Part shown: piece after piece, positions 1-64,000 of the stretch
How the letters are laid out: the number at the start of each line of letters is the position of its first letter
Position numbering within the stretch: position 1 is the stretch's first letter
Assembly: GCA_009829735.1 (NCBI GenBank)
Contig: CM020620.1
Coordinates: 5,076,299-5,140,298 of the forward strand
Direction of reading: 5' to 3'
Source: Pyropia yezoensis
Lineage: Eukaryota > Rhodophyta > Bangiophyceae > Bangiales > Bangiaceae
DNA length: 64,000 nt
Translations under genes and position numbers: made by a program
Notes under the pieces: model-generated
Seen by the model: only the letters and a program-made list of their open reading frames with translations
What the model was told of the DNA's origin: nothing
The model's database searches: none

Positions 1-2027
1 GCGCACCCCGGCGGGGGCGTGCGGTTCCCCCCCCAGTCCCCCCCCGCGCGGCGCCACCGGTCGGCGGTGGCCTTCCTCCTCCGCTCCCTCGGCGCCACCC
101 TCCTCACCGCCGGCCCGCCCGACCTCTCCCGCTTCTCCCTCCCCGTGCACCTCTTTGAGGCCCGCTCCTTCCTCCACCGCCTCCTCGACGACTGGGCGTC
201 GGCGCCCGCCTACCTCGACGCCGCCGCCGCGGCGCCCGCCGCGGCGGGGCCTGCCACCCGCGCGCTCGCCGTGACGGCGGCGGTGGTGGCGGGGCTGCGG
301 CGCTCGGCGGCGATGGGCAAGCCCTTCAACCCGCTCCTCGGCGAGACGGCGCAGGTGGCCTGGGCGACGGGCGCGGGGGCGGCGCGGCAGGCGTCCCACC
401 ACCCGCCCGTGTCAGAGTTTGCCCTCGACGGCGCCGGCTGGGCCGCCCGCGGCTGGTGCCGCGTCGGCAGCCGGCTAGTGGTGCTGGAGGGGGCGGTGCG
501 GACGCGCCGCCTGGGCGGCGTGGCGTTTACCTTCGCCGCCGACGGGGCGGTCGTGCGGCTGACGCGAGTGCCCTACCTCGTCGCGCGGGGCGTCCTCGGC
601 GCGGGCGACCGGCGGATCGAGTACGTGGGCGGGCTGAGCGTCGAGGACGCCGCCGCGGGGGTGGTCGTCGACGTCGAGGTGGGCCGCCCGCCGCCCGGCG
701 GGGGGGGGGACGGCCTGCCGGGGCTGGGCGGCCTCGCCGCGGGGCTGAGCGGCCTGGGGGGGGGGGGGGGTGGCTGGGCCTTGGCTTTGGGGGGGGGGGC
801 GAAGAGGCGCCCAGCGACGCCCTCCGGGGGGTCGTCTACCGCCTGGAGGGGGGGGGGGAGTATGGATGGTCGGGCGCCGAGGCCCGGGGGGGGGGGGGGG
901 GCACTGCGGGCCCGCCGCCCGCCGCCGCCGCCGACGCGGCCGCCCCCATTGCCGCTGCCGCCGCAGCCGACGGCGCGACGGTGGCGGCGGCCGCGGCGGC
1001 GGGCGACGCCACGCCGCCGGCACGCGGCGCCGCCACCGCCACCGCCGGCACGCCGCCCCCCCCCCCCGTGACCGTCGGGGCCGACCCCGCCTACACGCTG
1101 CCGTCGTCGCTGCCGCACGCGGCGTCGCCCTACCTCTACCCGCGGGTGCCCTATGGCTTCCCGCCCCCCCCGGGCGGCCGACCCCCCCCCGCCGCCGCCG
1201 CCGCCGCGGACAATGGCGGCGCCGCTGGCGACGGCGACGGCGACGGTGGCGACCGCCGCACGCCGCTCGCCTACCGTAGCGACGCGGTCCTGGCAGCGTC
1301 GGTGGCGGCTGCGGGCGCCGCCGCCGCGGCGGGCAGCGCGGCGGCCGCCGCGGCGGCGGGCCTGGACCGGACGGTCCTCGGCTACCTGTCGGGGTCGTGG
1401 CTGTCCCACCTGGATGTGACGCTCGTGGACGCTGTCGGCGACGGCGGCGGCGGCGGCGACGGCGGTGTCAATGGCGGCGGCGGCGGCGGCGACGGCGGCG
1501 GTGCCCCTGGCGGCGGCGGCGGCGGCGGCAGTGGCAGCGACGGGGAGGCCCCCGCCGCGCCACGCACGACGCGGTGGTGGGACGTGCGGGAGCCGCCGCC
1601 GGCGGGGGCGCGGCTGCGGCCCGCCACAGGCGCCGGCGTGTGGCCCACCGACGGGCGGTACCGGCCGGACGTGCGGGCGCTGGCGGGGGTGCTCGCCGCC
1701 GAGGGCGGCGAGTGGTCTGACGACGAGGGCGACGCCGACGGCGGCGGCGGCGGCGGTGGTGGTGGGGGCGGCGGTGGTGGTGCGGGTCGTGGGGGTGGGG
1801 GCGGTGATAGTGGCGGCGGCAAGGGCGCCGGCACCGTGGCCGACGCGGACCTGGACGCCGCGCAGGCGGTCAAGGTTGGGGTGGAGGCGGCGCAGCGGCG
1901 GGTGCGCGCGGCGCGGGCGGCGGCGGTGGCGGCGGCGCCGGGGGGGGGGGGGGGGGACGCCGCGCGCGCCTGGTACTTTGAGCCCTTCCTGCCCGCCGCG
2001 GGCGAGTACGAGGGGCCGTTCCAGTGA
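1..2027 (+). CDS. Oxysterol-binding protein-related lipid-transfer protein, 5'-partial, with a frame change
   Basis: Members of this family carry sterols or phosphoinositides between membranes at contact sites. The frame is open to the left edge, so the N-terminus (and any PH domain) lies outside. Frame 1 carries the family fingerprints: KPFNPLLGET near base 320 and ASHHPPVSEF near base 390. Frame 3 carries the C-terminal part: a GSW element near 1400, WWDVREPP near 1580, GVWPTDGRYRPDVRAL near 1640 and a terminal WYFEPFLP. The change from frame 1 to frame 3 must fall in the G-rich stretch at about 700-800, where runs of 10, 15 and 11 G occur (700-709, 756-770, 789-799). A homopolymer indel is therefore likelier than a dead gene. 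A small intron there cannot be excluded. Long Ala and Gly tracts are inserted between the family blocks. It ends in TGA and converges on the minus-strand ORF at 2545. Confidence 0.85.
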
Positions 2028-2544
2028 GGGGGGGGCGGCGGCGGGCGGCGGGGGGCGGCGGCGGGCCGCGAGCGGCGGCGGCGGCGGCCGCCGGCCACCC
2101 CTCAACCCTTCTCCGCCGTGGGATGCGCCACGGGGGCGGCACAGGTGGGCGCCGCCGTGGAGGGGCGCGACTCGGCCACGCGCACAAACGTCTCGTACGA
2201 CTTGCCCGCCCACCCCCCCCTTCCGGGTCAGCCACCCACCCACGCAGCCAGCCTCAACTAGCACAGCTGCCGTCCCTCCCCCCCCCGGCCCCTTGCCCCT
2301 CCTCCAGCCCTGCCTCCCCCCACCCACAGCCCCTCGCCCCTCCCTCAGCCCCCCCCCCCCCCCCTGACCCATCGCCCCCCCCGTTCAGTCCCCCCCATTT
2401 CCCGTCGTCCCCCCCCGTTCAGTCCCCCCCCCCTTCCCCGTCGCCCCCCCCCCCCAAGCAGTTGCCCTTCCCCGTCGCACCCCCCCCCCCTCAGTCCTCC
2501 CCCTTGCCCGGCGACGTTTACCCGTCCACGGGCGGCGTCTCGGT
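2028..2544. other. C-rich low-complexity intergenic stretch
   Basis: This lies between the convergent OSBP gene and a minus-strand small ORF. It is dominated by C and CCT runs, and I see no recognisable gene or RNA in it. Confidence 0.6.
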
Positions 2545-2799
2545 CTACAAACAGCGCCCGACGGCCGGCGGCGTCGGGTCCTCGACAAGCGCCTCGGCGC
2601 GCCGGCGGCGCGGCAGCGCGTCCACGGCCGCCCACTTGGTCACGAGGAACCGCTCCGCCGTCGCCTGCCGCCGCAGCAAGTCGGCGCGACAGTGGGCGGC
2701 GTAGGCGGCGGCGAGCGCCGCGTCGGCAACGGCGGCGGCGGGCGTCGGCCGCCGGGGGAGGACCGCGATGGGGCGGAGGAGGGTGAGGATGTCGTCCAT
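2545..2799 (-). CDS. Small unrecognised protein, 84 residues
   Basis: A longer open frame continues upstream, but that part is only proline- and arginine-rich low complexity. The ATG at 2799 begins a protein of ordinary composition, starting MDDILTLLRPIAVLP. It has a helical-looking, Ala-rich middle (about residues 20-50) and a basic tail, KWAAVDALPRRRRAEALVED then PTPP. The size, basic charge and ERF..KW..VDALP pattern resemble small mitochondrial ribosome- or assembly-type proteins, but I do not recognise a family and assign no function. It is convergent with the OSBP gene, with about 0.5 kb of C-rich DNA between. Confidence 0.45.
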   Translation of the reverse strand: MDDILTLLRPIAVLPRRPTPAAAVADAALAAAYAAHCRADLLRRQATAERFLVTKWAAVDALPRRRRAEALVEDPTPPAVGRCL

Positions 2800-3156
2800 G
2801 CCTTTGGGCGGGCGTCTAGTGGCGAGGGAGGTGGGCCGCCCGCGGCTGGGCGTGCGAGCCCGGGGGGGGGGGGGGCGTGACGCGAGGCGGCGGGTGAGCA
2901 GCCGGTGGAGGGGGGGGGGGGGGGGGGGGGCATGCCGCCGCCAGTGGGGGGGGGGGGGCGGGGTTACGAATCGAGGGGGGGGGTGGAGAGACGAGTGGCG
3001 GGGGGGGGGGGGGATGACGGCAAGAGTGCGACGCGGGGAGGGGGAAGCGAAACGATGGCCGGTTGCAAGGGCGGCGGGCAGAAGGGGCAGCGCTCCAGAC
3101 ACGACACGAGGAAGGGACGGGCGGTCGGTATCGGGATCGTCAGTTACCACTCAAAG

Positions 3157-3312
3157 CCCATCGAGGCCCCTCGAAGCCCCTCGAGCCCCATCGACCCATC
3201 GAAGGGCGCTTTCGATGGGCGTTTCCAGCCCATCGAGAGTCCCATCGAATGCGCGCTTTCGAGGGGACCCTCGACGTGGCCCCGCCCGCCAGCGCTCCGA
3301 CTGCTCGATGGA
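3157..3312. repeat. CATCGA-rich cluster, copy 1
   Basis: Within about 155 bp the words CCCATCGA, CCCTCGA, TCGATGGG and TTCGAGGGG recur in both orientations. Two anchors are shared with the cluster at 14095-14237: CCCATCGAGGCCCCTCGA near the left and CATCGAATGCGC near the right. The order is the same in both, so they are probably diverged copies of one dispersed repeat. Confidence 0.6.
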
Positions 3313-3589
3313 CTTTCTCTCACGTCCCCAAAAGCACTCTCAGGACACCCCAAACGTGCGCGAGACTACGCCACAGCGGGCCCCCGTGATTGGCCAGCCG
3401 TTGGCTGTCAGTAGGAGGCTCTTAGCCGATCGACTTCGTCTGGCTTCGCTCTCTGCCGCTGCACCATTGCGGCCAGTACCTGCGTACACACCCAGCGGCA
3501 ACCCCACTTCAGCAGCGCGGTACTGTCCCCTGCGCGTCGATGACGCCTACCATGGCCGTCCACTCCGTGGACACCCGAGCAGGCGACGC

Positions 3590-4110
3590 GGTGCTGGCCG
3601 CCTCTGCTGCGACGGCAGTCGCGGCAGCGCCGCATGGGTTGGGGACATTCTTGAAGCCGGCAGTCGCCGCGGTACGCTGGCCGCCCCTACTGCGGCGGTA
3701 GTCGGGGTGGCGCTGGATGGGGTAGGGATCTTGGTGCTGCCGGCAGTCGCGGCGCTTCTGGCCGCCTCTGCTGCGGCGGCACCGGCGAAGGCGCCTGCTG
3801 GGTTTGGGACGCTGGAGGTGCCGGCAGTTGCCACGCTGCTGGGACGCTGGAGGTGCCGGCAGTTGCCACGCTGCTGGGACGCTGGAGGTGCCGGCAGTTG
3901 CCACGCTGCTGTTCGCCACGCTGCCGGCCGCCTCTGCTACGGCGGCAGTTGCGGCCGCGCCTGCTCGAAGTGGGGAAGATGGTGCCACGGTGCTGTTCGC
4001 CCCGGTGCCGGCAGCCTCTGCTGCGGCCGCAGTCGGGGCGGCGCCGGATGGGATGGGGACGCCTGTGGTGGTGGCAGTCGCTGCGGTAATGATCATGCCA
4101 GACACGATTG
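3590..4110. repeat. Degenerate GC-rich repeat array with an exact 35-bp triplicate
   Basis: A degenerate unit containing GCCGCCTCTGCTGCGGC-like words recurs about five times across the region. Inside it, three adjacent identical 35-bp copies start at 3806, 3841 and 3876 (3806-3910), each beginning GGGACGCTGGAGGTGCCGGC. The exact copies imply recent slippage or unequal exchange. Overlapping ORFs on both strands translate to Ala-rich repeats, and I do not call them genes. Confidence 0.65.
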
Positions 4111-4256
4111 GTGATGTGTCGAGTGCTTCTCAGAGGGTGCTCCTAGGGAAGTGAGGGGGGGCGACATGAAGCGAGCGGGACAATCGTTTTGCTGTCACTC
4201 CCGATTGGCGCATGAAGAGAAGAGAACTGAAAAATATACAATGAAGAGAAACAGTG

Positions 4257-7200
4257 CTATGGCGACGAGGCCCATGGATAGAAGGCGTTGATGAAGAAGC
4301 GCATTGCCAAGCGGTCTGCCACTGGAGCATCCCACCCCGGTGGCACGGCTTCGACACCCACACGTTCGACCATGTCAGCAAAGTCAGGGACCACATGCAC
4401 AACCCGCCGGACACAGGCCAAAGGTAACGTCCGCAAACAGATGTCTGACGCACCCTCTGGCACACTCCAAGCCAGCCGCGTGCACCCGCGCGAGACCAAG
4501 GGACAGTTGGGAACGCCCTCGACGACCGCCATGTCCGCGACAACAGCGACATCTCCCTCGGGTCGACGCACAATCGCCCGCACCTCGGCCACCGCCAACG
4601 AAGAGGCATCAGGAGTTGGGGAGTAGAGCACGCAATCGTACCAAGGCGCACCACGGAAACAAGGGGATGCGTACAGCAGCTGCTGCACAGTCCAGCCACA
4701 CTCGAAGACAGCCATGAAGCTGATGCGCGAGCTCAGGCGCACCCGCTCATCCTCTGGCAGCTCAAGGGCTGCCGCAATACCAGACAGCCCGGGCCACTGG
4801 GCTATCGTCGAAAGGGGCACTCGTCTCAGGTGGTAGGCGGGAGCCCGCACAGCCGCATTGACCGCCCGCAGTCCAGACGGTGCTGGCGCAGGTGCCTGAT
4901 CAGCTTCTCGCTCAGCGACGCCGCCATTCGGCCAATCCACGCGGCCATCTCCAAGGAGGCCTTCCTCATCAACATCGAGGCCGCTTCCGTCGCTGTCACA
5001 ATCCTCGTCACTTCTGCAATGTTCCAGAAGAGCTGCTGCGCCTTCGTCATCGCCGGCGTTTCGTCTCTTGATGATACGTGCGCCCTGGGCCTGCACGACA
5101 AGCTGGCGCGTAAATTCCATGATACCCTTGCTGGTACGCGCGTAGTACGGCTTGTCCTCCTTATGAAGTCCCTCGTTAATGCCCGCATTCCCGTTGTTGA
5201 TGTTGCCATGCATACGAATGGCTCCCATCACGTGACACAGCAGCCTGTGGATCTTGGTAGAATGCTGCGCGCCCAGGATGGGCGTGACATACAGCGTCAC
5301 AAAGCGCTCAGCCCGATTTGCGATGCACTTGCCCACGTCCAGGGTGAGGGGCAGGGGCGAGGTCGAGCACGTGTAGCCCGACATCTCAGCGTGCAGCACG
5401 GCAAACTCAGCAAACATAGCCGTGATGGCTTGGTCAACCGGCGTCTGCTGCCACACAGCGCGGTAAGCCTGCCAGTCAAACGGACCTCCGCCGCCACCGT
5501 CCGACGCATCGTCGCCCTCGCCTTCCTGCGGTCCGTCGAGATGGAGAGCGGCCACACGGGTCGCAAGATCCGGCAGAGCGTCTTCAATGCCGTCACCCAC
5601 GGGTAAGGTGGGACTGTACACACCGACAGGGGACACGGATTGCTCAATGTTGTCTGTGGCATGAAGCGCCCCGCGGCTGCGCCAAACACCGGCCACCAAG
5701 TGCGGGATTCCCGACACACCATCCCGCTGCTGCTTACCCGTGAATACGGCCTGCGTCTCATCCAGCTTCACCAGGTACCTGTCGAGTGACAAAACCAAGT
5801 TCACAGCGGCAGAACAGACGTGGGCACAGCCACGCGGATACAGGCACACATAAAAAACACGTTAGACGCTGCGCGCGGGCAATCTCTCAGCCATTAGCGC
5901 CCGCGGCAGCACAGTCGCCGTAGATGCCACGTCCGCTGGCAGCCATCGAGGACAGCTGGCGCAGGCCGACCGCCGCTGCGCCTAGTGAACAACTGAGCCA
6001 GGCAACCGCGGGCAAAGCGACAAGAAATTGCTGGGCGAGGGCAGAGTGTAGTCACTGCCATCGGCACCCGCTAGAGATGTGGCGGCAGCTGCTAACGTAC
6101 CCTGGTGCCGTCCGGCACGCTTTGCTGCGGCGGCCAACCTGTCCAAGCCGCATATTGCAGACGCGACGTGTTGCGGCATCCGTCCCCGCGAGCGGGACGT
6201 CACCACTGCAGATCTTAGCGAAGGCCTCAACAAGCCACTGGACGAGATATCTTGTGACGCCCAGGTCGAGCACCTACAACATCAGAACCCGATCCGAGCC
6301 AGGAAGAAAGCGCATCATGTGCAAACCAAGTCAGACACTACGCTCAACTAAAAGCGCACATGGAAGCATGTTACAAACACGGCGGGGCACACTCGCTCCC
6401 GGAACGGCTGAACGTACATGCAGCGCGTCGAAGCCAATCATCTTATACATCAAGTAGGGAGCTGTTGACAGGCCATCCATTGCCGCTAAGGCAGGCACAA
6501 ATCCAGTGAGGCTATCAACAGCTTCAAGGGTCTCACGACGTGCTCGCTCCCGGTTATGTGATCTGTGGCCGGCCGCCTCCAGCTGACGCTCAAGTGTTTC
6601 GACTACGTCTCTTTCCGCGGCGTTGAGAGCCTCGTAAGATCCAGCCACGTCCACCTGGACGTCGCACTGCGAGCAAGGTCGCTGGCACTTCCCCGCCTTC
6701 ATGCATAGAACTGCACGCTCCTCGGGTTGATCGCAAACGTACAACAGCACTCTGGGGAATGCCATCAACAGCCGGCCGTTCATGCGCACCTCCGCACCAA
6801 ATCGGCTCGCCGCCATCGCCGTGCGCATGCACACGTAGAGGACACGTTGCAGGATACCGCACCGACGAAGCCGAGAGCGCTCCTGAGCCGCTAGCTCCAC
6901 CTGGATCCGCACCAGGGGGATGTACGCGATGGTCATCCACTCAATTTCACCTGACACGTCGTTCACGAGACGAGCTCGCACAGGGTACAGTTTGTGGGCT
7001 GAGTTAAAAGAAGAGCAAGCAATGGTACGAGAGCGCACGCCTTTCATAGCACGAAGAAGGAGCGAAGAGATGTCAGCAGTGGACCACGGAAAAGTGGTGG
7101 AGACCCCAGTCAATGAACGAGCACCCCAAACCCACAGTTCACACAAAAACACACACCCATACATGACACAGAACTTACCACCGGACCACGAAAGCCGACA

Positions 7201-8313
7201 GCTGTCGCTGTATAAGTGAAGTCCCAGCACAAAGCTAGAGGCGCCGTGCTTGTCAACTACGTCGCGCTCACAGAGACGGAAAGCGTCTCCGTCCATCGGG
7301 GTCTCACGCCGGTTGGTCGGAGGCGCAGGTCCGCCCTCCCCGCTCCACAGACGTAGACAGGCACTTCCCTTACGGAGCGTCGCCATGACCACCTCAAGAA
7401 CCGACCGATAGTACACCTCGTAGACCGTACCTCCCTCGCGGATGCTCAATTTCTTCCACCCCGCATCCAGCACGGCGTCAATAAGGTCGTCGCGGAGAGC
7501 ACTCGTGAAGGACGATATGGTAGGAAAGACCGCCTGGAGAGAGTAACTGTCGTTGGTTGCCAGAGGATCGGCTGAGTCGCGGCTGTCCCACACCTCCAGA
7601 AAATCGTAGAGCAGCCGCTGCTCTCTCACCGACAAACCCGCTCCGCCAACGCCGAGGACGAACTGCTGCAAGGCCCGTAAACGAGCAGTGTTGAACCGCC
7701 CGCTGCGGCTGTTTTTCCGGCGCTCGGTAATCGGGACAGCCCGAGCAGCGTCGTCCAGCACTTCATACTCTCGGAAAACACGGGTTGCCAGGGACTCGTA
7801 GGGGAAGTGCACGTCCATAGGGTCCCCGGCCGCAGCGCCAGCGGCACCACCGCCTACTCCCTCATTGACTTCCACAGTGGCACCAGTCATCGCAAGCACG
7901 GGGTATAACTGGGCACGGATGGCGGCGTCATAACAGCCGGCATCATCAGCCACGAGCGCCCCCAGACCAGCTGTCGCCTCTACTCGGACAGCACTCGCGG
8001 GTCCGGGCGCCTCGGCTTCCTCGGCTGGCGGCGCACTGGCTGGCGGCTCGCTACGAGAAGAACGGGGCCCCCCCTCCGTGACTCTGCGCAGTCTAAGGCG
8101 AGCCAGTGGACGAGCGGGAATATCATCTTCCGCGGCGGCTGCGTCATCGCCGTCCGGTGTGCATGGTCGGGCCCTCTTCTGGCCAGGTATGCCGTTCCCG
8201 TGCAGGCGCCCGTGTGTTGACGTCTGGTGCCAGGCGAAGCCACCCTTGCTGTGCGTCTCGAACAAGCAGACGGAGCAGACCAACAGCCTGCTCCGCTTCT
8301 TGCCGCCAGACAT
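4257..8313 (-). CDS. Plavaka-like DDE transposase, four exons, apparently intact
   Basis: This would cut and paste a DNA transposon. I infer four exons: 8313-7179, 6998-6418, 6273-6101 and 5778-4257. The introns (180, 144 and 322 nt) have donors GTAAGT, GTACGT and GTACGT, and acceptors ending CTCAG, TGTAG and GACAG. Splicing gives an uninterrupted 1136-residue frame. Visible parts are a zinc-finger-like C-x2-C...H-x4-H at residues 11-30, a first acidic motif LHLYSDSCRLSW near 370 and FPRVLLYVCDQPEERAVL followed by a Cys cluster (KCQRPCSQC) near 490. The splice-restored FDALHVLDLGVTR lies near 570 and NEGLHKEDKPYYARTS near 828. This order matches eukaryotic Plavaka-type DDE transposases; the assignment to family is from memory of their motifs. 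An in-frame upstream start (8442) is possible. I did not find terminal inverted repeats. Confidence 0.78.
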
Positions 8314-10301
8314 TTTGCCGCCATACGCAGTAGCTGTACACAAACATACACGAGAAAGCAACCGCGTTCCAGGAGACGGAGTGAGCACGAGCGATATCGT
8401 TAGTGTCAGACACGTGCTTGTAGAAGTGAACATGTCACACACATCGTACAGCTATCCAGGAGCGGCAACGCCCCTCCAAACCACAATGGCGCCCAGGGGT
8501 AATTCATTTAGCCACACATACCATACAGAGATCGCCGAGGGAGCACGAGCAGAAACGCCAATGCGCTGCCTAGATGATAGTGGAGATGCGGGTGCACAGA
8601 CAGGCTGTGTGGCACTCTGGGTCGGAGCGGCCCCTATGTACGCCAGGCACCACGGCAGGTTCGTCAGCGTGCAGGTCAGGGTCGAAATGATATCGCATAG
8701 GTGCTGCCACATAAACCCCTCGTCTCCCTGAGTCAGTCTCTGGTCGCCAAGGCTCCCCAGGGTGATCGGAGCTGTGTGGGGTGGGCAAGCCGTGGCGTCG
8801 TGCGTGCCGGTACGGCGGACACTCCTGTGGGCTGGCCACAACCGTGCGCAGGCATATCGCAATCTAACCCGCCAGCCAGCCGCCCCACCCCCCGCCGCCC
8901 CCGATTCCCCTCCTCCCGCCCCTTCCCCGCCCCACGACCCTCAAAGTCCCCGATGCGCGTCCACAGAAGTCGTGAGAAACATACAGAAAGTTGTGGTCAT
9001 GCCCTTCTGCACGCACTGGAACAGTTGGGTGGACCGGCAGTGCTCGCGCAAGAACACGGGGGAGGGGGTGGGGGGGGGGGGGGGGGGGGCAGGGCGGAGG
9101 AGTGCGGCCACAGAAGCGCAAGAGTTGGCCGCAATCTCCCCCGCTCCCCCCTCCCCCCGTCCCCCCCCCCCCCCCCGCGACGCCCCCGCCGCAAAAACGC
9201 ATCTACAGGTCCAGAAGGGTCGCCAGCACGGTCAGAGAGGCGGCCATACCTGCCGCTGGTGTGCCCACAGCCAGTTTGCTGGTCCGTCGCCGACGTCGAC
9301 GGGTGCCATCGAGGCCCATCGACATTCAGCGGGCCCCGTCGACGCCACGGCGAGCCAAAGCCTTCGACAAGTTCAACAGAAGTTGCTCGTGCTGACACGA
9401 TAACGGCGCTCAAGATGCAGTGAAATGGTTGTTCGACCAATAATCGCACGGCAGGGCCTATATTTGAGTGTCCTGCAAATACCTGACGCCTCGAATACAC
9501 GTACTTTAGGGTCTGCAAACCTTGTCTGATCTGGTGCCGCCGTCAGCGGGACCGCCGCCGCGAACAGGTCGTTGGGTGTTTACCACTGGACTCCGCGATC
9601 GGCAGCCCTGGTGGACCTGCGTCGGGACCACCGCCCTTGGCCTGTCTTCAGCTGGGGAGGGGCAACCGTCCAATGTCGAGCTGTGGTGCTGAGCGTGCAG
9701 CGTCTGGCGGCGCGCCCCGGGCATGTGCGTCTTTGACGGTACGTCTTCAACCCTGAGCGACCGGTGAAGGGGAAAGGCGTCGAGTTGTGAGGTCCGCAGC
9801 CGCAGCTCTTCGGGTGGCCAGTGAGAGGCGCGCAACATTGCCCACGGCCACTATCCTGCGTTAGGGCCACAGATGGTCCAAGCAGCGGCACTTCGGCGCA
9901 GCGAGAGGTGCTCCCTGCGCCTTTCTAACGCCTCGCACCCCTCCGTTATGTGTTGCGATTTTGTCCACTTCTATGGATGCGTTGTCCGTCACCAGTTGCT
10001 GCCGCGTCTGTGGTCATGCCTTGCTCCCCAAAGGTCCACGAACGACTGCGCGTGGTTCTGGCAGGTGAGTGAGTCATGGGCCGCCTGGCTTGAGCAGATG
10101 GGGGGCTCCGTGGTTCAAAAGGAGGTCGGTGTTCACCGTTTGCTTTGACAGTTCCGCCAAGGGAGTGTCACTGACCACACTGCGGCTCGGTCTGCATTGT
10201 GCCCACTTTTTCCACGCGCCCTCCGCTCCTGGCACTCCGCACCCCGCTCGCCCGGCCATTTTTTTTTTACGTGGGGACCTCTTCACCACCCCGCGGTACT
10301 C
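8314..10301. other. Intergenic stretch, no gene recognised
   Basis: It contains a G run of about 18-20 near 9070-9090, a C run near 9165-9178 and a short TCGA cluster (9306-9343). It also has a T8 tract just before the ORF at 10302. Several frames are open for 70-240 codons, but none has a recognisable domain or protein-like composition. Confidence 0.45.
9306..9343. repeat. Short CATCGA cluster
   Basis: CCATCGAGGCCCATCGAC is followed by GTCGAC within 40 bp. It shares the CATCGAGGCCC word with the larger clusters at 3157 and 14095 and may be a relic of the same repeat. Confidence 0.35.
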
Positions 10302-13300
10302 ATGTCTCTTCGGCGCTCCCTCCAGCTTGTCAGCGACCTGCCCTTCTCTCAGCCCGAGCCCCATGATGATGGGGAGGCGAATGCTGCCGCTGTCCTGGCC
10401 GCTATGCCAGGCGGACAAGCGCAGCTGCGATGGGCGACCCCCAGCCATGCTACCGAGTTGTCTTCTGACCTAGTGCCGCCTCCTTCCTCACCCGGTGTCA
10501 GCGCTGCCCGGCCGCCGCTCTCTGCTCGGGTTACGCCGGTGGCTGGCGCACACGGACTAGTGCTGCCGCCCCGCCGTAATCGTGCTCGCCCACCCGCCCC
10601 TGGCGCTGGCGCAATGGCGCCACCTCGCCAAGTGGGGCCTGTAGCCGCTGACGTTTTGCCCTCGCGTCCTCCAAGTGCATCAGCTGCCGGGACTGTGGCG
10701 CCCGCCAGTCGGTCCGAGGCGACGGCGGCTGGCCCTGTCATGTCCTCTCTCCCGGTTGGCGCCACGGTCGCGGGCCTGGAGACGCCCCACCGCCGAGCCG
10801 AGGCGAGACCTGCTGGCGTGGTGGTGCCCCCCCCTGTACCGAGTGCGCCACCTGCCGGGTTCGTGACGCCGACTCGCCGGGCCGGGGCGCCTTCGATTGG
10901 AGTCGTCAAGCCGTCCCACAGAGCCCCTTCAAAGGGGGCTGCCGGGAAACGCGCGCTCGCTGCATCAGCCGCTGCGCAAGGTCGGCGCACGGCGGTACGC
11001 CCACACCTTGCCAGCAAGGGGAAGGCTTCCTCCGCTGCCGCCTCCCCCGTTTCCATAGCGGAAGCAGTGCAGCACCACTCCCGTAAGACGGCGGCACCAA
11101 TGGCGCCACGTCGAGCTGCGGCATCGGCGCCCGCACCACGTGCGCCGCAGTCGCTGACGGCCTTTCAGGAGCCGGCGTCGCCAGCTCTCGGTGCGCATCG
11201 ACCGTCCCTGTTCAAGGCACCGGTGCAGGCGCGAGTGACTGCCGCCGCACCTCCGCCCCGAGCGCTTACCTTCAGAGTCCCGGAGAGGACTGCTCTGGAC
11301 CTAGCCGGTGGCAAGAGTCTCACGCCATCGTCGACGAGGGCGCCGGCCAAGGCTCCGAAGCCTATCCGCAAGCCGGCGAAGCAACGTGCCAAGCGAGGGG
11401 TCAGGAAAGCCGTCGATCCTGCGTCACCTGACCAACCAAGTCAACTGATTGATGCACCTGCTGCGCCGCCAACGGCGGCGTCGCAAACTGGATGGACGCC
11501 GATAGCACCTCCTCCCCCTGTGCGTGATGTCAATGAGCCGTCTGCGAATACGGCCGTCACTGTTGCTGCCATGACGAAGGTCTTCGCGGAGGGTCTCCGC
11601 CCTGTGTGCGTCCATTTGGCGGGACTGAGACAGAAGCTGGATGAAGTTCACACCTCCGTGAACCGCCTGTCGACCAGCTTGCACGACCAGGGTGTTGGCA
11701 ACGAGCGCACCGCGCAGGCTGTGGTGCAGTTGCAGGGAGCCGTCAAGAATGTCTATGATGGCGTGGTCAGCCACGTGAAGCAGGAGCCTTCAAGGGCGCC
11801 CATTCTCCGAGGTAGCACTGCAATGTTGGACGACTGTGACGCCCAACAAGAGCTGGCGTCGATCAACGAGCTTGAGCTTGGCAACGTGCGGGACTTAGCC
11901 AAGAGGGTAATGATCGACGAGATGCTGGGATCCACGGCGAGCTACCAGGCGATGCCCAACCGGGCACGCTCCCTGGAGATTTTACACGAGGCGTGCAAGA
12001 CCATTCGAGGTGAGGACCAGGCAGAGGCGGAGGCGTACCTCGCCAGCCAGCGCGTCTTTCTCACGGCGGCCGGCACCCCGACAGACAAGCGCATACGGGT
12101 CAGAGAGAAGCTGTACCGCATCAGCAGCCATGTCGTCGAGGCGCTGCAGAAGGTGGCCATGACCGCGTACTTCAAGTCGTTGGGCGAAAGCGTCGAGCCG
12201 ATGACGCCCGAGACCGCGGAAGCATGGCTTCGAGACAACAAGTACGCGCACTCCGACGGTGCCGACAAAGCTGTCAACGCCGCCCTCACGGCAATGTTTA
12301 GACGCAATGGCCACCACTCGCTGGTAGTCACGCCTAAGGAAGTGGGCGACGGCGTGTACGTCGATGCGAGTACCGGACACGCTGGCCTCATTACGCATTG
12401 GGCGCGTGGCGTGTTCGAGAAGGTCGCAGGGGTCCGCAAGGCGCGGCGGAGTGGGAACGACGACGGGGCTTACGACGGTTGGAGAGCAGAGGTGCGAAGC
12501 GTGAGTGGGTTTCTGCGCTGGCACGAAGAAGTCCATTGTGGTCTACGACTTTGTGACGGGACGGACGAGCACCGTGCCATGAACGTGGCCGATGACGGGA
12601 CGTATGTCATCGACTCGGAGGAAGAGTTGCCTGCTGCTGCAGAGGATGCATTGCCTGCAGGGTCGGCTGGCTCTTCTGGTTTGCCGTGGGACAGCAGCCA
12701 AGATCTGATGCCGGGATACGTCGCTGGGGACGACGGTGCTGGTGGTGAAGCGGCTCTTGAAGGTGAGGAGTGCATTGACGTTGAGGAGGGAGACGGTGGT
12801 GAGGGGGGTGCTGACGACGAGGAGATTGTTGAAGGTAGGGAGGGCGACTGTTGGGAGAAGGCCGCAGAGGGTGGGGAGGGTGGTGGTGATTACCGGAGCG
12901 TTGAGGGTCAGGAGTGTGCCGACGGTTCGGAGGGCGCTGAAGTCTCGGAAGGCGTCCGCGGTTGGGAGCTTGCGGGAAGTGGGGATGCGGTGGGGAGCGG
13001 AGCCGGTGGTGACAGTGAGGTCGCTACAGAACGTGCGGCTGCTGCTGCTGGCGTTGACAATTCTGCTCGTGCCGGCCCTGTGGCTGTCCTGGCCGCTGCG
13101 GCTGGTAATGTCTCGATTGCTGTTGGCGCCGGGGCGGCAGCAGGCGCTGCTGCAGAGCCGGGCACGTTCACTGGGGCCAGCGTTGAGGATCCTGAAGGGG
13201 TCGCTGCTGCCGCTTGCCTTGACGCTGTTGCCGCGAGCGTTGAGGCTGCAGCCGCGGCTGATGCTGAGGCTGATGCTGTGGGCGTCGTCGGCGAGGCTGA

Positions 13301-13418
13301 TGCTGTGGGCGTCGTCGGCGGTGACGCGCTGGGCGCCTCTCCTCTTGGACTTCTTCCAGAATGCGCAGCGTATCCGCGCGGTTTTGCGGAGGACTACCTT
13401 GAGGAGGAACCCATTTGA
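10302..13418 (+). CDS. Unrecognised 1038-residue protein with coiled coil and acidic C-terminus
   Basis: I chose the ATG at 10302 (MSLRRSLQLV) over an upstream in-frame start because the upstream part is low complexity and crosses a T8 run. Residues 1-420 are Pro/Ala-rich with repeated short blocks ending in VVPPP/PSHRA-like words. Residues about 426-490 form a likely coiled coil (LAGLRQKLDEVHTSVNRLST). Residues about 510-755 have ordinary globular composition and contain ARSLEILHEACKTIRGED, an EKLYRISSHVVEAL helix and WHEEVHCGLRLCDG. The rest is Glu/Gly/Asp-rich, then Ala-rich, with a perfect doubled EADAVGVVG block near 13270-13320. No catalytic motif is visible. Its setting between mobile elements suggests an element-borne or lineage-specific gene, but this is inference only. 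Confidence 0.5.
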   Translation: MSLRRSLQLVSDLPFSQPEPHDDGEANAAAVLAAMPGGQAQLRWATPSHATELSSDLVPPPSSPGVSAARPPLSARVTPVAGAHGLVLPPRRNRARPPAPGAGAMAPPRQVGPVAADVLPSRPPSASAAGTVAPASRSEATAAGPVMSSLPVGATVAGLETPHRRAEARPAGVVVPPPVPSAPPAGFVTPTRRAGAPSIGVVKPSHRAPSKGAAGKRALAASAAAQGRRTAVRPHLASKGKASSAAASPVSIAEAVQHHSRKTAAPMAPRRAAASAPAPRAPQSLTAFQEPASPALGAHRPSLFKAPVQARVTAAAPPPRALTFRVPERTALDLAGGKSLTPSSTRAPAKAPKPIRKPAKQRAKRGVRKAVDPASPDQPSQLIDAPAAPPTAASQTGWTPIAPPPPVRDVNEPSANTAVTVAAMTKVFAEGLRPVCVHLAGLRQKLDEVHTSVNRLSTSLHDQGVGNERTAQAVVQLQGAVKNVYDGVVSHVKQEPSRAPILRGSTAMLDDCDAQQELASINELELGNVRDLAKRVMIDEMLGSTASYQAMPNRARSLEILHEACKTIRGEDQAEAEAYLASQRVFLTAAGTPTDKRIRVREKLYRISSHVVEALQKVAMTAYFKSLGESVEPMTPETAEAWLRDNKYAHSDGADKAVNAALTAMFRRNGHHSLVVTPKEVGDGVYVDASTGHAGLITHWARGVFEKVAGVRKARRSGNDDGAYDGWRAEVRSVSGFLRWHEEVHCGLRLCDGTDEHRAMNVADDGTYVIDSEEELPAAAEDALPAGSAGSSGLPWDSSQDLMPGYVAGDDGAGGEAALEGEECIDVEEGDGGEGGADDEEIVEGREGDCWEKAAEGGEGGGDYRSVEGQECADGSEGAEVSEGVRGWELAGSGDAVGSGAGGDSEVATERAAAAAGVDNSARAGPVAVLAAAAGNVSIAVGAGAAAGAAAEPGTFTGASVEDPEGVAAAACLDAVAASVEAAAAADAEADAVGVVGEADAVGVVGGDALGASPLGLLPECAAYPRGFAEDYLEEEPI

Positions 13419-15661
13419 CGGGAGAGCGGATGAGAGGGGGAGTGCTCGTGGCGGGGCGTGGCCGCGTTCGTGCCGGTGCTCGCCGGGAGGGTTGGGAGGG
13501 GGGTGGACCAGCAGATGGACTGCGTGGTCTTGGCGGGGCGTGGCCCTGATGGCTACGGTGCTCTGGGGGCGGCGGTGGGGGGGGAAAACCGGGCGTGGCC
13601 TCTTCGGCGGTCGCGCGTGGTGTGGGGTGGGCGAGCTGGGACTTTGTGTGTTTGACCAGGCCATTCCGGTGTGTGGCCCGGCTGGCGGGCTGGGTGGGTG
13701 AGGGGGCAGCGGGGGGGGGGTTGTTGGGACGCGTTCGGTGCAGTGGGGTCGTGCTTCTTACGGTAGGGGTATACGGTTAGCGAGCTACCCCGTGAGCACA
13801 GCGGGTACTGGCACAGTACGGCACGAAGGGTACTATCCGGGACGGCCGCAGCACGGTAGCGCTCGCCAATGTCTCCGCACGTGACGCCATCGCCAGCCAC
13901 CAGCCTCAGCAGCGTCCTCACAACCCCAGGCATACTCATAGTCCTCCTGTCCCTGGGCCTGCCGTTGTGAGAGGGTGCACGAGAATGGTGCCGCATGGTG
14001 AGGGAAAGAACTGCTGGTCGGCACCACCACGCGCTGGATCTCGAACGAACTCACGAGTCCAGCACTGTTCATGCGAGACTGTAAAGACCGTGGGCTCGAT
14101 GGGGAACCCCATCGAGGCCCCTCGAGCAAGTCCCCATCGAGTTCCCCCTCGAAGGCCCATCGAATGGGGCCCTCGGTGGCCCACACGGGCCCATCGGCGT
14201 CCGTCGAGTTGCCATCGAATGCGCAGGCTCGACGGGGTTTGAGTTGAAAGTGACGATAGGGGTGTTGCGGCGGGCACCGCGGCGGGGGACGGCACGGCGG
14301 CGGCGATGGCCAAGTGGGATCCCGCTCGGGTGCGCGTTGTGACGCGCACGCGGCGTCGGGCGCATCCAAAGAGAGCAGCAACGTGCGCAGGTTTCGGTAC
14401 ACAACCACGATCAAATGGTCTCTCCTCCTTCCGCCGCACCCCGCCGGGGGGCAAGCGAGATAAAAAGCGGAGGCGGCCGCCTCGCGCCGGCGCGCGCTCC
14501 CCGCGCGAGCGCCGCGAGCGCCCCGCCCGCCTAGCGCGTTCCCGCGTCTGCCCCGCCGGTGCCCCCTCTCCCCTCCCCGCGCCCAGCCACAGGCCGTCGG
14601 GAGCGACGGGGATGGGCCCGTCTTGGAGCGTTCGTAGCTCGTCGGTCGGTAGCAGGCCGGCCGCGGCTCGCGCGTCGACCGCGGTGACCGCGTCGCCGTC
14701 GGCGACCGCGTCGGCGGCGGCGCTGTCGGCTGGGGCTTGGCCGTGGGCCATGGCAACCTGATGCTGTTGGCGAGGATGTCGGTGGTGGAACCGATGGCGA
14801 CGGTGGTGGTGGTTGTGATTGCGGGGTGGCGGGCGCCTTTGTGGTGCGCAGCGGCGGTGGCGTACGGCAGCGGGCTAGGTTTGAGGTGTACCGCAAAGGG
14901 CGGGGGGCCTGGGCTTGGTGTTGGCGGCGGGCTTGTCGGTGAGCGGCAGCTAGCTTCACGGTGGACAGGGGGACCAGCCGGTGGTGGCCAGTGCTGGCAC
15001 GTGGGCGTCGGGGGCTGTTGGGCGGGACGAGGCTCGGGCAGTGGGCGGTGGTGGGCAGGTGCTGCGCCTTCGAGCTTGGGGTGAGAGAGTGGGTGGCGGG
15101 GGGGCGCGCTGTATCTTTGAAAAGACGAGTAGGAACACGGCAGCGGTGGTGGCGGCGGTCATGGAGATGGTTGAGTTGCGGGGGGGCGGGAGCTCGTGGG
15201 GGCACCGCGGTGGTTGTTGTAGTAGGTGGCGAGAGGGTGGGGGCTGCGCGTTCGCGGTAAGGCGCTGGTAGCTGGCTTCTTCGTCGACCGGACGAGGCAA
15301 TGGCGGGCGGTGCGGTGGTGGGTATGACAGTGGTGGTGGGGAAGCTGGCGTGGAGGGGGCCGCAGTCATACACAGTCGCAGGGGAGAGGGGGGAGGAGGC
15401 GACGACGGGCGGAACAGTTATGTAACGAGGATGTTGCAGGGCGGGGCCGCAGTTGTACATAGGATTTGGAGGCGTCGGATGAAATTGAAATACAGTCGTT
15501 ATATCTTGGCACATTATGTAACTAGTAGAACGGCAAGTGGCACCCGTTCAGGGTGGCCAGACTCACTGATGATCGCGATATGTGGTCTGGGCACGCCTAA
15601 ACTTAGTGCCTATTCCCCCGAGCAAAAGGATCATAACAGAATTAAAACAGATTCTATTAGT
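13419..15661. other. Intergenic stretch with one weak minus-strand start
   Basis: A minus-strand frame starting at 14751 (MAHGQAPADSAAADAVADG) looks protein-like for about 60 residues and then turns into Arg-rich low complexity. It could be a first exon, but no donor or continuation is clear. A TCGA cluster lies at 14095-14237. From about 15430 the DNA becomes markedly more AT-rich. No other gene is evident. Confidence 0.35.
14095..14237. repeat. CATCGA-rich cluster, copy 2
   Basis: It holds GGCTCGATGGGG, CCCATCGAGGCCCCTCGA, CCCATCGAGTTCC, CCCTCGAAGGCCCATCGAA and, near the end, GCCATCGAATGCGC. The first and last anchors and their order match the cluster at 3157-3312, although the spacer words differ. 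Confidence 0.6.
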
Positions 15662-15739
15662 GATCCGGAGCGGTAGCCGTGAGAAGCTCATTAAATCTTA
15701 TCATTTAGAGGATGAAGAAGTCGTAACAAGGTTTCCGTA
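15662..15739 (+). rRNA. Fragment of the 3' end of nuclear 18S rRNA, truncated
   Basis: The stretch ending GTCGTAACAAGGTTTCCGTA is the near-invariant 3' end of eukaryotic small-subunit rRNA. Just upstream, CTCATTAAATCTTATCATTT and AGAGGATGAAGAAG match the preceding helix (usual form AGAGGAAGGAGAAG). It stops before the GGTGAACCTGC hairpin and is followed by T6. No 18S sequence is recognisable further upstream, and no 5.8S or ITS-like sequence follows. It is therefore a stray fragment, not an rDNA unit. The surrounding 250 bp are AT-richer than the rest. Confidence 0.75.
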
Positions 15740-18294
15740 TTTTTTGGATGGGCACTCCTGGCGTTCTTTGCGCCATGCGGATGTCCCCTTCTAAGGAAAA
15801 CGTACACGAAGCCTTTGCGGCCCGAAAGGGTGCACAGTGCGCGACTGTAAATACTGATTCTGTTGTCAACGCAGCACCGGATCCTCACACAAAATCGTCG
15901 ATTCCGGCACTTGCAGATAGGAAAACGCCGAAACCGCGCTACAAGTGCCAGGTCCCGCACTTCACGCCAATACCGTGGACTTGGAGAAAGACGCACAGAA
16001 CTTGTCTCTGTAGCGCGCCCGTCTGGGCTGTCTTTGCTGGTGTCGCTTAACCCCCCCCCCCCGGCGCACCCCCCAAAGGCTCACTACCCGCCACACCCGG
16101 GGTTGGCGAGGTCAAACAGGGGTGGGCCCGGCGCAGGGGGCGTCTTTTCACGTCTCGCGGAAGGTGCAGTCCCCCCATGACTGTGACTTTACCACCGGTG
16201 GCGGATGTACTGTCCTCTGCATCTCGGAGGCTTTTCGACCCTCATAGTACACCTGCAGACGCTTCCCCGGGGCATCTTAGAGATGTCTGAGAATGCCCGG
16301 GGTAGCAGCGACAGGAATGGAGTTATTAATGGGGGAAGGGCTGTCACCTTCAGACTCCGGCGGGGGGGGGGTTGAAGGGGGAGGCGTCAAGGCGACGGGA
16401 GGGGGGGGAGAGGTGGAAATGTCATGCAAGGGGTTGGATAGTTTCACTCGCGGGGACACACTCATGCGCAAGATCCGGGTGGCCGCATCACCGGGGCTGC
16501 GCCCGACCGTCCCTCACGGCCTCTGTGGCGTGGGGTGAAAATTGGGGTCATGAAAAAACCCCAATTTTCTTCTCAGCCACTCACAGGGCTGCACGTTTCT
16601 TTGAAAAGGCCAGTGTAAAGAAACCCAGGCTGCACACCTTAACTAAGCGTGTCATCGTCCCGACGGGGACGCGATGGCCTCACACGAGAGCCGACCTCAC
16701 AATGGGGACCCGCCGGCGGCCAATCAGCTGTGATCTGTGCAAGTCTTGCCCGCCTCCCCTCGACAGGGAGCGGCGCCCGTGGAACGTCGGCTGTCACTGG
16801 CGGCACTGCGCAGTTCAACCGCTGCAGCATCCAGAGCCGGATACGGGGTTGGGGTTGGGGGTGGCTGGGCTGTGTACACACTCGCCGTAGAGCTCGCAAG
16901 ACACCGCTTCCGCAGCAGACTGCCGGCAGGTGCGCCTGCCCGCCCTGGACGAGCCCCGCGCTCCGCGGAACTCAAGGGTCAGGAGCATTGGAAGCAATGA
17001 GCCGGTCAAAGGTGGTAGACACCCGTCCCATGTACCGCGTCTTGTAGCGTAGTCTTGTTGTGGCAATCACCCCGAGGTCAAGAGACTGGTGTCGGGCCGT
17101 CGTGTGGGATACATGTTGGCACCGAGCCATTCCTGCGCGTCGGCTACGATGGACTACGCGATGATGCGGCAGGGACCCTCCACGAGCACATGGACGAGAA
17201 CGCGATGAGGCGGCACGGTCCCTCCACGAGCACATGGAGGAGAGCTGCCGTCACTGTCTCGTCTGCAACAGTCACGGCAGTGACGCTGCAGCACCCGCCG
17301 CTGTCTCTGCCGTAAATGTGCTCCTCGCTGGGACGGTAGCAGCCCGGCCGCTGATTCTTCCGTTGTCCCCACCGCCATCGATGCCGCCGCTGCCGCCGCG
17401 GCTGACAATACCACCACTGCGCACCCCATCCCCACCCGCCATCAGTGCGCGGTAGGACGCCACGGGCATGACGACCGCCACCACTCTGACAGTCTTGGCG
17501 TCAAGTGCCGCGGACACCATCAACGCCACGACGCCCGGCATGGCGCCCGTGTCGCCGCCACCGCCGCCGTCGCCACGTGCTGAAGGCAGGTGTGGCATGA
17601 GCGCGACTTGCGTCGTGGATAGCTACCGCGCGGACGTCCACGGCCCCGCCGACGAAGATGGCGACGCCGGGGGCGCTCCGGGTGTCGTCGTCGTTGTCAT
17701 CCCCCCCCAGCCCCCACCCGGTCGATAGCGCACCGCGTCGCGGCGGCCGAGGTGACCTTGACCGGCGCCAATGTCGCCGCTACAACTACTACCGCCGCCA
17801 CCATCGTCGTCGGTGGCGCCGCGGATGCGGCGGCTCTACTGCGGCGAGCGCTGGCGGCTTCCTCCTCCGCGGTGCTGAGAAGCGCCGCTGTCGCCCGGCA
17901 GTGCCGCGTGGGTCGCCGCCGCTATACACACTGGAGGCGCCGCCCCTCCGCGCCATCGGTGTACCCGCTCCGGTGGCGGCTGCACCACCGCCGCAGCCGC
18001 CGCCGACGCTTCCGCCGCCGCAGCCCAAGGCGCTGTCGCCCGCCGCGGCGGCGGCGGGTGGCGAGGGAGGGGGTCTTTGAGGGCGGCGTCGCCCGTGGCG
18101 CCGGCGAGGTTGGTGCGGCGTGCGCAGCAGCAGCACGTGCAAGCGGGTGCGGCACGGGCTCCCCGCGGCAGCCCCCTCGGTGTGAGCCGAGGGGCGGTCA
18201 CGATCAATCGGTACGGGGGGCGTTGCAGGCGCTCTTTGATGGGGGTGGTTGTAGTAGACCTAAGGCGAAAAATACAAGTACGACCATGAGCAAG
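15740..18294. other. Intergenic stretch, no gene recognised
   Basis: It contains a perfect hairpin (16537-16569) and an 18-bp word repeated 44 bp apart (17177 and 17221, CCTCCACGAGCACATGGA). The Ala/Thr/Pro- or Arg-rich open frames between 17.2 and 18.2 kb are on both strands and show no domain. Confidence 0.4.
16537..16569. repeat. Perfect 12-bp hairpin with 9-nt loop
   Basis: GAAAATTGGGGT (16537-16548) is followed, after a 9-nt loop, by its exact reverse complement (16558-16569). There is no T-run after it, so a terminator is not indicated. It may be the core of a small inverted-repeat element. Confidence 0.6.
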
Positions 18295-21200
18295 CTATGA
18301 GGAGAACCGCTGTGCGTCCTCGATAAAGCAGCACACAGAATCTCTCAGCCCTTCCCGGCTGCTCCAGTCGCCCAGCAAGTTGTCAGCCGTACGCGAGAGG
18401 CGCCTGCACCGAAAGATAACACGACCATCAATCACGTGCTTTGCGGCACCATCACGCACGACGGCAGCGAAGTCAGTGCGCATGGAAAGCGAGTGAGCAC
18501 CCACCACATAATCCACAAGCTTGGGCACTAAGGCGTCACAGTCCCAGTCCAGGATCCCAGCATAAAAATCCCGCCCATAACGCGCGCCGTTCGTCACCGA
18601 GAGAGCCTGCGACGCGGGCGCCAGCTGATCTGAAGAGCTACGGTCGGCAGGGGCCCTCAGTTGCAAAGTTGGGTGCCCCAGATAGTCCGTGGGCTCGATG
18701 CTTGATCCACCCGAGGGAATGTCAGGGGCGATTGCGCCACTGCAGCGCCCCGCACTCGACTGCCCAACCTCAGCCGTGCTCTGGTGCGCGCCGAAGCGCT
18801 GTTCAGGGTGGTTGCGCCTCTGTTCGGACACCACATCGCCGCCGTGGTCGATCACGGCGTCGACAAGCACATCTTCGGGCTTGGCCCATATGTCGTCATC
18901 ATGCTCTGCGTCTGTGTCGCCCACATCTGGCATTCCCGCCTCCGCCTCTGACACCTGTGCCACCACCTCGTCCGTCCCATCTACCTGGGCTGCCTCCTCG
19001 TCCATCTCAAGTACATTCGCAGCCCAGCTCAGGTCATGGTCGACCTCCTCCAGGGACTTAAACGGCGTAAGCTGGGCCACAAACGCCTGGACCCGCTCCA
19101 GCTTCTCTTGGCTCAGATCCTTCGCATCCGCAACGCACCGCAGCACCTGCCGAGCCGCCGCAATGTCCGACGGGACAGCCAAACTCTTGCCCACGGCCGG
19201 CAGCCCTGACGTACAGTCCACAATATCCACGACCAAGTCTATGCCCGTCCTGATAGCTCCGCCAACAATAGGCGCCAGGCTGACTCCCAGCTTGACGAAT
19301 GTCTTGGCAAACGCCACTTTCCGCTCGTGTGCCTCTTTTGCTTGCAGGTGGGGCTGTAAGTGCCGCAGCTCTTCGATGGTGTTGAACAGCAGCTGTCCGG
19401 TGTTGTCCATCGCCAATTCCAAGTGGTTGAGACGACGATTCACCTGGTTCAGCTGCCCGGCAATACAGACGTGGAGGTGCAGCGCCGTGTTCATCATGGA
19501 CCGGTGCTCGCTCGACACGAGGCCCAGGCGGACAGCATCATGCATAATGGCGGCAACAACAGGGCCGTCGCCCTCCTTCAGATACCCAAGGACGGGTGCG
19601 TAGAAGCGGTCGTAAAAGTCTTGATGGCGCTCACGAGTATCAGCAGCAGCAAACAGACCGATGCAGGAGGCAAGAACCAGCAACTGATGGGCACAACGCA
19701 GGCAGCGCTCGTCCAATATTCGGCTGAATGTTACCACCTTGAAAAAACCCTCTAGAGAGAGCCGCGCCGGCGCAGATCCAAAGACGTGCAGCGCCCTCTG
19801 CAGCACGCCCAGAGCTCGGTCTGCTGCAGTAGACAGGGTTACTGCCCCGGCGCACTGCGTGACGGCCGCCTGTCACTCCGCCTGGGCCTTATCCCGCTCC
19901 TGCTTGGCCATACGGGGCGTGGCATCCAGTAGCGGTCGAAGGATCCTGGCTGTGACTGATAACAAAGCGCGCATACTACCGGGCTGAAGCTGCTTCGGCA
20001 CCTCGGCGCCCCAGGCAATCAAAGTGGTGACCACTGCAACTAATGCGGCTCCGTCTCACAGGTTAAGGGCCACTGATAATGGGCTCCGCGCGCCACCACC
20101 GTCAACCGCGGCACCTGCCTTGAGCAATAATTCCACCACGTTCGCGTGCCCGCCCCGAGCTGCCAAGTGCAGTGCCGTCTCGCCATATATATCAACCGCC
20201 GCCACGTCCGCGCCGCTGCGCAGCAACGCGCCCACCATGTCTGCACGTCCTGTAAAGGCTGCCAAATGCAGCGGTGTCAGGCCATCCTGGTCAACTACCG
20301 CCACGTCCGCCCCCTTAGCAACCAGCACACCCACCACGTTTGCAATCCCGTTGAAAGCCGCATGATGCAGCGGCGTTCTGCCCTACTTATTACCCGCCGC
20401 CATGTTCGCCCTCCTGTTCACCAACACCCTCACCATATCTGCATGCCCGCCCCGCACTGCGACGTGAAGCGGCGTCAGGGACTTTTCGTAAACCGCCGCC
20501 ACATCCGCCCCGCTGCGCAGCAACACCTTCACAGCGTCCACGTGCCCGCGAGAAGCTGCGTAGTGCAGCGGCGTCTTACCGCACTTAGCAACCGCCGCGA
20601 CCTCAGCCCGAATGCGCAGCAGCACACTCACCACGTCCGCGCGCCCCAAGCAAGCAGCATAATGCAGCGGCGTCAGGCCATTCTTATCAACCGCCGCCAC
20701 GTCCGCCCTCTTAACAACCAGCACACCCACCATGACCGCATGCCCGCAAGAAGCTGCACGGTGCAGCAGTGTCAGGCCATTCTTATCAACCGCCACCACA
20801 TCCGCGCCGCTGCGCAGCAACGTATCCACCACGCCCGCATGCCCGCAAGAAACTGCACGGTGCAGTACCGTGTCGCCATACTTATCAACCACCGCCACGT
20901 CCGCCCCTTGGTCCAACAGCACTCTTACCACGTCCGCGTGCCCGAAAGAAGCTGCACTGTGCAGCGGCGTCTCGCCAGCCTTGTTCACCGCCATCACGTC
21001 CGCCCCCTTATCCACCAGCACCCCCACCACGTGCGCACAGCCCCACCGCGCTGCACGGTGCAGCGGCGTCTCGCCATACTTATCAACCACCGCCACGTCC
21101 GCCCCCTTATCCACCAGCACCCCCACCGCTTCCGCATGGCCCCACCGCGCTGCAATCTGCAGCGGCGTCTCGCCAGTCTTGTTAAACGCCGTCGTGTCCG

Positions 21201-22071
21201 CCCCCTTATCCACCAGCACCCCCACCACGTCCGCATGGCCCCCCCACCCTGCACGGTGCAGCGGCGTCTCGCCATTCTCGTCAACAGCCGCCGCGTCCAC
21301 CCCCTCATCTAACAGCACCCTTACCACGTCCGCATGCCCGCAAGAAGCTGCACGGTGCAGCGGCATCAGGCCATTCCTATCAACCGCCGCCACATCCACC
21401 CCTCTGTCTGACAGCATACCCACCACGTCCGCATGACCGCCCTGCGAAGCACGGTGCAGCGGCATCATGCCATCATTATCAATCACCGCCACGTCCGCGC
21501 CGCTGCGCAGCAACGCACCCACCACATCGACATGACCGCCCCACGATGCACGGTGCAGCGGCGTCTGGCCACAATCATCAACCGCCGCCGAGTCCGCGCC
21601 CTTTTCCACGAGCAACTCCACTACATTCGCATGCTCGTCCTGTGCAGAAAGAAGCATCCGCAACAGGCGATGCGTGCTACCAGGAATCGAAGATGTCTCC
21701 CTGCCAATCTGCGGCCCCGTTAAGCACGTGTGCCTGGGCCACACCGCAAGGTGCAGCGGCGTCTGGCCACCCTCATCAACCGCCGACACGTCGGCCCCAT
21801 AGAACGTCAGCAACCCTACCACGACCAAATGCCCACGTCGCGCTGCAATGTGCAGCGGCGTCAGGCCATTCTTGTCAATCGCCATCACGCCCGCCCCACT
21901 GTCCATCAGCACTTCCACCACGTCCGCATGCCACTCCCGCGCTGCAAAGTGCAGCGGCGTCTGGCCATGCCTGTCAACCTTCGCCACGTCTGCCCCTATG
22001 TCCACAAGCACCCCAACTACGTCTGCATGCCCGCGCCAAGCCGCAACGTGCAGTGACATACCACACCACAC
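18295..22071 (-). pseudogene. Ankyrin-repeat gene, 3' portion, interrupted by three stops and an element insertion
   Basis: Reading leftward from the element edge at 22071, one frame encodes 16 ankyrin repeats (TPLHxAAxxGHADVVxxLL pattern). One roughly 35-residue non-ankyrin insert follows the fourth. After a TAG (20383-20385) come three more repeats. The ankyrin part ends near a TGA at 20056-20058, and a second TGA lies at 19873-19875. The same frame then continues for 503 residues to a TAG at 18295. That C-terminal domain is not ankyrin: it has a helical segment, a hydrophobic stretch (GVSLAPIVGGAIRTGIDLVV), an acidic linker and a Cys-containing tail. I do not recognise it. The frame is unbroken by indels despite the stops. 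The beginning of this gene lies at 28898-29865. Confidence 0.8.
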
Positions 22072-25000
22072 CGTCGGCGACCGGAACCACATGCAACTCA
22101 ATCACACACACTGCATGGCGTTGTATTTCACAATTTTCCACTGCAACGTACTGCAGCATTACGCGAAGACCGTCCATTGATGAAAAAAGAGCGCCACTGC
22201 AGTACATGTCATGACTTGTGTATCTCCGCATCTTCTGTTATTTCCCTGCAACACAGGTCCCTCATGCACATCACCGCTCCTCACACACTGGCCATCGCGA
22301 CTCCGACAGTCGCATCGGACAAGCTGGTCGAGTCACGGACGACGAAACATCGACCTTTCGTTCTCCACGCCTACACGCCCGGCCGCCAGTGTCGTCTTCG
22401 TTCGAAATACATCGCTGAAGAGTCCACCAATTCTTCCGACCCGACCAGATCGCGCGGTCCGGACGTTTCAGGACATCTGATTGACCACACAGCCTCGCCC
22501 GAGCCTCCATTCACGCAGGCTACTTTTTGGCATCCCCTCCTGAACATGCTCATTTGCGCATCTACCGACGCCAGTGAGCTGATTCTGGACTCAGCTTGTC
22601 TTAAATCGCACCAAGATCCTCCACAAGTGATGATCCAGTTCCCGGCTCGCACCCCTCCCACATCACCACGCGAAGCACCTCCCGAGAATCGTCCTTGGGG
22701 AGGGGCACGGTGCCTTCTGGGCCCAAGTCAGAGGACTGTCGACTTGGTGCCGTCAGCGAAGAGCAAGAGCCTGTACGTCTGCGTGTCCATGATTAAAGAT
22801 TTCACCGAATCGCCTCTCCTGGCCACGTCCTGAGCAATCCCCACCCCTCTTTCCCAGAATTCTCATCTGACTCCTCAAATCCTAGTCAATCGCAGCTCCG
22901 GATGCTCTCTGCCTCCCCGCCCCCCTGCGCCCCCCCAGCCCTCCCAGTTGCTCATGTTGACCCGCCCTCCAAGAAGGGCTTTCAATACATCAATTCAGCT
23001 CTGGGAACTTGTTCGGGACGACGAATGACGACGGGAGCAAGACGCTGGGCTCATTCGACAGCGTGATCCCCCGCTCCCGGGCAAGCTACTGCGACGTAAA
23101 AAATTATCCCGCAGGGGCATGGAGGACTGACAAGCTACCAAATCGGTCTCACTTCAGATTTCTTCTCGAGAAAGTTAGCAGACCTTAATTGTTCATGATA
23201 AGTCTCATTCGACACCACTATCGTGAGTTTGCACAGGGGCACCATCGCGTTCTGGTTGGTCGATGTGATGATATGTTTTGAAAACGTTGCATTTCCGCAT
23301 GCTCTCTTGATGACTTACATTAGAATGCTCGAGCACTCCGAAATTGGGGATGCTTCAAGTACGTTTTCGTCAGTATTTTAACTTGCCGTGTGCGCAAGTA
23401 CAGGATCTTTTGTTGAACTCTTACAGAATCTGAACAGAGTGGGCAGATCCTTGCACGGGCTTGCTCCATATGAAGATTATTTGCTTGACCAATCAGCGCA
23501 ATCCGCCACCACCACTTGGCGCCCAATGAATGAACTGGTGGCTACTGTCGCTGCAGTGGAGACCGCACGCCATTGGATGCGTGTGGAGCACAAACCGGGC
23601 TTGCCACACATTGCCCCCTCCACCCACCGCCTTGCCTCCACCTCATCCCCCCCTCCACACCCCGCTCGCACTCTCCACCATCCCCTGCAGGCGCTCTCCC
23701 GGACTGCCCCTTCTCCCACCGTGTCGTGTCCCATTCCTTTCCGGCTCCCCCCCAACAACCCCCCGTCTCCACCCCCCGCGCCCCTCTTCTCTCCATCTCC
23801 TCTCCCACTTCCCCGCACCCATGCCCCCCCCCCCACCCCCCCCCATCTCCACCCCTCGCGCCCCCCCCGCGTCCCTCCATCTCCTCTCCCGCTTCCCCGC
23901 ACCCACGCTCTTTCTTTTCCGCTTACTCTTCTTGTCCACCACTCAGGTATGTGCGGAGGATGTCATGGGTGGTGCATGTTGGTGGATCGGCTGGACGGAG
24001 CTGCTCTGGTGATGTACGTGGGTGTGTGCGCGGGGGACTGCTCGCGCAGTGGTACGAGAGGGCGTGTGGGAGGGTGGCAGTTGCCGTGCTGGTGGCGGTA
24101 GGAAGACGATACACATGGGGGTGCCATACATGCACAGTTCCATGTCATGCGCTACATTGGCTTGCATTTCCCTGCATGTACGTTGCGTTGGCTTGCAATT
24201 ACCTGCATGTTTTTGATATTCACGAGTTTTTTGCCCGCTACGTACCTTTCGCAGTACCTTCTTAATGTGATCCTTACCGCGCTGGCGTCCTCTCTTCCCT
24301 TCCCCTCCGCCCCCGGCTTTCCGGCTCCCCTCCACGCGATTTCGCACCCCCCGGCGCCCTCTCCCTCCTCCCGTTGGTCTTTCTGTGTACCCATCAGGTT
24401 TGCGCAGAGTATGCCGTGAGTGGTGCATGTGGATGGATGAGCCGGACGCAGCTGCGATGGTGATTTAGGTGGGTGCGTCGGCGGGTGGATGCGTCTGCTG
24501 TGGTACGGGAGGACATGTGGGCGGGAGGCCGCGGGCGTTGTTGTGTGCGTCGGGTGACGGCGAGTACAGGCGGCCGCGCGTGGGAGCACCAGCAGGCGTG
24601 CGGAGTGTCTGGCGGGATCCGTTGAACGGTGTGTCTGCCCACTGTGTCAGGGACGGCGGGTGTCTGGGGCCGCGCAGACACTGTGGCGAGGCATTGACGT
24701 CGATGCGGCAAGTGGCTGTGACTGTGTCTGTTTCTCGTGTGTGTCTGTGCCTGTGTCTATTCACCCGGTCAGGCAGCTCCAGGTGGCCCGCCTCTGTAAT
24801 TCGTGTCCAAATGCTTTGAGAAGGTGCTGAGTAACTACTAAAGTGAACAAAAATGGATGAGCGATTCCACAAGGACCGGAATAAAAGGGGCCGTCATCCG
24901 GCGTCCTCCGGACTGTGCCGGGTACGCACTGTAGTGGCCTATTCAACTCTATGTGTTTCACACTGCAGTCTAGCTTGCATTGGGGTGTGTTACGGAATGC

Positions 25001-25150
25001 AATACACGTGGTGTATGGTGCATCACACGAATCTTGCTGCCCTTTTTCGGTGCCTGAGTTGCAAGCATCTGCCTGTATCTACTGCATTTCAAACAGGCGT
25101 TGAAATACAAGAAAACATGCAGTGAAGTACAGTGGTTCCGGTCGCCGACG
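22072..25150. mobile_element. Left copy of a 19-bp-TIR element, 3079 bp
   Basis: It begins with CGTCGGCGACCGGAACCAC (22072-22090) and ends with the exact inverse (25132-25150). Next to both ends are subterminal words such as CACTGCA and GTATTTCA. The whole sequence recurs inverted at 25366-28897. No transposase motif is visible, so it is probably non-autonomous. It sits inside the ankyrin gene. Most differences from the right copy lie near the two ends, while the middle is nearly identical. Confidence 0.85.
22180..22833 (+). CDS. Element ORF, 217 residues, unrecognised (left copy)
   Basis: It starts with ATG about 90 bp inside the outer terminal repeat and is matched by an ORF of the same length in the right copy (28136-28789). 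It has two early Cys/His pairs (HCSTCHDLC) and a Ser/Thr/Pro-rich remainder. It shows no known domain. Retention in both copies is weak evidence of coding, because the copies are nearly identical overall and the differences near its start change amino acids. Confidence 0.3.
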   Translation: MKKERHCSTCHDLCISASSVISLQHRSLMHITAPHTLAIATPTVASDKLVESRTTKHRPFVLHAYTPGRQCRLRSKYIAEESTNSSDPTRSRGPDVSGHLIDHTASPEPPFTQATFWHPLLNMLICASTDASELILDSACLKSHQDPPQVMIQFPARTPPTSPREAPPENRPWGGARCLLGPSQRTVDLVPSAKSKSLYVCVSMIKDFTESPLLATS

Positions 25151-25365
25151 ATGGCGGCGGTTGACGAAGATGGCCAGACGCCGCTGCACCGTGCAGCGTG
25201 GGGGGGCCATGCGGACGTGGTGGGTGCGCTGGTGGACAAGGGGACGGACGTGGGGGTAGGTGACGACGTTGGCAAGACGCGGTTGCATTATGCAACGCGG
25301 GGTGGACATGCGGACGCGATGCGTGTGCTGCTCGGCAAGGGCGCGATTGCGGTGGCGTTGGATAT
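25151..25365 (+). pseudogene. Inverted 215-bp ankyrin-gene segment between the two elements
   Basis: The plus strand encodes two ankyrin repeats (AAVDEDGQTPLHRAAWGGHA, then a diverged KTRLHYATRGGHADAM). The rest of the ankyrin gene is on the minus strand, so this piece is reversed. Turned round, its ends fit the two flanking parts. The 5' part ends GAC-AT and the segment begins ATG-GCG, which keeps frame if one AT is counted. The segment ends GAT-AT and the 3' part begins GTG-TGG, which keeps frame if one dinucleotide is dropped. The junctions thus look like a 2-bp target duplication at GAYATG. Confidence 0.8.
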
Positions 25366-26365
25366 CGTCGGCGACCGGAACCACTGTATTTCACTGCATG
25401 TTTTTCTGTATTTCAACGCCTGTTTGAAATGCAGTAGATACAGGCAGATTCTTGCAACTCAGGCACCGAAAAAGGGCAGCAAGATTCGTGTGATGCACCA
25501 TACACCACGTGTATTGCATCCCGTAACACAACTCAATGCAAGCTAGATTGCAGTGTGAAACACATAGAGTTGAATAGGCCACTACAGGGCGTATCCGGCA
25601 CAGTCCGGATGACGCCGGATGACGGCCCCTTTTATTCCGGTCCTTGTGGAATCGCTCATCCATTTTTGTTCACGTTAGTAGTTACTCAGCACCTTCTCAA
25701 AGCATTTGGACACGTATTACAGAGGCGGGCCACCTGGAGCTGCCTGACCAGGTGAATAGACACAGGCACAGACACGCACCAGAGACAGACACAGTCACAG
25801 CCACTTGCCGCATCTACGTCAATGCCTCGCCGCAGTGTCTGCGCGGCCCCAGACACCCGCCGTCCCTGACACAGTGGGCAGACACACCGTTCAACGGATC
25901 CCGCCAGACACTCCGCACGCCTGCTGGTGCTCCCACGCGCGGCCGCCTGTACTCGCCGTCACCCGACGCACACAACTACGCCCGCGGCCTCCCGCCCACA
26001 TGTCCTCCCGTACCAGAGCAGACGCATCCACCCGCCGACGCACCCACCTAAATCACCATAGCAGCGGCGTCCGGCTCATCAATCCACATGCACCACTCAC
26101 GGCATACTCTGCGCAAACCTGATGGGTACACAGACAGACCAACGGGAGGAGGGAGAGGGCGCCGGGGGGTGCGAAATCGCGTGGAGGGGAGCCGGAAAGC
26201 CGGGGGCGGAGGGGAAGGGAAGAGAGGACGCCAGCGCGGTAAGGATCACATTAAGAAGGTACTGCGAAAGGTACGTAGCGGGCAAAAAACTCGTGAATAT
26301 CAAAAACATGCAGGTAATTGCAAGCCAACGCAACGTACATGCAGGGAAATGCAAGCCAATGTAGC

Positions 26366-27040
26366 GCATGACATGGAACTGTGCATGTATGGCACCCCCA
26401 TGTGTATCGTCTTCCTACCGCCACCAGCACGGCAACTGCCACCCTCCCACACGCCCTCTCGTACCACTGCGCGAGCAGTCCCCCGCGCACACACCCACGT
26501 ACATCACCAGAGCAGCTCCGTCCAGCCAATCCACCCACATGCACCACCCATGGCATCCTCCGCACATACCTGAGTGATGGACAAGAAGAGTAAGCGGAAA
26601 AGGAAGAGCGTGGGTGCGGGCAAGCGGGAGAGGCGATTGAAGGGAGCGGGGGGGGTGCCGGGGGTGGAAAGGGAAGGGAGGACGCCAGTTCGACAAGAAA
26701 AAGATCCAGAAGAACCTGCGAAAGGTGCGTAGCGAGTAGAACACTGGTGAATATGCAAGATAGTGCAGATAATTGCAAGCCAATGCAGCGCAGCTGCAGG
26801 GAAATGCAAGCCAATGTAGCGCATGACATGGAACTGTGCATGTATGGCACCCCCATGTGTATCGTCTTCCTACCGCCACCAGCACGGCAACTGCCACCCT
26901 CCCACACGCCCTCTCGTACCACTGCGCGAGCAGTCCCCCGCGCACACACCCACGTACATCACCAGAGCAGCTCCGTCCAGCCGATCCACCAACATGCACC
27001 ACCCATGACATCCTCCGCACATACCTGAGTGGTGGACAAG
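26366..27040. repeat. Internal tandem repeat of about 455 bp in the right element
   Basis: GCATGACATGGAACTGTGCA occurs at 26366 and again at 26821, 455 bp apart. The following roughly 210 bp are almost identical, then the copies diverge in G-rich sequence. An older, more diverged unit precedes them (about 25980-26365). The left element has one fewer unit. Confidence 0.7.
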
Positions 27041-28135
27041 AAGAGTAAGCGGAAAAGAAAGAGCGTGGGTGCGGGGAAGCGGGAGAGGAGATGGAGGGAC
27101 GCGGGGGGGGCGCGAGGGGTGGAGATGGGGGGGGTGGGGGGGGGGCATGGGTGCGGGGAAGTGGGAGAGGAGATGGAGAGAAGAGGGGCGCGGGGGGTGG
27201 AGACGGGGGGTTGTTGGGGGGGAGCCGGAAAGGAATGGGACACGACACGGTGGGAGAAGGGGCAGTCCGGGAGAGCGCCTGCAGGGGACGGTGGAGAGTG
27301 CGAGCGGGGTGTGGAGGGGGGGATGAGGTGGAGGCAAGGCGGTGGGTGGAGGGGGCAATGTGTGGCAAGCCCGGTTTGTGCTCCACACGCATCCAATGGC
27401 GTGCGGTCTCCACTGCAGCGACAGTAGCCACCAGTTCATTCATTGGGCGCCAAGTGGTGGTGGCGGATTGCGCTGATTGGTCAAGCAAATAATCTTCATA
27501 TGGAGCAAGCCCGTGCAAGGATCTGCCCACTCTGTTCAGATTCTGTAAGAGTTCAACAAAAGATCCTGTACTTGCGCACACGGCAAGTTAAAATACTGAC
27601 GAAAACGTACTTGAAGCATCCCCAATTTCGGAGTGCTCGAGCATTCTAATGTAAGTCACCATGAGAACATGCGGAAATGCAACGTTTTTAAAACATATCA
27701 TCACATCGACCAACCAGAACGCGATGGTGCCCCTGTGCAAACTCACGATAGTGGTGTCGAATGAGACTTATCATGAACAATTAAGGTCTGCTAACTTTCT
27801 CGAGAAGAAATCTGAAGTGAGACCGATTTGGTAGCTTGTCAGTCCTCCATGCCCCTGCGGGATATTTTTTTACGTCGCAGTAGCTTGCCCGGGAGCGGGG
27901 GATCACGCTGTCGAATGAGCCCAGCGTCTTGCTCCCGTCGTCATTCGTCGTCCCGAACAAGTTCCCAGAGCTGAATTGATGTATTGAAAGCCCTTCTTGG
28001 AGGGCGGGTCAACATGAGCAACTGGGAGGGCTGGGGGGGCGCAGGGGGGCGGGGAGGCAGAGAGCATCCGGAGCTGCGATTGACTAGGATTTGAGGAGTC
28101 AGATGAGAATTCTGGGAAAGAGGGGTGGGGATTGC

Positions 28136-28789
28136 TCAGGACGTGGCCAGGAGAGGCGATTCGGTGAAATCTTTAATCATGGACACGCAGACGTACAGGC
28201 TCTTGCTCTTCGCTGACGGCACCAAGTCGACAGTCCTCTGACTTGGGCCCAGAAGGCACCGTGCCCCTCCCCAAGGACGATTCTCGGGAGGTGCTTCGCG
28301 TGGTGATGTGGGAGGGGTGCGAGCCGGGAACTGGATCATCACTTGTGGAGGATCTTGGTGCGATTTAAGACAAGCTGAGTCCAGAATCAGCTCACTGGCG
28401 TCGGTAGATGCGCAAATGAGCATGTTCAGGAGGGGATGCCAAAAAGTAGCCTGCGTGAATGGAGGCTCGGGCGAGGCTGTGTGGTCAATCAGATGTCCTG
28501 AAACGTCTGGACTGCGCGATCTGGTCGGGTCGGAAGAATTGGTGGACTCTTCAGCGATGTATTTCGAACGAAGGCGACACTGGCGGCCGGGCGTGTAGGC
28601 GTGGAGAACGAAAGGTCGATGTTTCGTCGTCCGTGACTCGACCAGCTTGTCCGATGCGACTGTCGGAGTCGCGATGGCCAGTGTGTGAGGAGCGGTGATG
28701 TGCATGAGGGATCTGTGTTGCAGGGAAATAACAGAAGATGCGGCGATACACAAGTCATGACAACTATTGCAGTGGTGCTCTCTTTTCAT
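28136..28789 (-). CDS. Element ORF, 217 residues, unrecognised (right copy)
   Basis: This is the counterpart of the ORF at 22180-22833. It differs mainly in the first 25 residues (HCNSCHDLCIAASS) and by one Gly/Ser change in the middle. The same caution about coding applies. Confidence 0.3.
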   Translation of the reverse strand: MKREHHCNSCHDLCIAASSVISLQHRSLMHITAPHTLAIATPTVASDKLVESRTTKHRPFVLHAYTPGRQCRLRSKYIAEESTNSSDPTRSRSPDVSGHLIDHTASPEPPFTQATFWHPLLNMLICASTDASELILDSACLKSHQDPPQVMIQFPARTPPTSPREAPPENRPWGGARCLLGPSQRTVDLVPSAKSKSLYVCVSMIKDFTESPLLATS

Positions 28790-28897
28790 CAGTGGACGGT
28801 CTTCGCGTGATGTTGCAGTACGTTGCAGTGGAAAATTGTGAAATACAACGCCATGCAGTGTGTGTGATTGAGTTGCATGTGGTTCCGGTCGCCGACG

Positions 28898-29865
28898 ATG
28901 TCCGCCCCCTTATCCACCAGCACTCCCACCACGTCCGCATGGCCCCCCCACGCCGCCACGTGCAGCGGCGTATCGCACAACTTCTTCACCGCAATCACGT
29001 CCGCCCCCTTATCCACCAGCACCCCCACCACGTCCGCATGGCCCCCCCACGCTGCATGGTGCAGCGGCGTCTGGCCATCTTCGTCCATCGCTGTCACATC
29101 CGCCCCGTTGTCAGCCAGCACACACACGACCCCCGCATGGCCGCCCCGCGCTGCATTATGCAGCGCCGTCTCGCCATACTAATGAACCGCCGTCACGTCC
29201 GCCCCCTTATCCACCAGCACCTCCACCACGTCCGCATGGCCCCCCAACGCTGCACGGTGCAGCGGCGTCTGGCCATCTTCGTCAATCGCCGTCACATCCG
29301 CCTCGTTGTCAGCCAGCAACCCCAATGCATCCGTATGCCCACACCCCGCTGCAAGGTGCAGCGCCGTCTGGCCGTCCATGGCGCTCGCTGTCACGTCCAC
29401 ACCACAATCCAGCAGCAGCATTACTGCTCTCGCGTGCCCGCTAAGGACGGCAACATGGAGGGGAGCCCAGCCCAGGTGACCAACAACACCCAGATTAACC
29501 CCAACTGGCGCCAGTGTCCGCAAATCCTCTTCATCCCCCTCCCATGCAGCAACGTGGAGCGGCGTCCACCCTAGCTCGACCTTGTGCGCCTGCGCGTCCG
29601 CCCTGAGCGTCAACAGCGCAGCCGATGTTGAAACCAAGCGAGCCTGCAGCGCAACCCGCAAAGGCGTCGTCCCCTCCACCGTGCGCTCGTCCACTTCCGC
29701 ACAGGCATCGGCCAGCACGCGGAGGATCATCCAACCGTCCATACGTTCAGCCGCCAGGTGCATGGGCGTGCTGCCGTCTGCGCGCAGCGGACGTCGCGCA
29801 GCCGCAGCGTCTGCCTCGCACACCCTGCGCACGGCGACAGCGCCGCGCCTCAGAGCCGCTTCCAT
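28898..29865 (-). pseudogene. Ankyrin-repeat gene, 5' portion
   Basis: It starts at the ATG at 29865 (MEAALRRGAVAVRRVCEAD). Six ankyrin-type repeats follow before an in-frame TAG at 29179-29181, which replaces the residue before YGETALH. Three further repeats continue in the same frame up to the element edge at 28898, where the reading is KGAD then element sequence. Early repeats are more diverged (STPMHLAAERM, TTPLRVALQAR), and those near the element match the array at 20-22 kb closely. With the inverted segment and the 3' portion, the gene would have carried about 30 repeats plus a C-terminal domain. Confidence 0.8.
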
Positions 29866-32817
29866 CCTGCCTCCTATGGTCCGCCAAGCGCCGGTCCCGC
29901 CCGTGTACCGCCGTCCGGGCTGCTTGCAGACCCCTTAGCCCAGCCCCACCTCACACCCCGCCGCCGCCTTCACCGCCACCGCCTACCGCCCTCACCAACA
30001 GCCACCGCCGCGAGCAGAAGTAACCAACGTCCGCAGGTCAGCCACCCGCCACCACAGCTTCCGCTGCCTCCTCGCCGCAGCCGGTCTACCTGGCCGTCGA
30101 GTGCCAACGGTCGGGTATTAGACCGTGTGCGCGACGCGTGCGCGGTGACGCGCAACGACCAACAATGGCGGCTACATGTATGGGCAGGTGGTGCGTTCCG
30201 GCCGCAGAGAACACCCCTGAAACCCCACGTAGATCAGTGGGTGGCAGATCTCGTCCAATGGAACCTTGTCACGCGCTTGACATGACTCAATCAAAATCGA
30301 TCCAGCACAACCTAAATTTAAGCGTGCCCCCCCCGCGACAGACACGCACAGCCGCCATATGAGGTAGCCACGACTTGCACACACGTGGGAGGAGGGTGCA
30401 TGAGCTTGAGGCATGGGTAGGCCGGGGGGGCGGGACTGGGAGGGCTGGGGAAGTGTGACGCAGAAAGGTCGACATGAGACTCCGAAAAGGTGCGCGGCAG
30501 CAAATGAAGAGCTCTTTCGACGGCTGTATGTTCAGAGCATGTCGGCAAGGAGAGGCGGTGGTGAGCGATACTTGCATGGATGCCACTCTATCTCCTGGGG
30601 CCAGTGTGTGTGACTAAGTGCGAGCTCAGGCAGAGCGGGCCACGCTGGCGCACAGAGGAGTACGCGGCAGCGGCGCACCACTAAACGCCGGTGGGTCGGG
30701 GGATCTGGTCGGCGAAGTAGATGGCAGTGGTAGGAGAGGGTGGAACGGATGAAGGAGTTGGGGGCACTGTCATTAATCGGCGGGAGCGCTGGTGACGCGG
30801 GGGATGGTGGCCGTAAAGGGTCGGGCGAGTCTAGCTGCCCGTCTCCGCAGCGGGGGTAGCGGCGGCCGGGACGCAGACCGCACTCCCGGCCGGTCTACGG
30901 CGCTCCAGCGGGAGGGAAGGCAGAGGCGGTGGTTGCAGCTGGTGTCGCTGAGGACGCCGGGCTCGGGGCTGTCGCCACAGGGACCCCCCCCCCCCCCCGT
31001 AGTGCTTCCTTCGTGCCTGTTTGGTGGGCACAGCGGTCTCAGGGGCTGGCCGGTAGCACGACGTCCAGCCGACTCGGAGCGTCGGTCTGCCACGAGGTAC
31101 AACCGGACAAGTACGTACTTCTTCAGCCTGCGATTGCGTCCCACGAGTGAAGAAACAGCGCTGAGTCCCTTTCTGGTGTCAGAATCGGTGTGCAACGAGC
31201 GGTTTGTTCAGCGTATCGTGTAAAAAGAACGGATCATGTGACCCGAAACGGATCATACTTGTCTATTCCCACGACCGGATCATAATATGACACATAATAT
31301 TATTTTGATCCGGTCGTGGGAATTGACAAGTATCTACTATTTGGAGTGAAGGGCGGTCTGAGCCGACATATATCATTGGTTGAAACCCCGGCAGACGCCC
31401 AGAAATGGAGCGGAAAAGGACCAACAGAGACACAAACGGGCACCTGAGGCCAGACAGGTATATATGTAGGGGTTGAACATGCTGTTCAAGGACCATCAAG
31501 AGCGCTATCTATGTATGAGCTGCTCTTTTTGATGCGCATTTTTTTGTGTCTTGGCCGTTTGTGCTTCACTCTGCTCCACAGGGTATATAGCAAGCCACAT
31601 GTCCGCTTTCCGGCGGTCTTCACTATGCGTGCGGGATGGGGGAGAGACCAGGGAGATCGTCCGGGCTAGTGACTGTGTGCTGACCAATCAGCCTTGGGCT
31701 CTAGGTCCGCTCTCACTCCGGCCAATCATGTGCTTTCCACGATCTGATCGACTCACAACGCTATTGGTCAGCTCTTTGCTTCCTGCACGCAATTGGCTCA
31801 TGTCTCGGTCCCGTCTGGATCTGCCACATTAGCGACAGCGGTTGGTGCGTCGTGTGCCGCCCCCAAAAACCCGCGGGCGAGTCCCGCCGCGGGACGCTTC
31901 TGCCGCCGTGGCCACGACGTTGCCCCGGGTCAAGAGAGAGCGCCCACGCCGGTACGGCCGGGCGGCCTCGCAAACAGCGCACCTCATACAGGACTCCGGT
32001 GTGGGTTGGCCCATTGCCCCAGTGCCGGGGGGGCCGGCCGGCGCCCCTTCTGGTGAGCGGGGTGGCGGTGCGCGCCTCACACTTCGTCGGTTTTTCATTT
32101 GTTCTCCTCCTCCTCTTCTCCCCCCCCCTTCTCCTTCCCCCCCTCCGCCCGCCCCACACTGTGTTGCAATGCGTGCCGCACACCCACACCGGCCGGCGTG
32201 TGGGGGGTGGGGTTGTTTATTAACTGCCTTGACCACACATGGCGCCCCTGTCTGGTTGGGGGCACCGCCGCGGCACGCGCAGAGGCTGTCCCTCGCGGGG
32301 TCACGTCCTCGGCGGTCTCACGGTGGCGGCAGTCCCAAGAGCGTTGCCGAGGGCGAGGGGCTGGCGGGGGGGAGAACTGGTCAGGCGCACCCCCCCACCC
32401 ACCGCGTACCACATGGTGGGCCCTGCATTTGGGGGGGCGAGGGGCGGATCGCCCCAACCTCAACGGGGAGCACCTCCAGTCCCCCTACCGCCCCTCCCCA
32501 AGAAACCCCTGCCGCACCCCCCCGCAGCCGCCAGTCCACAGCGGAATAAGAACGAGACCGCCTGCCGCGACTGACACGGTGGAGCGGCGGCGCCCGACTT
32601 TTTGCGACGGCAGCTGTGGGCTGAGGCAGGCCAGCCCCTCTCCCTCTCTTTACCACACTCTGGCCCCCATCGACAGGCGGTGCGGCGGCCGCTCTCTTAG
32701 TCAGCGTCCCCCCCCCTCCCCTTTGAGCACGACCCCCTCTTTCGTCCCTGCACACCCACCACCTGCACCTTCTGGTACAACCCGAACCGCCGAGCTCTTT
32801 TTTCTGCGAGACTCGCA
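29866..32817. other. Intergenic stretch with a long hairpin; no gene recognised
   Basis: It is GC-rich on both sides of an AT-rich island (about 31200-31600), which contains the hairpin at 31255-31333. The open frames are Arg/Pro-rich and domain-free. The last few hundred bases are the presumed 5' region of the dehydrogenase gene at 32818. Confidence 0.4.
31255..31333. repeat. 28-bp inverted repeat, AT-rich 23-nt loop
   Basis: The arm at 31255-31282 (ending CCCACGACCGGATCA) pairs with 31306-31333 with one mismatch in 28. The loop is TAATATG...ATATTATTT. AACGGATCAT occurs twice just upstream. It is shaped like a minimal inverted-repeat element or a stable RNA hairpin. Confidence 0.7.
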
Positions 32818-34304
32818 ATGGCCCCCCTGCGGACATCCCTGGCCGGCGCCCCCGCCTGGGTCTTCGGGCTTCCCGCGGCAAGCCGCCGCCTGTGGACGTC
32901 GCCGCTGCCCGTTGCCTCGTCGGTGCGTCCCGCCAGCGGTGCCGCTGGGACCTTTCTCCCTGGCAGCGCCGCCACCGTCCCCGTCGCAGAGTCAGGCTCT
33001 GTGAGGGCGGCACTGCAGGTGCCGCCGTCGGCTGCGCCCTCGGCGCCTGCCGGGGCCGTGTCGCCGCCCCGGGCAAACCGCCCTTCCCATGCGGGAGCCG
33101 CCCCTGCGGCCGGCGCTTCCCCGCCCTCCCCGGTGGACGCCCCCGCCACGGTGCGGGTGCCGGCAGATCGCCTCCGCGCCGCCTGCTCGACAATCCTGTC
33201 CAGGGCCGGCTACCCCGCTGGCCAGGTCGCCATGATGGTGGACGTGCTCCTCTACGGCCAGCTCAGCGGCAGCAGCCAGACGGTGGCCAAGCTGGTGTCC
33301 CGGGGCGTCGGCTCGCTGGCGGGCCCAACCCGCCGCCGCGGGCCGACCGCCGCCGCCGCCGGCACAGCCACCGACGTCAATGGCGGTGGCGACGATGAAA
33401 CCGCAGCCGACGACGGCGGCGGGGTGCCGGCTGAGCTGGTGGAGGTGGTGTCCACCCCTGTGGCCGCCCGCCTGGACGCGACGGGCGTGCCTGGGATGGT
33501 GGCCATGACCGCCGCCGCCGACGCGGCGGTGGCACGCGCGCGGAGCATGGGGATTGGCCTCGTCGCCACCGCCGGGTCGGTCGACGGCACCGGCGCCATT
33601 GGCTACTATGCGCGGCGGGTGGCGGCGGCGGGCTTCTTTTGCCTAGCCGCCAGCGGCGCGTCGCCCCCACTGGTCGCCCCCGTCGGCGCGTCCGCGGCGC
33701 TGGTCGGCACCAACCCGCTCGCGTTTGGCATCCCCTATGGCGGGAGCGCCGGGGACGATGCCGACGGCTTGCACGGCAGTGACGGCGGTGCCGCCACTGG
33801 TGCGGTGGTGGCGGACATTGGCACGTCCGCCATGAGCTACTGGGAGGTGGCCCGCATGGCCGACGACGCCCCCCTGCCGGCGGGGGTGGCGCTGACCACC
33901 GACGGCGCCGAGGCCGCCACCGCCGCGGCGGCAGCGGTGCTCCGCCCGTTTGGCGGCCCGCGGGACGCGCACAAGGGGTCTGCGCTGGGCCTGCTCGTCG
34001 AGTGGCTGACGGGCCCGCTGGTCGGCGCCACCGTCGTGGGTGGCGCCGCCGGCGGGTCGGCGGCGGGGTCGTCGGCCACCGACGGGCCGGCGGGGTGGGG
34101 CAACTTTGTGCTTGCCATTGACCCGGGGCTGCTGCGGTCGCGGGCGGCGGTGCTGGGCGAGACGAGCGGGTGGGTGGCGGCGTTGCGGGGGGGGGGGTGG
34201 TGTTGCCGGGCGCCGGGGGGGCCGCCCGCCGGGAGACGGCCAGGGCGCGGGGGGTGCCCGTCGAGGCGGCCGTGTGGGCGCAGCTGCAGGCGCTTGCGGC
34301 GTGA
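32818..34304 (+). CDS. Malate/L-lactate dehydrogenase-like (Ldh2 family), with a C-terminal frame change
   Basis: Ldh2-family enzymes are NAD(P)-dependent 2-hydroxyacid oxidoreductases. The first 110 residues (MAPLRTSLAGAPAWVFG...) are low in acidic residues and may be an organelle transit peptide. Family blocks follow: GIGLVATAGSVDGTGAIGYY near 245, GTNPLAFGIPYGG near 300, DIGTSAMSYWEVARM near 335 and DAHKGSALGLLVEWLTGPLVGA near 385. At the 11-G run 34187-34197 the homologous reading moves to another frame (LPGAGGAARRETARARGVPV) that stops with TGA at 34302-34304. An indel in the run is therefore likely. The usual family histidines (SHG and NHFG motifs) appear as GQLSGSSQT and SVDGTG, so the chemistry may differ. 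Confidence 0.75.
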
Positions 34305-35974
34305 CGGCCACGCGGGGCTGGCGCGCGGGCAGAGGGGTATACAGCGTCGGAAGACGGGGGTCGAAAAGATGGATTAGCGACTATTTTCATCACATTATTA
34401 TCAAAACCTGGTCGATAGGAGCCACGTGGTGATCATGCGCCTCGTCCCGCCCTTCGAAAGAGATCTGTGTTTAAGAGACACAACGGCACACGCTTGAATT
34501 GGAGGGCAAGGGGGGGCACGGAGACGAGTGCAAGTCGCCGCCGCCGCGTGGCCGCGCCCCCCACTCAGTCCGTTTGCCGCCCCACCCACACTTTCCCCCC
34601 CACGCGGCTTCCCGGTGTTCCGCCTCGTCGGTGATGCAAACGGTGAAGGCGGCGGCGCTCATCGAGCCCACCACCCCGGGAGTTGCCTGCCCGCGCCCCC
34701 TGTTTGCTCCCCACCCCTCGTCAAGCCTGACAGTTGCGCCGTAATGGCGGCGCCACTCTACCAGGCGCCGCCTGCCGCCGCGGATGCATAAACGTCAGGG
34801 GGTCCCCGGCGGGCGTGCGAGGCAGGGCGGCAACGCGGCCGGGGTGGGGCCGGGGGGGACGGGCGGGACGAGGGGGCCGGCCGGCGGCTGCATTATTTTG
34901 CTCCTCTTTCCCCTCCACCCCCTACCCCACTTGCCTCCCGCGCTCGCCCAGCCGCTGCAGTCCCCCTTCTTTCCTTCTTCTCGTCCTCCCCGCGCCAGGC
35001 AGGGGCCCTGCTCTTTGACGCTGGCTTGGAATTTCACGCCCCGCCGCTGCTGCGGGCGCCGCTGCCTCCCGAGAGGGGCGGCCACACGCCCCCGCTGCCA
35101 CCCTCACCCCCCCCCCCCCCCCCCCCCTCCTCCCCCGCGCATGTCTCTCCCCCTCTTTGCCAACGCGGTGGACAGGGGCGCCACGATGGCAGTGGCGGTC
35201 CCCTACCCCCTCAGTGGCCGGGGACGCTGTTCGTTTTCTTGTCTTTCGGGACGATGGGCAGCCGCCCTGGTTCTCTCCTCCCGGTGAGGCGGGGGGGGGG
35301 GGGGGGACCACGCCGTGTTGCACGCTTGGCTGCCTGCCAGACGGGCGGCCGGCCGGCCTCGTGTGGGTGGCGTATCGTCGTCGTCGGCGCCCCCCCCTCC
35401 TCACCCGCGGCACGCGCTGCCGCCGCTACTATCGAGCCGCCGCAGCAGCAGCGCGACGGCAGCCGCGGCAGCGGCAGCGGTGGTGGCGGCGGCAGCGGTA
35501 ACAGCGGCGGTGGCGACGGGGGTGGCTTGGCGTTGGGGGTGGGGCTGGCGTGGGGGCTCCTTACCGCGCCGCTCCCCCCCGCCTCTCCCTCCCCCTCCCC
35601 GCCCACGGCTGGGCGGCCGGCACAGGCTCGCAGCGGCTGCGGCGCGTGGGGTGGGCGCTCTTTTGGCGCCCTCTTCTCGCCACCCCCCCCCCCCTTAGGT
35701 TGCGCCTGCGCACGGGTGGGTGGTTCCCACCGAGGACGACCCACGACAGCAGCAGCAGCAGCAGCAGCAGCAGCACTCGATAGAGACATCCCCCTGCCCA
35801 CCACGCCCCTGACTGTCTGCTACGCGCGCTGTCCCCTGACGCACGCCGGCCTGCGACACCGGGGGGGGGGGGGGGGGCGGCAGGAGGTACGCGCGCGCAA
35901 CGCAACGCGCGGCGGTGAGCCATCCGGTGGGGCGGCGTCACCGCGCTCCCCAGAGACGTGTTGCCCGCTTGGGC
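34305..35974. other. Intergenic low-complexity stretch
   Basis: It holds C runs (about 35107-35128), G runs and a (CAG)9 tract at 35747-35773. The ORFs on both strands are driven by composition. It presumably includes the promoter of the co-chaperone gene that follows. Confidence 0.45.
35747..35773. repeat. (CAG)9 microsatellite
   Basis: Nine uninterrupted CAG triplets lie in the intergenic region upstream of the J-domain gene. Confidence 0.9.
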
Positions 35975-38241
35975 ATGCCGGGCGGTGACGACGACGGTGG
36001 CGGCGGCGGGGGTAGCGGCGGCGGCGGCCACTGCGGCGGCGTCGGCGGCAGAGGTGACGGCAGCTTACGGTGGGGTGGCGGCGGCGAGAGCACCGCGGGG
36101 ACAGGGGGGGGAGCTGCAGACGTTGAGCGGCACGTGCCGCCGCCGCTCTCGCTGCCGCTGGTGAGCGGCGGCCCCAAGTCGGCTGCGACAGAGGCCATGG
36201 CCGGTGCGTCCCCGACAGGCGTGCAGCAGCACGCCGCGGCGACGGCGGCGGCGTCGGCCGTTGCCGCCTCAGCGCCACCGGTGAGCGTGCCGCCGGCGCC
36301 GGCACTGCCAGGCGGCGTCATCCCGCTGCCTCCAAGTCGCAGCGCTGGCGGGGGCGGGGGTCAAAGGAGGGAGGGGGGGGGTAATGGGGGGGAGAAGATG
36401 GTTGCGGCGCCCACCGCCCCTACTGGCAACGGGGCTGGGCCGCCTGCGGCCGACGGGGTTATGGAGACGCCCGGCGCTGCGCCCACAGCGGCAGCCGCCG
36501 TGCCGTCTGGCGCACCCCACGACCGGCCAGGGACAACGCCGGTGGCCGCGGGTACGCCTCCAGCTGCCGTAGCCTCCGTCGCCAACCCAGCGGGTGGCGC
36601 CTTAGACGGCGGAGCCGCGGGCGCCGCCGCGGCCACCGCGGCAGCGGCTGCCGCCACCCCCGCCACCCCCGCGGCTCTGGCCGCGCTGTACAAGGGTCGG
36701 GGCAACACGCACTTTGCCGCAGGCGCCTATGATCAGGCCATAGCAGCCTACACCGCTGGGCTGGACGCGGAGCCGAGGAATGTCAACCTTCTGAGCAACC
36801 GGTACGTGACAGGCGAGGAGCGTTTGGCCAGTGGGGAGGGGGCGATAAGCCGCGTGTGCTGCCGTTGGGCGGATTTTTGGGGAGAAACGACCGCCCTGGC
36901 GTTCGCGCATCGGCACAGCGGCTATCGTGTGTTCTTGCGTTGCGTGGCCTACGCTGCTGTGTGCCTACGTGTTCCTTCTGACGCACCTGCGTTTTTGAGT
37001 CCGACTTGTGCTCTTTCCGCCTTGACTATGGTCCGCCGTCCCACAGCTCTGCGGCGCACCTCAAGCTGCTCCATTATGCCGACGCAGAGGCCGACGGCCG
37101 CGCCGCTATTGTGGTAGACCCCACGTGGCCTAAAGGGTGGTGGCGCGTCGGGGTGGCTCAGCTGGAGGCGGGTCGCCCCGCCGAGGCGGTTGCCACCTTT
37201 GACGCGGCACTCGGCGCGTGTGGCCCACGGGATCCCAACCTCCGCTCCGCCCGCCGCCGCGCGCTCGACGCGGTGGAAGCGCACACGCATCTGGCGGCGC
37301 TGGCGGCACCGGCTGTACGCTCACAGCCGCTGCCTCACCCGGGTGCGGCGCTGGCGCTGAGTACTGGTGCCACCGCCGCGGCGGCGGCCGCTGCCAAAGA
37401 TGCGGCTCGGTTGCGGGGGGAAGGGCATGACGGGGGGGGCGGGGGGGCGGTGGGCGGCGGCTCGCCCACAGATGGTGCCAGCAGCGTGCGGCCGCCGCCC
37501 AAGGCGGTCACGTCTGGGGTCGGTGTCAGTGGCGGTAGTGGCGGTGGCGCGGGCCGGCCCGCCGCGCTGGTGGTGGCGGAAGAGATCCCCCGCGTGCTGA
37601 GCGCCCAAAACTACTACGCGGTGCTTGGGGTACCCATCCACGCGTCGGCGGGGGATATTAAGCGGCGCTACCACGCGCTCGCGCGGGTGCTGCACCCGGA
37701 CAAGTGCCGCCTCGCCATGGGCGGGGAGGCCATGCGCGACGTGTCCATGGCCTACACCACCCTCTCCTCCCCGGTCAAGCGCGCCCTGTATGACCGGTAC
37801 ATGCGGGACGTGATGAAGGCGGACGCGGCCGGCGGCGGCAAGTCGCCTCGTGCGGCCGCCGCTACCGCCGTGGCCGCCACCGACCCCACAGGCGACGCGA
37901 CGGCCGCGGTGAATGAGAGCGGCGCCACTCCGGCGCGCCCCACCCCCTCGTACAGCGAGTGGGAGGCGGCGCAGTCGGCGGCGGTGGACCTGCCACCGTG
38001 GCTCGTCTGCATCCTGGGCGTCAATGGCGGCGGCTGCTGCGTTGCGACGGTGCTGCTGCTGGCGCTCCTGCCGTTGGCGCTGGTGGCCGTTGCTGTGACG
38101 GCCATTGCGTGGCTGGTGTGGGCGCCCTTCCGTGCGTGGCGCCGGTTGCGGCAGGGCGCTGAGGCGGCGGCCGAGGCGGACCGCCGGGCGGCGGCCAAGG
38201 CGGATGAGGTGCTCCAAGATGTGATGACCGGGCATGTGTAG
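35975..38241 (+). CDS. TPR and J-domain co-chaperone with a C-terminal membrane segment, one intron
   Basis: J-domain proteins stimulate Hsp70 ATPase, and the TPR probably docks a chaperone tail. Exons are 35975-36801 and 37047-38241. The 245-nt intron (36802-37046) has donor GTACGT and acceptor CCACAG. Splicing restores LLSNRSAAHLKL, the expected continuation of a TPR motif, and a 673-residue protein. The first 230 residues are Gly/Ala/Pro-rich. TPR units start near 235 (GRGNTHFAAGAYDQAIAAYT) and continue in exon 2 (WPKGWWRVGVAQLEAG). The J domain is near 463-530, with the HPD tripeptide in RVLHPDKC. A strongly hydrophobic stretch near 595-635 is followed by a basic Ala-rich helix, suggesting tail-anchoring in a membrane with the domains in the cytosol. 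The start is the first ATG after low-complexity sequence. Confidence 0.85.
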
Positions 38242-39040
38242 AGGGGGTGGGGGCGGGGCACGCGTCTCTGTCTTGGTGCAAATGCAGGGAGGGGACGCGG
38301 AGGGGGGGGTGGTGCGAGGGGGTGAGGGGGTCGCCGTTGGAGGGGATGGGGGTGGGTGGGGCGAGGACGTGGAAGTGGGTGTGGGGGGGCTGCCGCCCGC
38401 CCGATCGGGATTCATTGGTGCGAGACTGCTGCCCGTGAGGGCCTTCGATGGATGCTTCAACAGCGACGCGTCCGCCACTGCCACCACATCGCCCGCCCTC
38501 GCAGCGGGCCAGGCACGGCGCCTGCCGCTCGTCCCGTCCCCCCGTTTGGGGCACCCGCCGTCCCCGTTGTCGGAAAGGGGCGGCCAAGACGCAGACTCCG
38601 TCTGCTCCAGGCGCGCAGCGGGGGCGACGCCCCTGGGTTCCCCGCCCACTCGGTCGCAGCGCTCTCACACAACGGCTTCCCCCAGCGCCGGCGGGGACGG
38701 GGGGGTCTGGCCGCGTCGGGCCGCCACCGGCCCGCTCGACAGACATTTGGGCGGGGCGGCATGCCGCCAGGTGCAGGTCGGATCACACGGCCGCCGGCCA
38801 CCGCTCCGCCTACCCTCCGCGACCGTCCGTTCGGTGCGCCCCCCCCTCCACCTCGCTGGCTACTTCGCCCCCTTGACCCAGAGCGCATCTCGACGCCAGT
38901 CCATCCATCCCCCTCCCCCCCCTTACCCCCCCCCCACCCCCCCCCCTTTGCCCGTCTCCCTGGTATCTCCCCCCTCTCCGTCTGCGGACGCCCATCGCTG
39001 CCAGAGTCCCCGCTCCCGGCCGCCGCCGCCGACGCGGGCC
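38242..39040. other. Intergenic region 5' of queA
   Basis: The queA frame is open through this whole stretch, but its translation is low complexity, and a methionine fits best at 39041. No separate gene is seen. Confidence 0.45.
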
Positions 39041-40084
39041 ATGCATCCCACCGCCGCCGCCGGGGCTGTGGCGGCGGCGCGCTCGGCCACCGCCACGGCG
39101 GTGCGCCTCGGGTGGCGCCGCGGCGGCGGCGGCGGCGGGGGCGGCGTCGCCGGTGGCGGTGGCGGTGGCGTTGGCGGTGGCGGTGGCGGTGATGGTGGTG
39201 GCGGTGGTGGCGCCGCCCGCCGCTGCCTGGCGGCTGCCGTCTCGAGGGGCGGGGCGCCGCCTCCGTCTCGTGCCGCTGCCTCCACCGCCGCCGCCGCCGC
39301 CACTGCCGCCGCCGCCACCCTTGCACCGGCACCGTCGGCGAGGCCGGCGGGAGGTGCGGCCGCCGCAGTGGCGGCGTCGGCGGCGGCGTCCGTACACGCG
39401 TCTACCTCCCTTCGCGGTAGGGTCCCCCCCCCCCCCGCGGCATCGGCCGCCGGGGGACATGCCCCTCCCCCTCCCGCTTTTCCATTGTCCCCCACCACCA
39501 CCCCCCCCCCTTGCCCCCCAGAGACTGCCCCCACGGGCGCGCTGTTTGACCCCCCTGCGACCGCCCCTGCGTCTGCCCGGGACGCCTCTCCGCCCCCCGG
39601 CCGCACCCGCGTGGCAGCGGCGCAGGCGGTGGCCACCGCCGACTATGACTACCACCTCCCCGCCCATCGCATCGCGGTGCGGCCTGTGGCCGGGCGGGAT
39701 ACGTCCAAGCTCCTCGTTGGGATCTTGTCACCCCCCACCGACGGCAACGGCAACGGCAACGGCAACAGCAACGACAACAGCAACGGCAACGGCGGCGGCG
39801 GCACCCCCCCCTCCCCCTCCTCCCCCTCCTCCCCCCCTCCCCCCCCACACGGTGAGGTGGCCGTCCGCCATGCTACATTTGGGGACCTGGTGTCGCTGCT
39901 ACCGCCCCGCGCGGCGCTCCTTGTCAATGACTCGGCGGTCATCGCGGCGCGGGTGAGGGTGGTGAAGCGCGCGTCGGGGGGTGGGGCGGAGCTGTTTTTG
40001 CTTGCCCCGGCGACGGGGGGGGACCCGGCGGTGGCGCTCGCGACGCCCCTGCCGGCGGGCGAGTTTGGCAGGCCTGCCGGCCGC

Positions 40085-40121
<37 letters not shown>

Positions 40122-41512
40122 GTGCGGCGGCGGCGGCGGGAGGGGTGGCGACGGGGTCGGCCGAGTGGTCGTGCATGATCCGCGGGCGCCACATCCGGGC
40201 GGGGGACGAGCTCACCTCCCCGTGCGGGCGGCTGCTGGCGCGGGTCCTTGCCCGGGGGGAGGACGCGGCCGACAGCGTCGTGTCACTGCGGTGGCTCGCC
40301 GAGCCGCCGCCGCCGCGGTGGGCGGCGGCGGCGGCGGCGGCGGCGGAGGCGGCGACGGGTGACGGGGTAGCCTACCCGCCCGGCGCCGACGCACTGGGCG
40401 TCCGCCCCTCCCTCGCGGAGGTGCTCAGCGTCCTTGGCGTGACGCCGCTGCCGCCCTACATCCGGCGGCCCGCCACCGCCGACGACGCGACCGACTACCA
40501 GACGGTCTTTGCGGCAACGGCGGGGAGCGTGGCGGTGCCGACTGCGGCGCTCCACTTTACGCCCCGCCTGCTGGCGGGCCTCGCCGCGGACCGCCCCGAC
40601 GTGGCCGTCGAGCGGCTGACCCTCCACGTTGGCGCCGGCACCTTTGCGCCGCTCACCGCCGCCGCCGCTGCGGGCCACGCCATGCACGGCGAGCGGTTTG
40701 GGGTGCCCACATCGACGGTCGCGGCCGTGGCTGCCGCGGCGGCAGCCGGGCGGCCGGTCGTGGCGGTGGGGACGACCGCGGTGCGGACGCTCGAGACGCT
40801 CTACTGGCTGGGCGTGCGCCTGCTGGCGGGGGAGGGGGGCGCTCCGGCCGACGGCGAGTGGGCGCTGGACCAGTGGGAGGCGTACGAGTTGGCCGACGCG
40901 GCCGACGCGCGACGGGCAGCCACCCCCACGGACGGCACGGCCCCCACCTCCCCTGACGGTAGCGCCGACGGGACCCCCTCCCCCTTACCCCCTGGGGGCG
41001 TCTCCGCCACCGCCGCCTACACCGCATTGGCATCGTGGGCGGCGGCGACGCGCGCGCCCGCGGTCGTCGGCACCACCCGCCTGCTCATTGTGCCTGGCTA
41101 CCGCTACGCGGTGGTGGACGGGCTGGTGACCAACCTGCACCAGCCCCGGTCGACGCTGCTGTTGCTGGTGGCGGCGTTTGTGGGCGGCCGGCGGGCACTC
41201 GCGGCGGCCTACGCGGCCGCCCTGGGGGGAGGCTACCGCTTTTTGAGCTACGGAGACGCCTGCTTTTTTGTGCCCCGCCCGCTGCTCGGGGGGGGGGAAG
41301 GAGAGGGGAAGCAGGGGGGGGGGGGGAGGGGGCAGCCGCCGGGGGATAGGCTGCGCAGGGGGGGGGGGGGGAAGGGGGGAAAGGGTGCGTGCGAGATGGG
41401 TGCATGCTCGCGCGTCAAGGATCACTGCGCTGCGAACGCGCCGCGAAGTGTGGACAACGTAGTTGAAGCAGACAGGCCTCATGACGAGAGATTGAAGACA
41501 GAAAGTGAATGA
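39041..41512 (+). CDS. queA: S-adenosylmethionine:tRNA ribosyltransferase-isomerase (QueA), probably organelle-targeted
   Basis: QueA transfers the ribosyl group of S-adenosylmethionine to 7-aminomethyl-7-deazaguanine in tRNA, forming epoxyqueuosine. From the ATG at 39041, about 200 residues of Ala/Gly/Pro-rich sequence could hold a plastid or mitochondrial transit peptide. Family blocks then follow: YDYHLPAHRIAVRPVAGRD (about 200) and LLPPRAALLVNDSAVIAARV (about 285). Further on are DYQTVFAATAGSVAVPTAAL followed by HFT (about 485), LHVGAGTFAPL (about 528), AVGTTAVRTLETLYW (about 575), VPGYRYAVVDGLVTNLHQPR (about 684) and YRFLSYGDACFF (about 734). Between them are poly-Ala and Asn/Gly inserts. 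The roughly 75 residues after the last block are G-run-driven, so the true stop may differ. At 823 residues it is more than twice the usual bacterial size. Confidence 0.88.
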
Positions 41513-41728
41513 AAGACAAGAGAGAGCCCGATCGAGCTGGGCTCCTTGACCTTCCGCTGGCGGTTGGATTCCACGATTACACATATAGGTAGACGTTAAA
41601 ATTTTTGATCCGGAAAGCGGACACGATGCGGAGGAGGGGCGGGGGAAGAGGGGTGTACGGGAGAGTGGATGGGGGGAGGAGGGGGGAAGGGCCCGCACGC
41701 CGACAAGGCGGGTGCCGAACAGAACACC

Positions 41729-42502
41729 CTAGCACGCGACGATCTTGACGCAGGTCTTCTTGGTCACCACGTTCTTGAAGCAGGTCTTCTTGACCAGCTT
41801 CTTGGTCTTGCACACCGTCGTGGAGATGCCATGGCCGTACGCGCCGATCGTCGCTGGGCAGGGGATGATAACCAGCTCGGTGGTGTCGCAGCTAAAGGCC
41901 ACCTTCGCCGTCGTCGAGCAGTCAAACGACTTCTTGCAGCACTTCTTGTTGACAGTCGTCGTCTTCTGACACGTCTTCTTCACGCCCCCCGTGACACAGG
42001 TGGAGCCGGCGGCGACGCCCGCCGGGCACTTCACCACGACCGCCGGAGTGGAGCAGTCCACCGTCGTCACCACCTTGACGGGGATGACGCAGGGGGTCGC
42101 CACGGGCTTCTTGGCGCACGGCACCGTGCACGGCACCGACGTCTGCACATCCTTGATGCACGTCCCCGTCACGGTCACTGTCTTGGTGCACGTGCCTGAC
42201 GTGTAGTGCCCGGCGCACGCAACGGCAATGGTCTTGGTGACCGGGCACGACACGGTTACCTTCTTGGTTGTCACGCAGGTGGCGGCGACGACGCACGGCT
42301 TTGAGGTCGTCGTCGTCGTCGTCGTCGTGCCCGTCGACACCACCACCGACGCGCCGGTGCCGTACGTGAAGGTCTTGTCAGAGGCGGCAAGCGCCGCCTT
42401 GGCGGGAGTGCCCGCGGTGGCCGCGGCAGCGGCAGCGGCGGCAGTGGTGGCCACCGCTGCGGTCAGGGCGAGGGCGGCGGCGATGGCACCAAAACGAGCC
42501 AT
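41729..42502 (-). CDS. Secreted Cys-, Thr- and Lys-rich protein, 257 residues
   Basis: The N-terminus is a clear signal peptide (MARFGAIAAALALTAAVATT) followed by an Ala-rich spacer, so it is exported to the cell surface or wall. The mature part starts after a Thr8 tract encoded by a (GTC)n-type repeat. It contains 22 cysteines, many in xC-x5-11-C spacing with Val/Thr/Lys, such as CVTTKKVTVSCPVTKTIAVA. The even number suggests disulphides. There is no known domain. Codon use is extremely biased to AAG, ACC, GTC and TGC, typical of high expression. A structural extracellular-matrix role is plausible but unproven. It converges with queA; 3' ends are about 0.2 kb apart. Confidence 0.75.
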   Translation of the reverse strand: MARFGAIAAALALTAAVATTAAAAAAAATAGTPAKAALAASDKTFTYGTGASVVVSTGTTTTTTTTSKPCVVAATCVTTKKVTVSCPVTKTIAVACAGHYTSGTCTKTVTVTGTCIKDVQTSVPCTVPCAKKPVATPCVIPVKVVTTVDCSTPAVVVKCPAGVAAGSTCVTGGVKKTCQKTTTVNKKCCKKSFDCSTTAKVAFSCDTTELVIIPCPATIGAYGHGISTTVCKTKKLVKKTCFKNVVTKKTCVKIVAC

Positions 42503-45500
42503 GACGAGGAAAGGAGGGGTGGGAGAGGGAGGGGGAGCGACACAGGCGGAAAGAGGGAGTAAGCAGCTCGTGGGGAGAGCGCGAAGAGACGCTGGGGGTG
42601 GACGAGGAGGGGAGGGGTTTGGTAAGGATGGCTGCTGGCTGCGGAGTGCTGGCTGCGAAACGAGACGTGCTGCTCATCCGGATGCGCTCGGCCGCGCCTC
42701 ACTTGTACTCCCCCGCGGACGGGCGGGACGAGAACGCCTCTGCGCCCGCCCGCCCGCCCGCAGGCCCACCCGCCCGCCCTGCCCGCCCTGCCCGCGCCCC
42801 CCCCCCCCTCCGCGCAGCGTCAGTGACGTAACCGGCGCGCACGGGCAGCGTGGCGAGGGCGCGCGGGGGGGGGGCGTCGCGCCTCTTCCGCAGGACCCTC
42901 CTCCCACCGCCCCGCCCACCACCCCACCCGGCTGGTCGCGCCGTGCAAGGGTGGGGGCGGGAGGGGACGGACGGGGAAGCGCGTTGGGCGTCACCGCGGG
43001 TAAGGCCACTGGGATGGCAAGTCGCGCCGCCGCCGCCGCCGCCGCCGCCCGCGCGGCGCCGGCCGCCCCCGCCCTTGCCGCCCATCCCGCTCCCATCCAC
43101 CCTTTGCAGGCGGTGTCGCCAGTCCAACTAATGGTGTTGGTCACTGCCCCGGCGGACGGCCAACGCCCGGGTGGAGGGGAGAGACGGAGCGGGCGGGGCA
43201 GAGGAGATTGGGAGGAGGAGGGGTGGGCAGCCGCCCCCACGAGGGGGCGTCCCCCCCCCCCCCCCCCTTCCCTGGGGGCAGAGAGCGACAGAGAGCGACA
43301 GCGGCGCAAGATCGGCCGCCTCGGGAGACGCGAGCACCCCCCCTCCCCCTCTCTCCCCTGCCACAAAGGCTGGGCAGGGAAGGGGGGGGAGGACGGGGAA
43401 AGGAGGCCGGCACGAGGCCTGGCACCCTTCCCATTCACACTCCGCCCCCCCTCCCCCCGCCTGTTCTGGGGGAAGGGTGGTGGGAGTCTCGCCCCCAGCA
43501 GCGCGGCCAGCCGAGCGGCCAGCCGGTCCCGTCGGCGGGCGACCGGGGCCGGCCGGGCGGGGCTGTGGGATTGTTTTCCCATCCCCCGGGCGGGGGGCCG
43601 CCCGCCGCGGGCCCCCGCCCGCCGCCGCCGCCGCCACTGCCACCCGCGCCGCTTCATCGCGCCCGGCGAGTGACTGAACTGTAAATGGCGGGAGGAGGGT
43701 ATGAAGCGGGGGCCCATGGGGCTGGCTGTGGGGGGGGGCTGGGGGCGGGGGGGGAGAGCGGGTGGCTGCCCGGACCTGCCCCCGTCCGCCCCCTCTCCAA
43801 CCGCTGGGGCCTGGCATCGACGCGGCGTTGTGGCACGTCACTTTCTGCGGCAGCTGCCCCGACTCCTGGCGTACACCGTCCATTAATGGGGGGCGGGGGC
43901 AAGGCGCCGCCGCGGCACACCGCCTCCCCCCCACCTTGTCAAGCGCTTGACTCACGCCCCCCCCCCAACACCCCGTCCCATTGCCCTTGCATTGCCGGCG
44001 CGGCGGGCGTGGCTACACCCGCGGGCGGCCACGCCGTCCTCCCACCCCGCCCCCGGGCCGCCCTCACCCCTCCCCCCGCCGCTCAGGGTTTACGCCAATG
44101 AGTTTGCGCCACGCCCGCCCCACGCCGCGCGCCGTCCTCCCAAAGGTTTCCCCTCCGCCTCGCCTGGTTGCGGACCTCTGCCAGCGCCGCGGCGGCGGCC
44201 GCCTCTGTTTACTCATCCACCAACACACCCTCGCCCCACCCCCCGCCACCCACCCATCCTCCCGCCCACCCATCCTCCCACCCACCCACCCACCCACTCA
44301 TCCACCCCCCCCGGCCAGCGGGTTGTGGCGGCAGGCGGGCAGGCAGGCACGCCACGGGGGCAGAGCCCGTCGCGGCCCTGTCAGCTCTGCGTGGCGGAGC
44401 TGACGGTCGATGCCTACGGAGGCATGGCGGGCGGTGCGCGTGGCGGAAACCCGTTGCTGCCAACGGGGCGTGCAGAAGGCTCAACGGAGGTGGCCCGCAC
44501 GGGCGCAGGAGGCCACGCGTCGGCGGAGGCGGCGGCGGGCGACGGCGGCGGCTGCGGGCGACGGCGGCGGCGGCGGCGGGGACAATAGACTGCAATATTA
44601 AGGTCGAAATACCTCCCACAGAGGATCTAGGGATATTCGACAGGCGGCATTTCGAAGACCTTCCACAGAGGTGCCACTACAGCATAACCTGGGATTTTGT
44701 ACTGGACAGGTCTCCGCCATGCCTTTTTGAACGACAATCTGCGTACCTCCCCAGGACCTCTTTTTGCATCTCCTCCGAGGGACCATTTTGTCATGACCTA
44801 TTACCGCAGGCATCGCAATTTACATTGATCGTTTTATTGATTGTATCAACCTCGCCTACACCCCACTGCTACTCCCCGCTACCGCTGAGGGTAGGGGATC
44901 GGTACATAAGTTGCTAGACGCTGAGCCATCGGCAAACAGAGAAGACAGTCGTGCACAACGCACAGCCACAACAGAGACAGCAATGGGGATTGGCAGCATG
45001 TCAGCTTCCATCATGGGCGCAACCCTTCTCCCCTTCCACCGCCCACTCATACACACCCTGCAGGAAACAACGTGTGACACCACCCGCCAGCTCTCCCGCC
45101 ATCGCTGATAAGCCCGCCCCCCCACCGCGCACCTACCGGCACCCCTCCGCACCCACAAGCTTGCTCCCCCCTGAGCTACGTACCTGGGCGCGCGCGGAGG
45201 TTGATCCAGCTTATCTTTCCACGAAGAGGTCTTGACCTGTAAAGGGGAGATGAGGGGGGTGGAGAGCGAAAGGAAGTGAACACAGGGGGGGAAGGACGGA
45301 TAAAAAGGGGATGGCCGCAAGACACAAAATAGCTGCAGCACCGCCAGTCGTACGCGAGGACACACTCATGGATGCGTCAGTCGCAGCACAGAACCACCCG
45401 GCACCAGCTGGGCAGCACCCCTAATCGCCCCACGGCTCCACCCACTCCGACCCCAAGGGCCATTTCCACCACTTCAAAAAAAAAAAAAAAAAAAGAGCAT

Positions 45501-46765
45501 GCCTGGCGCCCAAGCCAGCTAGCAGGCCGGCAACACACCTTGACCGCGTGTCGCTCAACCTGCTCGCGCACGCCCGGGGAGCACCGCCCCCCCCCCCCCC
45601 CAAAAGCATCCGGTCCTCGAGCAGCGCCAGCAGCAAAGACGGCCCGGCGGGTTCAGCTGCAGCGGCGGCGGCGACAGCGACGCCAGTGCTGCATCTCCGA
45701 CAATGGGGGATACGGGGGGCAACGGTCCAGCGCCGCGGCGGAACCCGGCGCGTCCTTGCGTGTAGAGAGCCCCGCCGGCAGTGGCGGGGCGGCGGGCGAC
45801 CCGCGGCGGCCGGCGGGCGCGCGGCCGGCGGGCGCGTACCCGCGGCGGCGGGCAGGCGCGCACCCACGGTGGCCGTCACCGGCAGGGAAGGTTGCGGCGG
45901 TGGCGGCGGCAGGCGGGGGAGGCGGCGGAGGCGGATCTATCGTTTCCCCCCCGTCCCCCCCTCCCCCCCCCACCCAGCAGTTCTCCCAGCTGGGGCAGGC
46001 GGGCCCGTTCACCTGACACAAAAAAGCGCACCAGTGCGAGACACTGTCAGCGAACACTGGTGGCGCTTGTTCAATTGGAACCCCAATGACATCTTGGCAG
46101 GCAAGGGGGGGCTAAAATGAAGATACAGATAGGTCTTCGCGACACGTCCGTAAGACCTATGCTGTACTGTACCAGGTCATGACAGAAAGCTCACACAGAG
46201 GTGACTCACAGGAGCTCCTGATCGCCCCAATGGTCTCATGGGGGTCTTCGGGTCTGAGGAAGTTTTCTGCATGTCGCATTTCTCGTCCTTGGAGGTCCTG
46301 CCTTCCGCGGACCGCATTTGAGATCCTCAGAGGATTCGGTTGAGGTCTAGTGGATGCGGGCGTCGGGGAAGGGAAGGCCTTCCCACACGCCCAGTACAGA
46401 TGGGTTTCTTGCCGACCTATGGCTTGCCACCCCAAGAAGCAGCGTGAAGCACCGAAGATAAAAGAGGAAGAAAAAAGCGCTTCGAAAAGAGGAGCTCGCA
46501 GCGCTTTTGAAGGTGTATCGCTGTCTTATTTCCTCTCTGCCAGGCCGGACCCGAAAAAAGTGCCCGTTTGTGTCTCTCTGGGGGGTGTTTCCGGGCCTCT
46601 TTGTGCGTGTTGCAGGAGTCTTCAACCAATAAGATGCACCCGTTCAGACCCAGAAGTCCGCTCTTCACTGGGTGTGAAGGGGGGGGCGCGGAGGAGGCGG
46701 GGGGGGGGGGAGGCCGTGTTGGCATGCTAAAGCTCTCCCGTCGATCTTCTCCTCTGAGGTAGATA
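42503..46765. other. 4.3-kb gene-poor stretch
   Basis: It contains the presumed promoter of the Cys-rich gene (to about 42.7 kb), then GC-rich low complexity to 44.59 kb with an (ACCC)n-like tract (about 44240-44306). An AT-richer patch (44590-44940) and an A19 run at 45476-45494 follow, then further Arg/Ala/Pro-rich open frames to 46.0 kb. None of the open frames, on either strand, shows a domain. The A19 run could mark a retrocopied tail, but no matching gene body is evident. Confidence 0.45.
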
Positions 46766-46884
46766 CTGTGCTTCCTGTAAAACGTGGATGTTGAAGGGAC
46801 GTGAGAGGTGGGATCCATTGGTCCAGACAGCGATTTTCATCACCTTCACGTACCGTCAACATCCATTTTTTACAGGAAGCACTA
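46766..46884. mobile_element. 119-bp miniature inverted-repeat element, copy 1
   Basis: Arms at 46768-46794 (GTGCTTCCTGTAAAACGTGG...) and 46856-46882 pair at 25 of 27 positions. TA dinucleotides flank both ends (46764-46765 and 46885-46886). It has the same length, end design and central ATTGGTC..CGAT-TTTC words as the element at 48054-48172. Confidence 0.75.
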
Positions 46885-48053
46885 TATGTAGCGAGCCACC
46901 ACCAGTGCCCCAGAGGATGCCAGGCGGCGGTGGGGCGGGCGCGTCTGGCCCCACCCGTTGGCAACCCTCGGCGGCTGAGCTGCCGACCCGCGGGGGGCGG
47001 CGGGAGGGGGACTCGGCGCCCCGCGCCAATTGGAGGGAGAGGTGGCGGACGGCTCACCTCCTGGGCAGCCCAACGGGGTGGATGACGAGGTTGCGCCTCA
47101 AGCCCCTCCCCTCCCCTGCCCCCGGAGCGCGCTCCCCAGCCTGCCACGGGTGCTCGCCGCGGCCACGGGGCGCGTGGATCTGGTCGGCACACGCGTCCGG
47201 CCATCTTCTCCCCCCCATCCCCTCCCCTTCCCGACCTGGTCCGCACCCGCCCCTCGCCCGCGCGCCGCGTCGGCGCCACCTGAATCACCAGGCAGGGTGA
47301 TCCCCCGAGAGCATGCCGGCAGAGGCAATAGAGGGAGCCACTGGGGCCTCGGTAACACCCGCCCTCATCCCCTCCCGCCCGCCTCATCTGCTGCAGCAGG
47401 GGGAATCGTGGGCGTCCTCCTGCGACGGTCGAGCGGCCCACTTTCGTGGGCCTTCTCCTCGCGCCCCCATCCTCTGCCATTCGCATGCGGGCCGCCCATT
47501 CAGGGAGGGGGGGGACAGCGGTGCGGCCAACACCGCTGTTGTTGCCCTGAACGGCGCTCGCGCGCGGGCGGATGGTGGGTGTGCCCCCGTGCTGGAGGCG
47601 GCACAACGTGGGCAGCGTGCAGTAGCTTGATTGAGGACGAGGCACGATGGGGGATGCCATCATGGATGATCCGACTCCGGTCGCCACTCAGGATACATCT
47701 CTCTTTCATCCCCCACCGCGGCCCTCCCATCCCTTCCCCCGCGCACTCTCCACGCACCTCCTCTCGATGATTTCTCTTCTTGTTGTTCTTAGTGTCTATG
47801 TTTCTTTAATTAATATTGGTCAGAGATCTCTATCTTATTTGGATAGATAGAAATTCTATTTTCGCACTGTTTGCACTTCAACACGGAGCTGCCATTGGTC
47901 GGAGGAGCGCCATATGAGGCTTTCTATTGGCCTGTTGCGTTACTGTCGCCACGAGGCAAACCTCGTGGTACAGCAATATCTTGGGCGATGCCCCATTTAC
48001 ACTTTCGGCGGAAACCTAAATGAATGGCAGTCACCATGGAACAGAGCATCCTA
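46885..48053. other. Stretch between the two 119-bp elements
   Basis: It is GC-rich to about 47.65 kb with Pro/Arg-rich open frames lacking domains, then AT-richer. A T-rich patch occurs at about 47770-47870. No gene is recognised. Confidence 0.4.
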
Positions 48054-48172
48054 TTGTGCGTCCCGTAAAAAGTGGACGTGCACGGGTCGTGCAGTGTGGG
48101 TTTGATTGGTCAAGTGGCCGATATTCGACATGATCACGACACGAGCACGTCCACTTTTTATGGGACGCACTA
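48054..48172. mobile_element. 119-bp miniature inverted-repeat element, copy 2
   Basis: Arms at 48056-48081 (GTGCGTCCCGTAAAAAGTGG...) and 48145-48170 pair at 25 of 26 positions, with TA on both sides (48052-48053 and 48173-48174). The TA duplication and end sequence suggest a non-autonomous Tc1/mariner-type element. A half-copy of the end lies at 56856-56882. Confidence 0.8.
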
Positions 48173-48985
48173 TATTTACTCTTTCACGCAGGAGGCAGGC
48201 AGAAGGCGGCGGAGGGAGGAGCCTGCCGCTCCATTGCGCACCGCGGGTGACTGGGAGGGGGGGATCTCTTTGCACGCGTGGCAAAACGACGCGGCCGGGA
48301 GGCGACCTGCGCCATTCTTCTTTTCTTCCCGTGCTGTTGCTGTGTGTTCATCTTACATGAAATTTTAGCTACTACTTCGCACCGAGAGTGTCGATGGCTC
48401 ATGGGGTGCGCGAGAACGCTACGATGCGGTAGGCAACTGGTGATCGGAGGAAGTGCTTGCCGCCCCATCATGATGCGCGCGGGGGGTGACCGGGACAGTG
48501 GAATACTTTTGCCCTTGTGGCCAAACGACAAGGCCGGGGGCCGGTTGGCCACGCGGGCGGTCACGTCGCGAGCTTCGTGGTGGCTGGTGGGTTATCGGGG
48601 GTGGTGGTGCAGAGGTGAGTTTGGCATTCGCCTGTCTCCCTATGGCCGAGGTACTGCAGATCAGGCCTGCCGTGAGTGTCGCAGGGAGAGGTGACAGGTG
48701 AAGAGGAAGATCCGCAGATCACGTGTTCACTCTGTGCGAGCGGGTGCACGCATGACCATCCATGTTGATCAACGGAAGGCTGCGTACGTGTGTACTTGTT
48801 GGAACAAATATACGTGGACAGTACACTCCCAGCAGGAAGCGACGGCCATTCCGGAACACCCGCCCACCACCTGCTTTTTCCCTTGGCTATCGCCGCGTGC
48901 CCCGCTGCGTCCTCCTCGACCTGCCCACTCTTGTCCCCCGGCCGCGGCGCCACACCGTGTCTCAGCCCCCCTCCCCGCCGCCGCG
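48173..48985. other. Region 5' of the INTS11-like gene
   Basis: There is no gene-like ORF here. It presumably contains the promoter and leader of the gene at 48986. Confidence 0.4.
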
Positions 48986-50826
48986 ATGCCCCCCCCCCCC
49001 CCATATCGCTGCAAACGCTGGGCGCCGGCCGCGACGTTGGCCGCAGCTGCTTCCTCCTCTCCATCGGACCCACCCGCGTCCTCCTCGACGCGGGCCTCCA
49101 CCCCGCGAGGCGGCACCCGGCCGACCGGTACCCCGCCTGGGAGGCCATCCCGTCGCCCACCACCATTGACGTGGTGCTGCTGTCGCATGCGCACTTGGAC
49201 CACGCGGGCGCCCTGCCGCTGCTCACCGAGGTGGTTGGCCACCCGGGGCCCGTCTACGCATCGGCCGCCACGCGGGACCTGCTGCCGCCCCTGTTTGATG
49301 ACCTCCTCGCCGGCGGTGGCAATGGCTGCGGCGGCGGACCGCCCGTGCTGCCGCCCTACACCGCCACCCAGGCGGCGGCGGCGGTGGCCAAGGTGGTTGC
49401 CACCCCCCCCCCGGGCACGCCCTGGTCCCCCGCCCCCGGGGTGGTGGTGGTGGCGACGGTGGCGGGCCACGCCCTCGGCGCCCTCTCCTTTGCCATCACC
49501 GCCCACGGCCGGCGTGTCGTTTACGCGGGGGACCTGTCGGTGGACGAGGCGCCGCCGTCACCGCTGCGGCCGGCGTGCCTCGACCGCACCGCCCCGCGGG
49601 CCGACCTGCTGCTCCTCGAGGCCACCGCCGCGGGCACCTGGGCGCGGCCGCCGCGGTCGGCTCGCGCCGCCGCGCTCGTCGCCGCCGTTGCCACTGCCGT
49701 GGGAGAGGGGGGGAAGGTGCTCCTCGCTGTTCCCGCCGTAGGGCGCTACCAGGAGGTGCTGCTGCTGCTCGACGCGGCCGCCGGGGGTGGGGGGGTCCTG
49801 GGGCGGGTCCCCATTTTAGGAGGCTCCCCGCTGGGGTGGCGTGTCAATACCATTTACCGCCGCCACGCGGGGGCGTATGGTTCGCCGTATGCCGCCGCGG
49901 GGGGGGGGGGCGGGGGGGCGGCCGCGTTGCCACGCCCCACGCCCCCTCCGATGCTGCCGCCGCCACCCGCCAATGGGGACACGGCCACGAGCGTTCCCCC
50001 CCCCCACCACCCTCTTCCCCAACCGTCGCCGCCGCCGCGGTCGCCGTGGGCGTTTTCTCACATCACCGCCTACCGGCGGACCGAGCACTGGGCGCCGCTG
50101 GTAGCCGAGCCGGGCGTGCCGGTCGTGGTGGTGGCTGCCCCCGGCTCAATGACCGGCGGCTTGTCGCGGGAGGTGCTCGTCGCCCTCGCGGGGGACCCGC
50201 GGAACTTGGTCGTCGCGCCCGCGTTTGCGATTGCAAACGCCCTTACGTCGCTTGCGTTGGAGGGCAGGCCCATTGATGGGGGCGGGGGGGGAGGAGGCGG
50301 GGGGGGGGGGTCTAGTGTGCGGCGCGGCCCGCTGGCCGCCACTGCCGGCTCCCTGTCTGGCTCGCCTGCACACCCCGCGCCGTTGGTGCCAGTGGCTGCT
50401 ACCGCCGATGCGGCCGCAGCGGCGCCCGCCGCCCCTGCCGTCGTCCCTGTCGTGGAACAAGCGGCATCGGTCGCGGCTTCCGCCGCTCTGCCCACCGCGG
50501 CCGCCGCGATTGGGCACCGCTGCACCGCCAACGGAGGCGATGCCACCCCCCCTGCCCCGCTCCGGAGCCCCCCCACATCGCTGCGTTGCCGCGTCCTCCA
50601 CATGCCCCTCTCTTCCCATGCAGACGAGCGGGGGCTGGTGCGCGCCGTGCGCGCGGCCCGCCCGACGGCGGTTGCGGTGGTGCACGGGGAGCCCGACCGC
50701 GTCGACGGCTTTGCCGCCCGCCTACGCGTCCGCTTTGCGGGGTTGACCGTCCTGACGCCCTCCAACGGGTCGGTAGTGGTGGTGCCGACACCGGGAGCGA
50801 CAGGGAAGAGGGGACGTAGCGGATAG
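48986..50826 (+). CDS. INTS11: Integrator subunit 11-like metallo-beta-lactamase/beta-CASP endonuclease
   Basis: INTS11 is the RNA-cutting subunit of the Integrator complex in the nucleus. The protein shows LGAGRDVGRSCFLLSI near residue 10, the zinc-binding HAHLDH near 67, GHALGA near 161 and YAGDLS near 180. Beta-CASP blocks follow: LLLLEATAAG (about 209), VLLAVPAVGRYQEVLLLL (about 245), APGSMTGG, SSHADERG and VVHGEPDR (about 566). LGAGxDVGRSC and EVVGHPGPVY favour INTS11 over the paralogue CPSF73, where the former usually reads GAGQEVGRSC. The only suitable ATG (48986) is followed by a 14-C run that puts it one base out of frame, so a homopolymer indel is likely. Reading from an upstream non-ATG start is the alternative. 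Gly- and Ala/Pro-rich inserts interrupt the beta-CASP part. Confidence 0.85.
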
Positions 50827-51265
50827 CGCGCTGACTCGGGCCGGTGCCTTCCCCCCCGTGGGCTTGGTAGTTCATGGTGTGGCTCATGCTGTTTTTCTCC
50901 ACCCACCTGCTTGTGTCTCTTTCCACCCAGCAGAGGATGTACATGTGTGCGCAGGCTGTGATGTCCATGCGGCCAGCCAAGACCATCCGTTGGTCTTGCT
51001 CTCGCCCGCTCGCGACGCTTGGAGGCGCCTAGGCGGACGTGTCAGCCCGAGGAACAGGCGCGACAGACCGCTGTCGACCTCTAAGCGCGCGGATGCATGC
51101 ACAGAGCACACAAATTCTCGTCGAAAACAAGACATTACGTAAGGAATAAACTGACTCGATCCGTCGCACACACCCACATTACCCGTCACAATCCCCCTCA
51201 TGCACCCCTAACACCATCAGCCACGACCACGCCCGTCCGAGTACACCTACGGCATCTGCGACTGA
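50827..51265. other. Convergent 3' region between INTS11 and LPD
   Basis: Two genes end toward each other here. I see no additional gene. Confidence 0.5.
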
Positions 51266-53005
51266 TCAATGGGCAGCCATCCCTACCGCCCCCTTCATCG
51301 CCTCGTCAATCACCTCGGACAATGTCGGGTGGGTGTGCACGCAACGCAGCGCCAGTTCCTCCACGGTCGTCCCTTGGCTGACCGCGTTGGAGCACTCCTG
51401 GATGAGGTCCGCCGCGTGGAGGCCAATAATGTGGACACCCAGGATCTCGCCGGTGCCCTTATTGAACAGCACCTTGGCCATGCCGTCCCCCTCTGCCTCG
51501 GCGAGCGCCTTGGAGTTGGCCCGGAAGTGGCCAAGGGACTTGCCCAGCTCAAAGCCGCCCTCCGCCGCCGCCTCCTTGGCGGCGGGCTCGCTAAGCCCCA
51601 CGTACGCAATCTCAGGGTGGGTAAAGCACGCGGCGGGCACGGCATTGTGGTTAACCACGTGTGCGGCGTCGCCCTTGAGCGCGTGCTCCACCGCTGCCAC
51701 CCCCTGGGCCGACGCTGCGTGCGCGAGCATCATCTTGCCATTGGCGTCACCGACGCAGTAGACCGAGCCGATGGGAGAGCCACCTTCCGCCTTGGTCAGC
51801 ACCCGCATCCGGTCGTCGACCGGAACAAAGCCGCGTGCCAGCTCCACGCCCAGGCCGTCCAGGCCCAGGCCATCGGTAAAGGGAACACGACCCGTCGCCA
51901 CAAGCACAGCGTCGACCTCAAGCACGTCCTGGATCTCCTTGGTCTTGGCGTTGGTCAGCTCGATGCGGACGGGCGTGACGCCCGGCTCGCCAGGCGTGAC
52001 CTTGGTCGCAAACACGTTGGTGTGGAAATCAATGGCTCGCGGGGTGACAAGGAGCCGCTTGGCCACCCGCGCAATTTCTGGGTCGAAGCCAGGCATGATC
52101 TCCGGCATCGCCTCGACAAACGTCACGTTGGAACCGAGGGCGGTGTAGACGTCGGAAAACTCCAGGCCAATGTAGCCCGAACCAATGATGGCCACCCACT
52201 CGGGCACCGTCTCGAGCCGCAGTGCCCCGTCACTGGTAAATACCGTCTTATCATCCACCTCAATGCCCCGCGGCACAAACGGCACAGACCCGGGCGCAAG
52301 GATGATGGCCCCGGCGGTGACCGTCTTCCCGTCGCTCCCTGTAATGGTGTTGGGCCCCGACAGCGACGCCTTGGCCGTCAGCACTGACACGCCCGCCGCG
52401 GCCAGGGACTTGCCCATATTTTCCCGCACCCGCGACGCGAGGCCCGACGCGTGGCCCGCCACTGCCTCACGGTCGTACGACACGTCCCCCACAGATAGGC
52501 CGAGGGCGGCCAGGTGGTGCGCATTGCGCAGGTCCCGCACCCGCCCCGACGCCGCCAGCAGCGCCTTGGACGGCACGCACCCCCGGTTGACGCACGTGCC
52601 CCCCAGGTCGTCGGCGGTGAAGATGGCGGTGCGCTGGCCCTTGGACACCGCATGCAGGGCGGCGGCGTGGCCGCCCACGCCGCCGCCCACCACCACCACG
52701 TCATAGTCATAGGTGGAGGCCGGATCGCCCGTCGCCATCACCACCAGCTGGTAGGGCGTGCCGGGCGGGGGGGCGGTGGACCCGCCCGCCACGGTGGGCG
52801 ACGAAGACCCGCGACGGGGCGCCGCCAGAGGCGGCCGTGGCCACGCCGCATGCCGCCGGCCGCCCGCACGCGCGGCGGCGGCAGCGGCAGGGGCAGATAC
52901 AAAGGCGCCCCCACCGACGCTCGCGCAGGCGGCGGCGGAGGCGGTGGCCGTGCGGGCCACCGATCGAACCGGCCCGGCGACGGGGATGGCAAAGGCCGGC
53001 GCCAT
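51266..53005 (-). CDS. LPD: Dihydrolipoamide dehydrogenase (E3), plastid type
   Basis: This flavoprotein reoxidises dihydrolipoamide in 2-oxoacid dehydrogenase complexes, passing electrons to NAD+. The ATG at 53005 ([19 protein letters not shown]) begins a roughly 100-residue Ala/Arg/Ser-rich, acid-poor transit-peptide-like region. The FAD site is [14 protein letters not shown] and the redox disulphide is [16 protein letters not shown] near residue 140. The NAD site is [15 protein letters not shown], a second FAD motif is VYCVGDANG, and the catalytic [13 protein letters not shown] is close to the C-terminus. The long extension, [16 protein letters not shown] and [14 protein letters not shown] are typical of the plastidial rather than the mitochondrial form, so I infer the plastid pyruvate dehydrogenase complex. 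It is a single exon of 579 residues, divergent from PRP31. Confidence 0.92.
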
Positions 53006-53604
53006 TGTCGCGGCGGAAAGGAAGGGAGGGGAGTGGTAGAAAGCTATCACTAGCGGGAGGGCCGCTAGAAACTACAAAGGTCTGGTCAGAAAGGAAGTCG
53101 GGGGCGGCGCGCCGGAAGGGGGGGGGCGGGGAAGGGCGACGTAGGTGGGGCGGTTGGATGGGGGCGGCACGGGGATCGCCGAGCGGGACGCCACCCCACA
53201 CTGCGCTACTACGGGGGCCACTGCCGATGGTGGCCGCAGGCTCAAAGGCACTCTCTCCTTGCCACGTGGGCGATGCGATCAAGCCACACTGAACCGGTGG
53301 CCCAATCTCCATGCCAATCTCGGGGGCTGCACCAGCTCGGGGGATCAATTACGAGACATGCTTCCGAAAGAGAGTACTTGTCGTCTACGAAAAAGAGTCG
53401 AGTCTGCGAATAGTGATATTCTCTTCAGCGTGTTCGGGGATGCGGGAAAGAGAAGGACAGTGCGGGCGGTTGATACGAGGCGAGTTCGGCACCGCTCCTT
53501 CGACCCACCGAGTCTCCCCCTTCTGAAGACAAGAGCTCCTTCCCCCCCTTCCCACTCTTCTCCTGCCTTCCTGTGTATGAACCACATCTGACACCGACGG
53601 CGGC
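53006..53604. promoter_or_regulatory. Shared 5' region of divergent LPD and PRP31 genes
   Basis: The two start codons are 599 bp apart on opposite strands, so both promoters lie here. The PRP31-proximal half (about 53340-53600) is less GC-rich. I see no clear TATA box. Confidence 0.5.
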
Positions 53605-55458
53605 ATGGCGTCCCTTGCCGACCAGTTCCTCGCCGACTTTGGCGACTCGGATGGCAGCGCCTCCGATGGCGTCGCGCCAGCCGACGCCGTGAACCGCCCC
53701 GGCGACGGCAGTGGCGGTGGCTCTGCAGCGGGTGGAGCCGCCCTTGGGGGTCATGCGGGACCCCTGCATGGGGCGGTTGACGCCGCACGCCCCCCCCCCG
53801 CTGCCCTGTCCTCTTCCATGCACGTAGGCGGCGCAGCTAGGGGGGACGGGGGCGCTGCTGGCGCCGGTGCTGTGCTCCCCGCCACCCCCTTTCGCCTGGC
53901 CCCCCCCCCAGCCAACCCAGACAATGTGCTGACCCCCGCCGGCACCCTCGACGACGCGCGGCTACAGGCGCTGCTCGCACGGGTGGCCCCCCTCCCCCCC
54001 GCCTACAACGACGGCGGCCGCCGCGACGGCAACGGCGCCGGCTCTTCCCCCCCCGCCCCCCCCCCGGCAGACTATGCGCTGGTGTCGGCGGCGGTGGCCG
54101 CGACCGCCGCCGTGGACGCGGCGATTGCGTCGGCCGATGCGGCGCTCCGGGCGGCGTACGCGCCCCGCTTCCCCGAGCTTGACGCCCTCCTCCCCTCCCC
54201 CGGCCCGTATGCGGCGGTGGTGGCGGCGCTGGGCAACGACCCGTCCCCCCGGGTGGACCTTACGGCTGCCCTCCCCTCCTCCGCGGCGGTCATTACGGTG
54301 CACCTTGCGGCTGCGTCGACGGCGGGGGTGCGCCTCTCCCCCTCCGACGCAGCGGCGGTCGCGGAGGGCGCGGCGCGGGTGGGGGAGCTCGATGCTGCCC
54401 GCGGCCGCCTCACCGCGTTTGTCACGTCCGCGGCGGGGGTGGTGGCGCCCAACCTGTGCGCGCTTGTCGGGGAGGGCCTCGCCGCCGCCCTGCTCGCCGC
54501 CACCCACGTGGGCGGCGCTGGTGCCGGCGCCGGCGCGTCGGGCGCCGCCGGGGGCGGCAGCGTGGCGCCCGCGGCGGCCGACGGCGGCCGTCTCCGGGCG
54601 CTCGCCTCCATGCCCGCGTGCAACGTGCAGGTGGTGGGCGCGGCGGGAGGCGCCGAGGCCGCCTCCCTGGGCGCCCTCCTCGGCGATGCTGCCGCCGCGC
54701 GCCGCCACCGGGGCCTCGTTTACGCGTCGCCGCTGGTGCGGGCGCTGCCACCCCATCTCCACGCGCGGGCGGGACGGACGCTGGCGGCAAAGGTCAGCCT
54801 GGCAGCGCGGCTGGACCTTCACCGCCGCCCGCCCGTAGCCGGTGCAGGGGCGATTGCGAGTGCGCCACTGCCCGACGCGGGCGTCGGCGGCGCCAAGCTG
54901 CGCGCCGCGGTGGAGGCCAAGTTTGCCGAGTGGACGACCCCCCCGCCGCGTCGGACGGCCAAGCCGCTGCCGGTGCCCGACTCAGCGCCGTCGCGGCGGC
55001 GGGGTGGCAAGCGGGCGCGGCGGGCCAAGGAGCTATACGGCGTGTCGGACATTGGGCGCGCCGCCGGGCGGCTGGCGTTTGGCGGCGACGGCGCGGGCGG
55101 CGCCGACGCGTACGGGCGCGCCGAACTGGAAGACGTGGAGGATGGAGGGGCTGGGGGCGGCGATGGCGGCGGCGCGGGCCTCCTCGCCGCCGCCGCGGGG
55201 GGGGCCGGGGGCGGCAAGCGCTTGCGGTTGGCGGTGCGGAGCTCAGAGACGCTGGCCAAGGCGGTCCGCCGGCGGCTGGGGGAGGGCGGCAAGCGCAAGG
55301 GGGGGGGGTCGGGCGTCCGTGGGGGGGCGGGCGCCGCGCCGCTGCCCGGGGGGGCGGCGGCGCTCAGTTTGGGCGCCGCGACGCCCATGCCGGGGGCGGG
55401 GTCGGGGGTTCTGCCGCTCGGGGGGCGCCGCTTTGGACCGGGCCCTGCGGGGCTATAG
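53605..55458 (+). CDS. PRP31: U4/U6 snRNP protein PRP31
   Basis: PRP31 binds the 15.5K protein and U4 RNA and is needed to assemble the U4/U6.U5 tri-snRNP in the nucleus. The protein begins MASLADQFLADF, like other PRP31 proteins (S-L-A-D-x-L-L-A-D). The Nop domain carries APNLCALVGEGLAAALLAAT near residue 284 and SMPACNVQVVGA near 335. The PRP31-specific C-terminal block is RRRGGKRARRAKELYGVSD near 470, followed by a RLAFGG element. The family reads K-K-R-G-G-R-R-x-R-K-x-K-E there. Ala/Gly insertions separate the blocks. It is a single exon of 617 residues, with the ATG right after the leader CCGACGGCGGC. Confidence 0.92.
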   Translation: MASLADQFLADFGDSDGSASDGVAPADAVNRPGDGSGGGSAAGGAALGGHAGPLHGAVDAARPPPAALSSSMHVGGAARGDGGAAGAGAVLPATPFRLAPPPANPDNVLTPAGTLDDARLQALLARVAPLPPAYNDGGRRDGNGAGSSPPAPPPADYALVSAAVAATAAVDAAIASADAALRAAYAPRFPELDALLPSPGPYAAVVAALGNDPSPRVDLTAALPSSAAVITVHLAAASTAGVRLSPSDAAAVAEGAARVGELDAARGRLTAFVTSAAGVVAPNLCALVGEGLAAALLAATHVGGAGAGAGASGAAGGGSVAPAAADGGRLRALASMPACNVQVVGAAGGAEAASLGALLGDAAAARRHRGLVYASPLVRALPPHLHARAGRTLAAKVSLAARLDLHRRPPVAGAGAIASAPLPDAGVGGAKLRAAVEAKFAEWTTPPPRRTAKPLPVPDSAPSRRRGGKRARRAKELYGVSDIGRAAGRLAFGGDGAGGADAYGRAELEDVEDGGAGGGDGGGAGLLAAAAGGAGGGKRLRLAVRSSETLAKAVRRRLGEGGKRKGGGSGVRGGAGAAPLPGGAAALSLGAATPMPGAGSGVLPLGGRRFGPGPAGL

Positions 55459-55993
55459 GCTGCGGGCGCCGCCCGTGATGGGGGGGGGAAGGGAACCGGT
55501 ATTGTATGTACAGGACAGTTTGGAGCTACCTCGTCCAGGCGGGGGCGCCACCAGCACCCCGTCCCGGCCGGCGGCAGGCTCCAGCCAGGCACGCGGCGGC
55601 CAGGGTACACCCGCCCGCGTCCCATCTTTTGCCCCCTGCCCCAGCCCCTTTGGCGGGTCCGCTACCTCCGTGCTGCGGTAGACACCATTCCCCTGCATGC
55701 CTGAGTCATCCCCCGCGGCCTCTCGCCACTTCCGGCATCTCCCATGGCCGTAGCGGTCCATCGTCGGCCGTAGCTGCGCCCCCCAGACGCATCAATTTCC
55801 CAGTGTGACGAACTTGCAGGCTGATGGAGACGAATCCGCAGGCTGCGGATCTCGCGCGAGGGAACTTGCAGCCCATGGCATGGCTGACACAACTGTATGT
55901 ATACCTTGCCCACCCCCTTGCTATATTTGGCAAGGATCGACGTTTATCGCAGTGTGGAGGCCTTTGTAAGGCCATGATCGCCGATCGATCGTG

Positions 55994-56027
55994 ACTGGGT
56001 ATTGTCACGCGCGTGACAATACTCAGT
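55994..56027. repeat. 34-bp near-perfect palindrome
   Basis: ACTGGGTATTGTCACGCGCG continues as its own reverse complement to ACTCAGT, with one mismatched pair. There is no loop, so it is a dyad rather than a hairpin with spacer. Confidence 0.75.
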
Positions 56028-56271
56028 CAAACAAAACCCAATACTAACTGTACGCACATCTGAGATGCGCGCGGTGTGGCTCTGCGCCAGATGCCCACAT
56101 CGGCAGCATCGGACTGTAGCCTCGGACTGTGGAGATGCGGAGCGTCAACGACCATGGCGAGCGTAACACAAGCGTTGAAGCACTCTGCACAGTCCATGGA
56201 TCGCTCTCTTCAACAGCCGCACGGCGCACATAGAAGAAAGCGACTGGAATAGATGTGCTTGCGGCATTTTT

Positions 56272-56701
56272 CCGAATTTTGTCCCATGTGGACAAGAGCA
56301 AGAGCAAGTGTACAAGAGCAAGGGCCAATCGCAAGCTCGCAGCAGAGGGCTTACCAATGGCGTGCTGCAATATGTCTGTCGGAAGAACCTGATGATTGGC
56401 TATGGCCACAACTGCTCTCGCAACGAGCGCTGGTTGGTCAAAACACTCTTGTTTTTCATCGGATCTCGCCGGTTGGCCCTTTATCTCAGGTCATCTCTGT
56501 CAAGAACAGTCCGAAGCGCTCAGCCGGTGCTTGTTCTGCCCTCGAAGTGGTCAGAAATCCCGAGAGAACCCCCGATCACACTGTTCGTACAACAACGGAC
56601 CCTCAGGCAGAGCAGTCATTGGCCAGAGAGGCAGCATCTGAGTCACATCATTGGTCAATCACAGTTTGCTCTTGCTCTTGACCACATGGGACAAAATTGG
56701 G
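56272..56701. mobile_element. 430-bp element with 36-bp terminal inverted repeats
   Basis: The left end 56272-56307 (CCGAATTTTGTCCCATGTGG...) and the right end 56666-56701 pair at 34 of 36 positions. There is no recognisable coding sequence, so it is a candidate non-autonomous DNA element. The target duplication is unclear because the outer bases partly continue the match. Confidence 0.75.
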
Positions 56702-56855
56702 AGAACTGCAATAGCATTGCCAAGACAGAAGAAGAATCACGATGGGCTTGAAGGGCTCCTCTAAAAAAAAGCCACAGAAGTCCCCCCACGCCATACACAA
56801 AGAGGGCTTCATGGGGCTTTGGGCGGTGGTGTGGCCCCGACATTGTGGACAATTA

Positions 56856-56882
56856 TTGTGCATCCCCCAAAAAGTAGACGTG
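56856..56882. mobile_element. Solo end of the 119-bp TA-element family
   Basis: TTGTGCATCCCCCAAAAAGT, followed by AGACGTG, matches the left end of the element at 48054 with about five differences, and a TA precedes it (56854-56855). No matching right end is found within the next few hundred bases. Confidence 0.55.
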
Positions 56883-58137
56883 TCGCAGTCGTGAACGTGC
56901 AATTCGTGTGCACCACATGCTTGGCACGTGCGTGGAAGCTGTAAAATTTCAAGCAATTCGTGAGCACTCGTGCACAATGGGTGACTCTCATTCGCTGCAC
57001 CATATCGATCGCGAGATGGCTTCACGTCCCAACCCCGTGTCCCTGCAAGAGCAGCGGAACATTGCCCATGAGATGGAAGAATGGGGACCAGATCAGGCGA
57101 CAGCACACCACCCAGGGAGTGGGGTGCTCAATTCGTGTCTGGCCCGGAACGAAAAAAACATGAAGACCCAGGACGGGCGCGACCCTAGCTCGCTCTGTGT
57201 GGCTCAGAACCTTTCTCCGGTCCAGCGGACAGAAAATTCCTTGGCAGGGAGGCCGATCGTGCACCAGTTCCTGCCGCAGTTGTGCACCCGAGAAAAACCG
57301 GTGCCGCCGGGCTTCAGTGATGCCTGTGAGACCAGCAGGAGCAGAGATGTGTGCTGACTGACCGGCAGAAAATCAGCCTCGGCTGAGATCGCGCCGTCCA
57401 CTGCTGTTGCGACTCCAGGCCCTCCAGGGCCGCCTGGATTGTGCTTGGGATGCACGTGCTGATGTGGACCTTGCGTGACGCCTCTCAGTCTTTGACGGGT
57501 ACTAAAAATATATCTTTATATCTCATCTTGCCGATGTACGCATGTACATGCTTTTGAAAAGAACTAAGCGCGTAGAAAAGGCAGCAAGACTCAAAGCAGT
57601 CCTCGTCGCACCAGGCTCACCGGTGCTGATTGGCCACTTGGGCCCTAAATGCGTGTTTGCATCCAAAACAATCCAAGGCACTGGGCTCACGCGACCCGCT
57701 TCTGCCGCGTCTCTGGGCGCCCTGGGGCAGGCTGCGAAGTGAGCGGCTGAAAGTGCCTTGTTTGACCTGGCGTCAATCCACTCTGTCCGTGAGCAGGATG
57801 CTTCATTTCGTGGAGATCGCGCGGCCGGTTCGTCCTTCCACGGAGCCCTTCGTGACCACCCAGGAAGAGCACTTCCTGCGGGTTGGACGTCTGACCCCGT
57901 GTGACGCAGCACAGCCTCTGCCAAACCGCGCGCTGGGGCGAGCGCGACGGTTATTAGAATTTATTAATATTATGTCGCTGTACATTTTGCAGATTGGGAA
58001 TTTGAAGAAAATCCGTAGTAGGTCCAGTTCGGTCGCTGGCGGTCGTGGCCGGTTCCTGGCCAAGTCGCCAGACCAAGTCAACTCGTGGACATTGGGTGTC
58101 GGCGCTGACGCGTTCAGCGTCCCTCCTCCATTCAAGC

Positions 58138-59226
58138 ATGTACCCTATTGCTATCCGATGGCAGGTCATCGAGAACCGGCGCCAAGGAAAGTCATGGGCG
58201 TCCATTTTGGAGCACGTCGGGTGCAAGCTTGCAACTGCGAAGCAATGGTGGGCCAATTTCCAGCGCCACGGCTCCCCGTGGAACGATGATGTCATCCACA
58301 ACAGGCATGCGGACGCCTCGGTCTTCAATCCAGAGTTTTTGGCGGCGCTGAACACCCTGGTGCGGTCCCACCCAGAAATGTTTCTTTGGGAAATGGAGGC
58401 AATATTCGGGAAGCTGGCGGACCTTCCTGGCTGGGAGCAGAGCTGGCCAGTGTCGACAAGCACTCTGTCTCGGATGCTGAACAAGATCGGATTTTAGGTG
58501 AAGCAGGTCGAGCGACTGGCGCTGGAGAGGTCGCAGGCGGTGAGGGTGGCTTTTTGTCGGTTGTACCGCCAAGTACCAGATCGCTGCATCGTCGTCCTCG
58601 ACGAAACGCACGAGGCTGGTCAGGCCATGGTGTGCCGGCGCGGCTGGGCGCCCATTGGTCGACCTCTGGAAGCGCTTGCGCCGGACCCTCGGGCCCGCGC
58701 GCGCTTCTCTTCCACGGTGGCCGTATCGTATACTCGTGGTATTTTGGAGCTCTTTGTTAACGAGGTTCCCCCTGCATTGAATGGTGATGATTTTGTTTTG
58801 TTTTGTACCAGCCTTGTGCGGAGAATGAATGCGTATCACCCTGGCTTGCGTTGGTCAGAGCAGCCCAGTGACTGCGTGGTGGTTTACGATAACGCCTCTG
58901 TTCACACTGCGTTTGCGGATGAGATTTTTGAAGAGAACGGGGTCGCTCGTATCCATCTCTCCCCTTATTCACCCGACTTCTCTGCCATTGAGCCTGTTTT
59001 TAAGGACTACAAGCATGGAGTGCGCAGCTTGGTGTATTGGCATCCGCTGCTGCCTGATCGTATTGCTCATGTTCTCGCGTTTTCTTCTATCTCTTTATCA
59101 TCTATACAAGGCCATTATCGCGAGGCGCGACGGCAGGTGCTGCGCAACCTCCCCGAGATGACTGGGGAAGGGATGCCATTGGAGGGCGTGTTTCCGGCCT
59201 TTCCTGGTCAGCTGGGGCCGTCTTGA
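58138..59226 (+). pseudogene. Tc1/mariner (IS630-type) DDE transposase with one in-frame stop
   Basis: The protein starts MYPIAIRWQVIENRRQGKSW, a helix-turn-helix N-terminus, and runs 361 sense codons in a single frame. It has one TAG, at 58495-58497, where family members continue from the DNA-binding into the catalytic part. The catalytic half shows VVLDETHEAG (first acidic residue), VVVYDNASVHTA (second) and LSPYSPDFSAIEPVFKDYK (third, E). This is the D-D-E arrangement of Tc1/mariner/IS630 enzymes. No indels are seen, so inactivation is recent or the TAG is read through. I could not find matching terminal repeats; the end at 56856 is of the right style but too far away to assign. Confidence 0.8.
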
Positions 59227-59691
59227 CATCTGCATCGTTTTTATTGCTGTTCTCTGTTTCACCCTAGAAGAGCAAGATGCTGGGACTATTTTCCTTTACT
59301 GACATCGCATCGTTTTCTTGTCTTCGCTCTGGTTTTTTGGGCGATGTGAGGGTATTGGATCGCCCGGCGACGTCTCTTGGCATCCAATGGCAAACTGTCG
59401 GACAAGAGCCGACCTGTGGCTGGCAACGATGAAAGGCTTGGGGCCGAATCGGGGCCCTTGCGGCTGCCTTGGCCGGGGGCAGAGCGGCGGCAACGGCCGC
59501 CAGCGCCGACGGCCGCGCCGAGCTGGTCGACGCCGCTACGGGCACGGCGCTGCACCTGCTGCCGCCGCGGCCGCTGTGTGACGCATAGTTGCAGCCGTAC
59601 CCGGAGGAGGCGCTGCGGCGGCGGCCGACAGCGGGGGTGGGGGGGGAGGCGCCCGCGGCGGCCGGGGAGCGCGGCCGGAGGGCGGCCCCTG

Positions 59692-60752
59692 TCTACGTTT
59701 GGCGCCGCCCCCCCGCCGCCGGCAGCCGCCTGCTGCCGGCGGCACCGTCTACCTCTTTTGGGCGGCGCCTGTGCTTCTTGGGCGCCGCCCCCCCGCCACC
59801 GGCAGCCCCCCCCTGTCGGCCGCACGGTCTTCCTGTGGGGGGCGGTGCCCATCTACGTTTGGCGCCGCCCCCCCCCGCCGGCAGCCGCCTGCTGCTGGCG
59901 GCACCGTCTACCTCTTTTGGGCGGCGCCTGTGCTTTTTGGGCGCCGCCCCCCCGCCGCTGACAGCCGCCGCCCGTCGGCGGCGCCGTCTCTCTCTTTTGG
60001 GCGGCTCCTGGGCTCTTTGGGCGCCGCCCCTTCGCCGCCAGCAGCTCCCCCCTCTCGCCGGCCAGGTCGTTTTGTGGGGGGCGGCGCCCATCTACGTTAA
60101 GCGCCGCCCCCCTGCCACCGGCAGCCGCCTGCAGCCGGCGGCGCCGTATACCTGTTTTCAGCGGCGCCTGTGCTTTCTGGGCGCCGCCCCCCCGCCGCCA
60201 GCCGCCGCCTGCAGCCGGCGGTATCGTCTGCCTTTTTTTGGCGGCGCCTGTGATTTTTGGACGCCGCTTCCCCACCGCCCGCAGCCCCCCCCTGTCGGCG
60301 GCACGGCCTTTCTGTAGGAGGCGGCGCCCATCTACGTTTGGCGCCGCCCCCCCGCCGCCGGCAGTTGCCTGCTGCCGGCAGCATCATCTACCTCTTTTAG
60401 ACGGCGCCTGTGCTTTTCAGGCGCCGCCCCCCCGCCGCCAGCAGCCTCCCCCTCTCGGCAGCACGGTGTTCCTGTGGGGGGCGGTGCCAATCTACGCCTG
60501 GCGCCGCCCCTCCGCCGCCGGCAGCCGCTTGCTGGCGGCGGCATCGTCTGCCTTTTTTGGGCGGCGCCTGTGCTTTTTGTGCGCCGCCTCCCCGCGGCCA
60601 GCAGCCCCCCCCTGTCGGCGGCACGATCTTCCTGTTAGGGGCGGCGCCCATACAGGTTTGGCGCCCCCCCCCCGCCGCCGGCAGCCACCCCCCGTCGGCG
60701 GCACGGTCTCTCTCTTTTGGGCGGCTCCTGGGCTTTTTCGGTCGCCGCGCCC
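59692..60752. repeat. GC-rich minisatellite, about 13 units of 80 bp, higher-order 240 bp
   Basis: A core CCGCCGCCGGCAGCC recurs about every 78-82 bp, near 59717, 59798, 59875, 59953, 60034, 60112, 60195, 60273, 60354, 60434, 60515, 60593 and 60675. Three unit types alternate: one with CTACCTCTTTTGGGCGGCGC, one with CTTCCTGTGGGGGGCGGTGC and one with TCTCTCTTTTGGGCGGCTCC. Three units make about 240 bp, a multiple of three, so all frames stay open and give Pro/Ala/Arg-rich repeats. Units contain GGCGCC-type self-complementarity. Confidence 0.85.
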
Positions 60753-61705
60753 CCGTGTAGCACAATAGGGATCCGTCGCGCGTCCACTCTCAGGGAACAC
60801 TCACCAAGGGGGATCGGCACCAACGTCACCGGGAGGCCAAGGTTGCTGTCCTTGGAGCGCAAGCCACGGGACCAAGATGGGAGCCCAAAGGGGAGGGGTT
60901 TGTTGTTCTACCCTGGCCGGCGGTGGATTCGCCACCGGCCCCCTCGTTATAAACCCTCGGAGACACTACTAACTACCCTCCACCCCAAGATGCAAGTCCC
61001 TCTGGTCATACGTAACTTATAGATACCGTGACCAGTACGAACTATCAAATTGAAAGTTAAGGGTTAGAAGTAGCCCCCCTGATATTAGGGTCACAATACG
61101 GACAACCATATTGCTACATATCCCCCCCTTAGATTCGGCCCGTCCTCGGGTCGAGTTGCATTCGGGGTACCGAATGTAAGTGGGTCGCGTGACCGTTTAC
61201 CCGTCGGGTGGGGCTTTGCGCCCCGTCGCGACAGACACCCCTTTTCGAGGTTGTCTCAGGGGGGTGCCCCCCTTTGCGTGGTACACACACACGATCCGTT
61301 TTCCGGACCGTTAAATTCCCGATGCGGGTTGCTGTTCACGCCCCCCCTTTCCGAGGGGTGGTGCAAGCGGATCCGCCACCAGGTGCCTGGTGGTAGGGGG
61401 GCCCCTCTCGTGTGGACGATTGAGTGGGGGGCGGGGGCTGCCCGCGTTGCGTGGGGGCGGTTGGGGGTGACCCCCCTTGCTTACCCCGTGTGTGGGTGTG
61501 GCCCCGTCCCGCCCAGGTGCCTGGGTGGAGCGCGGTCGTAGCCCCGTGGGGCGCGGGTCGACCCGCGTGCCTGCGGCGCTTCTCGTGGCCGTTTGTGGTC
61601 ATAAGCGCGGGTGTCCGCGCTTCCCTGGCTCGTCCCGGTTATCCCACCGTACCGGGTTGTAGCCGTCGACGGCTTGTGGGCGCGGGGGACTCCGCACCCG
61701 TTATC
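60753..61705 (+). promoter_or_regulatory. Leader/LTR-like region upstream of the terminal ORF
   Basis: A TATAAA at 60948-60953 lies in CCCTCGTTATAAACCCTCGG and is followed by less GC-rich DNA. A TGATATTAGGG...TTGCTACA segment ends just before a C-rich tract near 61125. This could be the 3' edge of an LTR followed by the untranslated leader of a retroelement. No primer-binding site is identified and the second LTR would be outside the window. Confidence 0.35.
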
Positions 61706-64000
61706 ATGTCCTATCCCCAGGTGCTTGAAGAGGAGGAAGACCTCCTGATCGGGGAGGAGATGGAGGACGACGCGCCTGTCGGTCCCGACGCCGCGCGTTA
61801 CGGGGTGAGCTCGTCTGACGACGACGGGCCTGCGGTGTCCGTCCGTCTGTCGGCCGGAGGACTGTCGTCCGTGTGCAGCGGCACGACGGTGCCGTCGGCC
61901 GGAGGTCAACCCGGCGGTCAACCGCGCGTGGCGGCTTCTACCCCCTCTCTGCCGGCTGCCCGGATGGGGCCTGGTGCCGATGCCGGCTCACCGCAGGTAC
62001 CTCAAGATGGTCCGCCCTGCGGCGGAGGTCGCGACCCGCAGCCGACTCCGGCTGGTCAAGGTGGTCCGGGTGTCCGGGCGGTGACTCCTCGAGGCGGTCC
62101 CGACGTTGACGCGGGTGGTGGTGGCGGTGCGACACCCGGTGCGGTGGGTCAAGACGGTGCGGGTGTCCGCACGGCCGGGGCTCCGGCTCCGGAGGCTGTC
62201 CAAGTGCCTTCCACTTCCGAGGCGGGGGCTACGCCGACGGGTGGTGCCGGCGCCGGTACCATACCTGCGGTGCCGCGGGTGTCGAGCGGTCAAGACGCTC
62301 CTTCTCCCATGGCGGTTGACACCGGGAGTTACTCCGGGCGGGCGCCCGCCCTTCTTCTTCCTCCTCGGCCTCGTCCATCTCCGACGTCGGCCCCTCTGCC
62401 GGTGGTGCGTCCCCCGGCGCCCCCGATTCTTCCTGGTCCTGCCCGGGTTGCCCCGTTGGGTGGCGGCGTCGCCGTGGCGGCGGGTCAACCCGCCATGTCG
62501 GTGTCCGACTTGGTGGCTCGGGTTCGAGGCCTCACGGTGCAAGAGTCGATGGAGTCCGATGGGCGTATGCGGGTGGACTTCCACCTGGTGCATCCCCGTG
62601 GAGAATCCTCCCGGCGCGTCAAGGTGGACTCGTGCTGGGAGCGGGAGTTGGTGCGGCTGGTCAACCAGCCGAACGCGGTCCGGGTGGAACACCATTGGAT
62701 CCTGAGTCAGCCGGACGACCGGCATGCGCAGCTCTGGCGCACCCGGGTGGGACGGGGTGAGGTCTACCTCGACCCCAACTTCGGGGTCTGCGACTTGATT
62801 GCCCCCGCGTTGCCGCGGGAGATTGACTACCCGGCTAGTGCTCGGGGGATTGCGGCGGCGGCGGAGCCGGTTGCGTTTGGGGAGACGGTGAGCCGTACCG
62901 GTCGGTATCCCGACTTTGACTACTACCCGGGGGTACCCCCGTATCTGTCGTTGACGGCTCCCTACCCGCCCATGGCGGGGTTGAAGTCGGCGTCGAGTTG
63001 GCGACGTAACCATGGTGTCATGGCGGATGCGTTCCGCACGGATATAACGTGTGCGTTGCAGACCGGCAACGGTCGTGCTCCGGTATACACTCCCGTGCGC
63101 CCGCCGCTATGGCAGGAGGGGTGGGAACCCGCCCCTGCTTTCCGGTTTGACACCGGCTCCTGCCTCCGATACTTCGGGAGTGTGTTGGCCTCCCGGCCGG
63201 TCCACCCGTTGCAGGGTACCTTCACCCTTGAGGTTACCCTCGGGCAGGCTTCATCCTTCTTGCTGTCCGTCCGCCGGCAGGGTCGTCTGTTTCATCTTCC
63301 GACGGGTGTCCGTCGGCACATCGCGCAGTTGGGCGTGGATCTGATAGCCGCCAAGACCGGGTTGGCCCGGGAGTTCGAAGCCCTGCTGGCTGTTCACGAT
63401 GCCGTGAACTGGGCTGGGGTGTTGGCCCTTCCCCCGTACCGGGACCCGCAGGCTGGGGCTTCCCCCTTGCCTCGTCACTCGTTGCGTGTCCGGCGTACTC
63501 AGCCGGGTGAGCCTAGTTGCCATGGGTGGGCGTCCACCGAGGCCGTTCCTGACCTGGGTATTCCCATGGTTATCCATGACCCTCTTCAGGTCCTTGCTCC
63601 GTGGTTCGGTAACCCGATGCCTGCGGCGGTTGGCCGTCGTCCCCGAGAGTGGGGCTCTGCGGGTGGGGAGCGTGAGGTGTCCCGTCGTCGGGCGGAGTAC
63701 CGCCGTGGTTACGGTGGAGCCCCTTCGGTAGGGTCCTACCGGGCCTCGTATCAGGTGCCACCGGCTCCGGTGGTAGCCGTGTCGGCTCCTGTGGCTCCTC
63801 TGGCTGCGCCAGTGTCACCTCCCGCCCCTGTCCTACATGACGGGGGTCCCCGTCTCTGGTATGAAGGCGTTGACGCCCTTGTTACCCGCGCAATGCGTGG
63901 GGGTCTCTCTGTTAGCTGGGGGGATATCCCCCCAGGTGCTGCGCTGGTTGGGTCAGCGCGTTGCTTTGGTGGCGTGCTGGACCGCCTCCAGAAAGCTCTG
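61706..64000 (+). CDS. Long ORF open at the right edge, retroelement ORF1-like, unrecognised
   Basis: The ATG at 61706 (MSYPQVLEEEEDLLIGEEME) opens a frame that stays open for all 765 codons to the window end. It has an acidic start, a Pro/Gly/Ala-rich region to about residue 260, and then ordinary globular composition (SDLVARVRGLTVQESMES, DSCWERELVRLVNQPNAVRV, HIAQLGVDLIAAKTGLAREF). No zinc knuckle, protease or polymerase motif is seen before the edge. Codons use GGT, CGT, CTT and TCC far more than neighbouring genes, which use GGC/CGC almost exclusively. This indicates a different origin. A Gag-like protein of an LTR element fits the position after a TATA-bearing leader, but a host gene or other element is possible. 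Confidence 0.5.
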   Translation, partial: MSYPQVLEEEEDLLIGEEMEDDAPVGPDAARYGVSSSDDDGPAVSVRLSAGGLSSVCSGTTVPSAGGQPGGQPRVAASTPSLPAARMGPGADAGSPQVPQDGPPCGGGRDPQPTPAGQGGPGVRAVTPRGGPDVDAGGGGGATPGAVGQDGAGVRTAGAPAPEAVQVPSTSEAGATPTGGAGAGTIPAVPRVSSGQDAPSPMAVDTGSYSGRAPALLLPPRPRPSPTSAPLPVVRPPAPPILPGPARVAPLGGGVAVAAGQPAMSVSDLVARVRGLTVQESMESDGRMRVDFHLVHPRGESSRRVKVDSCWERELVRLVNQPNAVRVEHHWILSQPDDRHAQLWRTRVGRGEVYLDPNFGVCDLIAPALPREIDYPASARGIAAAAEPVAFGETVSRTGRYPDFDYYPGVPPYLSLTAPYPPMAGLKSASSWRRNHGVMADAFRTDITCALQTGNGRAPVYTPVRPPLWQEGWEPAPAFRFDTGSCLRYFGSVLASRPVHPLQGTFTLEVTLGQASSFLLSVRRQGRLFHLPTGVRRHIAQLGVDLIAAKTGLAREFEALLAVHDAVNWAGVLALPPYRDPQAGASPLPRHSLRVRRTQPGEPSCHGWASTEAVPDLGIPMVIHDPLQVLAPWFGNPMPAAVGRRPREWGSAGGEREVSRRRAEYRRGYGGAPSVGSYRASYQVPPAPVVAVSAPVAPLAAPVSPPAPVLHDGGPRLWYEGVDALVTRAMRGGLSVSWGDIPPGAALVGSARCFGGVLDRLQKAL

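Follow-up and report, generated by a model that had tools for sequence, protein, structure and literature searches.

Plastid inverted repeats flip-flop, in that the two repeats exchange with and convert each other, and the segment between them can turn. In the nuclear genome, transposon-mediated inversion is an already known process, for which Galileo in Drosophila is the closest described case. According to the available part of one account, Galileo has given rise to inversions in Drosophila buzzatii by ectopic recombination, and chimeric copies in opposite orientation are present at both breakpoints (PMC2775673). In the open-licence PMC literature we found no report of such a transposon-mediated inversion in red algae, nor of a red algal family related to Plavaka, a group of transposons described from fungi and placed in the CMCT clade in the accessible part of the source (PMC12730594).

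The locus considered here lies in a 64-kb stretch of DNA from the red alga Pyropia yezoensis (nori), referred to below as the window. Element A (22072..25150, plus strand, 3079 bp), which runs from its alpha end to its beta end, and element B (25366..28897, minus strand, 3532 bp), a member of the same family in the opposite orientation, enclose 215 bp of ankyrin-coding DNA. The initial annotation had described two opposite copies with 19-bp ends around this segment, and our search bore this out: allowing up to 3 mismatches, the 19-mer occurred four times in the window, every time exactly (shuffled sequence gave a mean of 0.08 matches and a maximum of 1), at the alpha end (22072..22090, plus) and beta end (25132..25150, minus) of A and at the beta end (25366..25384, plus) and alpha end (28879..28897, minus) of B. 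Each terminal repeat stops after exactly 19 bp, and farther inward the two ends of each element diverge. The long inverted arms are 98% and 97% complementary and show 49 differences, B carries a 455-bp insertion relative to A that is a tandem duplication, and the whole structure of A, segment and B measures 6.8 kb. No Pfam match was obtained for two ORFs searched in A or for one searched in B, and Rfam gave no match on the window at gathering scores.

The 215-bp segment (25151..25365) encodes about two 33-residue repeats on the plus strand, reading MAAVDEDGQTPLHRAAWGGHADVV... (Pfam Ank, E=1.9e-13), against the direction of the gene. As had also been claimed, both flanking gene parts read as ankyrin on the minus strand; these are a 5' part (28898..29865) and a 3' part (18295..22071) that holds more repeats and a conserved C-terminal domain with no Pfam match.

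We consider it probable, at about three chances in four, that two insertions came first and that recombination between the oppositely oriented copies then flipped 215 bp within an ankyrin gene that would be a pseudogene either way. Two non-autonomous Plavaka-related copies would have inserted into one ankyrin gene in opposite orientation, 215 bp apart, each duplicating a dinucleotide as is seen family-wide; homologous recombination between them, with a net odd number of crossovers, would then have inverted the 215 bp and, judging from shared alleles, left two chimeric elements. The same pair would also have exchanged mid-element sequence, the homogenised centres being observed and gene conversion their presumed cause. 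Such a history of two insertions and recombination had been proposed from the outset, and it is supported by the 2-bp duplications of the family, the exact repeat register at both junctions, the chimeric look of the two elements, for which the beta end gives weak support, and the homogenised centres. It resembles that of Galileo, as far as the available part of that account goes, in having two opposite DNA-transposon copies at the breakpoints, both chimeric, and an inversion by ectopic recombination; it differs in that the nori inversion covers 215 bp within a single gene and that of Galileo is chromosomal, and in that the nori target duplications are 2 bp long and uninformative and the nori copies also have homogenised centres (PMC2775673). 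Small and easy to read, the locus combines evidence from insertion sites, repeat register and donor haplotypes, which jointly indicate a transposon-mediated inversion within a gene.

The elements belong to a dispersed family, with 203 genome matches to the transposon ends that border the segment. Relatives of 12 kb have the same ends as A and B and encode a Plavaka-like transposase, and A looks like a non-autonomous relative of these. A transposase fragment of one 12.5-kb relative, a putative autonomous copy (L055:9208-9972), matched PF18759 at 34 bits (curated cut-off 26.3, E=2.5e-8), and C(2)C and H(4)H spacings are visible by eye in the frames of this copy; the second 12-kb copy has two shorter overlapping fragments below the PF18759 cut-off (12.4 and 16 bits), and both copies have AT on each side. 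The algal family is like Plavaka, as presented in the accessible part of the source, in its PF18759-matching transposase, in the C(2)C and H(4)H spacings and in its target duplications, of 2 bp where 2 or 3 bp are expected of Plavaka, and unlike it in its red-alga host and in its termini, CGTCGG..CCGACG, where Plavaka is reported with TGT..ACA or CATCA..TGATG (PMC12730594). Given these termini, we call the family Plavaka-related and not a member of Plavaka; under that name it is a transposon family brought to light in a red alga.

A 2-bp target duplication is the norm of the family. Of 39 copies, 37 had the same dinucleotide at either flank, AT/AT in 34 of them, and the 3-bp flanks agreed in none; the 39 comprise 38 short facing pairs and L031, one end of which is absent from the beta list. 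At the locus itself, AT stands on the beta side of A (25151..25152), on the beta side of B (25364..25365) and on the alpha side of B (28898..28899), and AC, where the family norm is AT, on the alpha side of A (22070..22071). The initial annotation had both junctions in frame once one copy of an AT dinucleotide was dropped at each; the repeat register is indeed exact at both, but one of the four flanks is not AT: it reads AC on the plus strand and GT in the sense of the gene, a departure that weighs against the model of insertion and recombination. Swapped target duplications were considered as a test of the flip and set aside, because AT is what the family normally has and stands at three of the four flanks, so that an exchange would carry no information.

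More can be read from the alleles of A and B in an alignment of 32 copies, from which L024, L025, L027, L031, L032, L042 and L051 were left out for length or a different alpha end; the longer pairs (n=19, two of them read) lie outside it. L019 is the closest other copy. Eleven sites distinguish A from B with one of the two matching L019, whose allele there is carried by no more than 10 of the 30 other copies; the L019 allele was found in B at all six such sites in columns 117-392, at the alpha end, and in A at all five in columns 1245-3533 (Fisher P=0.0022 assuming independent sites, which these are not). When all 49 differences were taken, L019 matched B at every one of the 13 in columns 0-392 and A at 8 of the 9 in columns 1245-2801, and at the 25 beta-end differences it sided with A at 14 and with B at 11. 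Two alpha-end and three beta-end sites, picked after a first look at the allele pattern, co-occur in L019, L033 and L048, and none of the 27 other copies has either complete set. In the alpha-end tree B joins L019 (support 82) and A joins L045b and L052 (85); in the beta-end tree A joins L033, L048 and L019 (34), and B falls beside that group (48) and not with L052, the beta-end distances being 23 versus 26 both ways. No other copy shares the rare alleles of the beta end of B, so that the swap is indicated in this half by three sites of the clade in A and their absence in B. Taken together, A and B look reciprocally chimeric in these comparisons, strongly for the alpha end and the middle and weakly for the beta end, with a net allele switch that falls within 22461..23302 in A (plus strand; 27667-28508 in B).

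The centres of A and B are far more alike than their ends, with divergences of 0.58% and 3.25%, respectively, the borders having been set after the data had been seen. Across the 496 pairs of the 32 copies the centre/end ratio was lowest for L045a/L045b (0.11), followed by A/B (0.18); the next lowest was 0.72 and the median 1.34. Among 57 facing end pairs (53 of the 167 listed ends were left unpaired), these same two are the only close inverted neighbours, with gaps under 20 kb. That the two most homogenised pairs are the two close inverted pairs suggests local exchange, and hints that it is frequent. Private sites in common number 18 for A/B, 24 for L044/L047 and 21 for L030/L035, and since the latter two pairs are distant, such sites alone are not specific; neither distant pair, at about 2% differences, has a centre effect. 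In trees of the middle both A and B group first with L052 (support 100) and, in a second stretch, with L019 (100), and unconverted sites occur between identical A/B tracts. The spacer of the L045 pair was considered as a second flipped gene piece and rejected, being itself repeated (at least 42 matches, including itself).

It is possible, if somewhat doubtful, that close inverted copies of the family recombine and convert repeatedly and that the 215-bp segment is still turning, so as to be polymorphic between or within thalli; if true, the segment would serve in a seaweed as a natural reporter, tagged by its sequence, of recombination between inverted repeats. As in plastid flip-flop, the nori inverted repeats would exchange and convert, and the segment between them could turn; unlike the plastid repeats, the nori pair sits in the nucleus, owes its origin to transposons and has been homogenised only in part.

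The switch interval includes 646 alignment columns without a single difference between A and B, and a false join there would leave the same chimerism. The segment might then truly lie in the sense of the gene, an assembler or polisher having switched the arms and so produced both the flip and the apparent chimerism, in an assembly for which the available part of the published description gives a PacBio contig N50 of 340.8 kb and names the public PacBio reads SRR10489006-SRR10489010 (PMC7423979). The 49 differences kept between the arms argue that these were told apart in assembly, however, the window contains no N, and the distant pairs of about 2% difference are free of a centre effect. Long reads, moreover, usually cross a structure of 6.8 kb, and we regard an artefact as unlikely.

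An aberrant transposition, in which the transposase paired ends of two different elements and reinsertion of the hybrid element inverted the segment, would be consistent with the intact terminal repeats of A and B, and the route has been described for other DNA transposons (PMC2775673). According to the available part of the same account, hybrid insertion leads to two identical copies and ectopic recombination to chimeric ones (PMC2775673); the ends of A and B are 3.25% different and the copies look chimeric, which makes this route very unlikely.

An intact paralogue of the ankyrin gene has 1586 codons in a single open frame. In the alignment to it, the 5' part runs up to residue 322 (modulo 33 = 25), the segment turned to the sense of the gene fits best at 224-294 (26 to 30), and residue 7 of the 3' part falls at 301, for an extrapolated start at 295 (31), so that the turned segment is in exact 33-residue register at both junctions. 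The paralogue was rejected as an empty allele, its length being different (1551 residues when counted from the first Met; 322, 71 and 1258 in the three parts of the window gene), and it therefore informs register and architecture without fixing the exact place of the segment. Ankyrin stretches are plentiful in the genome (235 matches to the N-terminal part), and the segment could in principle stem from a different ankyrin gene and have travelled with the two elements as one composite unit. Yet its best-scoring DNA matches besides itself are the repeats of its own gene (82, 81 and 79%, the top-scoring one from any other gene being 73%), and it is in register with both broken ends, each of which has its own position in the 33-residue repeat; we hold such an arrival to be most improbable.

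The further suggestion that the arrangement is a reversible switch, turning the segment back and forth to shuffle repeats and alter an expressed ankyrin protein, deserves hardly any credence: the centres do suggest more than one exchange (the L052 and then L019 grouping, and the unconverted sites between identical tracts), but reading in from the 5' side ends at a stop codon (28789-28791) that lies roughly 0.1 kb into B and not within the interval mapped for the crossover, the gene has another four in-frame stops elsewhere (TAG 29179-29181 in the 5' part; TAG 20383-20385, TGA 20056-20058 and TGA 19873-19875 in the 3' part), and the segment is bordered by ends of a dispersed transposon family and not by dedicated recombination sites. 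The elements stay in the gene whichever way the segment faces, and because of the in-frame stops the gene is probably a pseudogene in either orientation; the structure looks like the scar of a known process and not a working switch. Recoding of the stop codons is unlikely, the four being two TAG and two TGA. Nor is the absence of frameshifts a compelling sign of selection, given that substitutions outnumber indels in the elements by about 30:1 over all pairs of the 32 copies.

In the 107.5-Mb assembly of 11 contigs that was searched, the window lies at C3:5076299-5140298. Four exact copies of a 19-mer delimit two elements in opposite orientation, A (22072-25150) and B (25366-28897), as the initial annotation had proposed, and the complementarity of their two longest inverted arms is 98% and 97%. 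The alpha end of each element, CGTCGGCGACCGGAACCACATGCAA, points outward, and the unlike beta end, CGTCGGCGACCGGAACCACTGTA followed by T or C and then TTCA, points toward the 215-bp segment between them (25151-25365). Given that three searched ORFs of A and B had no Pfam match, both elements look non-autonomous.

The window ankyrin gene follows a single minus-strand frame from 29865 to 18295, broken by the two elements, by the segment between them and by four stops; the segment's ankyrin-coding strand is the plus strand (Pfam Ank E=1.9e-13), in agreement with the opposed reading directions reported earlier. Besides itself, the segment's top-scoring DNA matches are the gene's own repeats (82, 81 and 79%); in other genes the top score goes to a match of 73% across 206 bases. 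A paralogue at C3:84705-89357, one uninterrupted reading frame of 1586 codons, matches the N-terminal part and the C-terminal domain at 68% each, and also contains an ankyrin array. Aligned to it, the 5′ part (28898-29865) ends at residue 322, the segment fits best at 224-294, and the 3′ part (18295-22071) aligns from its own residue 7 at 301, for an extrapolated start at 295. The 33-residue register runs from 25 at the end of the 5′ part through 26 to 30 in the segment to 31 in the 3′ part, with zero residues extra or missing at either junction. Because the repeat is cut at a different position in each junction, this fit is not a mere consequence of ankyrin sequence.

The two elements look chimeric with respect to other copies in a 32-copy alignment. 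At 11 A/B differences the closest other copy, L019, bears a minority allele (in at most 10 of the 30 other copies); B carries it at 6 of 6 in columns 117-392 and A at 5 of 5 in columns 1245-3533 (Fisher P=0.0022, which presumes independent sites, and these are linked). Across all 49 A/B differences, L019 sides with B throughout columns 0-392 (13 of 13 sites), with A and B once each at the two sites in columns 393-1244, and with A in columns 1245-2801 save for one site (8 of 9); of the 25 beta-end differences it has A's letter at 14 and B's at 11, the majority of the 25 being changes private to A or B. Two alpha-end and three beta-end sites, selected from data already inspected, occur as complete sets solely in L019, L033 and L048 among the 30 other copies, both sets in each, while B holds the alpha set alone and A the beta set alone. 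In midpoint-rooted trees with ultrafast bootstrap, the alpha end places B with L019 (82) and A with L045b and L052 (85). A and B both join L052 (100) in the first middle stretch and L019 (100) in the second, a pattern suggestive of two-way conversion. The beta-end tree places A with L033, L048 and L019 (34) and B alongside the group so formed (48) rather than beside L052, with distances of 23 versus 26 both ways; B's beta end has no rare allele in common with any other copy. Given this low support and lack of a shared rare allele, it is the three clade sites that carry the beta-end part of the swap.

The simplest history would be that the 5′ site received an L019-like element and the 3′ site an L052-like one, that conversion took place between them, and that a net odd number of crossovers fell within 22461-23302 of A. 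An odd number between inverted copies would turn the segment, matching its reading direction, which is independent evidence.

A serious rival is misassembly, the segment having been flipped by a false join: the switch lies inside 646 columns of identical arms, where such a join would look alike, but long reads and the retention of 49 arm differences make this unlikely. Inversion by transposition of a hybrid element is less probable still, for it leaves identical copies according to passages of PMC2775673, and here the copies look like chimeras. That a composite transposon brought the segment is improbable, given the repeat register and the segment's similarity to its own gene.

Exchange between A and B is also suggested by their centres. 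They are mutual closest relatives overall, at 98.4% (next best 97.0% for A and 97.1% for B), and differ by 0.58% in the centre (columns 400-2799) versus 3.25% in the ends, with borders drawn after inspection of sliding windows. Letters common to both and absent from the other 30 copies occupy 16 centre sites and 2 end sites; distant pairs have such private sites too (L044/L047, 24; L030/L035, 21), and thus the specific sign of A/B exchange is, on sequence comparison, the centre-to-ends ratio. This ratio is below 0.71 in just two of all 496 pairs, A/B and L045a/L045b (next 0.72, median 1.34). The latter, 0.13% different in the centre versus 1.2% in the ends, are the sole other close inverted neighbours among 57 facing pairs of ends, 1209 bp apart on contig C2. 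Since columns 1-335 hold 13 of their 17 differences and their beta ends are nearly identical, they might alternatively be an inverted duplication. Their locus is C2:28109111-28117301, the copies being nearly identical save for the alpha ends, and its spacer is repeated elsewhere (at least 42 matches including itself, candidates partly scored).

The initial annotation further proposed a natural DNA switch, should the flip be reversible. Followed from the 5′ side, the frame ends at a stop (28789-28791) that lies a short way into B and not within the mapped crossover interval, and four more stops interrupt the gene elsewhere (TAG at 29179 and 20383, TGA at 20056 and 19873, minus strand), so the switch reading is unsupported. 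Set against the single open frame of the paralogue, these four stops make the window gene most likely a pseudogene. No frameshift was seen in it, although indels are scarce, at about one for every 30 substitutions between element copies. The locus probably combines insertion of transposons, exchange between them and a local inversion, a kind of event already known from Galileo in Drosophila.

Genome-wide, the 19-mer has 203 matches with at most 2 mismatches, versus 23 for a reversed control pattern. With at most 3 mismatches, 84 alpha ends and 83 beta ends were located; the 57 facing pairs comprise 38 spanning 0.6-5.3 kb and 19 spanning 12-43 kb, the longest of which may be chance pairings, and 53 ends are unpaired. 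Flanking dinucleotides are the same on both sides in 37 of 39 short copies (AT/AT in 34), and 3-bp flanks in 0 of 39. Besides A, the sole short copy with unequal flanks is L020 (C1:7771435-7774516; CT and AT), which may be a further recombinant or owe its flanks to a point change. L024 (C1:17418003-17418614) is a 612-bp miniature that has the family's ends and is flanked by AT, and in a subfamily of 2.5-5.3 kb (L025, L027, L031, L032, L042) the alpha ends run on with GCGC where the others have ATGC.

Two longer elements, of 12.5 kb (C3:3150229-3162703; ends L055 and L056) and 12.8 kb (C1:41240256-41253040; ends L057 and L058), have ends as in A and B, AT on either side and several ORFs, and match A with 85-86% identity over about 975 bp at the alpha end and 499 bp at the beta end. 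A fragment in one matches the Plavaka transposase family above the curated cut-off (34 bits, E=2.5e-8); the other has two shorter overlapping fragments under it (12.4 bits; 16 bits, E=0.0075). The C(2)C and H(4)H spacings described for the Plavaka clade in passages of PMC12730594 are visible by eye in translated frames (CTPC and HRTVSH). Because the termini are unlike those published for Plavaka, we call the family Plavaka-related. Beyond the known kind of inversion, such a family in a red alga is apparently unreported: no report was found in the open-licence PMC literature, mostly at the level of titles and abstract openings. The Plavaka-like transposase of the longer elements is split across several frames, perhaps by introns, and one of their ORFs has a weak zinc-finger match (E=0.01, under cut-off).

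Ankyrin arrays also occur at C1:17130709-17141559, in open frames of 3425 and 1105 codons, where many equal-score matches suggest recent repeat expansion. Elsewhere in the window, a 519-aa ORF at 32818-34377 (plus strand) matches malate/L-lactate dehydrogenase Ldh_2 (PF02615, E=1.5e-37).
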